Part shown: positions 1-64,000 of the stretch, one piece after another | Layout of the letters: the number at the start of each line of letters is the position of its first letter | How positions within the stretch are numbered: position 1 is the first letter of the stretch | Source of the DNA: Runella rosea | GTDB lineage: Bacteria; Bacteroidota; Bacteroidia; Cytophagales; Spirosomataceae | Length of the DNA: 64,000 nt | NCBI RefSeq assembly: GCF_003325355.1 | Contig: NZ_CP030850.1 | Coordinates: forward strand, 4,953,501 to 5,017,500 | Direction of reading: 5' to 3' | The notes under the pieces: generated by a model | Told to the model about the DNA's origin: nothing | Seen by the model: only the letters and a program-made list of their open reading frames with translations | Databases searched by the model: none | Translations under genes and position numbers: made by a program

Positions 1-2
1 TG

Positions 3-542
3 GCGGAGGCCGAAGAGTGGGATGAATTCAAAACCATTTCTCACCCCCAAAAACAATTAGAGTGGTTGACGGGACGATATGTTATGCAATTGTTGGTGGA
101 AAGTAAGGGCTGGCCGTATGAAGGAATGGTAAAAGATGAATACGGAAAACCCCATTTAAGACACCGAATCGCCGAGATTTCTATCACGCATACGGTTAAG
201 TACGTAGGGGTTACGTTGCACCCTACCAAACCGCTCGGAATTGACATGGAACGCATGGCTGACAAACTGGCCCGTGTAGCACCTAAGTTTTTGTCAGAAA
301 ATGAAAAGTTGGAGGCGCAGATGGAGCTTCCAAAATTAGTAACCTACTGGTGCGCCAAAGAGGCCTTGTATAAACTGGACGGTGTCCGGCGGCTTAACTT
401 CAAAAATCACATTTTTGTCGAACCTTACAAAGAAAATGATTCGTATTTGAGAGGCGCTATTACTTACCCTGAAACTCAACAACAATTGCATCAGTTGCAT
501 CGGTTTTGGGTGGAGGATTTCTGCGGGGTCGTGGCTATTTAA
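3..542 (+). CDS. 4'-phosphopantetheinyl transferase superfamily protein (5' partial)
   Basis: Predicted to move the phosphopantetheine arm of coenzyme A onto a serine of an acyl or peptidyl carrier protein. The frame is open from base 3, so the true start lies left of the window and only about 179 C-terminal residues are visible. Two family motifs are present: LGIDMER (Asp codon near base 243, a Mg/CoA ligand) and WCAKEALYK (bases about 348-374), the WxxKEAxxK signature of the Sfp/AcpS-like superfamily. TTG at base 66 sits inside conserved sequence (EWLTGRY) and is not a start. The single-domain C-terminal half fits the Sfp-type pseudo-dimer. The carrier-protein partner (fatty acid or secondary metabolism) cannot be told from this window. 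Confidence 0.85.
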   Translation, partial: AEAEEWDEFKTISHPQKQLEWLTGRYVMQLLVESKGWPYEGMVKDEYGKPHLRHRIAEISITHTVKYVGVTLHPTKPLGIDMERMADKLARVAPKFLSENEKLEAQMELPKLVTYWCAKEALYKLDGVRRLNFKNHIFVEPYKENDSYLRGAITYPETQQQLHQLHRFWVEDFCGVVAI

Positions 543-556
543 TAGATATTGTATAT

Positions 557-1405
557 TTATTCAGGCAAAGGTTCATTCAGAATTAAGGCCATTTTTTCTA
601 TTTCATTGACCTTGTCGGTATCTCCCGTTTTTTCAAACGCCAGCGTCAGATTACGAAGCACGCGTTTGAGAATGTCAAGATTACTGCAAGGTTGATAAAA
701 CGTCTCGTTGGATTTTAGATTCAGCTGGGCAATGTAGTGGTCAATGTCTGAGCGCATAAACACCAGCCCTTTGTTAAACACATTGATGTAAAACTGAATC
801 GAGTCCTGTTTGTAAGTCAGAACAAATAGATTGGGCAAATTGACACCGTAAACGGGCATATTGAGCCTCTGCGCAATAATCATGTAGATACAGCAAAGGG
901 AAATCGGATTCCCTTTCTTTGTTTCCAACACCACGTTAATCATGGAGTTGCCGGCCGAATGAAAATTTTTGGTATTGGAGCCAAACTTTAATTTTGAGAA
1001 AAAGACGTGGTTTAGCGCCCGAATTTGGTCGATTGGGTGCATATCAGTCTTAAATTCAAGCCAAGTTTCGTAATAAAACTGTTCAAAATCTGCGCGAATT
1101 TTTTCCAGTGAAAGGTCAGGATACTGATAAGTAGCCACAATCCACAACCCTTCCAAGAGGTCGACAGCTCCGCCGTTGTACCAATTGGTCAAGCGTTCGA
1201 GGGTCAATACGTATTGAAGTTCATGAATCAACTCCTCTATTTTTCGCTGTACGTCGGGGCTAAAGCCCGCACTTTCCCATTCATTCTCTAAAAAAGGAAT
1301 GATTTTGCCTCCCTGTTGCCGAATTTCGCGTTCAACCAAACGAGATACTTCCTTGTCGTCGTCGTCGAGTAGCGAAACCAGCGCTTTGATTTCTTGCTCT
1401 GTCAT
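557..1405 (-). CDS. SirB1-like transglutaminase-fold protein
   Basis: A 282-residue protein of the SirB1/transglutaminase-like family, found widely next to housekeeping genes; its biochemical role is poorly known. The diagnostic segment is KKGNPISLCCIYMIIAQRL followed by VYGVNLPNLFVL, which carries the Cys of the transglutaminase fold. The N-terminal third is helical and acidic (LVSLLDDDDKEV). The reading frame can be extended to a TTG at 1462, but this would run into the galE promoter region. ATG at 1405 (MTEQEIKALVSLL) matches the usual start of the family, so it is preferred. It is divergent from galE, and its 3' end lies 14 bases from the upstream transferase end, so the two are convergent. 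Confidence 0.85.
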   Translation of the reverse strand: MTEQEIKALVSLLDDDDKEVSRLVEREIRQQGGKIIPFLENEWESAGFSPDVQRKIEELIHELQYVLTLERLTNWYNGGAVDLLEGLWIVATYQYPDLSLEKIRADFEQFYYETWLEFKTDMHPIDQIRALNHVFFSKLKFGSNTKNFHSAGNSMINVVLETKKGNPISLCCIYMIIAQRLNMPVYGVNLPNLFVLTYKQDSIQFYINVFNKGLVFMRSDIDHYIAQLNLKSNETFYQPCSNLDILKRVLRNLTLAFEKTGDTDKVNEIEKMALILNEPLPE

Positions 1406-1468
1406 ACGGTATGATTTGGCGTTGTTGGCGATAAATAAAAACAATTTTTTTTCAGCGCCCAAATTTTA

Positions 1469-1476
1469 TAGTTTTG
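1469..1476 (+). promoter_or_regulatory. Bacteroidota-type promoter box before galE
   Basis: TAGTTTTG fits the TAnnTTTG box used by the Bacteroidota housekeeping sigma factor. It lies 22 bases before the galE ATG, which would give a short leader of roughly 15-18 nt. No convincing upstream TTG element was found at the usual 19-21 bp spacing, so this is moderate support. Confidence 0.5.
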
Positions 1477-1498
1477 TTACTCACTTTTTGCTCAATAT

Positions 1499-2518
1499 AT
1501 GAAAATATTAGTCACAGGCGGGGCGGGCTTTATTGGCTCACATACAGTCGTTGAATTACAAAAATCGGGTTTTGAACCTATCATCATTGACAATTTTAGC
1601 AATTCAGAGGAAAAAGTATTGGAAGGCCTCGAAAAAATAATTGGTAAGCCAGTTGTTTGCTACAAAGCAGATTGCAACGATGAAACCGCGTTGCGTGCGC
1701 TTTTTGAAAAGGAAAAAATTGGGGGAGTAATTCATTTTGCGGCCAACAAAGCCGTGGGAGAATCGGTCGAGAATCCGCTTCTTTATTACGGAAACAACAT
1801 TGGTACTACTGTTCTTTTATTAAAATTAATGAAAGAGTATGGGGTACATAATTTTGTTTTTTCTTCTTCATGTACGGTTTATGGTCAACCCGACCATCTG
1901 CCCGTAACAGAAGCTACGCCGCGTCAGGAAGCGGCTTCGCCGTACGGCAACACCAAGAAAATATGCGAAGATATCATCCGTGATTTTATCTTTTCGAAGC
2001 CCGCCATGAAGGCCATTGCGTTGCGGTATTTCAATCCCGTGGGCGCCCACGAATCGGCCGAAATAGGGGAGTTGCCACGCGGAGTTCCGAGCAATCTGGT
2101 TCCTTACATTACCCAAACTGCGGCGGGCTTGCGTCAAAAATTGACCGTTTTTGGCAGTGATTATAATACTCCTGATGGTACCTGCATTCGTGATTTTATT
2201 CACGTGGTCGATTTGGCCAAAGCGCACGTAAAAGCGTTGGAATTGCTGGCGGGTGTGCAGGAAGAAAACTTCTATGATGTATTTAATATTGGTACAGGAG
2301 AGGGCGTGACGGTGTTGCAACTGATTAAAACGTTTGAAGAAGTAAATAATGTCAAATTAAATTACAGCATTGGGCCGCGTCGCCCGGGCGATGTGGAACA
2401 GATTTATGCCCAAGTTGATAAGTCGCGGGAAGTGATGAATTGGCAAACCGAAAAATCCCTGGAAGATTCACTGCGGGATGCATGGCGTTGGGAGCAAAAA
2501 TTAGCAACACGCAAATAG
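1499..2518 (+). CDS. galE: UDP-glucose 4-epimerase
   Basis: Interconverts UDP-glucose and UDP-galactose in the cytoplasm with tightly bound NAD, supplying sugars for capsule and lipopolysaccharide. It is 339 residues, the normal size for GalE. The Rossmann start is VTGGAGFIGSH (residues about 5-15). The catalytic short-chain dehydrogenase set is visible as SSSCTVYG and the YxxxK motif in YGNTK. The C-terminal RRPGDVEQIYA segment is typical of GalE and separates it from the 4,6-dehydratases. It is followed 44 bases later by rfbB in the same direction, so the two probably form a nucleotide-sugar unit that ends at the hairpin after rfbB. Confidence 0.95.
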   Translation: MKILVTGGAGFIGSHTVVELQKSGFEPIIIDNFSNSEEKVLEGLEKIIGKPVVCYKADCNDETALRALFEKEKIGGVIHFAANKAVGESVENPLLYYGNNIGTTVLLLKLMKEYGVHNFVFSSSCTVYGQPDHLPVTEATPRQEAASPYGNTKKICEDIIRDFIFSKPAMKAIALRYFNPVGAHESAEIGELPRGVPSNLVPYITQTAAGLRQKLTVFGSDYNTPDGTCIRDFIHVVDLAKAHVKALELLAGVQEENFYDVFNIGTGEGVTVLQLIKTFEEVNNVKLNYSIGPRRPGDVEQIYAQVDKSREVMNWQTEKSLEDSLRDAWRWEQKLATRK

Positions 2519-2562
2519 TTTATATAAAGCTTTAGAAGATCTGAATTTTATTCTCAACAACT

Positions 2563-3618
2563 ATGCAAAAAATACTTATAACGGGAGGAGCTGGTTTTAT
2601 TGGGTCGCATGTGGTACGACGGTTTGTAACGAGCTATCCCACCACCCAAATTGTCAATTTAGACGCCCTTACCTACGCTGGTAATTTAGCTAACCTGACG
2701 GATATAGAAAGCCAACCCAATTATACGTTTGTAAAAGGGGACATTACAGACGCGGCGTTTATTGATGAACTTTTCAAAACGCATGACTTTACGGGGGTTG
2801 TTCATTTGGCGGCCGAGTCGCACGTCGACCGTTCTATTTCTGACCCCATGGCGTTTGTGATGACCAATGTGATTGGCACGGTAAATTTGCTCAATGCAGC
2901 TCGTATTGCATGGAAAGGAAAAGAGGAAGGGCGACGTTTTTATCACGTTTCGACCGACGAAGTCTACGGAGAGCTTCACGACCCGAAGGAGTTTTTTGTG
3001 GAAACCACCAGCTATGACCCACGGTCGCCGTATTCAGCATCGAAAGCTTCTTCTGACCATTTTGTGCGGGCGTACCATAACACGTACAAATTGCCCGTGG
3101 TGATTTCTAATTGTTCCAACAATTACGGACCCAATCATTTTCCCGAAAAGCTGATTCCATTGATGATTAATAATATTCAGAACAACAAGCCGCTTCCCGT
3201 TTATGGAAAAGGTGAGAATGTTCGGGATTGGCTGTACGTCGAAGACCACGCACGCGCCATTGACTTGATTTACCATGAAGGTGTAAATGGCGAAACCTAT
3301 AATATTGGTGGTTGCAATGAGTGGAAAAATCTGGATTTGGTATTTCTGCTGTGTAAAGTGATGGATGAGAAATTGGGAAGGCCCGAAGGAACATCGGCTC
3401 AGTTGATTACTTACGTCACCGACCGTGCCGGCCATGATTTGCGCTATGCCATTGACCCGTCCAAGCTGATGAATGAATTGGGCTGGAAACCTTCGGTTAC
3501 ATTTGAAGAAGGACTGGAGAAAACCGTGCAATGGTATTTGGATAATCAAAAATGGCTAGAAAATGTCACTTCTGGCAATTATCAAAAATATTATGATGGG
3601 ATGTATGTAGACCGTTGA
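2563..3618 (+). CDS. rfbB: dTDP-glucose 4,6-dehydratase
   Basis: Converts dTDP-glucose to dTDP-4-keto-6-deoxyglucose, the first committed step toward dTDP-rhamnose and related deoxysugars. The 351-residue protein has the NAD motif TGGAGFIGSHVVRRF, the catalytic STDEVYGEL segment (Thr-Asp-Glu triad characteristic of dehydratases) and the YSASKASSDHF motif with Tyr and Lys. Later SNCSNNYGPNHFPEKLIP is strongly conserved in RfbB. It is co-directional with galE. The remaining rhamnose genes (rfbA, rfbC, rfbD) are not next to it, so the cluster is split in this genome. Confidence 0.95.
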   Translation: MQKILITGGAGFIGSHVVRRFVTSYPTTQIVNLDALTYAGNLANLTDIESQPNYTFVKGDITDAAFIDELFKTHDFTGVVHLAAESHVDRSISDPMAFVMTNVIGTVNLLNAARIAWKGKEEGRRFYHVSTDEVYGELHDPKEFFVETTSYDPRSPYSASKASSDHFVRAYHNTYKLPVVISNCSNNYGPNHFPEKLIPLMINNIQNNKPLPVYGKGENVRDWLYVEDHARAIDLIYHEGVNGETYNIGGCNEWKNLDLVFLLCKVMDEKLGRPEGTSAQLITYVTDRAGHDLRYAIDPSKLMNELGWKPSVTFEEGLEKTVQWYLDNQKWLENVTSGNYQKYYDGMYVDR

Positions 3619-3637
3619 TAATCAAGAAAACCGCAAC

Positions 3638-3669
3638 AAAAAAGAGAGCCCCTAGGAGCTCTCTTTTTT
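3638..3669. terminator. Bidirectional intrinsic terminator between rfbB and the large surface gene
   Basis: A 12-bp perfect stem (AAAAAAGAGAGC / GCTCTCTTTTTT) around an 8-base loop lies between two convergent genes. A-run and T-run flanks let it work on either strand, for rfbB on plus and the surface protein on minus. Confidence 0.9.
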
Positions 3670-3683
3670 GTTAGAAGCGGCAT

Positions 3684-6600
3684 TTAGATATTTTTTCCAG
3701 CCTTTTTGGTTTGTTTAATAGTAAACGGAACACAGATTTCTTCGGGGCAACAATTGTTGCCAGGCTCAATGATTACGGGGCAGCAGCCTTCAGCTGGGCA
3801 AGTATTATTGTTGGCGGTGAAGGTATACGTTCCTGTTTCAGTGAGTAAAACCTCATTTCCGCTGGCTATTGCGCTGGTTCCACCATCTTTAAACCATTGA
3901 ACATTCGTGTATTTAGCAGGGACGCTGACCTGCACTTTTTCCCCTACACACAACTTAAGAGGAACGGTAAAACACTGGCGATCAATGTCGTCTTCTCCTT
4001 CTTGGGCATTATTTGGGGTTGAATCTTTGTCTTTTTCGTTGGTTTTACTGATTTCGGCGGTGTTGAAATGAACACCTTCCTGCACGGCTTTTACCTTGTA
4101 GGTCAGAGTGACGGTATCGCCGTTGGCGGCAATGTTGCCAATGTCCCACTTAATGACATTATTATTAATGGAAGCCGTACCACGGGAAGCATTAAAAGAG
4201 CCATTAATAAATTGAATGCTGGTAGCAATGGAGTCGGCTACTTCAACACCCGTGGCATCGTTGGTAAATTCATTCCATACTTTGATGGTGTAAGTAAGAG
4301 TATCGCCAATGTGGGCGATTTTGGTGCTGATGCTTTTCTTTAAAGCCAAATCAACATCGCAATTCTGGGCCGAGACGATGACGGCGGTTCGGGGTTGATT
4401 GATACATTCCGGGGCACCTGTCAAGGCTACATAGAAAGTATCGGTAGCGCTTATGATACCAGTTGGTTTGAAAGAGAGCCCCGTTGCGAGTGCAGTCCCC
4501 CCTGTTGGGTTAGCGTACCAATTAGCCGTAACTCCGTTGAGATTGGTTCCGATAAGGATGATTTTGAGGGTAGGGAGCGTATCTCCGATACAGGCCGTGG
4601 CATTTGGTGTGAGCAGGTTAATCTGTGGGCAACTGCAATCGGGGGCAATAAAAGTGGTATCAAACACACAGTTGGCCCGTAGACTGTCGGTTACAATTAG
4701 ATTGGTTCCGTTGGGAATGCCTGTTACGGTGTAAGGGTTGGTTCCAGAAAGTGTACCCGCATTGACTTTTAAGCTACCATTTTTGTTAGCGATAGAGAAA
4801 CTAACGCTGTAGACAGCGGTGCTAGGTGAACAGATCGGGTTTGCAGTAAGCGTCCAAACAGGCTTGATACACGGGATAATCAAAGCAGCATCAATGGTTG
4901 GATTGTCTTTGTCGATTCCTGTTTCCAAAGTATTGATGTTGATGATTGGGCTTTCTGCCGAGTTTGGGTCAAAGTCGGAGTCGTTTGTGTCATTACCGCC
5001 ATTGCTAGTTACATCCTTTTTAGGGCTGATTTGGCAGGTATCTGGCAGAGAGTTAAGCACGATTTTGACTTTATAATTGCCTGAATCCAGACCTGAGAAA
5101 CCGTAGATTCCGTTGGTATCGGTAGTGTCGGTGGCCAGTAATGCGTCATTATTGTCACTGTTTAGCAGTTGTACAATTACCCCTTTCACGCCAGGCTCGT
5201 TGGCATCCTGCAAACCGTTATCGTTGAGATCTTTCCAGATAAAGTCACCGATACTTCCTTTGAGGCAGTTTTTAGTTTCGACGGCAACCGTATCGGCACA
5301 ACCTGTGGCTGAGTTAGTCAATATAAATTGATAGATACCGATTGCATCCATGCCTGTAACAATACCCGAGGTGGGGTCGATGGCAACTGTTTTTGGGGTA
5401 CTTCCGAGCTGAGTCCAAGTTTCACCACTGGCGGCATTAGGTAGATCGACACTGGCAACGGTGTTACAAATGGCGTTGCCACCTGTAATATCAGCGCCGG
5501 CAATGGGTTTAGCACCCACTGTTATCTGTACCGTGTCTGTACAGCCATCCACGGTGTAAATAAACTTAAAGATTCCTGAAGTATTTGTGGCAAAACTTAC
5601 ATTGGCAACACCAGCGATAGTGCTTCCCAAAGTGGCACCCGAGGGATTAGCAGGATTGGATTGGGCCGTCCAGCTACCTGTTGTTGGGCCAGTACCAGTC
5701 AGAGTTGCACTTGTTCCAGCGCAAACTGTTTGCGAATTTCCTGCGTTGGGTTTAGGCTTCACAGTGATGGCAACGTAAGCTGTATCCGAACAGGTTGGGC
5801 TGTTGCTTTCGCCAACAACGGCATAGTATCTGGTTACGCCGTCGGCCGTCGGCAATTGAGCGGCACTCGGTGTAAAGGTGGTTGAAGTCGCACCCTGGAT
5901 AGCTGTTCCTAAGGAGGTAGCTGGTAAGTTATTGGCAATAGGACCGTACCATTTCTGCGAACTGACCGTTCCAGAAGTAATATTCATTGTAAAAGCACCG
6001 GCTGTCTCTCCCTGACAAAGTATTTGCGCTGAAGTGGCCGTAATCACGGGCGTTACGCATTCCGTTATACCAATGTCCAATGTATGATTGTTTTCACCAT
6101 AGCTGCCTGTCGTATATGATATGGTAGCATCAGGGTTTATGTCGCTGTCTAGTCCATCGGTTGTTGCATCTTTTGTGCTAAAAGCCGTACAGGTTGCCAG
6201 TGCTCCAGCTCCCAAGGCTGTTTTTACTTTGATGGTGTAGGCGGTAGTAGGCAGCAGTGTGGTATCTGCTCCTGTGCCAACCCAAGCACTGCCTAGGCGG
6301 CTCTTACTGCTAAAATACCAAGTTCCGGTTTGTCCGGCTACGGTAGCAGTTGTAACCGTAGCAAGCAAGGTTGCTCCTTTATAGAGTTCAATTTCAACGC
6401 CGTTGATACCATCTTCACCTGCATCCTGAATCCCATCATTATCACTGTCTTTCCAAACTCGGTTACCAATTTCGAGAGGAGCTGGATTACAGAGTAGCTC
6501 AGGATCTCCCAGTCCACCTGCTTTACCAAAGTATTGTGGGTTGTCAGTTGCATTAGGAACAATGAGATATTGATCTGTTTTCGCGCCTGTCGAAGTATTG

Positions 6601-8426
6601 TACCAATGAAGTCCTTGGGTAAAAGCAGTTGCAGCCTGAGTCCCGCTGATAGGATCAAAAACATTATTAAGAATTTCCTGCGAGCCTTTTAACACAGCTA
6701 GTCCCCCTAATGAAGTTTCATTGTGATTAAACGTAGGAATAACATCCGTATCATTATAAGATTCTGCATAGTAGAATTCTCCGTTCCCGCTGGGCCCGTC
6801 AGTGCCTGAGGTACTATTGGTAGTATTGTCTAGAACTGCACAGCCAGCACTGCCTTCTTGCACATAACTGTTTCCTACTTTGCAATAATGGATAATATCT
6901 CCTGCTACATCTACTGACAAATAAAGTGTTATGGGTGATGCCTGAGGGGTAAAATTTCTAAATCCTCCCTGAAGTCCGAAACGATCCAGAAAACCAAGGT
7001 CAAGACCTGTATCTGAAAACTCAATGTCAGAGAGAATAGGTTGTGCAAAAGCCCTTTCATTGAAGCTGTTGGCATTGCTCCCTCCAGTAAGCCCTGTTTC
7101 GGCCCATGTATCTGCCCAGGGGTTCCAACTCCCAGATAAAGAAGCGCCAAAAACGGCCGCGGGTTCACGAGTATAGTTAAGCGGGAAGGAAAGCTCTGTG
7201 GTAAAAGCGGTAGGATTGGACGGGTCGAATGAAAGTACGTATGCGTGTAAATTAGCCGCCACCCCACTTGCGCCTTCAGCACTACATACTACGCCAAGAT
7301 AGCCTTTTCCTCCATGAAATTTTAATGCCCACGGGCGCAATTCACCATTGGTACAGGTAGGCAATCCGCTAAAGTTGGCAATGGGATATTGATTGACGGT
7401 TGCTGTCGAGGGAGTAGGAGTATTGGCACTCACATCCATTCGAATAAGTGCCTTTTGGTTAAGGTTCACCATCCATAAAAAATGATCATTATCGGCTATA
7501 TCAATTCCTCCAAATCCCACTTTGGCTATTTTACCAAAAGCATCAATATCTCGGCTGTCGTCAGTTGTGTTGTTGGGTAGGGCATTGGCTCCTGTACGAT
7601 CTACACTTCCCAGATCAATGGCCGCACCGCCATTGCCTGGGGTAATTCCTTGTAAACTAAACGCATTTAAAAGATTGCCGCCGGCAGAGGTTGAATAATC
7701 GATCATATAAAGCCCTCCTAAACCTTGAGGACCAAGCCCAGAATGGCGTTTCAGGACCGCAGAGGTAAAAACCCGTTTTTTGGCTTTCTGCCACGCATTT
7801 CCCCATGTTGTTCCGATTTGTAGAATTTGAATGTTACTACTCATCTCAGTCCTTGCCGAACCCGAGCTGTTATAGGGTAATGTTATAAAACCGGGGTGAG
7901 TGTTACCTGAGACCGTATAAATCGCATTTCCGTTTTCGTAACAGGCTAAAGCAATCAGTGGGTTAGGTTGACAATATTCTTCGGGTATATTTATCCCTAA
8001 ATGAGCCCTTGCCGCTGCTCCAGCAGTTACAAATTGTACTGATGTACCATTAAATGTATTGGTGACTCCGTGAAAGCCCGAAAAACTCCCAGCAGGAATA
8101 GCAGAGAATTCAATACGGACTTTTTGCCCTGAAGCAGTGGCGCCTGAGTTAGGAAAAGCATAGTCGCCAAAAGACCCTGTAGTGGTTGTTGCGGTGAGTA
8201 CTCCGTTTGTTGCAGTAACTGTTATACCTGCTACCCCAATTTCCTTAAATAAAGGCGTTGAGGTAGAATCCTGAGTACCGCTCCCATTGTAATCTCTAAA
8301 TACTTTTCCTTTTACTTGCGCCTGTGAAAAAGATACACTTGTTAGCCATATAGAGAAAGCTAGAACAAATAATTTTTGCCAGTTTGGCTTACTATCTACA
8401 AGAATGTAGTAATCGTTTGAGTGCAT
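3684..8426 (-). CDS. Large secreted SdrD-B / Ig-like / DUF11 multidomain protein
   Basis: A 1580-residue exported protein, probably cell-surface or extracellular. A signal peptide occupies about residues 1-36 (hydrophobic LFVLAFSIWLTSVSF, then AQA). A first SdrD-B-like domain (KVFRDYNGSGTQD) follows, then a roughly 500-residue region rich in Gly/Asn/Asp resembling a propeller. A second SdrD-B domain begins near residue 650 (IGNRVWKDSDNDGIQD), then Ig-like segments, a third SdrD-B domain near 1058 (IGDFIWKDLNDNGLQD), a DUF11 domain near 1358 (VDLALKKS) and a Cys-rich tail (CCPEEICVPF). SdrD-B domains are calcium-binding spacers in known adhesins. The last 220 residues are nearly the same as in the gene downstream at 9040. 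No standard type IX sorting domain was recognised. Function unknown; adhesion or matrix is inferred. Confidence 0.85.
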   Translation of the reverse strand: MHSNDYYILVDSKPNWQKLFVLAFSIWLTSVSFSQAQVKGKVFRDYNGSGTQDSTSTPLFKEIGVAGITVTATNGVLTATTTTGSFGDYAFPNSGATASGQKVRIEFSAIPAGSFSGFHGVTNTFNGTSVQFVTAGAAARAHLGINIPEEYCQPNPLIALACYENGNAIYTVSGNTHPGFITLPYNSSGSARTEMSSNIQILQIGTTWGNAWQKAKKRVFTSAVLKRHSGLGPQGLGGLYMIDYSTSAGGNLLNAFSLQGITPGNGGAAIDLGSVDRTGANALPNNTTDDSRDIDAFGKIAKVGFGGIDIADNDHFLWMVNLNQKALIRMDVSANTPTPSTATVNQYPIANFSGLPTCTNGELRPWALKFHGGKGYLGVVCSAEGASGVAANLHAYVLSFDPSNPTAFTTELSFPLNYTREPAAVFGASLSGSWNPWADTWAETGLTGGSNANSFNERAFAQPILSDIEFSDTGLDLGFLDRFGLQGGFRNFTPQASPITLYLSVDVAGDIIHYCKVGNSYVQEGSAGCAVLDNTTNSTSGTDGPSGNGEFYYAESYNDTDVIPTFNHNETSLGGLAVLKGSQEILNNVFDPISGTQAATAFTQGLHWYNTSTGAKTDQYLIVPNATDNPQYFGKAGGLGDPELLCNPAPLEIGNRVWKDSDNDGIQDAGEDGINGVEIELYKGATLLATVTTATVAGQTGTWYFSSKSRLGSAWVGTGADTTLLPTTAYTIKVKTALGAGALATCTAFSTKDATTDGLDSDINPDATISYTTGSYGENNHTLDIGITECVTPVITATSAQILCQGETAGAFTMNITSGTVSSQKWYGPIANNLPATSLGTAIQGATSTTFTPSAAQLPTADGVTRYYAVVGESNSPTCSDTAYVAITVKPKPNAGNSQTVCAGTSATLTGTGPTTGSWTAQSNPANPSGATLGSTIAGVANVSFATNTSGIFKFIYTVDGCTDTVQITVGAKPIAGADITGGNAICNTVASVDLPNAASGETWTQLGSTPKTVAIDPTSGIVTGMDAIGIYQFILTNSATGCADTVAVETKNCLKGSIGDFIWKDLNDNGLQDANEPGVKGVIVQLLNSDNNDALLATDTTDTNGIYGFSGLDSGNYKVKIVLNSLPDTCQISPKKDVTSNGGNDTNDSDFDPNSAESPIININTLETGIDKDNPTIDAALIIPCIKPVWTLTANPICSPSTAVYSVSFSIANKNGSLKVNAGTLSGTNPYTVTGIPNGTNLIVTDSLRANCVFDTTFIAPDCSCPQINLLTPNATACIGDTLPTLKIILIGTNLNGVTANWYANPTGGTALATGLSFKPTGIISATDTFYVALTGAPECINQPRTAVIVSAQNCDVDLALKKSISTKIAHIGDTLTYTIKVWNEFTNDATGVEVADSIATSIQFINGSFNASRGTASINNNVIKWDIGNIAANGDTVTLTYKVKAVQEGVHFNTAEISKTNEKDKDSTPNNAQEGEDDIDRQCFTVPLKLCVGEKVQVSVPAKYTNVQWFKDGGTSAIASGNEVLLTETGTYTFTANNNTCPAEGCCPVIIEPGNNCCPEEICVPFTIKQTKKAGKNI

Positions 8427-8988
8427 AAAAGTGGAGAATTTGGCGTATACCCGATATGTGTTTTAAAATAGAATATTTCTTAATAGTACCTTTTTGAAAT
8501 AAAATGCAGCTATTAGGGATATTTATTTGGTATACAATTTATATGCCAACTATTTTAATTTTTTCAAAATATATACCTAGTATAGTCTGTATTGGCATAT
8601 AAATTGACACGTATGTATATTAAAATAGTTATAATTGCCATAAGTAATATCCATAAAAGATTGTTGATATTATTCCAATAAGTTTTTACAAAAAAGTGTA
8701 ACTAGCTGATTTGTAGAGTGATTGAAAGGAATACGGTATTTTCAGGCCTCAAAGCATGGGTTTTGTGGGGCCTTCTATATTCAAGGTGTAAATTGCGTCT
8801 TAGCAGTAAAAATGTACTGTGTAGCCAAAGGTGGGTTCACTTTGTAGCATCAGTTTTTAAAAATGGGCGGTAGAAATTAAATGCATATCAAATTGAAAAT
8901 GCTCTATAATTTGCTATCTCTAGCCTAAGAATGATTCGTTTTTTGCGGGCGTAGCCTTCCGCAAAAATTAAGCCAAACCCTTTATAAC
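8427..8988. other. AT-rich intergenic region with nested inverted repeats
   Basis: About 560 bases without a credible gene, upstream of the 1580-residue surface protein. A perfect 15-bp inverted repeat (CAATTTATATGCCAA at 8535-8549; complement at 8592-8606) is interleaved with a second perfect 12-bp inverted pair (AACTATTTTAAT at 8548-8559; complement at 8619-8630). The two cannot pair at the same time. They sit 110-205 bases before the start codon, a plausible place for an operator or alternative structures. No TAnnTTTG box was found close to the start codon. Confidence 0.55.
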
Positions 8989-9023
8989 AAAAAGAGAGAG
9001 CCCTTGTGAGGCTCTCTCTTTTT
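8989..9023. terminator. Intrinsic terminator after the 9040 surface gene
   Basis: A 14-bp perfect stem (AAAAAGAGAGAGCC / GGCTCTCTCTTTTT) with a 7-base loop, just past the stop codon of the minus-strand gene. It resembles the terminator at 3638-3669 that ends the paralogous gene. Confidence 0.85.
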
Positions 9024-9039
9024 ATCATAGACATAAATT

Positions 9040-11985
9040 TTAGAGGGTTTTCCCTGCTTTTTTGGTTTGTTTGATGGTAAAAGGTACGCATAAATCTTCG
9101 GGGCAGCAATTGTCGCCAGGTTCGATAATGATGGGACAACACCCTTCGGCGGGGCAGGTATTGTTAAGTGCTTTAAAAGTATACGTACCGGTTTCGCTCA
9201 ACAATACTTCGTTGCCAGTTGCCACGGGTTCGGCAGTGCCAGTTTTAAACCATTCCACCCCCGTATACTTAGCAGGGACGCTCGCCTGAACTTTTTCGCC
9301 GAAGCAAAGTTTTATTGGAACCGTAAAACACTGGCGATCCAAATCATCCTCTCCTTCCTGAGCATTATTGGGGGTTGAGTCTTTGTCTTTTTCGTTGGTT
9401 TTGCTGATTTCGGCGGTGTTAAAATGAACACCTACTTGCATAACTTTTATTTTATAGGTCAGCGTGACGGTATCACCGTTGGCGGCAATGTTTCCGATGT
9501 TCCACTTAATGACATTATTATTAATGGAAGCCGTACCACGGGAAGCATTAAAAGAGCCATTAATAAATTGAATGCTGGTAGCAATGGAGTCAGCTACTTC
9601 TACACCAGTCGCATTGTTGGTAAATTCATTCCATACTTTGAGGGTGTAAGTGAGGGTATCACCGATTTGCGCAACTTTGCTACTTATTTCTTTTTTGAGT
9701 GCTAAATCTACTGGATAATCGGCAAATCCTGCGTCGGCTTTAAAATCATTTTGGCCAGCGCCGCCAGTAGTAAATGTAAATGTCAAGTTGGCTCCGGCCT
9801 CTTCAAAGTCAGAATCTATATTTTCGGTAGAGCTATTTGGAGTAGTAGGACGAAAACCAAGGAGAGCGGTTTGGGTAGCAAAATCGCCGATTTTAAGGAT
9901 GTATTTAGTGTCTGTTTTAAGGCCAACTTTGTACTTAACATAAGAAGGTCCATCCGAAACCGTTGCTGATGAGAAGTAATATTGGCCTCCGTTGGCGGAT
10001 TGTACGCTGGCTAAGGCGGTGCCGTTTGAATCGCAAAGTGTAACTATTACGCCGTCAATCCCAATCTCATTGGCATCTTGTATTCCGTTTTTATTTTTAT
10101 CCCACCATATTCTGTTGCCGATTTCGATGGGCTGCGGTGCGCACAAAATTTCCAAATCGCCTAAACCATTTGCTTTTCCGAACCCAAATACGTCGTCAGT
10201 ATATAAAATGGCACCTCCGTTGGGGTTTGGCTCCTCTCCTGTAGCATTTCCATCTTTATTTCCATTTGAATTAATAAGGCGTTTGATTCCTCCTGCATTG
10301 GGTACATCAGTGGGGTTAATAGCGGTCATAGCGAGTTTTCCACTACCTGCTAAAAGAGCTAGGCCTGCTTGAGAACTCATTTCATGGTTGCTTCCGTCTT
10401 GAGAACGGTCTCCCCAATAGTATTTTCCTCCACCGATGCCAGGCATACTCATTTGTTGAATTGAAGCCGTACTTCCACAAACCGAACCATTGTTTTCAAT
10501 AATCCACGTCCCGTTGGGGCCGCATGGGCCCGCCCGTAAAATTTCTCCCGGGCCGATAACAGTTACAAAATTGGTGTCATTTGCAATAGGGAATCGATTG
10601 TTAAATCCCATTTGATCGGCAAAACGGTCTCGGAGGCCAATAATCATGGAACCGTCAACATCAAACTCAATGTCGGTGAGCCAGGCTTGTGGATAAGTCG
10701 TAAAATTATTGTCTCTATCGGGGACCAAATAAGGAAGTGGAATCCAGGGACGCCATTTTTCACCCCTTGCGTCGGTGGTGGGGATGTCAGCGTTGGAGGC
10801 ACCTTTTAAATAAGTAAGTGGAAAGCTGAGTACTTGCGTAAAGGTGCCATTTTCGAAAGCATAAACGGTGGCGGCCAGCCCAGTGGTGTCGCTTTTATCG
10901 AGCGCATCTTCGCGGGTACAAACTACGCCTATGTATACTTTATTCCTATAATATTTAGTCGCAAACGGGCGATAACTTTGCCCATTGCAGGGGTTTGGGA
11001 TGAGGTACGAAATGGTGTCTTTTGTAGCAATATCCAAAGCATATAGTCTTCGATTGTTTAGATTGGTCAACCAAAGGGTTTTCCCATCATCAGAAATATC
11101 CAAATCACCAATACCAACTTTCCCTACGGCGTCGTATGCTGGAATATCATAACTGTCGAGGCGAGCATTTGGCGTAATACTGTCGGGAACATCAGTGTGC
11201 ATGTCAACGCCTGCTACCGAACCCAAGTTAAAAAACTCAGTGGTAGTGGTATCCGAGTTTCCAAGGGTTGTGACAAAAATAGCCCCTGGCCCCTGTTCTG
11301 CAAAACCGACATGACGTTTGGTAAAAGCGGCGGTGAAAATTTGGGCGGTTTCGCGTTTGTAAGCAATTCCCCAAACAGAGCCTAGGTCTTTTACAAAAGC
11401 ATAATGTGAGACAACCTTGGTGGTGTCAATTACTTCAAATGGTACTCCTACCAATATATCAAGGTTACCGAGGGGAGTAGTGGCAGCATTGACGGATACA
11501 AAGCAGGTTGTCACCAATTGGGGGTTGTCTGTATCGCAATAATGATTCGGATAATTAATTCCTAAATTAATACCAGTGGAATTTCCGCTGACAAACTGAA
11601 CCGAAGTATTGCTTCCGATTGGATTAAAGGGACCGTCGTAGTCGCTTACGGGGAAATCCTTGAATTCTACACGCAGCGTATCCGAACTAGACGTATTGGT
11701 GAGCGTGTAGGAGCCGTCGGTGGCGGTGCGTGTCGAGTCGGCCAGTGAGCCATCCTTCTTATAAGCACAAATCAAAATACCTTTTACACCTATTTCGTTA
11801 AAGGTAGCGGTGTTTGTTTTAAGTCCATCGGCGTTAAAGTCCCGGTAGACAATTCCCTGGATTGTCTGTGCTTCTACCGATGTTCCTATTAAACAGCAAA
11901 GAAAAGCACACTGAACTAGGTGAAAAACAACAAAACGCAGCCCCTTCACGCCTTTGGAGAGTGCATACTCGTACAAAGCCCCCAT
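9040..11985 (-). CDS. Secreted SdrD-B / DUF11 multidomain protein, paralogue of the 3684 gene
   Basis: A 981-residue exported protein. The signal region is FVVFHLVQCAFLCCLIG, ending around VEAQ. It has an N-terminal SdrD-B-like domain (IVYRDFNADGLKTN), a central propeller-like region with several Asp/Asn-rich turns (DISDDGKTLWLTNL), an SdrD-B domain near residue 620 (IGNRIWWDKNKNGIQD), a DUF11 domain near 758 (VDLALKKEISSK) and the same Cys-rich tail as its neighbour (CCPEDLCVPF). It is shorter than the paralogue because the Ig-like middle is missing. The frame extends to a TTG at 12027, but a promoter box overlaps that codon, so ATG 11985 is chosen. Probably a surface adhesin or matrix protein; the ligand is unknown. 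Confidence 0.85.
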   Translation of the reverse strand: MGALYEYALSKGVKGLRFVVFHLVQCAFLCCLIGTSVEAQTIQGIVYRDFNADGLKTNTATFNEIGVKGILICAYKKDGSLADSTRTATDGSYTLTNTSSSDTLRVEFKDFPVSDYDGPFNPIGSNTSVQFVSGNSTGINLGINYPNHYCDTDNPQLVTTCFVSVNAATTPLGNLDILVGVPFEVIDTTKVVSHYAFVKDLGSVWGIAYKRETAQIFTAAFTKRHVGFAEQGPGAIFVTTLGNSDTTTTEFFNLGSVAGVDMHTDVPDSITPNARLDSYDIPAYDAVGKVGIGDLDISDDGKTLWLTNLNNRRLYALDIATKDTISYLIPNPCNGQSYRPFATKYYRNKVYIGVVCTREDALDKSDTTGLAATVYAFENGTFTQVLSFPLTYLKGASNADIPTTDARGEKWRPWIPLPYLVPDRDNNFTTYPQAWLTDIEFDVDGSMIIGLRDRFADQMGFNNRFPIANDTNFVTVIGPGEILRAGPCGPNGTWIIENNGSVCGSTASIQQMSMPGIGGGKYYWGDRSQDGSNHEMSSQAGLALLAGSGKLAMTAINPTDVPNAGGIKRLINSNGNKDGNATGEEPNPNGGAILYTDDVFGFGKANGLGDLEILCAPQPIEIGNRIWWDKNKNGIQDANEIGIDGVIVTLCDSNGTALASVQSANGGQYYFSSATVSDGPSYVKYKVGLKTDTKYILKIGDFATQTALLGFRPTTPNSSTENIDSDFEEAGANLTFTFTTGGAGQNDFKADAGFADYPVDLALKKEISSKVAQIGDTLTYTLKVWNEFTNNATGVEVADSIATSIQFINGSFNASRGTASINNNVIKWNIGNIAANGDTVTLTYKIKVMQVGVHFNTAEISKTNEKDKDSTPNNAQEGEDDLDRQCFTVPIKLCFGEKVQASVPAKYTGVEWFKTGTAEPVATGNEVLLSETGTYTFKALNNTCPAEGCCPIIIEPGDNCCPEDLCVPFTIKQTKKAGKTL

Positions 11986-12024
11986 ACACCGAATGTTTAA
12001 TTGTGATAATTCTTGCCTGACAAA

Positions 12025-12032
12025 CAAAAGTA
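12025..12032 (-). promoter_or_regulatory. Promoter box before the 9040-11985 surface gene
   Basis: On the minus strand the sequence reads TACTTTTG, a match to TAnnTTTG, inside an alternating TATATATA stretch. Transcription would begin near 12018, giving a leader of about 33 nt before ATG 11985. This position argues against the upstream TTG at 12027 as start. Confidence 0.55.
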
Positions 12033-12779
12033 TATATATACCATTTGCTATGGTTTTGGAGCAATAAATATACCATAACTCTCGCTAAAGATTGAAAAGA
12101 AGGAAGTATATCTCAATAAAGAGCCAAAAATGAGGAGAAATTTCCTTTTGAAGTAAAAATCATAGGTTTTAAATAGACTTCCCCCACCCGCGAGCTATTG
12201 AAGCACGCAACAAAAGGAAGGTATCAATAACCGTACCAAAAATAAATTTTGGAGGTTATTCACCATTAGTCTGTCTATAACTGATTTTTTCGAGCTTAAA
12301 AGTGTAGGAAGAGCTGTTTATGCTTTTTTAAGTCAACTAATCGGCTGTTTTTAATAAGCTTCTAAACATTCCATCTTACTTTATATTAAGATTATCACAA
12401 ATTATACCAAAAGCATAATCTGCGATAATTTATCTTAAAGATAGATAACCAATTGGGATGTTATGTTTGGCGCTTTGTGGGATATTTTGAGGATTGGCGA
12501 CTGAAGTTATCGGCGTGTAAGGTTTACAACCGAAGTAATAAAAAATAAGAACGTCTATAAACGACATGACCCCGTCTCAAGGAGACGGGGTCAATGCTAC
12601 ACACTTTACCCTACTTTGAAAATTATTTTGAAGCTATCGAATAGCTCGCTTATTGCTTTTTCATAACATTGAGTACAGTCAGTATGAATTGCTCTTTGAA
12701 GAGTTTTTTCGACTGTTATTTCAACCACTAAATTAGTATGAATTTGAACACAGACGGCGTTGTTTTTGCTCAAAAAACC
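12033..12779. other. Long intergenic region, no gene seen
   Basis: About 750 AT-rich bases with no credible coding frame on either strand. The one clear structure is a hairpin at 12568-12592, an 11-bp GC-rich perfect stem (GACCCCGTCTC) with a 3-base loop and no T-run after it. The region may be decayed sequence or hold an unrecognised RNA. Confidence 0.4.
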
Positions 12780-12850
12780 GTGAAACCTAACTATTGGCCG
12801 GTGAAATGACTATAAAAGCCAGTGAAATGACTGTATTGATGGGTGAATTT
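12780..12850. repeat. Four GTGAA direct repeats at exact 21-bp spacing
   Basis: GTGAA begins at 12780, 12801, 12822 and 12843, a constant 21-bp period (two helical turns). The two central copies extend to GTGAAATGACTAT and GTGAAATGACTGT. LytTR-type regulators are known to bind short direct repeats about 21-22 bp apart, and a LytTR gene lies at 14510. The same 13-mer occurs at 16287 with another GTGAA 21 bp before it. A binding site is inferred, not shown. Confidence 0.6.
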
Positions 12851-12895
12851 GTAGGCCTGTTTTTATCTTTCAGGCATAAATTTTGAAAACAAAAT

Positions 12896-12924
12896 AAAAA
12901 ATCCTCGATTGGGCGAGGATTTTT
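12896..12924 (-). terminator. Intrinsic terminator of the peptide/acyltransferase unit
   Basis: An 11-bp perfect stem (AAAAATCCTCG / CGAGGATTTTT) lies 27-55 bases past the stop codon of the 12951-14060 gene. On the minus strand it ends in a T-run. Confidence 0.85.
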
Positions 12925-12950
12925 GGAGTTCTTAAAACTGAATTTTGGGA

Positions 12951-14060
12951 CTAGATAAGGATTCCCTGTCGAACCAGCTCTTTGAAAATAAATTTTCCGA
13001 GCGCTTGTTTTGGATTGACAAAAGGCGGTTTCAAAAGGTAATTTTTTAGACCATCAGAAATTTCGTACGTTGAATAAAGTATCTTATCAAACAATACTGG
13101 AGCATCTTGTAGTTCAAAAATACTGTACCTACTAAAGTTGAATTCGTAATGAATTCTTTTGTATGCCGAATTTGGCGGTGACTGTAATGAATCTTCTCGG
13201 TTGATTAGTGCGTTGTGAATGTAGTTCCATCCTTCCCATTGTTCTGGATAGGAGGCCACATATTTGGCAAAAAAATCGAAAAGATACTGTAATGTTTTGG
13301 TTGAAAACTCTTCTCTGGAAGTTCCTGATTCAGCTTTTATGGCCTCACCAGCATATAGCATATTGGTGCGGTCGGGCTTACGGTACGAAACAACGGGGAC
13401 GAGTGGCACGCCAGTGATGTAACTAAGATAGGTCATCCCTTTGCGTGCGTTAATTTTTTGACTTAGAAAGTCCACTGGATCAAGTTTTTCATCTCCTGTA
13501 CCAGTGTTGCCATCTAAGTATACCAACAATGATCTGCCAGATTTAAGCTCTCGGACCAACTTTAGTAAAATTTGAGGGTCCTCAGCATTTAATACACTTA
13601 CCTCACTGGTGGTATCATATTTCTCCTTCATGCGAGCAGTATAGCTCATCATGGATTCGATTTGTTTACTATAAACGTCCTGCCTGACGATGGTTGAGAA
13701 GTTGTGCCCCATCCTGATAAGCAGGTTTGCAATGATCCTATAAGAACCTAAGTGAAACGTGCAGAAAATCTGTGGCGTTTTGTTGGATTTAAGCGATTTT
13801 ATATTGCCTTTGACATCGCAGAAGTCACCAATTTGCAGTAAATTGCGTTCGAAACTTTCAAAAGCTAAATTTGTTAATAAACTTTTGAAAAGTTCGGCAT
13901 GTTCTGATTGGGGAATTTCTGGGAGAAAGTTGGTAAGGTTGGCCGAAAAAATAGCAAACCTTACCGTATAACCTTCCTCTTCATGTAAATTCACTCGGTT
14001 GAGCGCGTCTTCACAGTCAAGAAGTGCACGTTTATAATTGGCCAAATCCGAGGTTCTCAT
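12951..14060 (-). CDS. LpxL/HtrB-like acyltransferase family protein with altered catalytic motif
   Basis: A 369-residue cytoplasmic-face protein resembling the lysophospholipid/lipid A acyltransferase family. The region FCTFHLGSYRIIANLLIR (about residues 99-116) aligns with the family's catalytic block, and DPVDFLSQ...KGMTYLSYITGVPLVPVV aligns with the second block. The usual catalytic pair is His-x4-Asp/Glu; here it reads HLGSYR, so the acid position (residue 108) is Arg. It lacks the N-terminal membrane helix of lipid A enzymes. The start is 10 bases after a 58-residue peptide gene, in one transcription unit. Role unknown; acylation of a small molecule or of the peptide is possible, as is a non-catalytic role. 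Confidence 0.7.
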   Translation of the reverse strand: MRTSDLANYKRALLDCEDALNRVNLHEEEGYTVRFAIFSANLTNFLPEIPQSEHAELFKSLLTNLAFESFERNLLQIGDFCDVKGNIKSLKSNKTPQIFCTFHLGSYRIIANLLIRMGHNFSTIVRQDVYSKQIESMMSYTARMKEKYDTTSEVSVLNAEDPQILLKLVRELKSGRSLLVYLDGNTGTGDEKLDPVDFLSQKINARKGMTYLSYITGVPLVPVVSYRKPDRTNMLYAGEAIKAESGTSREEFSTKTLQYLFDFFAKYVASYPEQWEGWNYIHNALINREDSLQSPPNSAYKRIHYEFNFSRYSIFELQDAPVLFDKILYSTYEISDGLKNYLLKPPFVNPKQALGKFIFKELVRQGILI

Positions 14061-14070
14061 GCGAATATAA

Positions 14071-14247
14071 TTAAAGAGCTAATGATTGTTCTGCCTGCTT
14101 CTCAAGTGAGATACCGTAGCAAGAAGCCATTGGATCTTTATCACCGAAATTCAGGAGGCGGCTTGATTCGTTTTTAGCGTAGAATTTGCCTTCTTTGATG
14201 AATGAGTTCAAAGCTTTTTTTGGTTGGATGCTGAATGACTTTTTCAT
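14071..14247 (-). CDS. Small 58-residue peptide, upstream partner of the acyltransferase-like gene
   Basis: The ATG at 14247 opens a 58-residue frame beginning MKKSFSIQPKKALNSF and ending EKQAEQSLAL. The N-terminal part is basic with spaced hydrophobics (I7, L13, F16, I17). The C-terminal part carries SRLLNFGDKDP and one Cys (residue 43, in MASCYGIS). There is no signal peptide and no membrane segment. It is separated by 10 bases from the acyltransferase-like gene, with a promoter box 108 bases upstream and a shared terminator. Short Bacteroidota peptides starting MKK with such a pattern are often precursors of ribosomal natural products, but no modifying radical-SAM, lanthionine or grasp enzyme is adjacent, so this is only a suggestion. 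No homologue was recognised. Confidence 0.6.
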   Translation of the reverse strand: MKKSFSIQPKKALNSFIKEGKFYAKNESSRLLNFGDKDPMASCYGISLEKQAEQSLAL

Positions 14248-14354
14248 AATTGTTGTGTTTTGAATTAAGTGAAATAATGATTTTAAAATATTGATTTACA
14301 ATTCCTTGTGTTAAAAGATTTTGTTATATTTATCGTTCTAATCTTTCGACAATG

Positions 14355-14362
14355 CAAAGGTA
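14355..14362 (-). promoter_or_regulatory. Promoter box for the peptide/acyltransferase unit
   Basis: TACCTTTG on the minus strand, the most common form of the Bacteroidota TAnnTTTG box. The predicted start of transcription is near 14349, giving about 100 nt of leader before the peptide ATG. That is long for this genome and could hold a regulatory structure. Confidence 0.6.
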
Positions 14363-14416
14363 GAGTACATCTAAGTTGCAGCCTATCCGTACTAATTGCT
14401 ATATTTGCAGTGCTTT

Positions 14417-14434
14417 ATAGTCATTATTGACTAT
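14417..14434. promoter_or_regulatory. Palindrome ATAGTCA-4-TGACTAT upstream of the LytTR gene
   Basis: A perfect 7-bp inverted repeat with a TTAT spacer, 76 bases before the LytTR regulator ATG and about 60 bases upstream of the divergent peptide promoter. The half site TGACTAT is the same as the 3' half of the GTGAAATGACTAT repeats at 12801 and 16287. A third related half site (GTAGTCA) lies at 14451-14457. An autoregulatory operator is inferred. Confidence 0.5.
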
Positions 14435-14509
14435 TTTGTGTACTTATGCAGTAGTCAAAGTGTGAAAGTTGAAGTTGTTATCAGGTAGTGTAGAGCGTTT
14501 TTTGTTATT

Positions 14510-15499
14510 ATGAGTTCACTGACTCTGACTCGGTCTCTTTACAGGAGTCCACAAAATGGATTGATATTTTTGCTGGTGATAGTCCTCTTCTTTGAGATCA
14601 TAGGATGGGCTATATCACCGGAGAATAAGCTATATACTTACAGCTCTTACCAAACGCTCTTCTCTTACTTAAAGAATCTGTTTCTGGGCTTACTTGCGCC
14701 TGAATTTTGTACGCTCTACATAATGGTATTTTTAATTGATGTCTTCCACCGTTTTCTCGGAATTCGGAAGATTAATATCAATTTCTCATCCATGATTAAA
14801 TATGAGGCGGCATTTCTGCCTTTGTTCTTTATTTCTTTCTTCTTATTCTTCCCGATTACCTTACACGTTCGCTTTTTACTGAGAGAGTTTCCAAACTATT
14901 CGCTACATCGCTACATTGAATTGTACGTCTTTCAAGGATTTACCCTGCAAACCTATCTGATGTATCTGCCATTTGTGGTGTTGTTAGGGTATATATTAGT
15001 AAATGCCTCGTTGGTAAAAGATTTTTTAGAAAGTGGGAATTCGTCTCAGGTAAAAATTACTCCCATTATCCCCACTACTACCGTTTTTATACCAATAGAA
15101 CCCCCAACCCCTGCATTACAAGAAGCGGGAGTGGAGAAAAAAGAAGTGTACCCGCGAGTCATTGAAGCCAAGACGGGTACGGGAGATGTTTATCTAAAAC
15201 TTGACGAATGCTACTACTTTGAGACAGACGAAGAGCGGTACTATGTCGTACATCCAAAGGGTCGTTTCCGAGTCATGAAACCATTATCTGTTTTAGAAGA
15301 AGAGTTAGATCCTTTACATTTCTTCAGGGTTCACCGTAGCTACATCATTAACTTGGACCATCTTGACAGCTATATTTACTGGGAAAAAGGTAAATATATC
15401 GTTTATATCAAAACCGCTGCGGAGATTAAAGAAATGATGATGTCTCGCCAACGTTTTCCTGCCTTCAAAGATGCTCTTGCTGCCAACCGAAGTAGGTAA
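14510..15499 (+). CDS. Membrane-anchored LytTR-domain transcriptional regulator
   Basis: A 329-residue protein with four predicted membrane helices in the first 180 residues (IFLLVIVLFFEIIGWAI; YIMVFLIDVF; FFISFFLFFPITLHV; YLMYLPFVVLLGYILV). A linker follows, then a LytTR DNA-binding domain at about residues 225-327 (DECYYFETDEERYYVVH, LHFFRVHRSYIINLDHL). The FxRxHRSYIIN segment is the family signature. There is no receiver domain, so the input is probably sensed through the membrane domain rather than by phosphotransfer. It is divergent from the peptide/acyltransferase unit and convergent with the response-regulator-like gene. Repeats that fit LytTR spacing occur on both sides of this island. 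The regulated targets are inferred only from these motifs. Confidence 0.85.
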   Translation: MSSLTLTRSLYRSPQNGLIFLLVIVLFFEIIGWAISPENKLYTYSSYQTLFSYLKNLFLGLLAPEFCTLYIMVFLIDVFHRFLGIRKININFSSMIKYEAAFLPLFFISFFLFFPITLHVRFLLREFPNYSLHRYIELYVFQGFTLQTYLMYLPFVVLLGYILVNASLVKDFLESGNSSQVKITPIIPTTTVFIPIEPPTPALQEAGVEKKEVYPRVIEAKTGTGDVYLKLDECYYFETDEERYYVVHPKGRFRVMKPLSVLEEELDPLHFFRVHRSYIINLDHLDSYIYWEKGKYIVYIKTAAEIKEMMMSRQRFPAFKDALAANRSR

Positions 15500-15508
15500 T
15501 CCCTTTTT

Positions 15509-16189
15509 TTATAACGTATTTATGTGAGATTTGATTTGTAAACCAAATTTCAGCAATTGTCGGTTACTCGAAAGTCCTAGCTTGTGAATTAAGTTCTGTT
15601 TGTGATTGGCTAATGTTCGATAGCTAATACAAAGTGAATCAGAGATTTCATAGCCCGTTAACCCTTCCGTCACTAAATAAAGAATCTGCTTCTCACGATT
15701 GGTTAATGTTTTCAGCTTTTGCTGTGTATCGCTATCAATCTCATTAAGGCCCTGTTTCTTGATTAAATCTTTAAACCCATCACTGTAGTACTTCGATTGG
15801 GTCTGAATGTACAACAGGCATTTGTACAGCTCCTCCAAACGGTCTTCTGAGTACAAATATCCCTGAAAATTGGCGTCGAGGGCCTTGGTCAATTCTTTTG
15901 AATTAGAGTTGTTGAAGTAAAGAACCAGTTTGGGAGGACTTGACGATTCCGAAAGTTCTTTTAACAAATGATTGGTTTCTTTGCCAATTAAATTTGCTTC
16001 AACAATAACGCACTTGGGCTTTTTGGTGTGGATTTTTTGGATTAGGTCATCGAGTTCATTGGCACGTCCAACTACATCAAATCCTTCTCGCTCCAGTAGT
16101 TTACTTAATACTTCGCACGAAAATGGTTCCTCTTTTGCTACCAATACAGAAGAGTCAAGTTTGCGAATTCTCATTTCATTGTTTTTCAT
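15509..16189 (-). CDS. LuxR-type response regulator with degenerate receiver domain
   Basis: A 226-residue protein with an N-terminal CheY-like receiver and a C-terminal LuxR/NarL helix-turn-helix (TNREKQILYLVTEGLTGYEI followed by SYRTLANHKQNLIHKLGL). The receiver lacks the phosphorylation chemistry. The acidic pair reads Lys-Glu (VLVAKEEP), the phospho-acceptor is Glu (CVIVEANL) and the conserved Lys position in GYLYSED is Ser. Glu at the acceptor site can mimic the phosphorylated state. The frame runs to a TTG at 16213, but ATG 16189 gives a more typical start. GTGAA repeats lie 75-130 bases upstream. No partner histidine kinase is adjacent. Confidence 0.8.
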   Translation of the reverse strand: MKNNEMRIRKLDSSVLVAKEEPFSCEVLSKLLEREGFDVVGRANELDDLIQKIHTKKPKCVIVEANLIGKETNHLLKELSESSSPPKLVLYFNNSNSKELTKALDANFQGYLYSEDRLEELYKCLLYIQTQSKYYSDGFKDLIKKQGLNEIDSDTQQKLKTLTNREKQILYLVTEGLTGYEISDSLCISYRTLANHKQNLIHKLGLSSNRQLLKFGLQIKSHINTL

Positions 16190-16263
16190 AGTCGTTTTTT
16201 GAGGATAGTTCAAGCGGTTTGCTATGAAGATACATTAAGGTATACCCAAAACACAAGTTTTTT

Positions 16264-16317
16264 CCGTGAATCCTACCTTTTTATCCGTGAAATGACTATG
16301 AATTTAATGTTTCACGG
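16264..16317. repeat. CCGTGAA direct repeat pair (21 bp) plus inverted copy
   Basis: GTGAA begins at 16266 and 16287, again exactly 21 bp apart. The second copy is GTGAAATGACTAT, identical over 13 bp to the copy at 12801. An inverted arm TTTCACGG at 16310-16317 pairs with CCGTGAAA at 16285-16292. The element is placed between the ndk terminator and the response-regulator-like gene, where an activator or repressor would bind. Confidence 0.6.
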
Positions 16318-16328
16318 ATATTGCAATA

Positions 16329-16357
16329 AAAAAGCCTCATCATAAATGAGGCTTTTT
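16329..16357 (-). terminator. Intrinsic terminator after ndk
   Basis: A 12-bp perfect stem AAAAAGCCTCAT / ATGAGGCTTTTT with a 5-base loop, 26 bases past the ndk stop on the minus strand. Confidence 0.85.
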
Positions 16358-16382
16358 GGGATATAATTTAGCTTAAAAAACA

Positions 16383-16814
16383 TTAAAACTGTTCTGTTTT
16401 TGAAAAGTAAAAACTACCTTCAAGAGCGGCATTTTCGTCAGAGTCAGAGCCGTGAACGGCGTTTGCTTCGATAGACTTGGCAAACAATTTGCGGATGGTT
16501 CCTTCCGCTGCTTGAGCAGGGTTGGTTGCTCCAATCAAGGTACGGAAGTCCGCAACTGCGTTTTCCTTCTCTAAGATGGCCGCATAAATCGGGCCCGACG
16601 ACATATAATTGCAAAGGTCGTTGTAAAAAGGCCGCTCGGCGTGTACGGCATAAAACTCACCCGCCCGCTCTTTGGTCAACAATGTCTTTTTCAATGCTAC
16701 AATTCGGAATCCTGCTTCTTCAATTAATTTGAGAATAGCCCCTGAGTTACCATCCGCCACGGCGTCTGGCTTAATCATCGTAAATGTTCGGTTAGTCGTC
16801 ATTTGTTGGTTCAT
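16383..16814 (-). CDS. ndk: Nucleoside diphosphate kinase
   Basis: Balances nucleoside triphosphate pools by moving the terminal phosphate from ATP to other NDPs through a phospho-histidine. It is 143 residues, near the usual 139-143. The start of the fold is [13 protein letters not shown], and the active-site His is in the C-terminal [15 protein letters not shown] block (family NxxHGSDS). A second ATG four codons in (16802) would give MTTNRTF and is an equally good start. It is monocistronic with its own terminator and divergent from the DHH phosphoesterase. Confidence 0.95.
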
Positions 16815-16979
16815 TTGTAGTTAAAAACAATTTTTGAGCAGCAACTAATAGCTGCTTCATACCAGAACGCTATTGGTTAGGTACATAACGTGGGACAAAA
16901 TAACGTAGCTGTCCTTCTAAAAAACGCCTCAAAATTAGGAAGTCTATACGGCTTTCGGAAACATTTCAACGAAAGTTAC

Positions 16980-16987
16980 TAACTTTG
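16980..16987 (+). promoter_or_regulatory. Promoter box abutting the DHH phosphoesterase start
   Basis: TAACTTTG (TAnnTTTG) ends 7 bases before the ATG at 16994. With the usual 6-7 base gap, transcription would start at or next to the A of ATG, predicting a leaderless mRNA. It also argues against the TTG at 16985 as a start. Confidence 0.6.
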
Positions 16988-16993
16988 CAGGCT

Positions 16994-18022
16994 ATGCAAC
17001 AGTGGAACGCCTTTTACGAGCTTATTAATTCGGATTCAAAACGTTTTGTGATTCTTACCCACCAAAACCCCGACGCAGATGCGATTGGGTCGTCGTTGGG
17101 GTGGAAACTGTACCTTCAGAAAAAAGGACACACCGCTACGGTTATTGTTCCTAATGAATGCCCATCAAATTTGCGTTGGATGCCCGATTATGCCGAGGTG
17201 ATTACATTTGATCAAAATGCACAGACGGTTACTCAATCCAAAAAACTTCTCCAAGAAGCTGATGTCATCTGTTGTTTGGATTTTAATGCATTGCATCGAA
17301 TCAAAGGCTTGGGGAGTTTGGCGCAAAGCTCGACGGCAATTAAAATATTGATTGACCATCATTTGGAGCCAGAACCGTTTGCTGATTTTGAGTTTTCAGA
17401 CACTACCAAGGCCGCTACTGCTCAGTATATTTGGGAAATTATTAAACAAATGGGTGATGCTGAATTGGTAGATAAACCCATGGCAGAATGTCTCTATGCA
17501 GGTATCATGACCGATACTGGTTCTTTCAGACACGGTAACACTACGCCCGAAGTACACTTAGCGGTGGCCGATTTGATGAGGACGGGCTTGAATACAAACT
17601 ATGTTCACCGGGCTATTTTTGACAATAATTCATTGGGAAGAACCCGACTACTTGGATATGTATTGTCGGAAAAACTTACTTGGTTGCCCGAATACCGCAC
17701 CGTTTATATGACGCTTTCACTTGAGGAACTCAAACGGTTTAATTCCGAGATTGGAGATACGGAGGGAATTGTCAATTTTGGCCTTTCGCTCGAAAACGTT
17801 GTAATGTCTGTATTGCTCATTGAGCGCCGTGATGAAATAAAACTTTCGTTTCGTTCGGTACAAGATTTTTCAGTGCGCGAACTTGCCAACAAATATTTTT
17901 CAGGAGGAGGGCACAAGAATGCTTCGGGCGGACGTACAAGTACGAGCTTACCAGAAACAGTAAATTTGCTTTTATCCATCTTGCCCGAATACCAAACCCA
18001 ACTTTTAAACGTTGAAAAATAG
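16994..18022 (+). CDS. nrnA: DHH/DHHA1 phosphoesterase (NrnA-type oligoribonuclease / pAp phosphatase)
   Basis: Predicted to degrade very short RNAs and 3'-phosphoadenosine 5'-phosphate in the cytoplasm. It is 342 residues, the usual NrnA size. The DHH motifs are all present: HQNPDADAIGSSLGW (residues about 23-37), CLDFNAL, the DHH triad in LIDHHLEPEP, and GIMTDTGSFRHG. The C-terminal DHHA1 domain ends with GGGHKNASGG, which binds the substrate. Followed 97 bases later by an FKBP lipoprotein in the same direction. Assignment as NrnA rather than another DHH enzyme rests on length and motif order. Confidence 0.85.
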   Translation: MQQWNAFYELINSDSKRFVILTHQNPDADAIGSSLGWKLYLQKKGHTATVIVPNECPSNLRWMPDYAEVITFDQNAQTVTQSKKLLQEADVICCLDFNALHRIKGLGSLAQSSTAIKILIDHHLEPEPFADFEFSDTTKAATAQYIWEIIKQMGDAELVDKPMAECLYAGIMTDTGSFRHGNTTPEVHLAVADLMRTGLNTNYVHRAIFDNNSLGRTRLLGYVLSEKLTWLPEYRTVYMTLSLEELKRFNSEIGDTEGIVNFGLSLENVVMSVLLIERRDEIKLSFRSVQDFSVRELANKYFSGGGHKNASGGRTSTSLPETVNLLLSILPEYQTQLLNVEK

Positions 18023-18119
18023 TTTGGTTGTCAATATCTTAGCTAAATTAAGCATTAAATATCAATAAAATCAATCACAAATAACGCATAACAATTAACT
18101 GTGCAAGAGCACTCATTTC

Positions 18120-19001
18120 ATGAAATTTAAATCAATACTTTCTTTGTTTGCGGCGGGAGCCTTGCTTGCTGCGTGTAACAATCGCGTCAGTGTAAGCGAT
18201 ACAGGCTTAAAATATCAAATTCATGACCAAAAAGGTGATGGCCGCAAACCCAAAATCGGTGATATATTGACAGTACAATTGGTACTGAAAAACAGCCGTG
18301 ACTCGGTGTTGCGTGATACCTATAAAGAAGGCCGTCCTCTTCAGGTGATGCTCCAAACGCCTCCGTTCAAAGGGTCTTTTGAAGAAGGGTTGGCTATGCT
18401 TGCCAAAGGCGATAGCGCTTCCTTTTTTGTAAGCGCAGACTCGCTCTTTACGCGTATGATGCAACCTCTGCCTCCAGGAATTGCTAAAGGAACAGATATC
18501 CAGTTTACGGTAAAAGTCATTGAAGTTCAAAACGAGCAGGAGTTCCAGAAAGGACAAGCCGCCGCTCGCGAAGGACAGGTAAAAGTGGATGCTAAAATCA
18601 TTGATGCCTACGTAGCTAAAAATTCTTTGAAAACCGTTGAAACGCCATCGGGGTTAAACTACGTAATCGTAAAAGAAGGTGATGGAGTTAAGCCTGTGGC
18701 AGGCAATATGGTATCTGTTCATTACGTTGGAAAATTGTTGGATGGCAAAGAATTTGATAGTTCTTACAAAAATCCGCAGAGTGGTGGCAAACCCGTTGAT
18801 TTTCCAATTGGCCAGGGAATGGTTATCCCAGGCTGGGAAGAAGGAATCATGAACATGAAAAAAGGCGGGAAAAGCACGTTTATTATCCCATCAAGCTTAG
18901 CTTATGGGGAGGCAGGTTCTCCAGGTACTATTCCGCCAAACTCCGTATTGGTGTTTGATGTTGAGCTTGTAGATGTTAAGAATGCACCCAAGCAGCAATA
19001 A
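18120..19001 (+). CDS. FKBP-type peptidyl-prolyl isomerase lipoprotein, two-domain
   Basis: A 293-residue lipoprotein: the signal ends in LLAAC, with the lipidated Cys at position 19. It should sit in the periplasm on the inner or outer membrane and speed folding of exported proteins. The second FKBP domain (about residues 187-290) is canonical: VSVHYVGKLLDGKEFDSSY, VIPGWEEGIMNMKKGGKS and IPSSLAYGEAGSPGTIPPNS. The first (about 31-135) is divergent (LTVQLVLKNSRDSVLRDT) and probably inactive. A second lipoprotein of the same layout follows at 19120, and a third occurs at 51341. Confidence 0.9.
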   Translation: MKFKSILSLFAAGALLAACNNRVSVSDTGLKYQIHDQKGDGRKPKIGDILTVQLVLKNSRDSVLRDTYKEGRPLQVMLQTPPFKGSFEEGLAMLAKGDSASFFVSADSLFTRMMQPLPPGIAKGTDIQFTVKVIEVQNEQEFQKGQAAAREGQVKVDAKIIDAYVAKNSLKTVETPSGLNYVIVKEGDGVKPVAGNMVSVHYVGKLLDGKEFDSSYKNPQSGGKPVDFPIGQGMVIPGWEEGIMNMKKGGKSTFIIPSSLAYGEAGSPGTIPPNSVLVFDVELVDVKNAPKQQ

Positions 19002-19119
19002 ATAGTTGTTAGTGAATAGTGATTAGTGAGTCGTTTTTTGAATGGCAAAACCCACAAACCACCTCTCACTAATCACGTTTTACATAATCACTTAGTTACA
19101 AATTATTTAATAAACCAGA

Positions 19120-20055
19120 ATGAGGGGGACGTTAATTTTAGGGTTAGCAGTAAGCTTAGCTGTTACGATTGTAGCTTGCGAGCAAACCGAGGAAGCCTTT
19201 CAGGACCGTAAAACACGCGACAATAAAGCGGAAATACGGAGCTATCTGCTCGCTAATAACATACAGGCCGATAGCCTTCGTAATGGATTGTATTTCAGCA
19301 TCCTGAATAAAAATCCGAATGCTCAAAAACCGCAGATAGGCGATGAGATTACGTTTCGTTACATTGCCCGGCGCCTAGACGGCACTATCGTCGATAGTAG
19401 CCAAGTAGGGATAAACGATGTGTATATTCGCTCTTTTAATTCCAATGATATTACGGCGGCGGGGTATGCAATGACTTACCGCTTCAATGCAGTACCTTCA
19501 TTTGAAGAACTTTTAGCAGCACCACAGGAAAAAATCAGAGAGGGAGATAAAGTCTCGCTTTTTGTGCCGTGGTCGCTGAGAGGAACGGGGGATGTGTCGC
19601 TGTTGGCACCTTTATATATTCCAATTCGATACGATTTGGATATTCTTAAAGTGAGAACCGAAGAAGAGCAAATTGATGATTTTGTGGCGTTGAACAAAAT
19701 TCAGGGATTGGAAAAAAATCCAACGAATGGCCTTCGATTTGTAAAAACCAAAGCATATCCCGACTCCGCATTGATTGCCGTTAATACAACCGTCAGTGTG
19801 ACTTACACAGGAAAATTGATTCGGAATGGAGTACAATTTGATTCTGGAACAATAGACGTAAGTGTAGTAGACCCAACGGGTAATGCCTCTGGCGGAGTAG
19901 TAAAAGGCTTTAACGACGGAGTAGCAAAGCTCCGATTCGGTGAGAAAGCAATTGTCATTTTTCCATCGGCACTTGGCTATTCAGTACAGGGGAGTGCTGG
20001 AAAAATTCCGGCCTATTCGCCGCTTTATTTTGAAATAGAAGCCAAACGAAAATAA
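19120..20055 (+). CDS. FKBP-type peptidyl-prolyl isomerase lipoprotein, two-domain
   Basis: A 311-residue lipoprotein with lipobox TIVAC (Cys 20). Like its neighbour it carries two FKBP-like segments. The C-terminal one reads VSVTYTGKLIRNGVQFDSG, VVKGFNDGVAKLRFGEKA and FPSALGYSVQGSAGKIPAYS, but several aromatic active-site residues of FKBP12 are changed, so catalysis is uncertain. Similarity to the gliding-motility lipoprotein GldI is possible at the family level but not shown. It is co-directional with the 18120 gene (118-base gap) and ends before a small terminator. Confidence 0.85.
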   Translation: MRGTLILGLAVSLAVTIVACEQTEEAFQDRKTRDNKAEIRSYLLANNIQADSLRNGLYFSILNKNPNAQKPQIGDEITFRYIARRLDGTIVDSSQVGINDVYIRSFNSNDITAAGYAMTYRFNAVPSFEELLAAPQEKIREGDKVSLFVPWSLRGTGDVSLLAPLYIPIRYDLDILKVRTEEEQIDDFVALNKIQGLEKNPTNGLRFVKTKAYPDSALIAVNTTVSVTYTGKLIRNGVQFDSGTIDVSVVDPTGNASGGVVKGFNDGVAKLRFGEKAIVIFPSALGYSVQGSAGKIPAYSPLYFEIEAKRK

Positions 20056-20065
20056 TTACTTTACT

Positions 20066-20089
20066 AAAAGCGGCGTTAGCGTCGCTTTT
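20066..20089 (+). terminator. Short intrinsic terminator after the second FKBP gene
   Basis: A 10-bp stem with one G-U pair (AAAAGCGGCG paired with CGTCGCTTTT), loop TTAG, then a T-run. It ends just before the rdgB start, which implies that rdgB uses its own promoter or read-through. Confidence 0.6.
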
Positions 20090-20104
20090 TTTATGTTCAA
20101 TTTT

Positions 20105-20680
20105 ATGCAACTCTGTTTTGCTACCAACAATGCCCACAAACTGGCAGAAATCAAGGCGCTTTTAGGGGAAACCTTTGCGCTCAAAACATTGAAAGAAATT
20201 GGTTGTGAGGAAGAACTTCCCGAAACAACCGATACCATTGAAGGCAATTCCCGTCAAAAAGCCGAATACGTTTGGGAACATTTTGGCGTCGATTGCTTTG
20301 CCGATGACTCAGGCCTAGAAATAACTGCCCTCAACGGTGCGCCGGGCGTGCACTCGGCCTATTATGGTGGTTCAAGAGATTTTCAGGGCAACATTGCGCG
20401 GGTGTTGGAAGAACTAAAATCAGCGTCTGACCGAAGCGCACGGTTCAAGACCGTTATTACTTTGGTTCTTCAAGGCAAGGTCTATCAATTTGAAGGGGTT
20501 ATTACGGGTCAGTTGCTTAAAGAACAACGCGGAAGCCAAGGGTTTGGGTATGACCCTATTTTTGTTCCAGATGGCCACGAACGAACATTTGCGGAAATGT
20601 CGATTGAGGAAAAAGGAAAAATCAGCCATCGTTCTCGTGCTTTTGCCCAATTAGTCGATTTCTTAAAGCCTTATTCTTGA
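20105..20680 (+). CDS. rdgB: XTP/dITP diphosphatase (non-canonical purine NTPase)
   Basis: Cleans the nucleotide pool by hydrolysing dITP and XTP to monophosphates. It is about 191 residues from ATG 20105 (MQLCFATNNAHKLAEI); an ATG four codons earlier at 20093 also exists. Family motifs: FATNNAHKL at the N-terminus, SRQKAEY (substrate side), FADDSGLEITALNGAPGVHSA with the catalytic Asp pair, and GFGYDPIFVPDGHERTFAEM. All key residues are present. It is located between an FKBP gene and an M61 peptidase, and probably monocistronic. Confidence 0.95.
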   Translation: MQLCFATNNAHKLAEIKALLGETFALKTLKEIGCEEELPETTDTIEGNSRQKAEYVWEHFGVDCFADDSGLEITALNGAPGVHSAYYGGSRDFQGNIARVLEELKSASDRSARFKTVITLVLQGKVYQFEGVITGQLLKEQRGSQGFGYDPIFVPDGHERTFAEMSIEEKGKISHRSRAFAQLVDFLKPYS

Positions 20681-20884
20681 CACTCAATGATAAGCAGTAA
20701 AGGTATTTTGTATTTTCTTTTCCCCAGCTCTGTTGCATCGAACTAGACCATTTTGCGAGGGTGTATGGATTGACAAACATTCTTTCCATAAAATCACTGC
20801 TATTGATTACGTCTTTTTAGTATTTTTACTTTTCCTAGAATTATTATACCTCTAACAGCGCCTGTCGCTTTTGCCACTCCACGT

Positions 20885-22351
20885 ATGCATTATCGCCTCT
20901 ACTCCGAAAACCCCGAAAGCCGTTATATTGAAGTAGAGTGTCGTATCAAAACGGGTGAAACCGAAACCCTTGAAGTTCAGCTGCCTGCTTGGCGTCCGGG
21001 AAGGTATGAATTACAGAATTTTGCCAAAAATATTCAAAGATTCGGGGTTTTTGATAGTGCTGGAAATCCGCTTCTGTTCAAAAAAATAACCAAAGACCGC
21101 TGGCGGATTCAAACCCAGGGAGAAACTGATATCGTAATACGTTATAACTATTACAGCGCTGTTCTAAACGCTGGAAGTAGTTATGTAAGTGAGGAGTTTT
21201 GGTACGTCAACCCTGTTAATCTTTGTCTTTATACCGACAAAAATCTCCACGAACCCTGTATTTTGGAGTTGGTTATTCCAGCTAATTTTGTGGTTGCCTG
21301 TGGTCTAAAGCAGATTTCAGAACCTACCCAAGTTGGGGGAAAAACGCTGCTGGCGAAGGATTATTATGAGTTGGTGGACAGTCCTTTGCTGGCGTCGCCC
21401 ACCATTCAAAGTCGCTCCTATAAAATTGACACGACTACGTTTTATGTTTGGATGCAGGGAAATATAAAGCCCGATTGGCACCGAATTTTAATGGATTTTG
21501 AAAAGTTTACCGCTGCCCAAGTCAGCACGATGGGCGATTTTCCTGAATCTGAATACCACTTTTTAAACCTGATTCTTTCCACTCCTTTTTATCACGGCGT
21601 AGAGCATCGGCATTCGACCATGATTGTATTAGGACCTGATGATGAAGGAGAAGGCTTATATACTGACTTATTGGGGGTAAGCTCACATGAACTGTTTCAT
21701 GCCTGGAACATTATTCGGATACGACCACAGGAACTCTTACCGTATGATTTTACGAAAGAAAATTACTTCACCACCTGTTTTGTGGCGGAAGGGGTGACGA
21801 CTTATTACGGAGATTTGTTTTTGCGACGTTCGGGTGTTTTTGATGATGTGGCCTATTACCGAGAACTTCAAGTATATATGAAGCGACATTTTGAAAACAA
21901 CCGTGATGCGCAGCAATCCTTGGTGGAGTCGTCGTGGGATTTGTGGTTGGATGGATACGAAAAAGGAATTCCCAAGCGCAAAGTGTCGGTATATCATAAA
22001 GGCGCTTTGGCAGCGTTAATATTGGACATTACGATTCGTAAAAAACATCAGCACAAAAAATCTTTAGATGATGTAATGCGGTTGATGTGGCAACGTTTTG
22101 GCATACCATTTGTAGGATACTCGTTTGAAGATTATCAATCTGTGGTGGAAGAAGTGGCAGAGGAGTCTTTGGATTGGTATTGGAAAGATTGTATTTTGAG
22201 TAATATCCCTCTTGAAAATCACCTTAATCATGCTCTTTCGTGGGTAGGTCTCCAAATGGTTACGTTTAGTGACGGAACGGTACATTTGCAGGAATTGGAG
22301 AACGAAAGAGCTATTTTACAAAGAAATAAATGGTTAAATAGCGATGTTTAG
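20885..22351 (+). CDS. M61 family metallopeptidase (glycyl aminopeptidase-like), short form
   Basis: A 488-residue predicted zinc aminopeptidase. The N-terminal beta domain (YIEVECRIKTGETETLEVQLPAWRPG pattern, first 20 residues LYSENPESRYIEVECRI) matches M61. The zinc motif HELFHAWN lies at about residues 268-275, followed by the distal Glu region FVAEGVTTYYGDLFLRRSG. M61 proteins are commonly near 600 residues with a C-terminal PDZ domain; here the protein ends soon after the catalytic domain and no PDZ is visible. No signal peptide is seen, so it is probably cytoplasmic. It is monocistronic in appearance. Confidence 0.85.
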   Translation: MHYRLYSENPESRYIEVECRIKTGETETLEVQLPAWRPGRYELQNFAKNIQRFGVFDSAGNPLLFKKITKDRWRIQTQGETDIVIRYNYYSAVLNAGSSYVSEEFWYVNPVNLCLYTDKNLHEPCILELVIPANFVVACGLKQISEPTQVGGKTLLAKDYYELVDSPLLASPTIQSRSYKIDTTTFYVWMQGNIKPDWHRILMDFEKFTAAQVSTMGDFPESEYHFLNLILSTPFYHGVEHRHSTMIVLGPDDEGEGLYTDLLGVSSHELFHAWNIIRIRPQELLPYDFTKENYFTTCFVAEGVTTYYGDLFLRRSGVFDDVAYYRELQVYMKRHFENNRDAQQSLVESSWDLWLDGYEKGIPKRKVSVYHKGALAALILDITIRKKHQHKKSLDDVMRLMWQRFGIPFVGYSFEDYQSVVEEVAEESLDWYWKDCILSNIPLENHLNHALSWVGLQMVTFSDGTVHLQELENERAILQRNKWLNSDV

Positions 22352-22426
22352 CCAAAATATGAGCATATTAGTTCGTTTTTTATATATTTATCACTTATTC
22401 ATTGGGATATAAAATCAAGTACACAA

Positions 22427-23281
22427 ATGAAAATAACGCCGATTGAGATTCGCCAGCATACGTTTCAAAGAGTCTTACGTGGATATGACATGGAGGAGGT
22501 TGGGGCATTCTTAACGTCCCTTTCCAATGAGTGGGAGCGTGTATTGAACGAAAACAAGCTGCTGAAAATGCAATTGGAGATTGCGGAAAAAGATTTGAAT
22601 AAGCTTCGTGAAGTGGAATTGACGATGTTCCGGATGCTCAAAACGGCAGAAGATACCAGTGCTCAAATGACCGAACAGGCCAAAGTGGCGGCTGAACAGT
22701 ACATTGAAGATGCCCGTCAAAAAGGGGAAGAACTGGTAAACGACGCCCGCAAAAAGGCGAATATGTTGGTTGTTGATGCCGAAAATCAATCCAAATACGT
22801 ACGTGAAGAAATCCTTGGGGAGTTTAAAAACCACGAGCGTGATTTCAAAGCCATGGAAAAATACCGGGATAATTTAATTGTTCAGTTAAAAGCCCTTGCC
22901 AACAATACCGTTGATAGTATCGAACGTTTTGAAAAGAAATTTTCACAGGCTACCGTTCAAGAAAAATTTGAGGATTTACGAATTCAGGTAAGCGATTCTC
23001 TTAAAGTTGGTGAAGAAGGCCAAAAAGCACGATTGGAATTGGAGAAAGCGGTAGAAGAGGTTGTGGAAGGTGAAACGCAAGAGACCGAAGAAGGCGTGGA
23101 TGAAGTAGAAAATGAAATAACGGCCGAAGCGACGGAAGAAGTAACCGACGCGGCTGATGTGGCGGCGGTGGAAGAAACTAAGGAGGAGGAAGCCCCCGAA
23201 GAACCGTCAGAAGAAGAAAAACAGGCTGAAAAAGATAAAAAAATCAAGGAAGAAGGGTCGTTTTTTGACCAAATTGGGTAA
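22427..23281 (+). CDS. DivIVA-domain coiled-coil protein
   Basis: A 284-residue protein with an N-terminal DivIVA domain (MKITPIEIRQHTFQRVLRGY then EVGAFLTSLSNEWERVL), the part that binds curved or polar membrane in Gram-positive bacteria. A long coiled coil of about 130 residues rich in Glu/Lys/Ala/Gln follows, then an extremely acidic tail after about residue 200 (EEVVEGETQETEEGVDEVEN). It probably acts in cell-shape or division-site organisation, but the role in Bacteroidota is not established. It is followed 58 bases later by folB. Confidence 0.85.
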   Translation: MKITPIEIRQHTFQRVLRGYDMEEVGAFLTSLSNEWERVLNENKLLKMQLEIAEKDLNKLREVELTMFRMLKTAEDTSAQMTEQAKVAAEQYIEDARQKGEELVNDARKKANMLVVDAENQSKYVREEILGEFKNHERDFKAMEKYRDNLIVQLKALANNTVDSIERFEKKFSQATVQEKFEDLRIQVSDSLKVGEEGQKARLELEKAVEEVVEGETQETEEGVDEVENEITAEATEEVTDAADVAAVEETKEEEAPEEPSEEEKQAEKDKKIKEEGSFFDQIG

Positions 23282-23339
23282 TTAAATACAGAAAAAAAAC
23301 GGGTTACGTTTTTTCTAACCTTTAACTTTTAACCATACT

Positions 23340-23690
23340 TTGGGGACAGTTTCGCTCGAAGGAATCGAATTCTTCGCTTATCACGGCACTTCGGAAGAAG
23401 AGCAAAAAATAGGAAATAAATTTTCAATAGACGTAACCATCACGACCGACTTTATTGAAGCAGCCCGTTATGATCGCCTGAAAGGTACCGTAAATTATGA
23501 GGTTATATACCGGGTTGTGGCGCAGGTAATGCAAAAATCCAGTCGACTTTTGGAGCATATCGCCTACAATATTATTGATGAAATACGAAAGGCGTACCCG
23601 TCGGTAGAAACGATTGAAGTGAGTGTTTCGAAATTTAACCCTCCCGTGGGAGGAGTCTGTGCCCGGTCACGGATTACGCTGAAAGGATAA
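23340..23690 (+). CDS. folB: Dihydroneopterin aldolase
   Basis: Cleaves 7,8-dihydroneopterin to 6-hydroxymethyl-dihydropterin and glycolaldehyde in folate synthesis. It is 116 residues, normal for FolB. It has the motifs GIEFFAYHGTSEEEQKIGN and the substrate Glu/Lys region VETIEVSVSKFNPPVGG. The start is TTG at 23340: no ATG is available in the right place, and the alignment (MG-x-V-x-LEGxEFFAYHG) begins exactly there. It is co-directional with the DivIVA gene and convergent with moaC. Confidence 0.9.
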   Translation: MGTVSLEGIEFFAYHGTSEEEQKIGNKFSIDVTITTDFIEAARYDRLKGTVNYEVIYRVVAQVMQKSSRLLEHIAYNIIDEIRKAYPSVETIEVSVSKFNPPVGGVCARSRITLKG

Positions 23691-23693
23691 AGA

Positions 23694-23719
23694 GTAGAGA
23701 CGCAAATGTGCATCTCTAC
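23694..23719. repeat. GTAGAGACGCA palindromic repeat between folB and moaC
   Basis: Arms GTAGAGACGCA (23694-23704) and TGCATCTCTAC (23709-23719) pair with one mismatch around a 4-base loop. Similar in sequence to the perfect palindrome at 52221-52248, which begins GTAGAGCCGCAAT. It may serve as a terminator for the convergent folB and moaC genes, or be a REP-like element. It overlaps the moaC stop. Confidence 0.5.
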
Positions 23720-24189
23720 GTCAAAAAGAAATCTCTTTTACCACCCGTTTTGGCAACGAGACGGGTTTCTTTTATGATAATGTGTTGGCTCATGGCTTTG
23801 CACATGTCATAAATGGTCAACGCCGCTACACTTGCACCCGTAAGGGCTTCCATTTCAATGCCCGTCTTACCCGTTACGCTTGCCGTGCAGATAATCTCTA
23901 CTTCACGCGCATCGTTTACCGTAATATCCACTTGGCAGTTTTCTAATCCCAACGGGTGGCACAAAGGAATAAGTTCGCCCGTGCGTTTGGCAGCCATCAC
24001 GCCCGCAATGACCGCCGTTTGAAAAACAGGGCCTTTTTTTGTGTGAATTTCGTCATTTTGTAGCAAATCCATGATTTCGTTGCCCAACACCACAATACTA
24101 CGGGCTTTGGCAACGCGTTTGGTGACGGCTTTTTCCGATACATCCACCATACTTGGATTTCCTTCGGAATTTAAATGAGTAAGAGACAT
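23716..24189 (-). CDS. moaC: Cyclic pyranopterin monophosphate synthase
   Basis: With MoaA it makes cyclic pyranopterin monophosphate from GTP, the first step of molybdenum cofactor synthesis. It is 157 residues, the normal length. Motifs present: MVDVSEKAVTKRVAKA, the catalytic-loop segment KKGPVFQTAVIAGVMAAKRT, the LIPLCHPLGLENCQVDI block with its conserved His, and VTGKTGIEMEALTGASVAALTIYDMCKA. Other moa or moe genes are not nearby. It is divergent from the ebo operon. Confidence 0.95.
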   Translation of the reverse strand: MSLTHLNSEGNPSMVDVSEKAVTKRVAKARSIVVLGNEIMDLLQNDEIHTKKGPVFQTAVIAGVMAAKRTGELIPLCHPLGLENCQVDITVNDAREVEIICTASVTGKTGIEMEALTGASVAALTIYDMCKAMSQHIIIKETRLVAKTGGKRDFFLT

Positions 24190-24278
24190 TGGTTCGTTTG
24201 TTTTAAATACAAAATACGTAAAGAATACGTTAACAGTGACTATTACTTTATCGTTATCTAATTTTAATCATTTTATGA

Positions 24279-24309
24279 TTGCCCCCCGTTTACTACCATT
24301 GTACCTTTG
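24279..24309 (+). promoter_or_regulatory. Promoter of the ebo operon
   Basis: A TTG element at 24279-24281 and TACCTTTG at 24302-24309 are separated by 20 bases. This matches the full Bacteroidota sigma-A consensus TTG-N19/20-TAnnTTTG. The predicted start is near 24315, with a leader of about 32 nt before eboA. It is the best full promoter match in the window. Confidence 0.75.
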
Positions 24310-24346
24310 TAACGAAAGTTAAAAGTAAAGTAACGCAAAAATCAGT

Positions 24347-25225
24347 ATGTTAACTCAGATAAATAGTCTTCTTTGGGAACTCCTTAGCGCGCAGCTGACG
24401 ACCTCAGAGGCGGATTGGCTGGCAGCGAAGGGAGAAGCTGAACCGTTGGAATTGATGACGGCTTTTGTGGCGGCGCCCCGCTTTTTGGCCAAACGCACGG
24501 TGAAGCCAACGGTGCAACAGACGATAGAATTAAACGAGATTCTACCTGGATTTTCGGTGGAAGATTGGGGTATTGTACGGCTGAGCCGCGTGTGGTTGTT
24601 GAGTTGTTTGGAGGCCGCCGATAAAGAAGAATATTGTCGTCACATTGAAACGCTTTTTGACACCGCCGAAATGAACGAGCTAGTGGCGCTCTACTCGGCG
24701 CTTCCAGTGTTGAATTACCCCGAAAAATGGCTTTTCAGAGCAACTGACGCTGTACGTTCCAACATGGGAGTAGTGTTTGATGCCATTGCCTTACGAAATC
24801 CGTATCCGACAAAATATTTTACAGAACTGGCTTGGAATCAGCTCGTACTCAAAACCATATTCAACGATAAACCTATTCATTTTATCGTAGGGTTGGACGA
24901 ACGGGCCAACGAGAATTTGGCCCTTACACTTTCTGACTTTGCCCACGAACGCTGGGCGGCGGGCAGGATGGTAGCGCCACAGGTGTGGCGATTGGTGAGT
25001 AAATTTTTGAATGAAGAACTTCTCTCCGATATGGAGCATCTCTTTAAGTCACCTTCAATCCACGACCAGCAGGCGGCCGCTCTTACTTGCCATCATTCAG
25101 CGTATGAACCCGCGAAGCAATTGCTTGCCAATTACCCTGATTTGGAAAAAAATGTCCACCATAACCTATTGACTTGGACCCACCTTGAATTTATTGATCT
25201 TAATACTTATGTGCCTAACCGATAA
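24347..25225 (+). CDS. eboA: EboA family protein, first gene of the ebo cluster
   Basis: A 292-residue soluble protein with no signal peptide and no membrane segment. It resembles EboA by position, size and sequence character (helical, repeat-like, e.g. VEDWGIVRLSRVWLLSCLEA; late NEELLSDMEHL). No catalytic motif is visible; EboA has no defined activity. It is the promoter-proximal gene of eboABCDEF and overlaps eboB by 17 bases, which suggests translational coupling. In cyanobacteria the ebo genes are needed for a scytonemin precursor to reach the periplasm (family knowledge). The substrate here is unknown. Confidence 0.8.
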   Translation: MLTQINSLLWELLSAQLTTSEADWLAAKGEAEPLELMTAFVAAPRFLAKRTVKPTVQQTIELNEILPGFSVEDWGIVRLSRVWLLSCLEAADKEEYCRHIETLFDTAEMNELVALYSALPVLNYPEKWLFRATDAVRSNMGVVFDAIALRNPYPTKYFTELAWNQLVLKTIFNDKPIHFIVGLDERANENLALTLSDFAHERWAAGRMVAPQVWRLVSKFLNEELLSDMEHLFKSPSIHDQQAAALTCHHSAYEPAKQLLANYPDLEKNVHHNLLTWTHLEFIDLNTYVPNR

Positions 25226-26228
25226 AGATTTAACGCAGAATCCCTCCCACTTTGAGGAGACGGATGAGATTGTCACCCATCGCGATATGGGCTGGGACGA
25301 TTACCGAGAACTGATTCGTGGAATGCGCTTTTTTGACCCGCATATTCACATGGTTTCCCGGACAACTGATGACTACGAAGCCATGCGTGATGCGGGCATC
25401 GTAGGATTGATTGAGCCCGCTTTTTGGGTAGGTCAACCCCGTACTGGACTTTCTACTTTTAAGGACTATTACAGCAGTTTGGTGGGCTGGGAGCGTTTTA
25501 GGTCGTCGCAGTTTGGGATTAAGCATTATTGTACCATTGGGCTCAATTCGCGTGAAGCCAACAACGAACCCCTGGCGGAGCAAGTGATGGAGATTTTGCC
25601 ACTGTACTTATATAAAGAAGGCGTTGTGGGCGTGGGAGAAATTGGTTTTGACGACCAAACCGCCGCCGAAGAAAAATACTATCGTCTTCAGTTGGAGTTG
25701 GCAAAAAAAGCGAAACTGCCCGTACAAATCCATACCCCGCACCGCGACAAGAAAAAAGGAACGGAGCGAAGCATGGCTATTGCCCTCGAACACGGCCTTG
25801 ACCCGTCGTGGGTGATTGTGGACCACAACAACGAAGAGACTGTAAAGAGCGTATTAGACCAAGGTTTTTGGGCGGCGTTTACCATTTATCCTTTTACCAA
25901 AATGGGCAACGAACGAATGGTAAAAGTAGTGGAACATTATGGACCGAATCAAATCATGGTTAATTCGGCCGCTGATTGGGGGATTTCTGACCCGCTGGCG
26001 ATTCCTAAAACCGCCGCTTTGATGAAAATGCGTGGCATTCCAGACGAAACCATTCGACTCGTAACCTACCAAAATGCGATTGATGCCTTTGCCAAAAGTG
26101 GCCAAATTGACGTAAGTGATTTTGAAAATGGCCTCAATGTAGACCAAAGTGAGAAGTTTAACGGGAATACCATTTTACGCGGTGGTCAGCAACCCCGCGT
26201 TGCCAAAGATTCTTTAGTAATTCGATAA
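25209..26228 (+). CDS. eboB: EboB, TatD-family metal-dependent hydrolase
   Basis: A 339-residue TIM-barrel hydrolase of the TatD/amidohydrolase superfamily. The metal ligands are all present in order: DPHIH near the N-terminus, the Glu in GVGEIGFDD, His in PVQIHTPHRD, His in VIVDHNNEE and Asp in SAADWGISDP. It therefore looks catalytic; the substrate is not known for EboB. ATG 25209 is chosen over the TTG at 25185 further inside eboA. An internal ATG at 25287 is possible but would remove charged N-terminal sequence. Only 1 base separates it from eboC. Confidence 0.85.
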   Translation: MCLTDKDLTQNPSHFEETDEIVTHRDMGWDDYRELIRGMRFFDPHIHMVSRTTDDYEAMRDAGIVGLIEPAFWVGQPRTGLSTFKDYYSSLVGWERFRSSQFGIKHYCTIGLNSREANNEPLAEQVMEILPLYLYKEGVVGVGEIGFDDQTAAEEKYYRLQLELAKKAKLPVQIHTPHRDKKKGTERSMAIALEHGLDPSWVIVDHNNEETVKSVLDQGFWAAFTIYPFTKMGNERMVKVVEHYGPNQIMVNSAADWGISDPLAIPKTAALMKMRGIPDETIRLVTYQNAIDAFAKSGQIDVSDFENGLNVDQSEKFNGNTILRGGQQPRVAKDSLVIR

Positions 26229-26229
26229 C

Positions 26230-27099
26230 GTGAGCGTGATAAAACCATACCTGCAACTTACCCGCCCCGCCAATATCATCACGGCCATTGCTGATATATT
26301 GGCTGGAATGGCCATTGCTCAATTTACGTTTGGAGCAAGTCCCGCGTATTGGTTGGTACTTTCTACCGTGGGTCTATACGGTGGTGGGGTGGTGATGAAT
26401 GATGTATTTGACGCTCAACTGGATGCCATTGAGCGTCCAGAGCGGCCCATTCCAAGCGGTAAAGTGCCCTTGCGCTCGGCGGCTTTTATGGGTCTTTCGT
26501 TGTTGGTTTTAGGGGTAGTTTCGGCAGTACTTTTCAGTACATTGAGCGGGGTAATCGCCCTTGTAGTGGCACTATTGGCCATTTTATACGACCGTTATGC
26601 CAAGCACAGTGCAGTCTTTGGGCCATTGACGATGGGATTTTGCCGGGGTGGGAATCTACTTTTGGGCATAAGCGCCGTTAGTCCGTCGTTGTCCGAATGG
26701 GGGTGGTTGGCGTTGGTGCCGATTGCCTACATTGGCGCCATTACACTCATAAGTCAGGACGAAGTTCACGGTGGCAAGCGCCGTTCGCTTTATATTGCGG
26801 CATCTCTCTATACCACGGTTCATGCCATTCAGTTTTTGGTGGCGGTCAATGAAGGAAACGGGACAATGGCGTTGTTGCTCATTGTGCTGCATGCCCTGAT
26901 GGTAGGGCGTCCTTTGTGGAATGCGTTCCAAAATCCGATTGGGCCCAACATTGGAAAAGCGGTAAAAGCGGGTGTACTTTCTCTTATTGTAATGAATGCT
27001 GCCTGGTGCATTGCCTTTGGGAACTGGCCCGTGGCACTTGGTGTTCTTTTATTACTTCCATTATCCATACTGTTAGCCCGTATATTTGCGGTAACCTAG
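26230..27099 (+). CDS. eboC: EboC, UbiA-type membrane prenyltransferase
   Basis: A 289-residue integral membrane protein with about eight to nine helices (e.g. SLLVLGVVSAVLFSTLSGV, ALVVALLAILY). The UbiA prenyl-diphosphate motif NDVFDAQLDAIERPERPIPS is near residues 57-76, and the second, weaker motif region is YDRYAKH. UbiA enzymes attach an isoprenoid chain to an acceptor. In the ebo model a lipid-linked intermediate could carry a metabolite at the membrane (inference). The start is GTG at 26230, directly after eboB; no ATG fits better. Confidence 0.85.
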   Translation: MSVIKPYLQLTRPANIITAIADILAGMAIAQFTFGASPAYWLVLSTVGLYGGGVVMNDVFDAQLDAIERPERPIPSGKVPLRSAAFMGLSLLVLGVVSAVLFSTLSGVIALVVALLAILYDRYAKHSAVFGPLTMGFCRGGNLLLGISAVSPSLSEWGWLALVPIAYIGAITLISQDEVHGGKRRSLYIAASLYTTVHAIQFLVAVNEGNGTMALLLIVLHALMVGRPLWNAFQNPIGPNIGKAVKAGVLSLIVMNAAWCIAFGNWPVALGVLLLLPLSILLARIFAVT

Positions 27100-27113
27100 C
27101 GAATTTTAAACTT

Positions 27114-28280
27114 ATGCAGACCCTACAACAATCATTTCAGGTTCCTTATACCTATTCCATTTTTTTTACCAAAGGACTGTTTGACCCACAGAATAATACA
27201 ATAAGGAGCTTTTTTAATTCCTTTGGTGAGGCTGGTTTTCAACGTAAAGCACTTTTTGTGATTGACGGTGGCTTTTTGGCGTATTATCCTACGCTTGAAA
27301 AAGAGATTGCTGCTTATTTTGCTACGCTGGGAGATGCGGTAAAATTAGTGCCTGACATCATCGTGCTGCCCGGTGGAGAAGCTGCCAAAAATGACCCAGC
27401 CTTATTTGATAAAATTGTAGAAGCCATTGACGAATACGGCATTGACCGTCATTCGTTTGTCATTGGCGTAGGCGGAGGGGCGATTTTGGATTTAGTGGGC
27501 TACGCCGCTGCCGTATCGCACCGTGGGGTGAAGCACATTCGGATTCCGACCACCGTTCTTTCGCAAAACGACTCGGGCGTTGGGGTGAAAAACGGGATTA
27601 ATTACCAAGGAAAGAAAAACTTTTTGGGGACGTTTGCGCCGCCCGTAGCGGTTTTTAACGACCTTTCTTTTTTGCAAAGCCTCGACGACCGTGATTGGCG
27701 CTCGGGGATTGCCGAAGCTATAAAAGTGGCTTTAATCAAAGATAAAGCCTTTTTTGAGTGGATAGAGGCCAATGCCGAGGCCCTTGCCCACCGCAATGAA
27801 GAGGTGATGGCTTATCAGATTCACCGTTGTGCCGAAATGCACGTTGAGCATATTCGTAGCGGCGATCCGTTTGAGTTTGGCTCGTCGCGTCCGTTGGATT
27901 TTGGACACTGGGCGGCGCATAAACTGGAATATCTCACTGATTTTCAGATTCGCCATGGCGAAGCAGTTGCCATTGGAATTGCCTTAGACAGCGTGTATTC
28001 AGTCAAAGTGGGGAGATTGAGCCACGACGAATTGCAACGAATTTTGAATGTTATTCAAAAACTCGGCTTTGATTTGTACCACCCTAAACTCGCCGAAAAT
28101 GACAAAATCAACCTTCGCAATGGCCTGCGGGAATTTCGGGAGCATTTGGGCGGCCGCCTAACCATCATGCTGCTCGACCGAATCGGTAAAGGTGTGGAAG
28201 TCCACGAAATGGACGCCGACCTCATTGCCGAAGCCGTAGATTATTTGGAAGGGCATTATTCGAGTTTGTTGATGAGTTAA
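27114..28280 (+). CDS. eboD: EboD, 3-dehydroquinate-synthase-like sugar phosphate cyclase
   Basis: A 388-residue NAD- and metal-dependent cyclase related to AroB and to 2-epi-5-epi-valiolone synthases. The NAD loop is VIGVGGGAILDLVGYAAAV. The metal ligands fit GIAEAIKVA (Glu), LDFGHWAAHKLE (His) and IRHGEAVAIGIA (His). The AroB block NLGHTFGH is replaced by RPLDFGHW, and the lysine-rich substrate loop reads KNGINYQGKKNF, so the product is probably not dehydroquinate. ATG 27114 lies 14 bases after eboC; the longer frame overlapping eboC is a shadow. A 185-base gap with a hairpin separates it from eboE. Confidence 0.85.
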   Translation: MQTLQQSFQVPYTYSIFFTKGLFDPQNNTIRSFFNSFGEAGFQRKALFVIDGGFLAYYPTLEKEIAAYFATLGDAVKLVPDIIVLPGGEAAKNDPALFDKIVEAIDEYGIDRHSFVIGVGGGAILDLVGYAAAVSHRGVKHIRIPTTVLSQNDSGVGVKNGINYQGKKNFLGTFAPPVAVFNDLSFLQSLDDRDWRSGIAEAIKVALIKDKAFFEWIEANAEALAHRNEEVMAYQIHRCAEMHVEHIRSGDPFEFGSSRPLDFGHWAAHKLEYLTDFQIRHGEAVAIGIALDSVYSVKVGRLSHDELQRILNVIQKLGFDLYHPKLAENDKINLRNGLREFREHLGGRLTIMLLDRIGKGVEVHEMDADLIAEAVDYLEGHYSSLLMS

Positions 28281-28343
28281 TGCGCTCATTAGCAGTAATT
28301 TTTGAAATAATTATTGGAAAGCCGGCACATACTTTTATTGCTT

Positions 28344-28405
28344 AAAAATTACTTTGTCACCCTGTAAGGGCCTTGAGGCGCTAATGGGGTGACAAAGTAA
28401 TTTTT
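28344..28405. repeat. Large perfect hairpin between eboD and eboE
   Basis: A 19-bp perfect stem (AAAAATTACTTTGTCACCC at 28344-28362 with its complement at 28387-28405) around a 24-base loop. A T-run is built into the 3' arm, so it could end or pause transcription inside the operon, or protect upstream mRNA. No second copy was noticed in this window. Confidence 0.75.
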
Positions 28406-28465
28406 GACCAGCCGTCACTTTATTGATGATATCGGTATTCCAAACCATTTCCTACATAAACCAAT

Positions 28466-29659
28466 ATGCAAACCCCACACGGACACCTCACTTATTGTAG
28501 CAATATTCACCCTGGCGAACGTTGGGATGAGCATTTTAAGACTTTACAGGATAACCTGCCGTTTATTAAAAATCAACTTTCGTCCAATGCGCCTTTTGCT
28601 TTAGGTTTGCGCCTGGCCAACGATGCCTCTATTGAACTCACCAATCCTGAGCGACTGGCAGAATTCAAAGCATGGTTGGCCGCTAATGATATTTATGTAT
28701 TCACAATGAACGGTTTTCCCTACGGAGGCTTTCACGCCACGCGGGTAAAAGACGATGTACATACGCCCGATTGGACGACTACAGACCGCACCGAATACAC
28801 CAAACGCCTCTTTAAAATTTTAGTACAACTGTTGCCCGATGGCATGGAGGGTGGTGTTTCTACCTCTCCGTTGTCGTACCGATATTGGTGGCAGGGCGAA
28901 GAAGAGACCCAGCAAGCTATCAAAATTGCCACCGAAAATATTCTTCAAGTGGCCGAAACTTTGATAGAACTTCGCCGTACTACGGGTAAGGTAATGCACC
29001 TCGACATTGAACCCGAGCCTGATGGGATTTTGGAAAACGGACAGGAATTTATCGACTGGTACGCCGATTATTTTTTACCGAAGGGCATCGCTCATTTGCA
29101 AGAAACCCACGGTTTTTCGCCCGAAGATGCCAAAGAAGCGCTGCTGACGCATATTCAGCTGTGCTACGACGTCTGCCATTTTGCGGTGAGCTATGAAGAG
29201 CCACAAACCATTGTCAATCAATTGAATGAATTGGGTATCCGCGTCGGAAAAATCCAAATCAGTTCGGCCATTAAAATTGATTTACGAGGAAACAGAGAGG
29301 AAAAATTAAAAGCGATTCAGTCGTTTGACGAGCCTGTGTATTTGCACCAGGTGGTTGCCAAAAACATAGACGGCACTTTTCAGAAATACCGCGATTTACC
29401 AGAAGCTTTAGCGGCAGATACCAATCAACAAACAGAGTGGCGTATTCACTTTCACGTACCGCTATTTATTGAATCGTATGGCTTACTTGATTCTACCCAA
29501 GGTGACATCGTAAACACCCTCAACGTACAACAAGCCACGCCTTTTACGCAGCATTTGGAAGTAGAAACCTATACGTGGGGTGTATTGCCCGCCGATATGC
29601 AAAAGCAAATCGGTGAGTCGATTGTGCGGGAATTGGAGTGGGTGCGTGGGCAATTGTAG
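28466..29659 (+). CDS. eboE: EboE, xylose-isomerase-like TIM-barrel protein
   Basis: A 397-residue cytoplasmic protein of the xylose isomerase-like TIM-barrel superfamily, matching the EboE family. It starts MQTPHGHLTYCSNIHPGERW, a conserved opening in which His residues may bind metal. Further metal-site candidates are HLDIEPEPDG (Glu pair), CYDVCHFAVSYE (Asp/His) and KIQISSAIKID. No reaction is known. It follows eboD after a hairpin-bearing gap and is 19 bases before eboF. Confidence in the cluster role is high from gene order; the chemistry is not known. Confidence 0.85.
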   Translation: MQTPHGHLTYCSNIHPGERWDEHFKTLQDNLPFIKNQLSSNAPFALGLRLANDASIELTNPERLAEFKAWLAANDIYVFTMNGFPYGGFHATRVKDDVHTPDWTTTDRTEYTKRLFKILVQLLPDGMEGGVSTSPLSYRYWWQGEEETQQAIKIATENILQVAETLIELRRTTGKVMHLDIEPEPDGILENGQEFIDWYADYFLPKGIAHLQETHGFSPEDAKEALLTHIQLCYDVCHFAVSYEEPQTIVNQLNELGIRVGKIQISSAIKIDLRGNREEKLKAIQSFDEPVYLHQVVAKNIDGTFQKYRDLPEALAADTNQQTEWRIHFHVPLFIESYGLLDSTQGDIVNTLNVQQATPFTQHLEVETYTWGVLPADMQKQIGESIVRELEWVRGQL

Positions 29660-29678
29660 TTTATTAGATTTTAAAAAC

Positions 29679-31046
29679 ATGCAAAAAACCGTCGTCATAG
29701 ATATTGTAGGGTTGAGTGCCAACCTGTTGGGAGAACATACTCCTTTTTTGAGTAAATACGTTAAGGGTCGTCATATTACGCCTATTAAACCCGTTTTGCC
29801 TGCCGTTACGACCACATCTCAAAGTTGCTATGTAACGGGAAAATGGCCTTCAGAACACGGTATTGTGGCCAACGGCTGGTACGACCGCGACGACGCCGAA
29901 GTAAAGTTTTGGAAGCAGTCCAATAAACTCGTGAAAGCCGATAAGATTTGGGACGCGGCCAAAAAGCAAGACCCGTCGTTTACCTGCTCCAAAATGTTTT
30001 GGTGGTACAACATGTATTCTACTGCCGATTATTCCGTTACGCCTCGCCCCCAATACCACGCCGATGGCGTGAAAGCACCTGATTGCTACGCCTATCCTGC
30101 AAGTCTGCGTGATGAATTGCAGAAGGATTTAGGACAATTTCCGTTGTTTAACTTTTGGGGCCCCAACGCCAACATCAAATCAACGAAGTGGATTGCCGAT
30201 GCGTCGATGTGGGTGGACAACAAACATAACCCTACGCTTACGCTCATTTATCTGCCGCATTTGGACTATTGTTTACAAAAATTCGGCCCTGATTTCTCCA
30301 AAATTAGCAAAGAATTAAACGAAATAGACCAGATTGTGGAGGAGTTGGTGCGGTTTTACGAAGCCAAAAACACCAAAATTATCTTACTTTCGGAGTATGG
30401 CATCAACGCTGTTAATCGGCCCGTTCACATCAATCGGATTTTGCGTGAAGAAGGCTTGATTGCGGTTCGTACCGAACGTTGGTACGAACTTTTGGATGCT
30501 GGCGCTTCCAAAGCCTTTGCCACTGCCGACCATCAGATTGCGCACATTTACCTAAACGACCCATCGGTAAAAGAGCAAGTGAAAAAGCGGCTGGAACAGA
30601 CGCCGGGTATCGAAATGGTGTTGGACGAAGCAGGCAAAAAGGCCCATCATCTCGACCACGAACGTTCGGGCGATTTGGTTGCGGTAGCTGCTCCTGACAG
30701 TTGGTTTACTTATTATTACTGGTTCGACGACGCCAAAGCCCCCGATTATGCGCATTTGGTCGATATTCACCGCAAGCCCGGTTATGACCCCGTCGAGATG
30801 TTTATGGATCCTAAAAATCCATTTATTAAATTGCGGGCAGGTTATAAGCTGGGGCGCAAGTTGCTGGGTTTTAGATATTTAATGGATGTTATCCCCTTGG
30901 ATGCTACCTTGGTCAAAGGCTCGCATGGGGGCATCAGCGCACCCAAAGAATTTTACCCGATTTGCGTCACTGATCAACCGTTACCCAAAAAAGAATTGGA
31001 AGCGGTGGAGGTGTATGATGTGATTTGGGAGCATTTGGTTTCTTGA
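29679..31046 (+). CDS. eboF: EboF, alkaline phosphatase / nucleotide pyrophosphatase family protein
   Basis: A 455-residue member of the NPP/alkaline phosphatase superfamily. The first metal Asp is in VVIDIVGLS, the nucleophile region is AVTTTSQSCYVTGKWPSEHG, the next Asp/His pair is in YLPHLDYCLQKFGP, and the last His is in GSHGGISAPK. The middle metal motif, usually SDHGM, here reads SEYGI. There is no signal peptide, so it looks cytoplasmic. The longer frame starting inside eboE is a shadow; ATG 29679 lies 19 bases after eboE. It may remove or form a phospho-linkage on the exported metabolite (inference). Confidence 0.85.
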   Translation: MQKTVVIDIVGLSANLLGEHTPFLSKYVKGRHITPIKPVLPAVTTTSQSCYVTGKWPSEHGIVANGWYDRDDAEVKFWKQSNKLVKADKIWDAAKKQDPSFTCSKMFWWYNMYSTADYSVTPRPQYHADGVKAPDCYAYPASLRDELQKDLGQFPLFNFWGPNANIKSTKWIADASMWVDNKHNPTLTLIYLPHLDYCLQKFGPDFSKISKELNEIDQIVEELVRFYEAKNTKIILLSEYGINAVNRPVHINRILREEGLIAVRTERWYELLDAGASKAFATADHQIAHIYLNDPSVKEQVKKRLEQTPGIEMVLDEAGKKAHHLDHERSGDLVAVAAPDSWFTYYYWFDDAKAPDYAHLVDIHRKPGYDPVEMFMDPKNPFIKLRAGYKLGRKLLGFRYLMDVIPLDATLVKGSHGGISAPKEFYPICVTDQPLPKKELEAVEVYDVIWEHLVS

Positions 31047-31079
31047 AAAGGAGTGCATCAACTTTTATCCACTACCTTT

Positions 31080-31601
31080 ATGAGGCATTTCCTCAAATCT
31101 TTGATACTGATTGTAGGGGGATTGTTTATTGCCATTAGCTGTAAGCCTAAAGAAGACCTCCTGCCTGCACCCACTACAGAAGGGCTCAATACATTTGGTT
31201 GTAAAATCAATGGCAAGGTTTGGATAGCCAACGGCATTCGTAATGACCAAGGGCCCGCTGCCAAGGCCATAGATGTAGAATTCAGGGAATTGAGTGCTAC
31301 TACTTTCTATTTGTTCATTCACACCAATGCAAGCACCAAAGACCGCGTTCAACTATCCCTTCCCAAAGGTGTGGTGGGCATCAATCTATTGGAATATCGA
31401 TACGACGAACCTTTTGCCATTTATTATGACAACAGTTTTAGGCTTTTTACATCAAAATCAGGAAAAGTAGTCATCACTCGATTGGATACGGTCAATCGGA
31501 TTGTGTCAGGAACATTTGAATTTGAAGGAGAATACATTGTTACTAAAGAAAAAGTGAAGATTACAGAAGGGCGGTTCGACATCAATATGAATAAGCTGTA
31601 A
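31080..31601 (+). CDS. Small lipoprotein downstream of the ebo operon
   Basis: A 173-residue lipoprotein: signal FLKSLILIVGGLFIAIS then Cys (about residue 21). The mature part begins TEGLNTFGCKINGKVWIANG, an opening shared by many uncharacterised Bacteroidota lipoproteins with a beta-rich fold. No catalytic motif is seen. ATG 31080 is chosen because it starts the signal peptide; the upstream in-frame codon near 31053 does not. It is co-directional with eboF (33-base gap) and could be co-transcribed, but it is not part of the known ebo set. Confidence 0.7.
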   Translation: MRHFLKSLILIVGGLFIAISCKPKEDLLPAPTTEGLNTFGCKINGKVWIANGIRNDQGPAAKAIDVEFRELSATTFYLFIHTNASTKDRVQLSLPKGVVGINLLEYRYDEPFAIYYDNSFRLFTSKSGKVVITRLDTVNRIVSGTFEFEGEYIVTKEKVKITEGRFDINMNKL

Positions 31602-31711
31602 TCAGGTCTTTTCTTAAATGGTAAGTAACATCTCCAAGACGCTTAGCGGGCCAAGGGTTAAGTTCCCACAAATCAAATGACCTAATCCACCGCATTCTCC
31701 TCCAGATTAGG

Positions 31712-31719
31712 TATCTTTG
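31712..31719 (+). promoter_or_regulatory. Promoter box before argD
   Basis: TATCTTTG (TAnnTTTG), 26 bases before the argD ATG, giving a leader of about 20 nt. It follows about 100 bases without genes after the small lipoprotein. Confidence 0.6.
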
Positions 31720-31744
31720 CGAAATTTTTTTTCGTTTTAGTATC

Positions 31745-32878
31745 ATGAATCTGTTTAACGTTTATCCGATTTACGACATCGAACCCGTCCGGGCGCAAGG
31801 CTCCTGGCTCTGGGACAGCAAAGGCGAGAAATACCTCGACCTTTACGGCGGCCACGCCGTGATTTCTGTGGGTCATTGCCACCCGCATTACGTCGAAAAA
31901 ATGACGGAACAGTTGCGACGAATTAATTTCTATTCCAACTCCGTCAGGATACCGTTACAGGATGAACTCGCCCAAAAACTCGGCGAATTGTCGGGCTGCC
32001 CAGATTATACACTCTTTTTGTGTAATTCAGGGGCCGAAGCCAACGAAAATGCGCTCAAATTGGCGTCGTTTTACAATGGTGGTAAAAAAGTAGTGGCATT
32101 TACAAAAGCATTCCACGGACGTACGGCGGGTGCGGTAGCCATTACCGACAACCCTTCTATTGTGGCGCCCGTAAACTACAATGCGCACGTTACATTTTTA
32201 CCATTCAACGATGCCGAGGCCGTTCGTCAACACGATATGACGGATGTTTGTGCGGTGATTGTGGAAGGTATTCAGGGAGTAGGAGGGATTCAGGTGGCGT
32301 CGGAAGAATTCCTACGCGCCATTCGTGAGAAATGCGATGAGACCAACACCACGTTCATCCTAGACAGTGTGCAGTGCGGCTACGGACGTTCGGGTAAATT
32401 TTTCTCCAATCAACATTACCCAAATCTCCAAGCTGACCTTTACACCACGGCCAAAGGCATGGGCAATGGTTTCCCGATTGCGGGCGTTTTGATTTCACCC
32501 AAGTTTCAGGCCAAATACGGAATGCTCGGCACAACGTTTGGCGGAAACCACCTCGCGTGCGCCGCTGGAATCGCGGTATTGGACATTATGAAAGATGAAA
32601 ATCTGATGAATAATGCCACGGAAGTAGGAGAATATTTAATGAAAAGCCTGACCGAAATCGGTGGATATAAAGAACTACGCGGCCGTGGATTGATGATTGG
32701 AATTGAATATGACTTTCCCGTAGAAGATTTACGGAATAAGTTACTCTTTGATTATAAGCTATTTACGGGCGTGGCTGGCAAAAACACCATTCGTCTGTTG
32801 CCTTCTTTGGCCGTAACAAAAGCAGAAGTGGATTTATTCTTAGAAGCATTAAGCAAAGAAGTACGGGTAACGGCGTAG
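31745..32878 (+). CDS. argD: Acetylornithine / succinylornithine aminotransferase
   Basis: A pyridoxal-phosphate enzyme that makes N-acylated ornithine from the semialdehyde in arginine synthesis. It is 377 residues. Class-III aminotransferase motifs: LYGGHAVISVGHCHP, CNSGAEANENALKLA (phosphate binding), AFHGRTAGAVA, the cofactor Asp in TTFILDSVQCGYGRSGKFF and the Schiff-base Lys in YTTAKGMGNGFPIAGVL. It is preceded by its own promoter and ends in a terminator. In Bacteroidota the acyl group can be acetyl or succinyl; the matching carbamoyltransferase is at 47195. Confidence 0.9.
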   Translation: MNLFNVYPIYDIEPVRAQGSWLWDSKGEKYLDLYGGHAVISVGHCHPHYVEKMTEQLRRINFYSNSVRIPLQDELAQKLGELSGCPDYTLFLCNSGAEANENALKLASFYNGGKKVVAFTKAFHGRTAGAVAITDNPSIVAPVNYNAHVTFLPFNDAEAVRQHDMTDVCAVIVEGIQGVGGIQVASEEFLRAIREKCDETNTTFILDSVQCGYGRSGKFFSNQHYPNLQADLYTTAKGMGNGFPIAGVLISPKFQAKYGMLGTTFGGNHLACAAGIAVLDIMKDENLMNNATEVGEYLMKSLTEIGGYKELRGRGLMIGIEYDFPVEDLRNKLLFDYKLFTGVAGKNTIRLLPSLAVTKAEVDLFLEALSKEVRVTA

Positions 32879-32900
32879 GCCTTCTTTAGAATCATACTTA

Positions 32901-32933
32901 GTGCAGGATTCCCTCATCCTGCACTTTTTTTTT
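32901..32933 (+). terminator. Intrinsic terminator after argD
   Basis: A 9-bp perfect stem GTGCAGGAT / ATCCTGCAC with a 6-base loop, followed by nine T residues. It lies between convergent argD and the flavoprotein gene. Confidence 0.9.
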
Positions 32934-32948
32934 GCAGTTGCTGAGCGA

Positions 32949-34295
32949 TTATAATGAGAGTGAGGGCAACTCATACTTTTCAAAAAATTCGGGGTCGAAG
33001 TTGGCCTGTTGGAAGTTTTTGAGAACGTAGTCAATCGTTTTCTTTTCCTTAATCCAAGCCTCACAAACGGCATGGCGGAGTCGGGTGCCTAAGGCGTTGA
33101 AACCCGTTACGGCTTCGCCTTCAATGCGATAGTTGATGCGTATTGCTACTTCTTTGTCGGGATGTTGCCAATAAAAAGTGTTGATTCCTTCGGGTAATTT
33201 CGACGGTACATCCCCGTAGGTTTGGTACTCAAGGTCAAAAAATTTGGCTGAGTTGAAAAATACGCCTGGCCGGTAAGCGGTGCGTTTGCCGCAAATCGTT
33301 TGCGCTACGGTTTCACCCATGATACGCCCCGTATACCAGATTTGTTCAATCGGTTTTCTGCGTTCCAAAGGCGTTTGGTGCTCCACGCAATCGCCGATGG
33401 CGTACACGTCGGGTAGATTTGTTTCGAGGTATTCGTTGACAATAATCCCCCGCTTAATTTTCAGCGGAGAAGACCCCGAAGCAAGGAATGACACATTGGG
33501 AGTCACCCCAATCGTGAGCCCTACCAATTGACATTCAATGGTTTCTCCTTTATTGGTTTCTACGCCCTCAACCCGTTTTTGCCCTTTAATTTCCTTTATT
33601 TCGGTATTGAAGCGCAAGTCAAGGCCGTGTTTTTGCAAATGTTGCGTCACTAGCGCCGACTCTTCGTTGGGAAGAACGCCATTCCAATAGCTTTTTTCGC
33701 GTACCAATATCGTGACGGGAATGTGACGAGTGTGCAGCATTTCAGCCAACTCTACTCCAATCAATCCGCCGCCTGCAATCACCGCTTTTGTGAGATTAGG
33801 CGTATTTTTTTCCAGTAATTCTAAATCCTGATAGCTATACAATCCCTGAATCCCTTCCAATGCACGGCCTTCCCAATCTCCCATTCTTGGCACCGAACCC
33901 GTGGCTAAAATGAGTTTATCGTAGGTCAGTTCAGCAGAACTGATGACTTGCTGGGTAGTTTGTTTGGGCGCAACTTTTGTCATCCGTTCCCACAGTGAAG
34001 GTTTGTAATTGACTTGATAACTATCGGGAGAAAGGTGGATTGATTTTTTGCCAAAATCAATACTTTCAACGGTGCCGCGTACTAACTCAATGCGGTTTTT
34101 AGCCCAAAACCAATCTTCGTAGGGTTTGAGATGCTCGTATTTTTGGTGCCCCATGTACACGTACATCAGCGCCGTACGGGAAAAAAAATGGTCGGTTTCT
34201 TTCGAAATAACTGTGATTCTGGCGTCACTGTTTTTGCGAATATGCCGCGCTGCCGTAATTCCCGCAATACCGTTGCCGACGATGATAATGTGCAT
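32949..34295 (-). CDS. FAD/NAD(P)-dependent oxidoreductase (pyridine nucleotide-disulfide family)
   Basis: A 448-residue flavoprotein. The FAD-binding GxGxxG is at the very start (IIVGNGIAGITAARH). The NAD motif is AVIAGGGLIGVELAEML (about residues 165-181), and the second FAD motif is VYAIGDCVEHQT. The closest architectures are NADH oxidase, rubredoxin or nitrite reductase electron-transfer subunits. No redox-active Cys pair of the disulfide reductases is visible, so it is probably an electron-transfer reductase. The partner is not encoded nearby. Monocistronic; it ends 16 bases from the argD terminator. Confidence 0.85.
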   Translation of the reverse strand: MHIIIVGNGIAGITAARHIRKNSDARITVISKETDHFFSRTALMYVYMGHQKYEHLKPYEDWFWAKNRIELVRGTVESIDFGKKSIHLSPDSYQVNYKPSLWERMTKVAPKQTTQQVISSAELTYDKLILATGSVPRMGDWEGRALEGIQGLYSYQDLELLEKNTPNLTKAVIAGGGLIGVELAEMLHTRHIPVTILVREKSYWNGVLPNEESALVTQHLQKHGLDLRFNTEIKEIKGQKRVEGVETNKGETIECQLVGLTIGVTPNVSFLASGSSPLKIKRGIIVNEYLETNLPDVYAIGDCVEHQTPLERRKPIEQIWYTGRIMGETVAQTICGKRTAYRPGVFFNSAKFFDLEYQTYGDVPSKLPEGINTFYWQHPDKEVAIRINYRIEGEAVTGFNALGTRLRHAVCEAWIKEKKTIDYVLKNFQQANFDPEFFEKYELPSLSL

Positions 34296-34342
34296 AAATG
34301 TAGAAGTTAAAAGCCGCCGCTTTAGGGTATGAAAAGCAAAAA

Positions 34343-34942
34343 TTACATCGGCATTGTTTTCATCCCTTTTGTTCCGATGCTCAATCTTAATCCAAAATCT
34401 TTTCCCTTACTCACATCTTCCAATTTTACCATTCTGCCGCCTTTGTCTTTCCAGAAAGCGCCTTTGCCTTGCTTTTTATCAATGACATATTTACCAGATA
34501 AATAAGTCTCAAACTGCGTCCAAAGCCCCTTGACAGAAGTGGCATCGTTGAGGTACACATCGACGCGAATACCATTGAGCAATTGATTTTTATCCAGATA
34601 ATACATCACATCAATCGCCTCAAAATTTTCGGTTTCGTACGTGAACCCGACGTGGTCTGTGCTGTCTTCAAACAATTCAAATGACTCCAACTCCTTGATT
34701 TTGCTGATGGGGTCACCAAACTTCACCCCGCGAAAATCACCTCCTGGTTTCCCCAAAACCGTCCGCAACAGTTCTGATTGGCTGGTATTGGGAACATTCG
34801 TTGTTGGACCAGACAAAGAATCTACGGCTGGCTTTTCGGTCTCCCCTGCCTGCTGATTCTTCGTGTCGCATGAGCATATCCAGACAACACTGATGGCTAT
34901 CAAAAATGTAAAACAAATTTGTTTTGTAAAATTTACTTTCAT
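34343..34942 (-). CDS. Uncharacterised lipoprotein
   Basis: A 199-residue predicted lipoprotein with signal FTFLIAISVVWICSC (Cys about 25), then a Thr/Ser/Pro/Asn-rich linker. The mature domain is alpha/beta in appearance (GDFRGVKFGDPISKIKELES, then ETYLSGKYVIDKKQGKGAFW), a pattern seen in small substrate- or inhibitor-binding lipoproteins. No family was recognised. It is divergent from the TonB receptor operon. Confidence 0.65.
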   Translation of the reverse strand: MKVNFTKQICFTFLIAISVVWICSCDTKNQQAGETEKPAVDSLSGPTTNVPNTSQSELLRTVLGKPGGDFRGVKFGDPISKIKELESFELFEDSTDHVGFTYETENFEAIDVMYYLDKNQLLNGIRVDVYLNDATSVKGLWTQFETYLSGKYVIDKKQGKGAFWKDKGGRMVKLEDVSKGKDFGLRLSIGTKGMKTMPM

Positions 34943-35046
34943 TGGTTAGAGATATGATACTAATGCGAAAGTAACATATTTACGGAGTTCGTCGCAATTA
35001 ATGGTTTTTTTAAAACTTAAAATGAAAAATTTTTTATAAAATATTC

Positions 35047-35054
35047 TATTTTTG
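35047..35054 (+). promoter_or_regulatory. Promoter box for the TonB receptor operon
   Basis: TATTTTTG (TAnnTTTG) 39 bases before the receptor ATG. A GGAGGAG stretch right after it (35054-35060) is too far from the ATG to be a ribosome site. Confidence 0.5.
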
Positions 35055-35092
35055 GAGGAGAAGAACGCCCCCATAAGCGATTCTCTTAACCT

Positions 35093-37444
35093 ATGAAACA
35101 CCATTTTACTGCTTTCTTCCTGATTGCTTCTTTGTTATGTATCTACGAAGTGAAGGGTCAAATTCGATTATTTGGACAAATAATTAACAAAACAACCCAG
35201 AAACCCATCAGCGGAGCATCCATCCAAATGCTTAATTCCAACGTCGGTACTACCTCCGACAGCAGCGGAAATTATACCCTGACGGTGCCTTCTACGGGCT
35301 TCAATCTACGGGCTACGGCCGTGGGGTATTATCCCAAAATGCGTTATTTTGAACCTAAAAAAGATACCCGTTATGTATTTGAATTGGCCGAAGAATTTAA
35401 GCAACTGGACGAAGTAACGGTCAAAACCAACCGAGAAGATGCCAATGTTTCAAGCATCGAAATGAGTACGCTGAAACTGGATACCAAGAGCCTACGGCGT
35501 ATACCGGTGGTATTTGGCGAAGCGGATATTATCAAAGCGCTTTTGCTTCAGCCGGGGGTATCAACGGTGGGTGAAGGGGCGGCGGGTTTCAACGTGCGAG
35601 GTGGGCGTACCGACCAAAATTTGGTGCTTTTGGACGAAATGCCACTGTTTAGTACGTCGCATTTGTTGGGTTTTTTTACCAACGTAAATCCTGATGTTGT
35701 GCAGGATGTTACGCTGTATAAAGCGGGGATTCCCGCCCAATACGGCGGGCGACTTTCGTCAATGATGAACATAAACCTCAAAAATGGGAATCCCAATAAA
35801 ATCAATTATCAGGCAGGCGCAGGTAACGTCAGCGCACGATTGGTAGCCGAAGGGCCGTTGGGCAAAAAACTTACATTTATCCTTGGAGGACGCATTGCCT
35901 ATCCCAATTGGATGATTAAAAAATTTCCTGATAATATCCGCAACAGTCGGGCTTTTTTCTACGACTTGAATGCTAAACTTCGCTATCAAATCGGCAAAAA
36001 TCAGCAACTCACGCTGTCTACGTACTTGAATCACGATGATTTTAAGTTTCCCGATGACACGGTGTATAGCTGGAATGCCAAGGCGGCTTCGTTGCAGTGG
36101 AATGCGCAATTAAACGACCGACTTTCTCTCAGTGCCGCCGCTGTTTATAGCGATTATGCCTTCCAGATGGAAGGCGTCAAAGAATTTTATCGGTTTCGAT
36201 TTCAGTCGGGAATTACGCACAAGGAGTTAAAAACGAATTTAATTTTTGCACCGTCTGAAGCCCACCGACTCGACGCGGGCGCAAGCATGATACGATACGA
36301 TGTTGCCCCAGGTGATCGTACTCGGGTTGACGATGAGAGCAACATCAATCCCAAAGCCATTGCCAACGAGCAAGCCTACGAGTATAGCGCCTATGTTAGT
36401 GAGGAGTGGAACGCCGCGCGTTGGATTACCGTTCAGGCTGGATTGCGCTACGCGGCCTTTGCGTTGGTGGGCCCCAAGACGGTGTATAATTACGAAGCGG
36501 GCGTACCGCGCGCACCAGAAACGGCTACCGAAAGTACGAAGTACAGTTTTGGACAAAAAATTCAATCTTACGGCGGTTTTGAGCCACGCGTTTCGTTGCG
36601 AATCGGGTTGAGTAAAATGCATTCTATCAAATTGAGCTACAACCGTACGCGTCAATATTTGCACCTTATCACCAATACAACGGCTATTTCTCCCGCTGAT
36701 TTTTGGAAATTGAGTGACAATTATCTGCCGCCTCAGGTAGCCGACCAGTATGCGGCTGGGTATTACCTCAACCTGAAAGACAATGTGTACGAGTTTTCGG
36801 TAGAAGGCTATTACAAAAACATCAGCTCCTTATTGGAAGCTAAAAATGGGGCCATTTTGTTGCTTAATCCCCAACTCGAAACGGCGCTTATTACCGCCCG
36901 TGGGCTGGCTTACGGCGTAGAATTGAGCGCAAAAAAGAACAAAGGTCAATTTACAGGACAGGTCAATTATACCTACGCCCGCACCTTTATCCAATCGCTC
37001 AGTACGTTTGCGTTGGAGCAGATTAATCAGGGCAATTGGTTTCCCGCCAATTATGACAAACCGCACATTCTCAACGTAGCCGCTAATCTCACGCTAGGGC
37101 GTGGTTGGTCGATGTCGTCCAATTTTACGTACAATACTGGCCGCCCTGCCATTTATCCCGATGGCAATTACAGCGTAGCGGGCTATCCGTTGATTAACTA
37201 TTCGCGTCGTAACGCCGACCGAATTCCTGATTATCACCGCCTCGATTGGGCTATTACCAAGAATACCCGGCAGAATAAAGAACAATTGCGCTATAGTACT
37301 TGGGTGTTTTCGTTGTACAATGTTTACGGACGGGAGAATCCTTACTCGGTCTATTTTGCTCGATTCAACCGCATAACGAGGGCCTATCAATTGGCGGTGT
37401 TTGGGAGCATTGTCCCCGCGTTATCGTGGAACTATAATTTTTAG
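35093..37444 (+). CDS. TonB-dependent outer-membrane receptor
   Basis: A 783-residue receptor that would import a ligand across the outer membrane using TonB energy. It has a signal peptide (residues about 1-22), a carboxypeptidase-regulatory-like beta domain (FGQIINKTTQKPISGASIQM, about 25-105), a plug (VFGEADIIKALLLQPGVSTV, GAAGFNVRGGRTDQNLVLLD) and a C-terminal barrel ending in an aromatic residue (SWNYNF). No SusD partner is adjacent; instead a DUF4249 lipoprotein and a beta-propeller lipoprotein follow. This pairing is recurrent in Bacteroidota, and the ligand is unknown. Confidence 0.9.
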   Translation: MKHHFTAFFLIASLLCIYEVKGQIRLFGQIINKTTQKPISGASIQMLNSNVGTTSDSSGNYTLTVPSTGFNLRATAVGYYPKMRYFEPKKDTRYVFELAEEFKQLDEVTVKTNREDANVSSIEMSTLKLDTKSLRRIPVVFGEADIIKALLLQPGVSTVGEGAAGFNVRGGRTDQNLVLLDEMPLFSTSHLLGFFTNVNPDVVQDVTLYKAGIPAQYGGRLSSMMNINLKNGNPNKINYQAGAGNVSARLVAEGPLGKKLTFILGGRIAYPNWMIKKFPDNIRNSRAFFYDLNAKLRYQIGKNQQLTLSTYLNHDDFKFPDDTVYSWNAKAASLQWNAQLNDRLSLSAAAVYSDYAFQMEGVKEFYRFRFQSGITHKELKTNLIFAPSEAHRLDAGASMIRYDVAPGDRTRVDDESNINPKAIANEQAYEYSAYVSEEWNAARWITVQAGLRYAAFALVGPKTVYNYEAGVPRAPETATESTKYSFGQKIQSYGGFEPRVSLRIGLSKMHSIKLSYNRTRQYLHLITNTTAISPADFWKLSDNYLPPQVADQYAAGYYLNLKDNVYEFSVEGYYKNISSLLEAKNGAILLLNPQLETALITARGLAYGVELSAKKNKGQFTGQVNYTYARTFIQSLSTFALEQINQGNWFPANYDKPHILNVAANLTLGRGWSMSSNFTYNTGRPAIYPDGNYSVAGYPLINYSRRNADRIPDYHRLDWAITKNTRQNKEQLRYSTWVFSLYNVYGRENPYSVYFARFNRITRAYQLAVFGSIVPALSWNYNF

Positions 37445-37494
37445 TGATTGCAGGCAATTAAAGCCTCCATTCTCTTTCATAACTATCTTCAGGC

Positions 37495-38544
37495 ATGAGA
37501 TTTATCAAAAATATACCTAGAAAATTCATTTCGGCAATCCTTCTCTCGGGGTTGCTCGTTTCGTGTATTCGCGAAATTGACCTTGCCCTGCGCGTCGAAA
37601 ATCCCGTTTTGGTGGTAGATGGAATGATTACGGATGAAATGCCGCCTTACAACGTCAAGCTCACTTATACGGGCGTATATGAAGCTTCCAATCGCATCAA
37701 CGAAAATCAGGCTGTTAGCGGTGCTCGTGTTACCATTAGTGATGACCAAGGCCTGAAAACGCAATTGGAGCAGGTACTGGAAGAGCCCGGAAAGTACCAA
37801 ACGAACGACCCGCAATACTGGGGTCGGGTGGGGCGTTCGTACACGCTTACGGTGGAGCTTCCCAACGGAGAAGTGTATGAGTCAAGCCCTGAAAAATTAA
37901 TGGCAGTGCCCGAAATTGATAAATTGTACAGTGAGTTTACCGAAAATGGTAGCGGAGACCAGCGCGTGGGATACAACGTCTTTATGGATACGAAAGATCC
38001 CAAAGATGCTCCCAATTATTACCGTTGGCAGGCCATTGGCTACAGGATGCGTTTGGCGACAGGAGTGCTTAATCCTTTTTCGGGGGCGATGGAAAACAAA
38101 CAGTGTTGGCAATCATTTAAGAAAGAAACAATAGATATCGAAACCGACGTTGATTTTGATGGAAATACTATACAGAAACGGCTGATGCTTTACAGTCCTG
38201 CCTATTCCAACGGGCAATATTTAATCGAAGTGAGCCAGATGTCGCTGTCACGCGAGGTATATCAATTTTGGCGACGTATGAACGAACAATTGACGCGCAC
38301 GGGCAGCATTTTCGATCCGTTACCGAGTCCAGTTGAAGGAAATATTTCACTCAAAACAAACCCCAACAAATTGGCGTTAGGGTATTTTGGTGCTTCGGCT
38401 GTTTCCAAAAAACGCCTCATTATTTTTGAAACCGACGAGGCCAAGCGGCAACGCATAGAAGTATCATCTCAGCCTTTTATTCCAACTGGAGGATGCACGA
38501 ATATTTTTTCAGGCACCACTCCATTCAAACCAAGCGGTTGGTAA
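37495..38544 (+). CDS. DUF4249 family lipoprotein
   Basis: A 349-residue outer-membrane lipoprotein, lipobox LLVSC (Cys about 23). The DUF4249 features are visible: an N-terminal beta domain (VENPVLVVDGMITDEMPPYN), then YTLTVELPNGEVYESSPEKL and a Cys pair toward the C-terminus (WQSFKKE ... GGCTNIF). The family is nearly always encoded beside a TonB receptor of the 35093 type and is thought to be its surface partner. 50 bases follow the receptor; 13 bases precede the next gene, so this is one operon. Confidence 0.85.
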   Translation: MRFIKNIPRKFISAILLSGLLVSCIREIDLALRVENPVLVVDGMITDEMPPYNVKLTYTGVYEASNRINENQAVSGARVTISDDQGLKTQLEQVLEEPGKYQTNDPQYWGRVGRSYTLTVELPNGEVYESSPEKLMAVPEIDKLYSEFTENGSGDQRVGYNVFMDTKDPKDAPNYYRWQAIGYRMRLATGVLNPFSGAMENKQCWQSFKKETIDIETDVDFDGNTIQKRLMLYSPAYSNGQYLIEVSQMSLSREVYQFWRRMNEQLTRTGSIFDPLPSPVEGNISLKTNPNKLALGYFGASAVSKKRLIIFETDEAKRQRIEVSSQPFIPTGGCTNIFSGTTPFKPSGW

Positions 38545-38557
38545 AAACATCTCCACC

Positions 38558-39847
38558 ATGAAAACATTCTCGGTATTTTATTGGACAATTCTCGTGGGGC
38601 TGGCATTTGCGTGTGAGCCTGCGCTTATCAATGAAGAGACTCCCCCGCTTGAAACCCTCAAACTGCTGTCCGTGACGCCCGATTTTGCCAAAAATTCTGT
38701 TACCATTCAGGGCCAAATTTCGGTAAATACGGACGTTGAATTTGGGATAGTCTACGGCACCGTCGCGCAACCCACCGTGGGTGGTCAGCAGGTGCCGCTT
38801 CAATCGAGCGGTACAACATTGTCGGGAACCATCAGCAACTTGAAGCCTGGGCAACGGTATTATTTTCGGTTGTATTCCAAAAAAGGTTCGGATGTGCGGT
38901 ACAGCAACGAACGCAACGTGGTGTTGAATGCGGGGTGGCGGCAACTGGCTTCGCTCAAATTTGACGGCCAACCGCTACCCTACGGATGGATGGGCGAGTC
39001 ATATGGAGGGGTAGGTATTTCTGTTTTTACGCGAACGAATCTGGCTTCCGAAAGCACTGGGCAGCAGTGGAACTACTTTGGGAGTGGTGAATGGCAGGTC
39101 AATCGAAGCGGGACAACATCGTTGCCAGCACGTTATAACCCCATTTATTTGCCTTATTCTGACCAAACTACGTATTTTTTTGGCGGTGGCTATTATTATT
39201 CGCCCGAACCAAGCCCCACGTACACATATCAAAAGTTTTTTGACGATTACCGCGACGGCGCAGCTCTCGACTATCCCGGCGACGATGTGCCTACGGTACA
39301 ATTTGCCATTGGTGTTAATCTGCCCGATTTGTATGTGCTCGAAGTGGGCAATCAATACCGGCTCTGGAAGTACCAAAATCGTACAACACCAACGGGCTGG
39401 GATTTGGTCTCTGGCGCAGAATTCCCCAAAAAATCTCTAAAAAAGTTGTTGGCTTTTACGGCGGGAGAAAAAGGGTTTATTCTTTCCGAAGACGATGGAA
39501 GCCTATGGGCGTTTGACCCGAATAAGAATCAATGGACTGCCCGGAAAAATACGCCCTTCAAAGGCCGTCAGCGTGGCTCGGCGATTTCGATGACCAAAGG
39601 TGGCGTGTATGGATTAGGTATCGACGTGAAAACGGGAGAAGGTTACCGCGATTTGTGGCTCTACGACGACAAAGCTGATACCTGGAGCTACCTGACCGAC
39701 TATCCGGGCGAAGGAAGTGCCAACGTAACGGCCGTGGGGCGTAACAACCGCGTTGGTTTTATGATGGGTTACCGCGCCACCACCACCGCCATCGGCACCG
39801 CTGAATTTAGCGTAGCGAAAGATGCGTGGGTGTATGAGGTGAAGTAA
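38558..39847 (+). CDS. Kelch-like beta-propeller lipoprotein
   Basis: A 429-residue lipoprotein with lipobox LAFAC (Cys about 19). An N-terminal Ig/fibronectin-like domain (SVTIQGQISVNTDVEFGIVY, LKPGQRYYFRLYSKKGSD) is followed by repeated blades with GxG and W-x-Y-x-x-x patterns (DPNKNQWTARKNTPF, DDKADTWSYLTDYPG), resembling Kelch repeats. It is the third gene of the TonB/DUF4249 operon and probably acts at the cell surface with the receptor. Function unknown. Confidence 0.75.
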   Translation: MKTFSVFYWTILVGLAFACEPALINEETPPLETLKLLSVTPDFAKNSVTIQGQISVNTDVEFGIVYGTVAQPTVGGQQVPLQSSGTTLSGTISNLKPGQRYYFRLYSKKGSDVRYSNERNVVLNAGWRQLASLKFDGQPLPYGWMGESYGGVGISVFTRTNLASESTGQQWNYFGSGEWQVNRSGTTSLPARYNPIYLPYSDQTTYFFGGGYYYSPEPSPTYTYQKFFDDYRDGAALDYPGDDVPTVQFAIGVNLPDLYVLEVGNQYRLWKYQNRTTPTGWDLVSGAEFPKKSLKKLLAFTAGEKGFILSEDDGSLWAFDPNKNQWTARKNTPFKGRQRGSAISMTKGGVYGLGIDVKTGEGYRDLWLYDDKADTWSYLTDYPGEGSANVTAVGRNNRVGFMMGYRATTTAIGTAEFSVAKDAWVYEVK

Positions 39848-39862
39848 AAACCCAAAAAGGAG

Positions 39863-41305
39863 TTAAAACTCCCGGCCAAACGAAAAATAAGGCCGTGCTT
39901 CTCCGAGGTGATTGATGGAGTAATTGAGGTGGCCTACAAAATTGTACCAAGATACGAAGTCGATGCCGATGCCTCCACCTGCCAAAAGGCGATTGGCTAA
40001 CTTACTGTTGTTAAGCTCTGGGTATTGGTTACGAGAATACCCGAAGTCGGCGTAGATATTGGGATAAATCGCCAACGGAAAAGTATTGAACTGTCGAAAC
40101 TTGATGAGCTTGCTCAGGTTGAAGGTCCGATTGAGCAATTGATACCGAAGATTGGTCTTTGCGTATCCAAAATGTTGACCATCAATTACATATAACTCAT
40201 ACCCTCTTACCAAGTCGCCGCCGTAGCCTAAGCCGCGAATCTGTAAAAAGGGTTGCTTTCCCGGTGTTGAAAATTTAGCTTTGGTCTGGTAACTAAAAAA
40301 AAGCTTTTTGGCCAAAGGAACGTACTGCCCGAAGCTAAGCGTAGCTTCAGATAAGTGGACGTCATCCTTGGGTAAGATGCCCGATTGACTAATATTAAAG
40401 CCGTAGTAAAATCCTTTCAGGGCGTATTGCCCACGGTCGCGGCGGTCATAGAAGTGCGAATAGGAAAGTTGAAGGTAATTTTGACGTTTGATGCCGTTGA
40501 GGAAATAATTCGGGTTGAGGCGCGCGATGGTGTCGGTGACGGAAGTAATGGAATATTGGGCGCTAAACGAGTGATGGCCGTAAAATTTGGGCCGGTGGGT
40601 AATGGTAAGGTACGGTACAATTCGCTCGCGGGTGCGACTTTCGCTGCCCAAAAACATCAATTTATCCTGATTGGTACGGTAAGCCAAAGTGCGATTTGTA
40701 ATCCGTAATATACCAATGGTCAAGCCCATTCGTTGCTTTTTGTCGAGATAAGGCGTTGAATAGTAAATATCTAAACGGGGAATAAAACCAAACTCCGCCC
40801 GCAGTCGCAGGCGATCGTTGTTGCCGGTCAGGTTTTGGTGCAGGGCATAAACGCCGTAAATGGTTCGGCTAAAATCTCGGTCGCGTTCGTACCACCATTC
40901 ATTAAAGTTGCGGTCGGCCAATTGAAATACTGGAAACGCCAGCATGTACCATTGCTCTTTCACAATGACGTCAAGGTCAATCTCTTTTAGATTCCCGATA
41001 CGCTTGCCGTCGGCGGTAATGTACACGAGTTGAGTGGTATCAACTACGGGTTTTTGTTTCAATTCGACCGTTACAAATAGGTTGGTATTCAGGATTTTAC
41101 GGCGGTCATATTCGAGCAACGAATCCAGTTTCTGTCGTGTAAGCGTATCGCCAGCGCGTACGTCCATCTCGCGTCGAATGATGCGTTCACGGGTGCGAAA
41201 ATTGCCCGTAAAGTTTACTTGGCGCACCACAATTTTTGCAGTAGTATCCGCAGGAGGTTCAAAAAATGATAGCCAAAAATTAGTAAAAAAAGCGAGAAGG
41301 AGCAT
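39863..41305 (-). CDS. POTRA-domain outer-membrane beta-barrel protein (BamA/Omp85-like)
   Basis: A 480-residue Omp85-family protein. After an N-terminal signal (LLLAFFTNFWLSFF) a single POTRA domain is visible (IVVRQVNFTGNFRTRERIIR, ending FVTVELKQKP), then a barrel region with alternating aromatic strands. The C-terminus GEARPYFSFGREF ends in Phe, as needed for barrel insertion. It is much shorter than BamA (five POTRA), so a specialised transporter or assembly factor is more likely. It is downstream of the toxin-antitoxin pair on the same strand (4-base gap); otherwise unlinked. Confidence 0.85.
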   Translation of the reverse strand: MLLLAFFTNFWLSFFEPPADTTAKIVVRQVNFTGNFRTRERIIRREMDVRAGDTLTRQKLDSLLEYDRRKILNTNLFVTVELKQKPVVDTTQLVYITADGKRIGNLKEIDLDVIVKEQWYMLAFPVFQLADRNFNEWWYERDRDFSRTIYGVYALHQNLTGNNDRLRLRAEFGFIPRLDIYYSTPYLDKKQRMGLTIGILRITNRTLAYRTNQDKLMFLGSESRTRERIVPYLTITHRPKFYGHHSFSAQYSITSVTDTIARLNPNYFLNGIKRQNYLQLSYSHFYDRRDRGQYALKGFYYGFNISQSGILPKDDVHLSEATLSFGQYVPLAKKLFFSYQTKAKFSTPGKQPFLQIRGLGYGGDLVRGYELYVIDGQHFGYAKTNLRYQLLNRTFNLSKLIKFRQFNTFPLAIYPNIYADFGYSRNQYPELNNSKLANRLLAGGGIGIDFVSWYNFVGHLNYSINHLGEARPYFSFGREF

Positions 41306-41309
41306 GTAT

Positions 41310-41681
41310 CTATATTTTCTCTAAATAAAGAAAGTTCAATTCTTTAATAATAGAGAACCCTTTATCCGAACTGATAAAAGGAAGCCCTACTTCTATTGCT
41401 GTAGCTGCAATAATGGCATCAGGCAACTTAATTTTGTATCTCTGACGAATCCAAATACAACGGTCTTTGATATTTGGGTTCATGTCAATAATAAAACACT
41501 CATCATGAAGTTTTCGGAGTAGTGTTTTTTCAGTTTTCGAAAGACTGAATTTCCCTAAAAGCTCTATTTCTGTAACGTACGAAATAGCAAAATGATAATC
41601 TAGAAAAGGTTCAACTATACTGGTCCCCTCGTGTACATAAATCAAAAAATTAGTGTCGGCCAAAAAATCAATCCCATTCAT
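41310..41681 (-). CDS. vapC: VapC-like PIN-domain toxin
   Basis: A 123-residue PIN-domain ribonuclease. The acidic tetrad is complete: D9 (FLADTNFLIYV), E38 (SYVTEIELLG), D88 (KLPDAIIAA) and D106 (FISSDKGF). Such toxins cut tRNA or rRNA to arrest growth. The start overlaps the upstream small gene by 14 bases, typical of antitoxin-toxin coupling. The toxin ends 4 bases before the POTRA gene. Confidence 0.85.
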   Translation of the reverse strand: MNGIDFLADTNFLIYVHEGTSIVEPFLDYHFAISYVTEIELLGKFSLSKTEKTLLRKLHDECFIIDMNPNIKDRCIWIRQRYKIKLPDAIIAATAIEVGLPFISSDKGFSIIKELNFLYLEKI

Positions 41682-41835
41682 TTCTGATTTTCTTTTGATA
41701 ATCTAACCCGTCGATCTGTCTTTTTAACGCCCCAAAATGCTTTCTTAAACCTTTGGAGGGCATTTCTGTTTTTACCTTCCTTATGATTTCTTCAATCTTT
41801 TTGCCAGAAGTATTGTTTTTGATTACCACTGTCAT
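41668..41835 (-). CDS. VapB-like antitoxin
   Basis: A 55-residue basic/acidic peptide starting MTVVIKNNTSGKKIEEIIRK and ending KKIRNEWD. The short beta-strand then helix at the N-terminus suits an antitoxin DNA-binding domain, and the C-terminal helix could occupy the toxin cleft. It overlaps vapC by 14 bases. A TATTTTTG promoter box on the minus strand lies 18-25 bases upstream. No named antitoxin family was recognised, so VapB-like is by position. Confidence 0.7.
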   Translation of the reverse strand: MTVVIKNNTSGKKIEEIIRKVKTEMPSKGLRKHFGALKRQIDGLDYQKKIRNEWD

Positions 41836-41852
41836 AGTACGAAGGCTTTTTA

Positions 41853-41860
41853 CAAAAATA
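41853..41860 (-). promoter_or_regulatory. Promoter box of the VapBC-like pair
   Basis: TATTTTTG on the minus strand, TAnnTTTG type. It predicts transcription from about 41846 and a very short leader (about 11 nt) before the antitoxin ATG. Confidence 0.5.
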
Positions 41861-41874
41861 ACAGGAATTTTAGT

Positions 41875-42558
41875 TTACTCAATAAATCCATACGTTGCCT
41901 TAGCACGCTCTCTCGACATGGCATTGTAGTGCCACCATTCGGTCTGAATAGACGTGTAGCCGGCTTTTATCATCACGCGTCGGAGCAATTTACGATTTTC
42001 TAATTGTTGCTTGGTGAGCTTGCCCGCTTTAAGCATGGCGGCTTCGCGGCGTGGCTCGGCCAGTTCCCCAAAAAAATCAAAAATGGTGCCCATGTCTAGC
42101 GGTTGGCCTTTTTCATCGGCAATGGTCAGGTCGACGGCGCAGCCAAAATTATGGATGGAGCCGCGCGCGGGGTCGGCCACAAAATCTTCGCGACGGTTAT
42201 ATGGCAAGTGACTCATGCGTTTCCAAAAAATCTTGGTCACACTCCGTGGCCGGGCACCGTCGTAGACCAAAAGTGTATAGTTGGGCTTTTCTTGTTTCAG
42301 AAACTTATTGGCTTTTACCAGTTTTTCGGCGGCCATGGGTTGCAGGTATGCCCGCTCCAAATCGCCGTAAACATCTTCTTTGATAAAATTATCGGTGGTA
42401 GAGTACTTCAATTCTACTTTGAGGGTAGGGTCCAATTTCTGAACATCTACCAAGCCACGGTCAATGAATTTTCGTTCAAAGGCGCCTATTTTCGTTTGAC
42501 CATAACCAGTCACGCCCAGCGTCATAAGGACCCCAGCGATAATCATTTTAGGTATCAT
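41875..42558 (-). CDS. VanX-like D-alanyl-D-alanine dipeptidase (M15D)
   Basis: A 227-residue zinc dipeptidase expected to cleave D-Ala-D-Ala in the periplasm. A signal peptide starts at ATG 42558 (MIPKMIIAGVLMTLGVTGYG). The zinc signature SxHxxGxAxD is present as SIHNFGCAVDLTI, and the catalytic Glu/His motif ExWH as QTEWWHYN; the conserved Arg is in LVYDGARPRSV. A frame upstream reaches 42672, but the added N-terminus is unlike a leader. In species without vancomycin resistance, such enzymes recycle peptidoglycan peptides. No van regulatory genes are nearby. Confidence 0.9.
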   Translation of the reverse strand: MIPKMIIAGVLMTLGVTGYGQTKIGAFERKFIDRGLVDVQKLDPTLKVELKYSTTDNFIKEDVYGDLERAYLQPMAAEKLVKANKFLKQEKPNYTLLVYDGARPRSVTKIFWKRMSHLPYNRREDFVADPARGSIHNFGCAVDLTIADEKGQPLDMGTIFDFFGELAEPRREAAMLKAGKLTKQQLENRKLLRRVMIKAGYTSIQTEWWHYNAMSRERAKATYGFIE

Positions 42559-42779
42559 ATACTTCTTTATCACTACGCTCAACGAATCTTTAACGCCAAA
42601 CAATAGCCCAACGGTGTTATAACGGCGTATTTCTTTTGTCGTGGCTTTTTTCGGAAAGTCAAAAATAAGCATTGTTTATTCATATTTTTTAAAAAACCAT
42701 TTCATACAACGGTAGCTACTCCGCTGAGCCTGCTTTTGTATTCGTCTGTTCGTAGTTTAAAACAAACCTTTAACAAGAG

Positions 42780-44246
42780 ATGAAATTCAAACCAAAAGAC
42801 ATGACGGTATCGCGCCGGGACTTTGTCCAGAAAAGTGCGATGGCCGTGGGTAGTTTTTTTATTGTTCCTCGCCACGTATTAGGGAAGGGCTTTACGGCTC
42901 CTTCTGACAAATTGAATTTGGCCGCTATTGGTGCGGGAGGAAAAGGAACCAGTGATATTTTTAATGCGTCCAACAACGGCGTTAATAACGTAACGGCTCT
43001 TTGTGATGTAGACTACAAGCAAGCCGCCAAGTCCATTGAGCGTTTTCCAAACGCTGCAAAATACAAAGATTGGCGGGTAATGTTTGAAAAGGAAGGGAAA
43101 AACATTGACGCGGTCACTATTTCAACCCCCGACCACAACCACGCGGTCATTGCAATGGCGGCCATGCAATTGGGCAAACACGTTTATGTACAAAAACCCC
43201 TTACGCACAATATCTACGAAGCACGTATGCTTACCGAGGCAGCACGTAAGTACAAGGTGGTTTCACAAATGGGGAACCAGGGAGCGTCAAACCCCGCTCA
43301 GCTTCAAATGGTTGAGTGGTTCAATAAAGGTTTGGTAGGCCCTGTACACACGGTACAGATTTGGACGAACCGCCCTGTATGGCCACAGGGAATCCCTACG
43401 CCCTCGGGCAAGCCCGATATGCCTGAAGGCATTGCTTGGGAACAATGGGTAGGTCCAGCCCAGTGGGTAGATTATCACCCCGGCTACCATCCGTTCAAAT
43501 GGCGCGGCTGGTGGAATTTTGGAACAGGAGCATTGGGTGACATCGGTTGCCACACCATTGATACTCCTTTCCGGGTATTAGGGCTTAATTATCCCACCGA
43601 AGTGGAATGCAGTATAGGCGCGGTCTTTATCAAAGACTGGCAGCCGGAATATATTCCAGAAGGTTGTCCGCCGTCGTCGTCGGTTGAGATTAAGTTCCCA
43701 GCTACTGCTAAGAACAAAACCGAAATGAAGATGATATGGATGGACGGCGGATTGCGGCCTTTCCACCCCGATTGGATTCCAGCAAGTGAGCCGCTCAGCA
43801 CCGATGGCAACGGAGCAAACGGCGTGCTTATGATCGGGTCAAAAGGAATTATTGCCTGCGATATGTACGGTAATAACCCTAAGATTTATATGAAAAACGG
43901 GGATAAAGTCGTAATGGCCAAAGACAGCAAGTATGCAGCACCGGTCAATCTGCCAGAGTATGGCCATCAAATCCACTGGACCGAGGCGTGCAAGGCAGGA
44001 TTCGGCAGCGACAAGCACAAAGGCTTAACATCGTCGTTTGATTACTCTGGACCGCTAACCGAAACCGTCTTAATGGGTAACTTAGCGATCCGCAGCTATA
44101 TGCTCCGCAAGGCGCAAGGCAATGGTTTTGATTATTATGGCCGCAAAAAACTCTTGTGGAACGGCACAGATATGAAGATTACTAACTTCGAAGATGCCAA
44201 CCAATTTGTGTCACGTCCTTACCGCGACGGCTGGAAATTAGTCTAA
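42780..44246 (+). CDS. Tat-exported Gfo/Idh/MocA family oxidoreductase
   Basis: A 488-residue NAD(P)-dependent oxidoreductase. A twin-arginine signal is clear at residues 10-15 (VSRRDF) followed by AMAVGSFFIVP. The Rossmann motif is LAAIGAGGKGTS. The Gfo/Idh Lys-Pro dyad is visible as YVQKPLTHN, and the C-terminal domain has the usual GDIGCHTIDTPF. Members act on sugars or cyclitols. Periplasmic location with cofactor loaded before export is inferred from the Tat signal. Monocistronic with a strong terminator. Confidence 0.9.
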   Translation: MKFKPKDMTVSRRDFVQKSAMAVGSFFIVPRHVLGKGFTAPSDKLNLAAIGAGGKGTSDIFNASNNGVNNVTALCDVDYKQAAKSIERFPNAAKYKDWRVMFEKEGKNIDAVTISTPDHNHAVIAMAAMQLGKHVYVQKPLTHNIYEARMLTEAARKYKVVSQMGNQGASNPAQLQMVEWFNKGLVGPVHTVQIWTNRPVWPQGIPTPSGKPDMPEGIAWEQWVGPAQWVDYHPGYHPFKWRGWWNFGTGALGDIGCHTIDTPFRVLGLNYPTEVECSIGAVFIKDWQPEYIPEGCPPSSSVEIKFPATAKNKTEMKMIWMDGGLRPFHPDWIPASEPLSTDGNGANGVLMIGSKGIIACDMYGNNPKIYMKNGDKVVMAKDSKYAAPVNLPEYGHQIHWTEACKAGFGSDKHKGLTSSFDYSGPLTETVLMGNLAIRSYMLRKAQGNGFDYYGRKKLLWNGTDMKITNFEDANQFVSRPYRDGWKLV

Positions 44247-44266
44247 ACGATTGGGAGATAAACCAG

Positions 44267-44297
44267 AAGAGCCGCAAAACTTTGCGGCTCTTTTTTT
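44267..44297 (+). terminator. Intrinsic terminator after the Gfo/Idh gene
   Basis: An 11-bp perfect stem (AGAGCCGCAAA / TTTGCGGCTCT) with a 2-base loop, then a T-run. The sequence resembles part of the palindrome at 52221. Confidence 0.85.
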
Positions 44298-44324
44298 ATA
44301 ATTATCCTTAAATGCTGGGATGTT

Positions 44325-45389
44325 TTATTTCTTTTTGCGCAGATACACATTGCCGTGGGTAGTGCGGATAGAAATTTTGGTTTGTGGGTCATTGAGGACG
44401 TATTTGGGGGCGTTGCGGTCGCTGTCCCAGAATTTATATTGTCCATCCGAGAAGGAGTAGTAGGTTGCGTTTTGGCCAGCTATAACAACATTGTCATCTC
44501 CGCCGTACGTTCTGATTCCGACCACATTGGGAGCCGAAGCACTACCACGAATGGTTGCGGCTCCGCTAGTCGTACCTTGTATTGGTTGACCAACGACTAC
44601 TGTTGGTTCGCCGTTTGACTTCCACGCGTTAGTGGCCATTTCTCGGTCCATTTGGGCTTTTTTTGCGATTTCACGCACATTCTCGGCTGTTTTCTTCTCT
44701 TCTTCTAAGGTTTTAGGATCAGGGGTGTAAGGTTTTAAATCCAAGTCGGTAAACATGTTGCCTTCGGAAGAACTGATGCTGAACAATACCTTTGCTTTCT
44801 CCGAAACCGTCACGTCGATATTATCGCCGTAACTGACAATGGAAGACGGCTTTTCGGGCATTTTTTCGTCGTAAACCACTTTAATTTTGCCCTGACTGGA
44901 ATTGGCTACAATCGGTCCGGTGACGTCAGTAAGCGTGATATCTTCGTAATTGGTGTTGACCTCAATGCTCCCTTCCATACCTGAAATAGACATCCCCAAT
45001 TCGTTGCAAGAGCAAGAGTTGCGCTTTTTTACTACCAATGATAATTCTTGCGGAATTTTAATTTTATAACTGGCTTTTCCTTTCATCACCACGTTGATTT
45101 TAAGCACATCGCCGTTGGCATTGGCCGTCAAACCAAGGTTTGTATTGTCTACGCCTCCCGCCGACAACGGGCGCAGGCCGTCGGCTTCTTTGGGTACATC
45201 GGGTACATTTTGGGCTTCAATGATGATTTCGTCACCTTTATATCCTTCAATATCAAGTTGTTTGGCGTCGATGTCCATAATTACCCGTTTATTGGCCCCG
45301 TTAAACTTGGTCTTGAAAGTTTTGGTGTCTTGGGCAAAAGTGATGTTGGCAATGGCCAACGTACACACGAAAAGCATGAATTTATGCAT
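44325..45389 (-). CDS. Exported DUF4097-like beta-helical protein
   Basis: A 354-residue exported protein: signal FMLFVCTLAIANITFAQ. The mature part has repeated short beta strands (VIMDIDAKQLDIEGYKGDEI, IEVNTNYEDITLTDVTGPIV, SSQGKIKVVYDE), the pattern of DUF4097/polymer-forming proteins. An Asp/Lys-rich linker then leads to a tail with a GGDDNVVIAG turn. It is the last gene of a minus-strand set with an ECF sigma factor and its HEAT-repeat anti-sigma, and is a probable target of that pathway (inference). Confidence 0.7.
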   Translation of the reverse strand: MHKFMLFVCTLAIANITFAQDTKTFKTKFNGANKRVIMDIDAKQLDIEGYKGDEIIIEAQNVPDVPKEADGLRPLSAGGVDNTNLGLTANANGDVLKINVVMKGKASYKIKIPQELSLVVKKRNSCSCNELGMSISGMEGSIEVNTNYEDITLTDVTGPIVANSSQGKIKVVYDEKMPEKPSSIVSYGDNIDVTVSEKAKVLFSISSSEGNMFTDLDLKPYTPDPKTLEEEKKTAENVREIAKKAQMDREMATNAWKSNGEPTVVVGQPIQGTTSGAATIRGSASAPNVVGIRTYGGDDNVVIAGQNATYYSFSDGQYKFWDSDRNAPKYVLNDPQTKISIRTTHGNVYLRKKK

Positions 45390-45451
45390 GGCTTTATGAG
45401 AAGTTATTTAGTTTTGAATTGAGTGATTTTGGGGCAATAGGTATGCGTACT

Positions 45452-46360
45452 TTAATCAGCAATCATGGCCAGTTCTCCGATACCGCTTCCGGCCAAAAGC
45501 CGCACGGACCTGTCCACTTTTTCGTCTTTTTGGAGTTGTTCAAAGATGGGCAAACTTTCTTTTACGCGCATTCGCACTAGTGTTTCAATGAGTGTTGTTT
45601 GCTCAGTAGGCTCAGATGTTTGGGTAAGTTGGTTGACCAATACTTTTTTCACTTCGTCGGTTTGTTTAAACCGCTCCAGTGTTTCGATGGTGGAGAGGCG
45701 CACGTTCAAACTTTCATCCTCTCGTAGGGTTTTGATCAAGGCTTGAATAACAGCAGGTTTAGGGTTGTTGAGCGCCGCTGCATAATTAAGCCCCTTGAGT
45801 CGTTCTGAAGCCGATTGGTCTTTCAAAAGGCTTAAAATCACCAGTTCCTGCGTCATTTTCATTTCCCGTCGTAGCGTCGCAATTTGTTGGGAAATCGTTT
45901 CTTCTTTGGGCTTTTTCTTGGGTTGGTTGGTTAAATTGACCGTCTCTGCTACGGTTTCGGGTAATGATTGTTGGCGGTCAATGGATTTCGGAACGGGTGG
46001 CCTGGCGGTGATGGTGCGGTATTCAATTTGGGTAGGGGCACTTTGTCGACCGAGCCAAAAGGTAATCGCCACACCCGCTACGGCGGCAGCATACTTCAGG
46101 TACGTGAGCCACGGCTGAGGTTTGAGCGCCACAATCGTAGTTTCAAGCATTTTTTCACCTTGCAGCGAACGATAGAACAGGGCATCCATTTCGTCATCAG
46201 TTTCTGCTTCGGCGTTTTGGAGGTCCTGCCAAACGCGCCTCAACTCTTCTACCTCTTTCCGCAAAACGGGGTCGGAAGTAAGTCGCTGCTCAAACACAAT
46301 CCGTTCTGCCTCGGAAAGATGTCCCATCAGGTAGTCCGTTATGATTTGTTCGTTTAACAT
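45452..46360 (-). CDS. Membrane anti-sigma-like protein with HEAT repeats
   Basis: A 302-residue protein. The cytoplasmic N-terminus (MLNEQIITDYLMGHLSEAER, first 90 residues) has the helical anti-sigma look. A single membrane helix is at about 105-122 (YAAAVAGVAITFWLG). After a linker, the periplasmic C-terminal part has HEAT-like helical repeats (NYAAALNNPKPAVIQALIKT, NVRLSTIETLERFKQTDEVK). It is 69 bases downstream of the sigma gene and probably holds the sigma factor inactive until an envelope signal. Confidence 0.75.
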   Translation of the reverse strand: MLNEQIITDYLMGHLSEAERIVFEQRLTSDPVLRKEVEELRRVWQDLQNAEAETDDEMDALFYRSLQGEKMLETTIVALKPQPWLTYLKYAAAVAGVAITFWLGRQSAPTQIEYRTITARPPVPKSIDRQQSLPETVAETVNLTNQPKKKPKEETISQQIATLRREMKMTQELVILSLLKDQSASERLKGLNYAAALNNPKPAVIQALIKTLREDESLNVRLSTIETLERFKQTDEVKKVLVNQLTQTSEPTEQTTLIETLVRMRVKESLPIFEQLQKDEKVDRSVRLLAGSGIGELAMIAD

Positions 46361-46429
46361 CGTCTTTTCACTTTTGGTAATCGTTATAGAAGTTTTGAGA
46401 AATGATCGATTTTATTTCTCTCCTCTTTG

Positions 46430-46948
46430 CTATTCACTGCTTACGTTAAAATATAAATCCCGTAATTTCTGCATGGCCCTGAACACCCGTACTTTCACAT
46501 TGGCGACCGACAGACCCAGCGTTTGACCGATTTCTTCGTAACTCATATTTTGAAACCGGCTCAACAACAGCACTTCGCGGTATTGGTCGGGCAACTGGGC
46601 CAGCGCGTTATGCAAATACTGATGCTGCTCTTCGGTTTCGTCATACGACTCGCCCATGTCCGGAACATCGGCAAGGTCGGAGTACGTCGGGTTTTGTTTG
46701 AGGTAATCAAAAAAAACATTTCGGGCAATCTCCAACACCCACGTACGAAACGAGGCGCCTTCACGATACGTATGCCGATACCGCAACATGCGCAGAAATA
46801 CCTGTTGGGTCAAATCCCGGGCATTTTCACGGTCGCTTTGTCGGTAAAGGAAGAAGTTCAGCAACGACTTTTTGTAGCGTTCGTACAAGATGGCCGCCTT
46901 GTCTAAATCTCCTTGGCTTACGGCATACATGGCCTGTTCGTCGGTCAT
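46430..46948 (-). CDS. ECF-type RNA polymerase sigma factor
   Basis: A 172-residue extracytoplasmic-function sigma factor. Region 2 is visible as ENARDLTQQVFLRMLRYRHT and the WVLEIARNVFFDYL block. Region 4 (recognition helix) is YREVLLLSRFQNMSYEEIGQ followed by VKVRVFRAMQKLRDL. The size is normal. It is the first gene of the unit and precedes its anti-sigma. No own promoter match was found, so it may autoregulate. Confidence 0.9.
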   Translation of the reverse strand: MTDEQAMYAVSQGDLDKAAILYERYKKSLLNFFLYRQSDRENARDLTQQVFLRMLRYRHTYREGASFRTWVLEIARNVFFDYLKQNPTYSDLADVPDMGESYDETEEQHQYLHNALAQLPDQYREVLLLSRFQNMSYEEIGQTLGLSVANVKVRVFRAMQKLRDLYFNVSSE

Positions 46949-47101
46949 GGGCTGTTTGGGTTTTCGTAAAGAGATTACTGAACGAGGGAGGAAAGGTTAC
47001 ACTGTGGGAATAGAAAAATAATAAACTGAAGGAAGTAAAATGTAAAGATGTTGGTATACAGTGGTTTATAACCGTATTTTTTTCTGAAATATAAATAAAA
47101 A

Positions 47102-47133
47102 TACCCGCTCTCGAAAATAATACGAAAGCGGGT
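47102..47133 (-). terminator. Probable terminator after the ornithine carbamoyltransferase
   Basis: An imperfect hairpin (arms TACCCGCTCTCG and CGAAAGCGGGTA with one mismatch) followed on the minus strand by an ATTTTTATTT run. It lies about 60 bases past the stop. Confidence 0.5.
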
Positions 47134-47194
47134 AATCAATGGTATGTGAGTGATTAAGCCTAAATTTTTCGCTTACTACTTTATTTTCTAACTT

Positions 47195-48145
47195 TTAACC
47201 CAATCCCTCTAAAATTCGCTTCAATACTGCTTGCGCTGACCACACACGGTTGCCAGCTTGTTCTATTACGATAGATTGTTCACTATCAAGGACTTCGTCG
47301 GTTACTTTCATGTTGCGTCTTACGGGCAAGCAGTGCATGAATTTGCCGTTATTGGTCAATTCCATTTTCTGTTTTGTAATCATCCACGACGCGTCTCTTG
47401 TAAGCACTTGACCGTAGTTTTGGTACGAAGACCAGTTTTTGGCGTAAATAAAATCAGCGCCTGCAAAGGCTTCGTCTTGATTGTAAATCACTTTGGCGTT
47501 GCCCACGTAGTCGGGAGACAATTCGTAGCCTTCTGGGTGTGTTACTACGAATTCTACATCGCGGCGGTTCATCCATTCACAAAACGAATTGGCGACGGCC
47601 TGCGGCAATGCTTTAAAATGCGGGGCCCATGTCAAAACAACTTTAGGGCGGGCTGTAGTTTTGTATTCTTCGATGGTGATGCAATCGGCCAACGATTGCA
47701 AAGGATGTCGCGTGGCCGATTCCAAGTTGACGATGGGTACTCCGGCGTATTTTTTAAACTGCGTCATGACCGTTTCGGCATAGTCTTTTTCGCGGTCCTG
47801 TAAGCCCGCAAATGCCCGTACGGCCAAAATGTCGCAGTATTTTCCCATCACTGCTGCCGCTTCTTTGACGTGCTCTGCGTTGTTGCCGTCCATTACTACG
47901 CCTTCTTCCAATTCCAATCCCCAGCTGTCTTGTCCTACATTGAGCGCCATGGTGTTCATGCCCAGATTTTGGGCCGCGCGCTGGGTGCTTAGGCGCGTCC
48001 GGAGACTTTGGTTGAAAAACAATAAACCGATGGTTTTGTGTTTACCCAAGTGTTCAAACGCAAAAGGAGATTGTTTGTGCCGAAGGCCTTCCTGCACAAG
48101 GGCATCAATGTCGGTGACATCGTGAACGGAAATGAAATGTTGCAT
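47195..48145 (-). CDS. argF': N-acetyl/N-succinyl-ornithine carbamoyltransferase
   Basis: A 316-residue transcarbamylase of the N-acylornithine type used for arginine synthesis in Bacteroidota. Motifs: the carbamoyl phosphate loop FNQSLRTRLSTQ, the HPLQSLADC block and the HCLPVRRN motif that marks acylornithine enzymes. The residue that sets acyl choice lies in the loop MDGNNAEHVKEA and is Ala 90. Known enzymes have Glu (acetyl) or Pro (succinyl) there. ATG 48145 is used because it starts at the fold; the frame extends to 48196 without support. It pairs with argD at 31745. Confidence 0.9.
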   Translation of the reverse strand: MQHFISVHDVTDIDALVQEGLRHKQSPFAFEHLGKHKTIGLLFFNQSLRTRLSTQRAAQNLGMNTMALNVGQDSWGLELEEGVVMDGNNAEHVKEAAAVMGKYCDILAVRAFAGLQDREKDYAETVMTQFKKYAGVPIVNLESATRHPLQSLADCITIEEYKTTARPKVVLTWAPHFKALPQAVANSFCEWMNRRDVEFVVTHPEGYELSPDYVGNAKVIYNQDEAFAGADFIYAKNWSSYQNYGQVLTRDASWMITKQKMELTNNGKFMHCLPVRRNMKVTDEVLDSEQSIVIEQAGNRVWSAQAVLKRILEGLG

Positions 48146-48244
48146 CGTTAAAGAATGAAGGTGGAGCGCCGAAGCGTTGGTGTTACGTTGAAACAAAATT
48201 GCAAAATTGTTTCAATACCGACCTATTTTAAAACGATACCTATA

Positions 48245-48291
48245 AAAAAAGGGGAATTGAAAGTCATATTAACTTTCAATTCCCCTTTTTT
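48245..48291 (-). terminator. Strong intrinsic terminator after the glutathione peroxidase gene
   Basis: A 20-bp perfect stem that opens AAAAAAGGGGAATTG, with a 7-base loop, just past the gpx stop on the minus strand. A-run and T-run flanks make it effective in both directions. Confidence 0.9.
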
Positions 48292-48311
48292 GTGGAAATA
48301 TGATATTGATA

Positions 48312-48893
48312 TTAAATTCCTACGGCTTTTTTGAATTCGTCGTCGGTGGGTTTGATTTTAGACGCAAAGAAGTGGGTCAGTTTGCCGTTTTCGTCTACTA
48401 CATATTTACAAAAGTTCCACGACGGGGCTTTGTCATTCCAGCCATTAAGTGATTTGGTCGACAACCAGCGGTACAACGGGTGTTGATTTTCGCCAGTTAC
48501 GTCGATTTTAGAGAACATTTGGAAGGTAACTCCGTAATTTTTTTGACAAAAAGTGGCAATTTCCGAATTAGAGCCAGACTCCTGCGACCCGAAGTTGTTG
48601 GCAGGAAAACCCAGTACCACGACTTTGTCGCCGTATTGCTCATGGAATTTTTGCCAGTCTGCGTACTGAGGAGTGTATCCGCAGGCAGAGGCTACGTTGA
48701 GCAACACGATTTTTTTACCTTTGTATTTACTCAGTGAAATGTCTTCGTTGCCCATCAGGGCTTTCATTTTGTAATCGTACACAGAAGCAGTCGGTTTAAT
48801 GTTTTCGGTGTTGGTTTTAACTTCTTTTTTATCGGCAAAAAGGCCCGTAATGAGTGATAAAAGCATAACAAAAAGTAATTTAATAGTTGCCAT
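48312..48893 (-). CDS. Exported glutathione-peroxidase-family protein (Cys type)
   Basis: A 193-residue thiol peroxidase. The N-terminal signal is KLLFVMLLSLITGLFA. The catalytic Cys is at residue 71 (NVASACGYTPQY), with Gln 104 (FPANNFGSQESG) and the Trp/Asn pair in PSWNFCKYV. Cys replaces selenocysteine as usual in bacteria. Reduction is more likely by thioredoxin-like proteins than by glutathione. It is exported, so it acts in the envelope. Confidence 0.9.
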   Translation of the reverse strand: MATIKLLFVMLLSLITGLFADKKEVKTNTENIKPTASVYDYKMKALMGNEDISLSKYKGKKIVLLNVASACGYTPQYADWQKFHEQYGDKVVVLGFPANNFGSQESGSNSEIATFCQKNYGVTFQMFSKIDVTGENQHPLYRWLSTKSLNGWNDKAPSWNFCKYVVDENGKLTHFFASKIKPTDDEFKKAVGI

Positions 48894-48983
48894 CGTTTAC
48901 ATGGTTTTGGGTGAGTAGTACAACGTTATAACCAACTGTTAGGAAAGATTGTTCAGATAATCGAAGGATATATTCCGCAGAAA

Positions 48984-49886
48984 TCAAAATGCGTCCAGTA
49001 TCTCTTGGTACGAAATCAAAAAGATAGCCGCTACTGCCAGAACCAAGCCCAATTTGTTGAGTGGCTGGAGGGTTTCTCTAAATAAAATCCACGCCAAAAA
49101 GGCCGACATCAGCATACTCAGGACATTATAAATGGGAAAAACAAAAGCCGCGCTATTGCCAAAATCACTCAAGGCCCCCAAAAGAAAATAGAAAGACAAA
49201 AAGTTGGGAATGCCCAGAATTAATCCTCCCACAATACTTCGTAGGCTTACTTTTTCGTTGGCTGTTAGTACCTTAAAAATCAAAAAAACGGTGCCTACCA
49301 AAATCGCTCCTGTGCAAGCCAGCGCGGTGAAAAGGGCCGATTGCTCAGGACGATAAAAAGTGGCGCTGACGTAGTTGATAAGCGTGTTGTTGGTGCCACT
49401 TCCCAAAAACAATAACACTGGCAGAAACAACACCCAGCCCGTTTTGGTTGAATGATTGCTACCTTCTTTTTTAATGGTGCTAAACGCCAATGCCAACAGG
49501 GCCACGAATAGGCCCATGTAATTTAGGAACGTAAAGTCTTTGTTGTTGTTTTTAAAGACAAACAGCCCAAACAAAACGGGAATGACAAGCGACATATTTC
49601 CCGCCAATGACGCAGCTGTTACTCCCACTTTGGTAGTGGTAAAACCAATAAGCACAAATACGATGACGAACATTGTGCCGAGCGCCAGCGTTAGCAAAGT
49701 AGGGGTGGAGGTCCAATTAGCACTGAAATAGTGGCTAGGGTCGGGCATCAACGCGAGTCCCATTGCTACGCAGGTATAATAATTGAAAATGACCGCGTGG
49801 AGAGGGTTGACGCGGTATTTTGTAAATGACCGCATAATCAAGTACAGAGAAACTGTAAAAACAACAGCAAGAATAAAATTGATCAT
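48984..49886 (-). CDS. EamA/DMT-family transporter
   Basis: A 300-residue membrane protein with about ten helices and the duplicated five-helix repeat of the drug/metabolite transporters (MSLVIPVLFGLFVFKNNNKD in the first half; NSAAFVFPIYNVLSMLMSAF in the second). It probably exports an amino acid or other small metabolite. Monocistronic; divergent from the M16-like gene. The substrate cannot be told from sequence. Confidence 0.85.
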   Translation of the reverse strand: MINFILAVVFTVSLYLIMRSFTKYRVNPLHAVIFNYYTCVAMGLALMPDPSHYFSANWTSTPTLLTLALGTMFVIVFVLIGFTTTKVGVTAASLAGNMSLVIPVLFGLFVFKNNNKDFTFLNYMGLFVALLALAFSTIKKEGSNHSTKTGWVLFLPVLLFLGSGTNNTLINYVSATFYRPEQSALFTALACTGAILVGTVFLIFKVLTANEKVSLRSIVGGLILGIPNFLSFYFLLGALSDFGNSAAFVFPIYNVLSMLMSAFLAWILFRETLQPLNKLGLVLAVAAIFLISYQEILDAF

Positions 49887-50011
49887 CGGAAGTAAAGTGA
49901 ATAGTTGAGGGCGCGCGAGTTGGTATTAAAGGTGCGATTTTAACGAAAACGTTCATCGAAACAAAAACAGTCCGTAATATTGCACTCTCAAAATCTGAAC
50001 ACCAAAGCAGT

Positions 50012-51283
50012 ATGCAATTAGATAGAACACTGGCACCTGATTTTCGTACCATTGAAACGGTACAGTTTCCTACTCCCCAATCGGTGGTGCTGGACAATGG
50101 CCAACCGCTTTACGTCATCAATGTCGGCGAACAACCCGTGGTTCGTTTGGAAGTGTTGTTTGAAGCAGGAACTTGGCACGAACAAGTTGAAGGAGCATCG
50201 TTTTTTACGGTAAAGATGCTTTCTGAAGGAACCAAAAATCATACTTCGGCCCAAATAAGCGGACATTTTGACCAAATTGGTGCGTTTTTGGAACTGAGCC
50301 ACACCCCCGACCGCGCCAATGTAATGGTGTACGGTTTGACCAAGCACTTAGAAACCATATTAGAAATGGTGTCGGAGATGTTGCACGAGGCCACGTTTCC
50401 CGAAAAAGAGTTTAATGATATACGCAATATCACGCTCCAAAATCTGCGGGTTAACCTTGAAAAAAGCGCGTATGTAGCAACCAATACCTTCAAAGAGCGA
50501 CTTTTTGGTTCGGCGCACCCCTATGGAAGAATGCAAAAAGAAGAGCGAATCACGGCGCTGCTGACGTCTGATTTGGAAAATTTTTATCACCAACGCATCA
50601 AAGCCCGGCCGTTTCGCGTATTCTTATCAGGGCAGGTTGGTGAGGCAGAAATTGCGCTTGTGAATCGGTTTTTAGGACAACATTCTGTTTTCGAGCCACT
50701 TCTCTCGACTATAACGTCAGAGATTGTTCCCCAAACGGAGCCGTATTGGTTGGAAAAAGAGGATTCAGTTCAATCATCGGTGCGGGTAGGACGCAGACTT
50801 TTTAAGCGTCAGCATCCTGATTTTTATCGGATGGTGATGGCCAATGAGGTGTTAGGAGGCTATTTTGGTTCGCGGTTAATGAAGAATATCCGGGAAGAAA
50901 AGGGCTTTACGTACGGAATTTCGGCGAGCGTTGTGCCAATGCGTCAGGAGGGATACTGGGTAATCGGGACCGACGTGAAGAAAGAATTTGCGCAGGCCAC
51001 GTTAGATGAAATTCAAAAAGAGATTGGCATCATGCAAAATGAGCTTGTTCCTGCCGAAGAGCTTGAAGTGGTTAAAAATTATTTGGCAGGGGAGTTTGCC
51101 GGTTCGTTAAATACCCCTTTCGAAATCGCTGACCGGGTGCGGCTTATGGTGTTGGAAGGCTTGGATGTCGATTTTTATTCCAACTATATCCAACGTTTAC
51201 GCGTCGTAACAGCAGAAGAAATCCAATCAATGGCGCAGCAATACTGGAAATGGGAAGAGTTGCAACGCGTTATTATTGGGTAG
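50012..51283 (+). CDS. M16-family peptidase-like protein lacking the zinc motif
   Basis: A 423-residue protein with the M16 two-domain fold. The block equivalent to the zinc site HxxEH reads EGASFFTVKMLSEGTKN: neither His nor the Glu is kept. The C-terminal domain is conserved (SRLMKNIREEKGFTYGISAS, the R/Y motif of M16). Such non-catalytic copies usually pair with an active M16 subunit; no such partner is adjacent. No signal peptide is seen. It is followed by an FKBP lipoprotein. Confidence 0.8.
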   Translation: MQLDRTLAPDFRTIETVQFPTPQSVVLDNGQPLYVINVGEQPVVRLEVLFEAGTWHEQVEGASFFTVKMLSEGTKNHTSAQISGHFDQIGAFLELSHTPDRANVMVYGLTKHLETILEMVSEMLHEATFPEKEFNDIRNITLQNLRVNLEKSAYVATNTFKERLFGSAHPYGRMQKEERITALLTSDLENFYHQRIKARPFRVFLSGQVGEAEIALVNRFLGQHSVFEPLLSTITSEIVPQTEPYWLEKEDSVQSSVRVGRRLFKRQHPDFYRMVMANEVLGGYFGSRLMKNIREEKGFTYGISASVVPMRQEGYWVIGTDVKKEFAQATLDEIQKEIGIMQNELVPAEELEVVKNYLAGEFAGSLNTPFEIADRVRLMVLEGLDVDFYSNYIQRLRVVTAEEIQSMAQQYWKWEELQRVIIG

Positions 51284-51340
51284 TTCTTCTCAAAAATTAA
51301 ACTGAATAACTAATAAATCGTGCAAAAGCACTTCAAACGA

Positions 51341-52192
51341 ATGAAGCAATTAGTAGTGGCGGTTTTGGCCGCATTGACTATGGTGTCTTGCCAGAAAATT
51401 CTGGAAAATGAGGCTGAAAAGAATTATGAATTGAACGAAAAAGAGATTCAAAGCTATATCAGCGCCAATAATCTTACGATGGAAAAAAGTGCTACGGGGC
51501 TTTATTATAAGTTTACGGCTACTAATCCTACGGGACTGAAACCCAACGTCGGCGATCAAGTCTCGATTCATTATACCTTGTTTAAGTTGAATGGGGTTGG
51601 TGCCAAAATTGACAGTACCGAACGCCTCAAAGACAAGCCTTTTACGTACGTTTATGGCGTGAATTCGCTCATTCCAGGTATGGATGAAGCCCTCTCCATC
51701 ATGCGCACAGGAGACCGGGCTTTGTTACTCATGAATCACTTTTTGGCTTTTGGAGCACAGTCAGACGATATTCTACCTGCTTATTCAGCGCTAGGTGCTG
51801 ATGTAGAACTGGTGAAAGTACGTAATGAAAATCAGCAGATTGACGACTATATAAAGGAGAAAAAACTGACCGTGACAGAAGTAACTTCTACGGGGTTACG
51901 TTTTATTCAGGCCACCACCACCACCGACGCCAAAGTAGCTCCAGGCGATGTAGTTCGGGTGAAATATACAGGTAAGTTATTGAGTGATAAGCAATTTGAT
52001 TCGGGCGAAATTCAGGTACGCCTTGGTAGTGGCGGCGTGATAAAAGGTTTTGAGGAAGGAATCAGTAAGTTGCGCTATAACGAAAAAGCGACTTTAATTT
52101 TCCCTTCTTCACTCGGCTATGGCGTGCAGGGTTCGGGCAATGTTATCATGCCTTACTCACCGTTATTGTTTGAAATAGAAGTGTTGAAGTAA
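51341..52192 (+). CDS. FKBP-type peptidyl-prolyl isomerase lipoprotein, third copy
   Basis: A 283-residue lipoprotein with lipobox MVSC (Cys 17). It shares the layout of the genes at 18120 and 19120: an N-terminal helical segment (NEKEIQSYISANNL), a degenerate FKBP domain (VSIHYTLFKLNGVGAKID) and a C-terminal FKBP domain (VVRVKYTGKLLSDKQFDSG, VIKGFEEGISKLRYNEKATL). A GTG at 51320 is in frame, but ATG 51341 begins the signal peptide and is chosen. It is closest in character to the 19120 gene, so duplication within the genome is likely. Confidence 0.85.
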   Translation: MKQLVVAVLAALTMVSCQKILENEAEKNYELNEKEIQSYISANNLTMEKSATGLYYKFTATNPTGLKPNVGDQVSIHYTLFKLNGVGAKIDSTERLKDKPFTYVYGVNSLIPGMDEALSIMRTGDRALLLMNHFLAFGAQSDDILPAYSALGADVELVKVRNENQQIDDYIKEKKLTVTEVTSTGLRFIQATTTTDAKVAPGDVVRVKYTGKLLSDKQFDSGEIQVRLGSGGVIKGFEEGISKLRYNEKATLIFPSSLGYGVQGSGNVIMPYSPLLFEIEVLK

Positions 52193-52220
52193 GACCGCAA
52201 CCTGATCTTTAATAGTATGT

Positions 52221-52254
52221 GTAGAGCCGCAATTCATTGCGGCTCTACTTTTTT
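52221..52254. terminator. GTAGAG palindrome acting as terminator
   Basis: A perfect 13-bp inverted repeat (GTAGAGCCGCAAT with its complement) and a 2-base centre, followed by six T residues. It lies between the FKBP gene and convergent lhgO. The same family as the palindrome at 23694 (see findings). Confidence 0.85.
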
Positions 52255-53458
52255 AAAACCTTTTCAGTGCCAATTCGGCTACCGTTAGGCCAATAGAAAG
52301 CGAGGAAGTAGCCGCTGGCGACGGGGCGTTGCATACATTGATGGCATTGGGCCGCTCAATAATGCTGAAATCATCCAACAGGCCACCATTGCGGTCGCAA
52401 GCCTGAGCGCGTACACCCGCGCCACCGGGAATCAGGTCAGATTCTTGAATTTCGGGGATAAGTTCTTGCAGGGCTTTGGTAAACGCCGACTTTGAAAACG
52501 AACGATACATTTCACCGAGTCCGGTTTGCCAGTATTTGGCGGCTACTTTCTGGAATCCGGGCCAAGTCAGGGTTTTCCACAATTCGCGGGCGTGAATATC
52601 CAGTTTTTTATATCCTTCGCGTCGGAAAGCCAACACTGCATTGGGGCCGGCCTCTACGCCACCGCCAATCATGCGCGTAAAATGGACGCCCAAAAAAGGA
52701 AAATTTGGGTCTGGAACGGGATAAATCAGGTTTTTAACCAAGTATTGTTTTTCGGGTTTGATTTCGAAATATTCACCTCTGAACGGAATAATGCGTAAAT
52801 CAATCGGTGTTTGTTGCGTAAACTGAGCCACCTTATCGGAATACAGTCCAGCGCAGTTGATGACCAATTTGGTTTCATAAAAATTTTGGGCCGTAATCAC
52901 CATCGAGAGGTGGTCGCTTTGACGAATCTCAATCACACGCTGGCCAAAGTTGATTTGTCCGCCTAATTTCTGGAAGTTTTCGGCGTATTTTTCACAGACT
53001 ACTTTGTAGTTGATGATGCCCGTTTGCGGCACAAAAAAACCTTTGATTCCTTTTACGTGCGGCTCATATTCGCGCAAACCCGCTGCGTCAAGCATTTTAA
53101 AACCTGTCAGGCCGTTTTGGGCACCGCGCTCGTACAGCCCGTCCAAAATAGACACTTGTTCGGGGCGAGTCGCGACCACGATTTTGCCACAAAGGTCGTA
53201 GGGGATACCTTCTTTTTCGGCAAAATCCACCAGCATTTTGTAGCCTTTGATGCAGTTGATGGCTTTCAAGCTGCCGGGTTTGTAATAGAGGCCCGAGTGA
53301 ATCACACCGCTATTGTGTCCTGTTTGGTGAACGGCCACTTCGTGTTCTTTTTCAATGACCAGAACCTTTAAGTGCGGACTTTGTTCTTTTATTTTTAAGG
53401 CGGTGGCAAGACCCACAATTCCTCCCCCTATGACGGTGATGTCGTATATTTTGTTCAA
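52253..53458 (-). CDS. lhgO: L-2-hydroxyglutarate oxidase
   Basis: A flavoenzyme that oxidises L-2-hydroxyglutarate to 2-oxoglutarate and passes electrons to the quinone pool at the membrane. About 401 residues. The FAD Rossmann motif is VIGGGIVGLATALKI, followed by HQTGHNSGVIHSGLYYKPGS, the LhgO signature. The C-terminal GGAGVRAQACDRNGGLLDDF closes the FAD site. The longer frame uses a TTG at 53485 that lies in the promoter box; a TTG at 53458 (NKIYDITVIGG) gives the usual start and is chosen. Divergent from the acetyltransferase gene. Confidence 0.9.
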   Translation of the reverse strand: MNKIYDITVIGGGIVGLATALKIKEQSPHLKVLVIEKEHEVAVHQTGHNSGVIHSGLYYKPGSLKAINCIKGYKMLVDFAEKEGIPYDLCGKIVVATRPEQVSILDGLYERGAQNGLTGFKMLDAAGLREYEPHVKGIKGFFVPQTGIINYKVVCEKYAENFQKLGGQINFGQRVIEIRQSDHLSMVITAQNFYETKLVINCAGLYSDKVAQFTQQTPIDLRIIPFRGEYFEIKPEKQYLVKNLIYPVPDPNFPFLGVHFTRMIGGGVEAGPNAVLAFRREGYKKLDIHARELWKTLTWPGFQKVAAKYWQTGLGEMYRSFSKSAFTKALQELIPEIQESDLIPGGAGVRAQACDRNGGLLDDFSIIERPNAINVCNAPSPAATSSLSIGLTVAELALKRF

Positions 53459-53482
53459 GGTCGTTTTGCGTTTTATATGGTG

Positions 53483-53490
53483 CAAAGTTA
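53483..53490 (-). promoter_or_regulatory. Promoter box of lhgO
   Basis: TAACTTTG on the minus strand. It predicts transcription from about 53476 and an 18-20 nt leader before TTG 53458. Confidence 0.55.
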
Positions 53491-53502
53491 GGGTAAACTC
53501 CT

Positions 53503-53510
53503 TAATTTTG
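53503..53510 (+). promoter_or_regulatory. Promoter box abutting the hexapeptide acyltransferase start
   Basis: TAATTTTG ends 5 bases before ATG 53515, so the transcript would begin within a base or two of the A of ATG: another predicted leaderless mRNA. It overlaps the region of the divergent lhgO promoter. Confidence 0.5.
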
Positions 53511-53514
53511 ACAC

Positions 53515-54069
53515 ATGAAGAAAACCTTAATCGAGCTCTATACTGCTTTTTTTGCCTTCAAAGACTACGTATTCAGAGAATGGATTATGTATATTCCGTT
53601 TTATACCATACGACGATTTTTCATTAAGCAAACCGTTAGGCGGTTGGGTAAAGGCGGGTTTGTGATGATGAAAGCGGAGTTTCGCGATGGCAAAAATATC
53701 GAAATCGGTGATTATTGTTTTATCAATAAATACAGCCTTTTGGACGGCCGTGGGGGCAAACTTGTTGTTGGAAACAACGTCGACATTGCCCAAGAAGTAA
53801 ATATCTGGACGCTCTCCCACGACCCGCATGATGACTTTCACGGCGTGGTGGGAAAAGATGTTTTCATCGAAGATTATGTTTGGATTGCCTCACGTGCTAC
53901 CATCATGCCGGGCGTTCGTATTGGGCGCGGGGCCGTAGTGGCGGCGGGTAGTATCGTGACCAAAGATGTACCTCCGATGGCCATTGTGGCGGGTAGTCCC
54001 GCCAAAGTCGTGGGCCAGAGAAAGAGTGAATTAAAATATCGGTTGGATTGGCAACCTTGGTTTAAGTAA
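53515..54069 (+). CDS. Left-handed beta-helix acyltransferase (hexapeptide family)
   Basis: A 184-residue acetyltransferase of the maltose O-acetyltransferase/WcaF type. Hexapeptide turns are visible ([35 protein letters not shown]), with the active His in TLSHDPHDD and acetyl-CoA loops [16 protein letters not shown] and [13 protein letters not shown]. It probably acetylates a surface or capsular sugar (inference). It is alone on its strand; after it comes the remnant at 54084. Confidence 0.85.
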
Positions 54070-54083
54070 AAAGATGGGGCTGC

Positions 54084-54188
54084 TCACACACATGCAATGA
54101 TTTCACCGCCAGTGTATTCCAGTTTTACGTCCGATTTTTGCAACAACTCAAAATATTCTTCGACCGTTACAAGGGTTTTTGTCGCCAT
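54084..54188 (-). pseudogene. Uma2-family (DUF820) endonuclease remnant
   Basis: A 34-residue frame starting MATKTLVTVEEYFELLQKSD and ending TGGEIIACV. It matches the usual first 30 residues of Uma2-family proteins (family start: TVEEYxxLxxxSxxKxEYxxGEI), then stops. Full members are about 190 residues with a PD-(D/E)XK fold. It is too short to be functional. Located between the acetyltransferase and lepB. Confidence 0.6.
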
Positions 54189-54251
54189 AGTAGTTTGCTT
54201 TCTTCAGAATTAAAGAAAAATCGAAGGGAATAAAACCACGTCTTGTGGATT

Positions 54252-55415
54252 TTACTCGATCCCTCTGAACAACCGATTCCAGCGAATTTTATTCAAAATG
54301 GACTTAGGATTCGGGTCGATAGACATCCATGTAAAGAGCGCTTTTCCTACCACATGGTCGGCAGGAACAAACCCCCAAAAGCGTGAATCAGCCGACTCAT
54401 AGCGGTTGTCGCCCATCATAAAATAATAGTCTTGTTGGAAGGTATAGCTCGTCAGAAGCTTGCCGTCAATGCTAATTTTACCCTCCTTTACCACTACTTT
54501 ATCAGGGTCATTGTGGTCGAAAAATTTAATGGCGTTGGCGTATTTTGCTACGTTGGCGGAGTCCAACTGAATCGTCCATCCTTTCTTAGGCACTTGAATC
54601 GGTCCCCAAAACTCCTGATTTTGAGGAATAGCCTTTGGAAAAATACCCGCCTCGGCGGTGTTGGAAGCATACTGACTGATGTGCGTAATACTGCGAACGA
54701 ACGAATGTTTTTTCAGGTTGTCAACAATTTGGGGAGTTGTTCGAATCTGATAAACAAATGTATTCGGCTTGGCAGAGTCAGCGGGATAATTTCCGTAATC
54801 CTGAATGTCTTCATTTTCAAAAAAACGGTCGTCCAATAAATCGCCAGATTCCAAACGGTAGTAAAAGACCGCCGTGGGAGGCACGGCGGCGGGTTGGCCG
54901 TTGATGTATACCACGGCCTTTTTTATTTCAATTACATCGCCGCTGACAGCCACGCATCGCTTGATGAAGTTGTTTCGTAAGTCAACAGGAAAGTGTTTGT
55001 AGCCACCGTCGCCGCGTGCTACATCTTCAAAAGGCTCATCGGGGTCGCCTGGATAGTTGAAGACCACTACGTCGTTGCGTTTTACGTCGGTAAAACCTGG
55101 CAAACGGAACACCGGAAGCTGAATCAAAGTCGAAAAAGAGGGGATTTTTGTGCCCCAAATGGTTTGATGCGTCAGTGGAATCTGCAAAGGCGTGGCGGGT
55201 GTGCGGGCGCCGTAATGGAGATTGCTCACAAAAATAAAATCACCAATCAGAATCGTTTTCTCCATCGACGACGATGGAATAACGTAGGGCGTAAAGAGCA
55301 ACCAACGAATGAACGTGGCCGCCACAACGGCAAAAACGATGGAATCAACCCATTCTCTAAAGGCTGATTTTTTGGGCTTTTGTGATTTGCTTTCGGCGGC
55401 TTTTACTTCTATCAT
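54252..55415 (-). CDS. lepB: Signal peptidase I
   Basis: Cleaves signal peptides from exported proteins at the outer face of the inner membrane. It is 387 residues with a single N-terminal helix (SIVFAVVAATFIRWLLF). The catalytic Ser 50 is in IPSSSMEKT and Lys 152 in FIKRCVAVSGD. Conserved box D is visible as YYFMMGDNRYESADSRFWGF. An insertion of about 120 residues before box D is common in Bacteroidota. Minus-strand, downstream of the ABC permease gene. Confidence 0.95.
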   Translation of the reverse strand: MIEVKAAESKSQKPKKSAFREWVDSIVFAVVAATFIRWLLFTPYVIPSSSMEKTILIGDFIFVSNLHYGARTPATPLQIPLTHQTIWGTKIPSFSTLIQLPVFRLPGFTDVKRNDVVVFNYPGDPDEPFEDVARGDGGYKHFPVDLRNNFIKRCVAVSGDVIEIKKAVVYINGQPAAVPPTAVFYYRLESGDLLDDRFFENEDIQDYGNYPADSAKPNTFVYQIRTTPQIVDNLKKHSFVRSITHISQYASNTAEAGIFPKAIPQNQEFWGPIQVPKKGWTIQLDSANVAKYANAIKFFDHNDPDKVVVKEGKISIDGKLLTSYTFQQDYYFMMGDNRYESADSRFWGFVPADHVVGKALFTWMSIDPNPKSILNKIRWNRLFRGIE

Positions 55416-55460
55416 GGTGGCACCGTTTTTGGTTTTATTACAATCTGATGGTAGACGCGT

Positions 55461-56804
55461 TTATCCTTTATAAAAAATCCATTTTGATAACTCCTTGTAA
55501 TTCACCTTTTTGCCGTACATCAAAATACCGATTCGATAAATGCGCGCCGCAAGCCACGTGGTGCCCACAAATCCCATCACCAGCAAAACCATCGAAAGGG
55601 CGATTTCCCACGCGGGCACGCCAAACGGAATCCGAGCCATCATTACCACGGGTGAGGTGAAAGGAATCATTGACGTCCAGAATGCCAGTGAACCGTCGGG
55701 TTGATTGATGGACAACTGAGCAAAAAAGATGGAGGCAATGATAGGAAGCATGATAGGAAAGGTAAACTGCCCCGCCTCCTGTTGGTTTTCGACCGAAGCG
55801 CCAATGGCGGCGTAGAGAGAACTGTACAACAAATACCCGCCCAAAAAGTAAAAAATGAAGCAAATGAATATTTGCGCCAACGGCAATGACTGGGCCGATT
55901 CCATAAACGTGTTTACGGTATTGAGTGTGCTGCTTTGCGACTTCTCCATCTCTTTCTTTAGTTCGGGGTCGGCTTGCTCGGCCTGTTTATTGAGCACCTC
56001 TTGGGTTGCCGTAAAACGATTGAATCCAAACAGCGTTTGGGTTGCTGTTGTTACCCCAAACGTAAGAATACCCCAAAGCAAAAACTGCGTCAGACCCACG
56101 GCGGCTACGCCTAAAATCTTACCCATCATCAAATGAAAAGGCTTGACGGAAGAAATAATGACTTCAATGATACGGTTAGATTTTTCTTCCATCACCCCCT
56201 GCATCACCCCAGCTCCGTAAATAAGGATAAAAATGTAAAGCAAAAAAGCCGCCGCATAGCCCGCTACGTACGCGGCAATAGTACTGCTTGACTGTGTTTT
56301 TCCTTCATCATTGAGACTAAAGGTCTGAGCATCAACGTTCATATTGGCTTCTTCTATGACCTGTTGGGTAATTCCCGCTTTAGAAAGTTTGATGTTGCGA
56401 AGCTCCTGCTGAACGATTTTTTCAATGCGATTTTGTTGCATAGGGCCGATGTTTTTGGCGGCATAGATCTGCACGCCCTTCGGCCGGTCCATGATATCGG
56501 CGGGGATAAATACCAGAAGGTTCTGCTCTTTGTCTTTTAGTTGTTTTTGGGCGGTAGCAATCGGCCCGCTGATAAATTCAAACGTAGTGTTAGCGTCGCT
56601 TTTAAACTTGTTTTTAAACAGGCCGCTTTCGTCAATGACCTGAATGGTTTTGCGTTCATTGTTAAACGAACCCACGGCGGCCCAAATGATGATGCCGTAA
56701 AAGGCGGCAATCAACAGTGGTGTCAAAAGGGTCATTACGATGAATGACTTTTTGCGAACGCGTACCAAGTATTCGCGTTTGAGGACAAGGAATATATTTC
56801 TCAT
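55461..56804 (-). CDS. ABC-2 type transporter permease
   Basis: A 447-residue permease of the NatB/YhaP type. One N-terminal helix (SFIVMTLLTPLLIAAFYGII) is followed by a large extracytoplasmic domain, then five helices (AAYVAGYAAAFLLYIFILIY; ILGVAAVGLTQFLLWGILTF; IFICFIFYFLGGYLLYSSLY). It works with the ATPase encoded 109 bases upstream. Substrates of this class are small peptides, Na ions or drugs; not determined. Confidence 0.85.
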   Translation of the reverse strand: MRNIFLVLKREYLVRVRKKSFIVMTLLTPLLIAAFYGIIIWAAVGSFNNERKTIQVIDESGLFKNKFKSDANTTFEFISGPIATAQKQLKDKEQNLLVFIPADIMDRPKGVQIYAAKNIGPMQQNRIEKIVQQELRNIKLSKAGITQQVIEEANMNVDAQTFSLNDEGKTQSSSTIAAYVAGYAAAFLLYIFILIYGAGVMQGVMEEKSNRIIEVIISSVKPFHLMMGKILGVAAVGLTQFLLWGILTFGVTTATQTLFGFNRFTATQEVLNKQAEQADPELKKEMEKSQSSTLNTVNTFMESAQSLPLAQIFICFIFYFLGGYLLYSSLYAAIGASVENQQEAGQFTFPIMLPIIASIFFAQLSINQPDGSLAFWTSMIPFTSPVVMMARIPFGVPAWEIALSMVLLVMGFVGTTWLAARIYRIGILMYGKKVNYKELSKWIFYKG

Positions 56805-56913
56805 AGCTTCAAGGAGGAGTTATAAAGTATCATTGGTGCTTCTGGGGCAGTAATAAGCACAAAACGGGAACGGTATTTATCAATAAAAATCGTTGATTGT
56901 TCGGGCTGACAAC

Positions 56914-57849
56914 CTATTGTAGATTGTTTATTTCCTCGGGTATTTCGCCGCCAACGGCTTTGATAAAAATATCGTTGAAAGAAGGTATATTTTCGTGAAA
57001 AGAGACCAACTCCACCTGACTGATAAGGTTGCCCACCAAGGCGTTGACGGAGGCATTGCCTATCAACCGAATGTTAGCTTTATTGACCTGCTCGTCGTCG
57101 ATTTTGTGGGAGATAATTTCAAAATCAGTGGGCAGGGATTCCAACGTTCCGTGATAACGCACCGAGTAGCTGTGTTCTTTGAATTGATCTTTTACCTCTT
57201 TTTTGCTCCCCTTTAAAATCACCTGTGATTTGTGAATCAGTGCAATATGGTCACAAAGTTCTTCGACCGACTCCATGCGGTGTGTAGAAAAAATGATGGT
57301 TGTTCCTTTCTCGCGCAGTTCGAGGATTTCGTCTTTAATAAGGTTGGCGTTAATCGGGTCAAATCCCGAAAATGGCTCATCCAAAATGATTAGTTTCGGT
57401 TCGTGCATGACGGTGGCCACAAACTGAATTTTTTGTTGCATTCCCTTAGAAAGGTCTTCGATGCTTTTGGTCCACCACGTTTTGATGTCGAATTTCTTAA
57501 ACCAGATTTTTAGTTTATCCATGGCCTCTCGTTCCGACAACCCTTTGAGTTGAGCCAGATAGAGAAGCTGCTCGCCCACCTTCATTTTTTTGTACAATCC
57601 CCGTTCTTCGGGCAAATAACCGATGTGTTGGATATGTTCGGGGCGTAGGCGTTCGCCGTCGAGCAAAACGTAGCCTTCGTCGGGCGCAGTGATTTGGGTG
57701 ATAATCCGAATAAGTGAGGTTTTTCCCGCGCCGTTGGGACCAAGTAATCCAAAAATACTGCCTTTGGGAACATTTAGGCTTACCCCGTCAAGGGCGCGAT
57801 GCGAAGCGTACTGTTTTACGACATCATGAACTTCGAGAATGTTGGGCAT
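56914..57849 (-). CDS. ABC transporter ATP-binding protein
   Basis: A 311-residue ATPase. Walker A LLGPNGAGKTSLIRI, Q-loop, signature LSKGMQQKIQ, Walker B LIILDEPFSGFDP and the H-loop TTIIFSTHRME are all intact. A C-terminal extension of about 90 residues is typical of the export subfamily. It pairs with the ABC-2 permease downstream. Confidence 0.9.
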   Translation of the reverse strand: MPNILEVHDVVKQYASHRALDGVSLNVPKGSIFGLLGPNGAGKTSLIRIITQITAPDEGYVLLDGERLRPEHIQHIGYLPEERGLYKKMKVGEQLLYLAQLKGLSEREAMDKLKIWFKKFDIKTWWTKSIEDLSKGMQQKIQFVATVMHEPKLIILDEPFSGFDPINANLIKDEILELREKGTTIIFSTHRMESVEELCDHIALIHKSQVILKGSKKEVKDQFKEHSYSVRYHGTLESLPTDFEIISHKIDDEQVNKANIRLIGNASVNALVGNLISQVELVSFHENIPSFNDIFIKAVGGEIPEEINNLQ

Positions 57850-58258
57850 ATAGTTAAGAGTTAAGAAGAAAAGGCTGTGTAAAAGAGCATGAAAGAATGC
57901 CCTTCTATTTATAAGAGTTCGAAAATTAAGACCAAGTGCCTGCTATTATCAAGTGAATGCGGATAGTTGGGGGATTTGGAAGGATAAACGGTAAAAGAAA
58001 ACGTGCTTAGGGTTGATTTTGGTGCCTATCCAATTTTGAGAAAACCGTTTGGATACGAAGATATTAAGGAATACTAATCAAATCTTTTAATAGCTAAAAC
58101 CCTTGACAGTGCGTCAAAATTTTCCTGATCCATGATATATAAAAGTTCCTGTTAAAAATCGTAATCTTAATCAGGTCTGTATTGTAAATAATTGTGCGTT
58201 TTTACTGAATAAATTGCCTTTTTTATATTTCTTTCTATTACCCTAAATCTTTACCCCA
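57850..58258. other. Intergenic region without a recognised gene
   Basis: About 410 AT-rich bases between divergent genes. A short frame near 57999-58076 (ending FGYEDIKEY) looks coding-like but lacks an ATG and is only about 25 residues. No promoter box of the TAnnTTTG type was found for either gene. Confidence 0.3.
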
Positions 58259-58851
58259 ATGAAAAACACACACAATTGTGGGCCTTAGCCCGGGCGCTGT
58301 TCATCTTGTTAGTACCTCTTAACCTTGTGAGCAAATTACAGGCCGCTTATCCTGGCAGCACGGTTCAAACACGGAATTTAGCCTTAAATCCGTTCCCGCA
58401 TCTGGAAGAATCGCACATTACCTCTTTTTTTACGCCCGAAGAGTACCGAACCGAAGCTCAAAATACGGCACTTCGCCATTCCGACCAAGCGATTAAAGAA
58501 GTAATGGCCGCCGAAATTATTGTAATAGTAGTACCTATGTACAATTTCGGTATTCCGTCCAACCTAAAGGCGTGGATTGACCATATTGTCAGACAAGGTC
58601 TAACGTTTACTTTTACCGAGAAAGGCCCCGAAGGATTGCTAAAAAACAAAAAAGTGTACTTAGCGATTGCAACAGGAGGGATTTACTCGGAAGGCCCGAT
58701 GAAAATCTACGATTTTACCGAGTCTTACTTGAGAACTATCTTGGCTTTTATTGGAATTACTGACGTTTCGGTTTTTCGTGCCGAAGGTATGGCGGTTCCG
58801 GGAATGCAGGAAACTGCATTGCAAAAAGGGATAGAGAGTATCACTGCCTAA
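58259..58851 (+). pseudogene. FMN-dependent NADH-azoreductase with two frameshifts at the 5' end
   Basis: The body from about 58276 is AzoR-like: VPMYNFGIPSNLKAWIDHIV, GLTFTFTEKGPEGLLKNKKV and ATGGIYSEGPM (FMN and dimer contacts). The first 20 residues of the family are spread over three frames: MKNTH at 58259, then an IV-x-LSP start and VSTS at 58275-58319, then LNLVSKLQAAYPGS from 58318. Each needs a +1 shift. This suggests two single-base insertions, or sequence errors. If real, the product lacks the FMN phosphate loop unless re-initiated at TTG 58276. Confidence 0.6.
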
Positions 58852-59060
58852 TCCTCAAATCCATTGTGCTCAAAATATGAGCGAATCGATTTGAGGAGAC
58901 TTATAAACCTTCCTCTGCTTGATGGCGGTGCCGATTGTCATAACTCGGTACCGCCAATTTTTAACTTCTAATACAACAACTGTAAGCACAATAACGGGTA
59001 ATAACTACGGTCAATGGTTTGTTTTTAGTAGTTTGCATCTGATAACCAAAAAAATAGACC

Positions 59061-59930
59061 ATGAATATTGTTACGCGAGTGCTTGCTTTCCTGCTTTTAT
59101 TGGAAGGAATCCTGTCCTGCAACCCAAGTACAGATGAAAAAAAGGAAGAAGCAAAGTCGATGACCAAGTTTGTCTACGACCTGGCTCAGCCTGCTGAAAC
59201 CTACGTTTTGCCCAAAGAATTGAAAGAGATTTCAGGGGTGGCTTTTTACGCAGAAAATCAGCTTTTGTGCGTACAGGACGAAGATGGCGAAGTGTTTGTG
59301 TATGATTTGACACAACAAAAAATTACAGAAAGCCATCGCTTCGGCCCCCGTGGCGATTATGAGGGAATTGAGAAAATTGGCGACGAAATCTACGTTTTGC
59401 AAAGCAATGGAACCCTTTTTAATTTTAAACTTGGTAACAAAGAAACGCGCGAAATTGAAACTGGCCTGCCTGGAAAAAATGACGTCGAAGGTCTGACGTA
59501 TGACTTCGGTACCAAACGCCTGTGGTTGGCGGTAAAAGAAGCTTCCAAGAAAGCCGCAAAAGATGATGATAAGGTCATTTTTTCTTTTGACCTGAAGAGT
59601 CGAAGGGTGTTTACAGAGCGTGAATTGAAAGCAAAGCAATTTGACCAAGTAGGGCTGAAAGGTAAAAACTGGAAAGATTTTAAACCCTCTGACATCGCTT
59701 CTCATCCCAAAACTGGAGAACTATATCTCCTCAGTTCGGCGGGGCATCGGCTGGTTATTTTCTCGGCTGGAGGGGTGCCGTTAAAAAATATTGACCTTGA
59801 CCCTAAACAATTCCGGCAGCCCGAAGGAATCTGCTTTACCCCCGATGGAACCCTTTACATATCAAGCGAAGGCGATGGCAAAGATGGGTACATTCTGAAG
59901 TTTGATCCATTGAAGGAGGCGGATAATTGA
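59061..59930 (+). CDS. SdiA-regulated-like beta-propeller lipoprotein
   Basis: A 289-residue lipoprotein with lipobox ILSC (Cys about 20). The mature part has repeated blades (LKEISGVAFYAENQLLCVQD, DYEGIEKIGDEIYVLQSNG, VEGLTYDFGTKRLWLAVKEA, GICFTPDGTLYISSEGDGK) that match the SdiA-regulated family propeller. The role is unknown. Monocistronic. Confidence 0.8.
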   Translation: MNIVTRVLAFLLLLEGILSCNPSTDEKKEEAKSMTKFVYDLAQPAETYVLPKELKEISGVAFYAENQLLCVQDEDGEVFVYDLTQQKITESHRFGPRGDYEGIEKIGDEIYVLQSNGTLFNFKLGNKETREIETGLPGKNDVEGLTYDFGTKRLWLAVKEASKKAAKDDDKVIFSFDLKSRRVFTERELKAKQFDQVGLKGKNWKDFKPSDIASHPKTGELYLLSSAGHRLVIFSAGGVPLKNIDLDPKQFRQPEGICFTPDGTLYISSEGDGKDGYILKFDPLKEADN

Positions 59931-60026
59931 GTGGATCAAGTGCTGGAAAAGATAGTTTTCAAAACCCCGACGCGTAGAAATTGCCTTTCAGCGTTGGGGT
60001 TTTGATTGTTTTAAAAATGAGAGAAT

Positions 60027-62132
60027 CTATAACTTCTTCTGAAAAAACGCCGCAATGGCTTTGTTGACTTTCACCTGATTGGCGTGCATCATAAAATGGT
60101 GGGTATCATCTACAATCACCATCGTTTCGATGGGTACTTTTGTTTCTTCTAAGCGGCGTACCAAGTCGGTACTTTGACTAAAACGCACGTTGCGGTCATC
60201 GTCGCCGTGGATAAAAAGTACGGGAGAAGTCCACGTATTTACATACGCAATCGGGGACGATTTCCAGGCTACCTCCAAGGCTCGGGTGGCATCAGGAGCG
60301 CGTTCGTATTGGTCGGGCATCAGAATGTTGCGGGTACGCTCGATGGTGCGGTCATGTACGCCGTGGATGTCGACGCCTACGGCAAACAGCTTAGAGTCGC
60401 GTCCTAAGGCCATAGCCGTTAGAAATCCGCCGTACGAGCCTCCGTATATGCCGATGCGTTTGGGGTCAATTTGCGGTTGTTTGGCGAGCCATTCACCAGC
60501 AGCTTTGATGTCGATATATTCGGAAGCACCGTTGGCACCGCCATTTTTAGCATTGTGAAACTCGTATCCATAACCAATCCCCAAACGGTAATTGACCGAC
60601 AAAACTGCGTAACCGAGGCTTGCCAAATACTGATTCATGGCGTAAGCATTGGCGTAGTAATCACCATAATTCCACCCCAATAACATCTGGCGAGGTGGCC
60701 CACCATGAACATAAACAATGGCGGGCTTTTTGGCGGGTCCTCCTGCTTTTTCAAAGAGTTGGCAATGAACCGTTACGCCGTCAGGCGTTTTGAAGACTAC
60801 TTGTTTGGGAGTTACCAAATCCATACTTGGGTAGGTTGTAGGTAAACGGTCGGTAGCGAGGATTTTCATTTCTCCGCCGTTGGCGGGCATTACAGAAGGG
60901 AGAGGAGGGCGTTGAGCGGTAGCACTGATAAAGGCCAAGGTTTTTCCGTCGCCCGTCAAAACTGGGAACCATTCTAGGCCCGTTCCGGGCGTCATTACCT
61001 GCATATCGGCGCGGTCTACGGATACTTTGACCACGTGACGGCGGTCAATGTCCAAGGCGTCAGTACCCACATTTGCGGCAAAGACGAGCGATTTGCCATC
61101 GGGACTGAGTTGAATATGTTCACACATAAAATTGCCAGGTGTAAGTAACAGCGGCGCTCCGCCCTGCTCCGCTAATGAATACAAATGCGGCCATCCGTCT
61201 TGGTAAGAAAGAAAAACGATGCGATTGGCCGCCCAGTGCAAATTGGTACCTCCGTGGGTGTTGGGCACGGAGCCGTTCAATCGTTTGGGCGCCGTCCAAA
61301 GGGTTTTTGCTTCTCCTGTACTTACATCAGCCGCCATGATTGACCACGGGATATGCTTCCTTACGAGGATAGAATCAGGTTTGCCACCCAGTCCGTTGGT
61401 ACGAATAAAGGCCAATTTCTTTCCATCAGGCGACCAACGCGGGGAGTTGTCACGTTTGTATTGCGGGTCTATCCAAACGATAGGGGTTTGGGCGTCGGTA
61501 TAAACACCAATAAAACTGTGGTCAACGCGATTGGATTGAAATGCCAGCCGACTTCCATCTGGTGACCAAACTGGCATGCCGTTTGTGCCACGGGCCGAAA
61601 AGAGCATCGTTGCCGCCGCCGAACCATCAAGAGGAACGGTGTATATTTGACCTCCTTTGGAGAAAGCTACTTTATCGCTTTTGGGCGAAATAACAGGGGC
61701 TTCGCCTTCGCCCAAAAGCTTGGGCTCGCCACCCGCAAATGGTACTGCCCAAATTTGTACCTTGGGAGGGGTAGGGCTAAAGGTGGGATTGACGGGGAGT
61801 TCATCGCCCCAATTGGAACCATGATCGCCGCCGCGTACATAAAGCACCCATTTCCCATCATCAGATAATGCTACACTACTGAGTTCCTGGCCATCGTCTT
61901 GTAAATAGTTAGTGAGCCGTCGGGCATTGAAGTTGGGCCCTTCCGCCACGTAAATATTACGTTTTCCCTCTTCATTGAATGCCCATGCAATACGTGACCC
62001 CGTGGCTGAGGCGGTCAATTCATTGGGAAAAGGATAGGATTTGACGGACTCCATTGAAAAACCGTTTTGTGCTCGGGATGAAAGGCTGAAAAGAAAGTGT
62101 AAGAGTGTGAAGAATAATAGCGTAGGTTTCAT
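60027..62132 (-). CDS. S9 family peptidase (prolyl oligopeptidase / acylaminoacyl peptidase-like)
   Basis: A 701-residue exported serine peptidase. The signal is FFTLLHFLFSLSSRAQ. A seven-bladed propeller (about 30-420; DGKWVLYVRGGD, SPDGSRLAFQSNRV, SPDGKKLAFIRTNGL) gates an alpha/beta-hydrolase domain. The catalytic triad is visible: Ser in GIYGGSYGGFLTAM (near 564), Asp in HGDDDRNVRFS (near 643), His in DDTHHFMMHA (near 677). It probably degrades peptides in the periplasm. Confidence 0.9.
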   Translation of the reverse strand: MKPTLLFFTLLHFLFSLSSRAQNGFSMESVKSYPFPNELTASATGSRIAWAFNEEGKRNIYVAEGPNFNARRLTNYLQDDGQELSSVALSDDGKWVLYVRGGDHGSNWGDELPVNPTFSPTPPKVQIWAVPFAGGEPKLLGEGEAPVISPKSDKVAFSKGGQIYTVPLDGSAAATMLFSARGTNGMPVWSPDGSRLAFQSNRVDHSFIGVYTDAQTPIVWIDPQYKRDNSPRWSPDGKKLAFIRTNGLGGKPDSILVRKHIPWSIMAADVSTGEAKTLWTAPKRLNGSVPNTHGGTNLHWAANRIVFLSYQDGWPHLYSLAEQGGAPLLLTPGNFMCEHIQLSPDGKSLVFAANVGTDALDIDRRHVVKVSVDRADMQVMTPGTGLEWFPVLTGDGKTLAFISATAQRPPLPSVMPANGGEMKILATDRLPTTYPSMDLVTPKQVVFKTPDGVTVHCQLFEKAGGPAKKPAIVYVHGGPPRQMLLGWNYGDYYANAYAMNQYLASLGYAVLSVNYRLGIGYGYEFHNAKNGGANGASEYIDIKAAGEWLAKQPQIDPKRIGIYGGSYGGFLTAMALGRDSKLFAVGVDIHGVHDRTIERTRNILMPDQYERAPDATRALEVAWKSSPIAYVNTWTSPVLFIHGDDDRNVRFSQSTDLVRRLEETKVPIETMVIVDDTHHFMMHANQVKVNKAIAAFFQKKL

Positions 62133-62550
62133 GAAGTTAGGGGTTGATGAAATTCAAACTTACTAAAAATCAATCTCATTGAGGAGCTTATTTAGGTCTT
62201 TATATGAAATATTGCCATGGTGCGCTTGGTCGTAATACCATAGAGGTCATCACACAAGCACCGTCGCTTTTCCCTTTGCACGTACCCTGTGCTTGTATTA
62301 AATTGTCGGCTAAATTCTCAATCAAAACAGCTGTTTCTTGCGCTAGTGAGCAATACGTTTGAAAAGGAGCTAAAAGATTTTTAGAGTGTAGTTAGATGTG
62401 CCTCCCCAAAATGCCAACTAGACTTGGCATTTTGGGGATAGCCTAATCTTTTCTTGCAACGGTAGTATTAAAAGAAAGGCTTCATGCTTCTGAAAACTAA
62501 AATATTTTAAAAATTAGCCGTAATTTTCGGCCCTACTTTTTACCGAACAA
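62133..62550. other. Intergenic region with promoter box and hairpin
   Basis: About 420 bases. TAAGTTTG on the minus strand (62155-62162) is a TAnnTTTG box for the S9 peptidase, predicting a leader of about 16 nt. A 14-bp perfect hairpin (CCCCAAAATGCCAA at 62404-62417, complement at 62424-62437, loop CTAGAC) lies 113 bases before the aldehyde dehydrogenase. No T-run follows it. No coding frame is seen. Confidence 0.5.
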
Positions 62551-63945
62551 ATGAAAACATTTCAAGTCATTTCTCCCGTTGATGGCTCCGTGTATGTGGA
62601 GCGCGAATATAGTACTGCAACTCAGATTGAAAGCATTTTGGCAAATGCCAAAGCGGCTCAAAAAATGTGGAAAAACGTTCCGCTACGCGAACGAATTACC
62701 ATTTGCGAAAGAGCCCTAGATTATTTCTTGACCCATGCCGATGCCATTGGCGAAGAGCTCACATGGCAAATGGGCCGCCCGATTGGATACACTCCTAATG
62801 AAATCCGCCGTGGCTTTCAGGAGCGCGCCCGTTACATGATACAAGCCGCGATTGGTGCCTTGTCGGATGTGCCGGTTTCAGAAAAAGAAGGTTTTCAGCG
62901 TTTTATCCGCCGCGAAGCCCTCGGAACGGTGTTTGTGGTGGCTCCGTGGAATTACCCCTATTTAACATCGGTCAACGTGGTTATTCCTGCAATATTAGCG
63001 GGTAACACTGTGATACTCAAACACGCGCAGCAAACGCCGCTTTGTGCTGAGCGTTATGCGGCGGCGTTTAAAGCGGCTGGTTTGCCCGAAGGTGTTTTTC
63101 AATATCTTCACACCACCCACGATTACGTGGCCCGTATGATTGCCGACCCTCGCGTAGATTTTGTAGCCTTCACGGGTTCTGTTTCGGGTGGTCATGCGGT
63201 GCAGCGTGCGGCAGCGGAGCGTTTTATTGCCACAGGTTTGGAGCTGGGTGGAAAAGACCCTGCCTACGTGCGCGCAGATGCTCCTCTTGCTTTTGCAGTG
63301 GAAAACTTGGTCGATGGGGCGCTCTTCAATTCAGGACAATCATGCTGCGGTATTGAGCGTATTTATGTTCACGAAAAAGTCTATGATGAATTTGTTCAGG
63401 GTGCGGTAGCCCTTGTTAATCAGTACATACTGGGCAATCCGTTGGAAGCGGGCGTACATCTTGGGCCGATGGTGCGTACCTCAGCGGCTGAGTTTGTACG
63501 CGGTCAAATACGCGAAGCCGTCAGTCAGGGCGCAGACGCCTTAATTGACCCGTCGGGTTTTCCATTGAATCAAGTAGGAACGCCCTATTTGGCACCGCAA
63601 TTGTTGGTCAATGTCAACCATTCTATGCGTATTATGAATGAAGAGACTTTTGGGCCAGCCGTTGGAATTATGAAAGTGAGCGGCGACGAAGAAGCCATTC
63701 GACTCATGAACGACAGCGACTACGGCCTCACGGCGTCGGTTTGGACGAGTGATGCCGATGCTGCGTTGCACATTGGGAACCAAATTGAAACGGGAACGTG
63801 GTTTATGAACCGCTGCGATTACCTCGACCCCGAGCTTGCCTGGACGGGAGTGAAAGACTCTGGCCGTGGTTGTACTTTATCGGCGTTGGGCTATGAAGCC
63901 TTGACCAGGCCGAAATCGTTTCATTTGAGAGTTGATGGGTATTAA
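62551..63945 (+). CDS. NAD(P)-dependent aldehyde dehydrogenase
   Basis: A 464-residue ALDH-superfamily enzyme. The cofactor fold has VVAPWNYPYLTSVN and FTGSVSGGHAVQ. The catalytic Glu is in TGLELGGKDPAYV and the catalytic Cys near residue 265 in NSGQSCCGIERIYV. MNEETFGPAVGIMKVSGDEE is the conserved closing motif. The specific aldehyde is not clear; succinate-semialdehyde-type enzymes are the closest in length. Monocistronic. Confidence 0.9.
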   Translation: MKTFQVISPVDGSVYVEREYSTATQIESILANAKAAQKMWKNVPLRERITICERALDYFLTHADAIGEELTWQMGRPIGYTPNEIRRGFQERARYMIQAAIGALSDVPVSEKEGFQRFIRREALGTVFVVAPWNYPYLTSVNVVIPAILAGNTVILKHAQQTPLCAERYAAAFKAAGLPEGVFQYLHTTHDYVARMIADPRVDFVAFTGSVSGGHAVQRAAAERFIATGLELGGKDPAYVRADAPLAFAVENLVDGALFNSGQSCCGIERIYVHEKVYDEFVQGAVALVNQYILGNPLEAGVHLGPMVRTSAAEFVRGQIREAVSQGADALIDPSGFPLNQVGTPYLAPQLLVNVNHSMRIMNEETFGPAVGIMKVSGDEEAIRLMNDSDYGLTASVWTSDADAALHIGNQIETGTWFMNRCDYLDPELAWTGVKDSGRGCTLSALGYEALTRPKSFHLRVDGY

Positions 63946-63965
63946 GCTTTTTCCAAAAGCTTAAT
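63941..63965 (+). terminator. Palindrome over the aldehyde dehydrogenase stop codon
   Basis: An 11-bp perfect stem (ATTAAGCTTTT / AAAAGCTTAAT) with a 3-base loop overlaps the stop. No clear T-run follows before the window ends, so terminator function is uncertain. Confidence 0.45.
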
Positions 63966-64000
63966 ATAAACGGATATCAAAAACCAAAAAGCTTGCCTTA

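Follow-up and report, generated by a model that had tools for sequence, protein, structure and literature searches.

The 64-kb window (the whole stretch of Runella DNA analyzed here) almost certainly carries a complete canonical eboABCDEF operon that is ordinary for its group, and in Bacteroidia the ebo system has a candidate seventh component, the membrane protein family TMEM220. This companionship was previously unreported. The ebo system poses a puzzle because it consists mostly of soluble enzymes, yet it helps molecules across a membrane; TMEM220 is a concrete and testable membrane partner. Our best overall explanation, to which we assign a probability of roughly 55%, joins a canonical operon, cyclitol chemistry, a membrane helper, TMEM220 as partner, and tuning by a hairpin. 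We also lean slightly toward the joint claim that TMEM220 genuinely belongs to the system as its seventh part, receiving or moving the product, and that EboF has a rebuilt active site, different from that of a classical two-zinc phosphodiesterase.

Gene set, order, and expression of the ebo operon

Open reading frame (ORF) and profile checks place eboA-F in their published order, in one direction, at positions 24347-31046 of the window:

24279-24309, + strand: Bacteroidota-type promoter-like site TTG-N20-TACCTTTG, read from the sequence
24347-25225, + strand: eboA, 292 aa, predicted all-helical protein
25209-26228, + strand: eboB, 339 aa, ATG start, TatD-like metal-dependent hydrolase
26230-27099, + strand: eboC, 289 aa, GTG start, UbiA-like membrane prenyltransferase
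27114-28280, + strand: eboD, 388 aa, predicted sugar phosphate cyclase distinct from housekeeping AroB
28342-28407, + strand: terminator- or attenuator-like hairpin in the eboD-eboE gap, from folding energy
28466-29659, + strand: eboE, 397 aa, predicted xylose-isomerase-like TIM barrel
29679-31046, + strand: eboF, 455 aa, alkaline-phosphatase-family protein with an altered metal site

The original prediction of a complete ebo operon in a Cytophagales-like host is borne out: the host is of the genus Runella, all six genes are co-directional, in the usual order and at the predicted place, and the 17-base overlap of eboA and eboB and the 1-base gap between eboB and eboC are exact. The operon is of the eboA and not the eboG type, with EboA passing the EboA-domain model NF035938 (182.7 bits; cut-off 50). 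The ABCDEF order is found in 71 of 80 named ebo loci, and 27 of 33 fetched relatives have the complete six-gene set. Genes, order, direction, and type are also those of the operon described from Bacteroidetes, cyanobacteria, and eustigmatophyte plastids (Yurchenko 2016, PMC5133447). The operon here differs in having a 185-base eboD-eboE gap with a hairpin and in its neighbors, as moaC precedes ebo in all 11 fetched Runella-genus relatives and argD follows it, within the fetched stretch, in eight.

The predicted promoter sequence is present upstream of eboA, but the window contains 14 matches to TTG-N17-23-TANNTTTG (nine on the + strand, five on the - strand) and the motif was rejected as stand-alone proof. 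Of the 12 Runella-genus loci, nine have its -7 part no more than 60 bases from eboA, and six keep the whole pattern.

The strong 24-bp hairpin between eboD and eboE was absent from the original prediction. It has a minimum free energy of -42.2 kcal/mol and a z-score of -7.2 (positions 28330-28420), and its 3' arm is T-rich. A search of both strands of the genome found it at its own place only, and it was rejected as a dispersed repeat. The hairpin points to EF being partly uncoupled from ABCD, probably with lowered or separately tuned expression of eboEF, and it calls into question the single uniform transcript originally predicted. The same hairpin occurs in six of the 12 Runella-genus D-E gaps and another one in three, a pattern that could also mean two transcription units in place of one six-gene operon, with the promoter upstream of eboA serving ABCD and a separate start serving EF. 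We consider two such units unlikely because the remaining three gaps are 15 bases long and hairpin-free, D-E gaps are short at many loci of other genera, a consensus terminator scan did not list the hairpin, and the pattern scan of the window found no strict promoter match within the gap.

TMEM220 as a companion of ebo

We know of no function for TMEM220 (PF15071), a family of small membrane proteins. Its presence closely follows that of EboE. Across Bacteroidia, TMEM220 is found in 28 of 29 EboE-positive but only 33 of 367 EboE-negative genomes (Fisher 7.6e-25). The corresponding fractions are 17 of 18 versus 12 of 177 at the level of genera and 36 of 37 versus 4 of 22 among relatives; the three samples, for the class (396), the phylum (198), and relatives (59), overlap in their genomes, and each was drawn once. 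Four EboE-positive genomes are without TMEM220 (G221, G174, G226, and G052, the last 94% complete in 720 contigs), so TMEM220 is not strictly required. The TMEM220 model, made from the copies linked to ebo, does not recover every Pfam match, finding 39 of 45 expected loci; widening it to E 0.01 gave 24 versus 23 of 80 loci. In the six plasmid records (five outside Bacteroidota, the full scope of the search beyond that phylum), TMEM220 was not found in the 17-kb stretches around ebo.

Physical linkage points in the same direction. TMEM220 lies within 12 kb of ebo in 11 of the 28 double-positive genomes, which represent five families (p 7e-18, assuming 24 kb of 4 Mb per genome; distances to eboA run to the tblastn start and are approximate). 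It adjoins ebo in several families, at three different co-directional operon positions, and in the clusters shown it sits at the operon edge under ten labels (seven genera and three MAG labels). In a tree of TMEM220, well-supported branches require at least five changes between linked and unlinked. The Runella copy is elsewhere on the chromosome, away from ebo. Other inserted or neighboring genes were rejected as a clue, the next most frequent being a short-chain-dehydrogenase-like gene (by eye) under six labels and at scattered distances.

Association with EboE could instead arise if TMEM220 and ebo were both simply marks of large free-living genomes. Two control families were run. DUF2157 is enriched with EboE (7 of 16 versus 22 of 182, p 0.003), more weakly than TMEM220, and genome size or lifestyle therefore accounts for some of the co-occurrence. 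DUF1275 is flat (6 of 29 versus 62 of 367, p 0.38). Shared genome type as the whole explanation is improbable given the flat control, the repeated linkage in three co-directional positions, and the contrast within a single family (f19), where TMEM220 is in all five EboE-positive and none of eight EboE-negative genomes. A functional link between TMEM220 and ebo is, in our judgment, fairly likely. According to a paper listing, humans carry the family as well, and the link would be a first genetic handle on it.

Neighborhoods of unlinked TMEM220 genes were also inspected, in 15 regions of 8-10 kb (13 EboE-negative and two EboE-positive, G373 and G400) and at 30 short loci of relatives, and revealed no recurrent partner with a clear meaning. 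A TonB-receptor-like ORF (by eye) lies near unlinked TMEM220 in five, and other clusters are confined to related genera.

EboF and the other Ebo proteins

EboF matches the broad Pfam family PF01663 (212.5 bits; cut-off 23). Nucleotide pyrophosphatases/phosphodiesterases have a two-metal ligand set of D, T, D, H, D, H, and H. The ENPP structures 4lqy and 6wet share the Pfam family with EboF and have a nucleophile-position threonine corresponding to T44, but where they have His, Asp, and His, EboF has Gln200, Glu239, and Tyr240, at what we take to be the zinc-ligand positions of the PF01663 family. T44, D196, Q200, E239, Y240, and H416 (the last outside the ENPP alignments shown) are present in all 80 aligned rows, and the three replacements recur in all six plasmid copies; position 8 is variable (D/N/L). 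Because three zinc-ligand positions are invariantly altered, the label "NPP-type phosphatase" of the original interpretation is doubtful, and EboF would act through a noncanonical site that may not bind two zinc ions. The altered site is a warning that a family name is insufficient for assigning phosphodiesterase chemistry.

TatD-like metal-dependent hydrolases have the ligand set HxH, E, H, H, and D. It is complete in EboB, where H45, H47, E144, H175, H178, H206, and D256 are conserved, each in 68-72 of the 72 rows of the alignment. EboB, like EboF, matches a broad Pfam family only (PF01026, 54.1 bits; cut-off 27), whereas EboC, EboD, and EboE pass more specific models and EboA its domain model. 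EboB proteins cluster apart from true TatD (PMC5133447).

EboC passes the NF035940 equivalog (407.5 bits; cut-off 250). It has DxxDxxxD at residue 58, a motif found in 67 of 69 EboC ORFs of named loci, as well as Y50 and R139.

EboD passes NF004852 (580.8 bits; cut-off 333), whose NCBIfam title is "3-dehydroquinate synthase." EboD counts cover ORFs shorter than 420 aa. It has His243 and Asp262 where aligned dehydroquinate synthase (DHQS) sequences have Lys and Asn, presumably the active-site K250 and N268 (Aspergillus nidulans numbering). A separate AroB-like protein encoded elsewhere in the genome, 35% identical to EboD, retains both. EboD aligns over most of its length with ValA and the sugar phosphate cyclase family and matches ValA at Asp262 but has retained His269, a Pro in ValA. 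The separate AroB-like gene, the ValA-like Asp262, and the missing DHQS-type Lys argue that EboD is a dedicated enzyme, predicted from these residues to be a sugar phosphate cyclase outside the AroB active-site pattern.

For EboA and EboE, family membership held in part: EboE passes the NF035939 equivalog (517.9 bits; cut-off 250), but EboA, which matches the domain model, scores below the cut-off of the stricter EboA-family model NF035937 (224.4 bits; cut-off 320). Profiles of the two had no significant match among PDB sequences. The AlphaFold model of EboA (pLDDT 94.9; 69 input rows, the window sequence and 68 of 71 ORFs) is helical nearly throughout. Because its best Foldseek match to the PDB has an E of 0.24, which is not significant, we describe the modelled EboA as all-helical and nothing more specific. 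HEAT/ARM-type proteins are frequent in the Foldseek list. EboE was modelled (pLDDT 92.1; 56 rows, the window sequence and 55 of 80 loci) as a xylose-isomerase-like TIM barrel nearest to inositol and keto-sugar isomerases. Its closest structures are SCO6571, IolI and AsbF (both E 1.0e-05), and Art22 and YcjR (both 1.2e-05), with TM-scores of ∼0.5 by query length. Xylose-isomerase-like TIM barrels have an E-D-H-E metal quartet; E182, D235, H238, and E365 of EboE, candidates for this quartet, are invariant in alignments of 11 and 56 rows.

Proposed function of the ebo system

From these enzyme types we infer the following pathway. EboD would cyclise a sugar phosphate (sedoheptulose 7-phosphate is the probable one, following a published proposal) to a keto-cyclitol. 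This would be reshaped by EboE, as a metal-dependent isomerase- or dehydratase-type TIM barrel, and by EboB, as a metal-dependent hydrolase-type enzyme. EboC would attach an isoprenoid chain in the membrane, in keeping with its Asp-rich motif and with the farnesyltransferase activity of relatives (PMC9235831), and EboA would hold the enzymes together. The prenylated product would be a membrane helper with which a cytoplasmic metabolite crosses to the periplasm, a role already suggested for Nostoc. The partner of the system in Bacteroidia would be TMEM220, whose gene lies beside the operon in some lineages and which is the strongest candidate for a membrane component missing from the known Ebo proteins. 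Cyclitol chemistry is held tentatively, at somewhat less than even odds. The prenylated, cyclitol-linked intermediate of the original prediction is not new, having been published as a hypothesis in 2016 (Yurchenko 2016, PMC5133447).

A prenylated aromatic product is also conceivable, by analogy, because EboC relatives farnesylate a quinoline acid. According to the portion of PMC9235831 covered here, relatives from Algoriphagus machipongonensis, Maribacter, and Zobellia farnesylate 8-hydroxyquinoline-2-carboxylic acid in vitro, with 6 of 14 aromatic acceptors converted and quinoline acids best; that portion names no cyclitol among the acceptors. These Ubi-297/EboC farnesyltransferases belong to the same family as the EboC of the window, which has DxxDxxxD. 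The window protein is 48% identical to EboC of Algoriphagus boritolerans, the Algoriphagus sequence included in the comparison. Algoriphagus machipongonensis is a member of the Cytophagales. Farnesylation by a Cytophagales relative would fit a system that secretes a prenylated aromatic or quinoline metabolite as its end product, with the traffic function limited to cyanobacteria. So would the VioB-type ferritin-like gene and partner gene, homologous in both, that adjoin ebo in Aureibacter and Mycetohabitans. Such an end product seems rather unlikely to us, since Nostoc ebo mutants (eboD not included) make scytonemin monomer that fails to reach the periplasm, according to the part of Klicki 2018 (PMC6282210) used here, and a quinoline or polyketide gene is not evident by eye among the listed window ORFs around ebo.

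A role in traffic through a membrane helper, the reading we prefer, is carried over to Runella from Nostoc by analogy. In the same part of Klicki 2018 (PMC6282210), ebo of Nostoc punctiforme has counterparts of A, B, C, E, and F by family name and is tied to scytonemin. In N. punctiforme, eboD is outside the cluster proper; in Runella it lies inside the operon.

Gene content and distribution of the operon

The prediction of an ebo operon was correct. The window holds six genes at 24347-31046, all in one direction, with families assigned by profile search, and we regard them as an ordinary ebo operon.

Features of the operon (window coordinate of the start codon, strand, identity)
24347 (ATG), +, eboA, EboA-domain model 182.7 bits (cut-off 50)
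25209 (ATG), +, eboB, broad Pfam family match
26230 (GTG), +, eboC, EboC identified by profile search
27114 (ATG), +, eboD, EboD-type cyclase by profile search
28466 (ATG), +, eboE, EboE identified by profile search
29679 (ATG), +, eboF, broad Pfam family match

The original prediction that each protein belongs to its ebo family was borne out for EboA (domain model), EboC, the EboD-type cyclase, and EboE; EboB and EboF matched broad Pfam families only, and EboA fell under the cut-off of a stricter family model (224.4 vs. 320). The host genome is 7.16 Mb in size, and the best named relative of its EboE (97%) is from a member of the same genus, Runella aurantiaca. What is new here is the association with TMEM220 and the altered site of EboF.

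A search with EboE gave matches in 37 of 59 genomes, one of them the window's own. Regions were fetched from 33 of the 36 other positive relatives; within the fetched stretch, 27 have six genes, two have D-E-F only, and four have E only. Across 80 named loci, the order is A-B-C-D-E-F in 71, D-E-F in seven, C-D-E-F in one, and E-F in one. Five of the nine incomplete loci are truncated, lying on short contigs or at a contig end, and in the other four (Spirosoma and Fibrisoma), 8 kb upstream lacks A-C. These counts agree with the ABCDEF order given as ancestral for Bacteroidetes in passages of Yurchenko 2016 (PMC5133447). Four loci of order-level relatives (L050, L053, L066, and L067) have no ebo gene besides eboE within ∼13.7 kb. 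Five Chitinophaga loci (L102, L104, L119, L143, and L144) have a 2.4-3.5 kb opposite-strand insert between eboC and eboD with ORFs that, by eye, resemble a TPR-type sensor and a response regulator (sensor-like ORF only in L104).

Association of TMEM220 with ebo

The original prediction proposed comparing flanking genes among related genomes, and this comparison revealed a recurrent neighbor. Clustering of neighbors in 80 loci identified one family at the operon edge across ten labels (seven genera and three MAG labels), the small membrane protein TMEM220 (PF15071; four members tested scored 77-90 bits, cut-off 27). TMEM220 is upstream of eboA in 22 of the 80 named loci (14 co-directional, ∼8-137 bases from eboA; eight divergent, ∼83-623) and downstream in one more. 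In 11 of 28 double-positive Bacteroidia, EboE and TMEM220 are on one contig and at most 12 kb apart. Placement varies among eight fetched linked examples (L184-L191): before eboA in L187 and L189-L191 (L187 has a second, weaker match), after eboF in L184 and L185, inverted and beyond eboF in L188, and in the order B-C-D-E-F-TMEM220-A in L186. Well-supported branches of a 77-row TMEM220 tree force at least five changes of the "linked" label, in a tree that is short, partly poorly resolved, and unsettled in bootstrap, and some of these changes may be losses. The Runella TMEM220 is unlinked to ebo (G000:C1:2362772-2363062). In 17-kb stretches around ebo in six plasmid records (one from Bacteroidota, five from other phyla), TMEM220 was not found, also with a widened model.

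Co-occurrence shows the same association. Among 396 Bacteroidia genomes, 29 have EboE, 61 have TMEM220, and 28 have both (Fisher 7.6e-25), leaving a single genome (G221) with EboE and without TMEM220. By genus, TMEM220 is present in 17 of 18 with EboE versus 12 of 177 without. The proportions are 13/16 versus 13/182 in a phylum sample of 198 genomes and 36/37 versus 4/22 in the 59 relatives; the class, phylum, and relatives samples have genomes in common. The sole Runella-genus member without EboE (G005) also lacks TMEM220, and its 4.3 Mb genome is the smallest of 13 genus members listed. The control family DUF1275 showed no enrichment with EboE (6/29 vs. 62/367; p 0.38). A second control, DUF2157, was enriched (7/16 vs. 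22/182; p 0.003), and part of the co-occurrence is therefore background. Physical linkage is the stronger evidence for a tie between TMEM220 and ebo. TMEM220 was not found with ebo or scytonemin in full texts of the open-access PMC library, and "TMEM" is absent from the main text of PMC5133447.

Two arrangements were observed in passing. A Segetibacter MAG (L136) has one ebo operon between two TMEM220 copies (L136:3305-3688 and L136:11196-11576). In eight of the 12 Runella-genus TMEM220 loci (L148, L162, L163, L164, L166, L170, L171, and L172), a gene that by eye is polyprenyl-diphosphate-synthase-like adjoins TMEM220.

Altered EboF site and a proposed pathway

EboF aligns weakly to ENPP4 and ENPP1 (E 5e-07 and 9e-05). 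In these alignments, Thr44, at the nucleophile position, and Asp196 are kept, a His is replaced by Gln200, and an Asp-His pair is replaced by Glu239-Tyr240; the replaced residues are zinc ligands in ENPP. The three residues are kept in 80 of 80 aligned rows, in all six plasmid copies (Bacteroidota, Deinococcota, Alpha- and Betaproteobacteria), and in nine further Bacteroidota copies; position 8 is variable (D, N, or L). EboF is therefore under strict conservation and is predicted to differ from a canonical two-zinc phosphodiesterase. According to passages of a study of Nostoc (PMC6282210), eboF is among five single deletions and all ebo deletion mutants are scytoneminless, so eboF is needed there.

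EboD is distinct from the housekeeping 3-dehydroquinate synthase (DHQS), because the host has a separate AroB-like gene (35% identical to EboD over the match) and because Asp262 and His243 replace Asn and Lys of aligned DHQS sequences. ValA (4p53) also aligns an Asp with Asp262. The EboE model is confident (pLDDT 92.1), and its nearest structures include SCO6571, IolI, AsbF, Art22, YcjR, and sugar 3-epimerases (TM ∼0.5 by query), consistent with a keto-cyclitol or keto-sugar substrate. EboB retains a ligand set like that of TatD, and EboC retains an Asp-rich motif; relatives of EboC in Maribacter, Zobellia, and Algoriphagus are described in part of PMC9235831 as farnesylating 8-hydroxyquinoline-2-carboxylic acid. 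EboA is modeled as nearly all helix (pLDDT 94.9), and a fold search with it gave no significant match (best E 0.24).

From the observed gene content, conservation, modeled folds, and association, we infer substrates, product, transport, and a role for TMEM220. We favor a pathway that would make a prenylated cyclitol-type membrane helper, which may aid cytoplasmic metabolites in their passage; TMEM220 would be the membrane partner in Bacteroidia. An isoprenoid-cyclitol product was already proposed in passages of Yurchenko 2016 (PMC5133447).

Promoter-like site, hairpin, and ferritin-like neighbors

The promoter predicted upstream of eboA is present as a promoter-like site but is not distinctive, as the pattern matches 14 times in the window. 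Among 12 Runella-genus loci, the -7 element is within 60 bases of eboA in nine and the whole pattern in six. The 185-base gap between eboD and eboE has a hairpin with a 24-bp stem (-42.2 kcal/mol; z -7.2) that occurs once in the genome. The same hairpin is present in six of 12 Runella-genus genomes, with other hairpins in three and no room in three. A simple consensus scan for terminators did not list it; its loop exceeds 8 bases, beyond the stated limits of the scan. We interpret the hairpin as a terminator or attenuator with a possible role in tuning EF.

A PF12902 ferritin-like protein, akin to VioB, is encoded directly upstream of ebo both in Aureibacter tunicatorum, a member of Bacteroidota, and in Mycetohabitans endofungorum, of Betaproteobacteria, and is preceded by a ∼600 aa protein without a Pfam match (L178:1046-4106 and L183:2054-5072). 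Both proteins are homologous between the two strains (40% and 38% identity), and the pair possibly represents an ebo-dependent product pathway common to two phyla.
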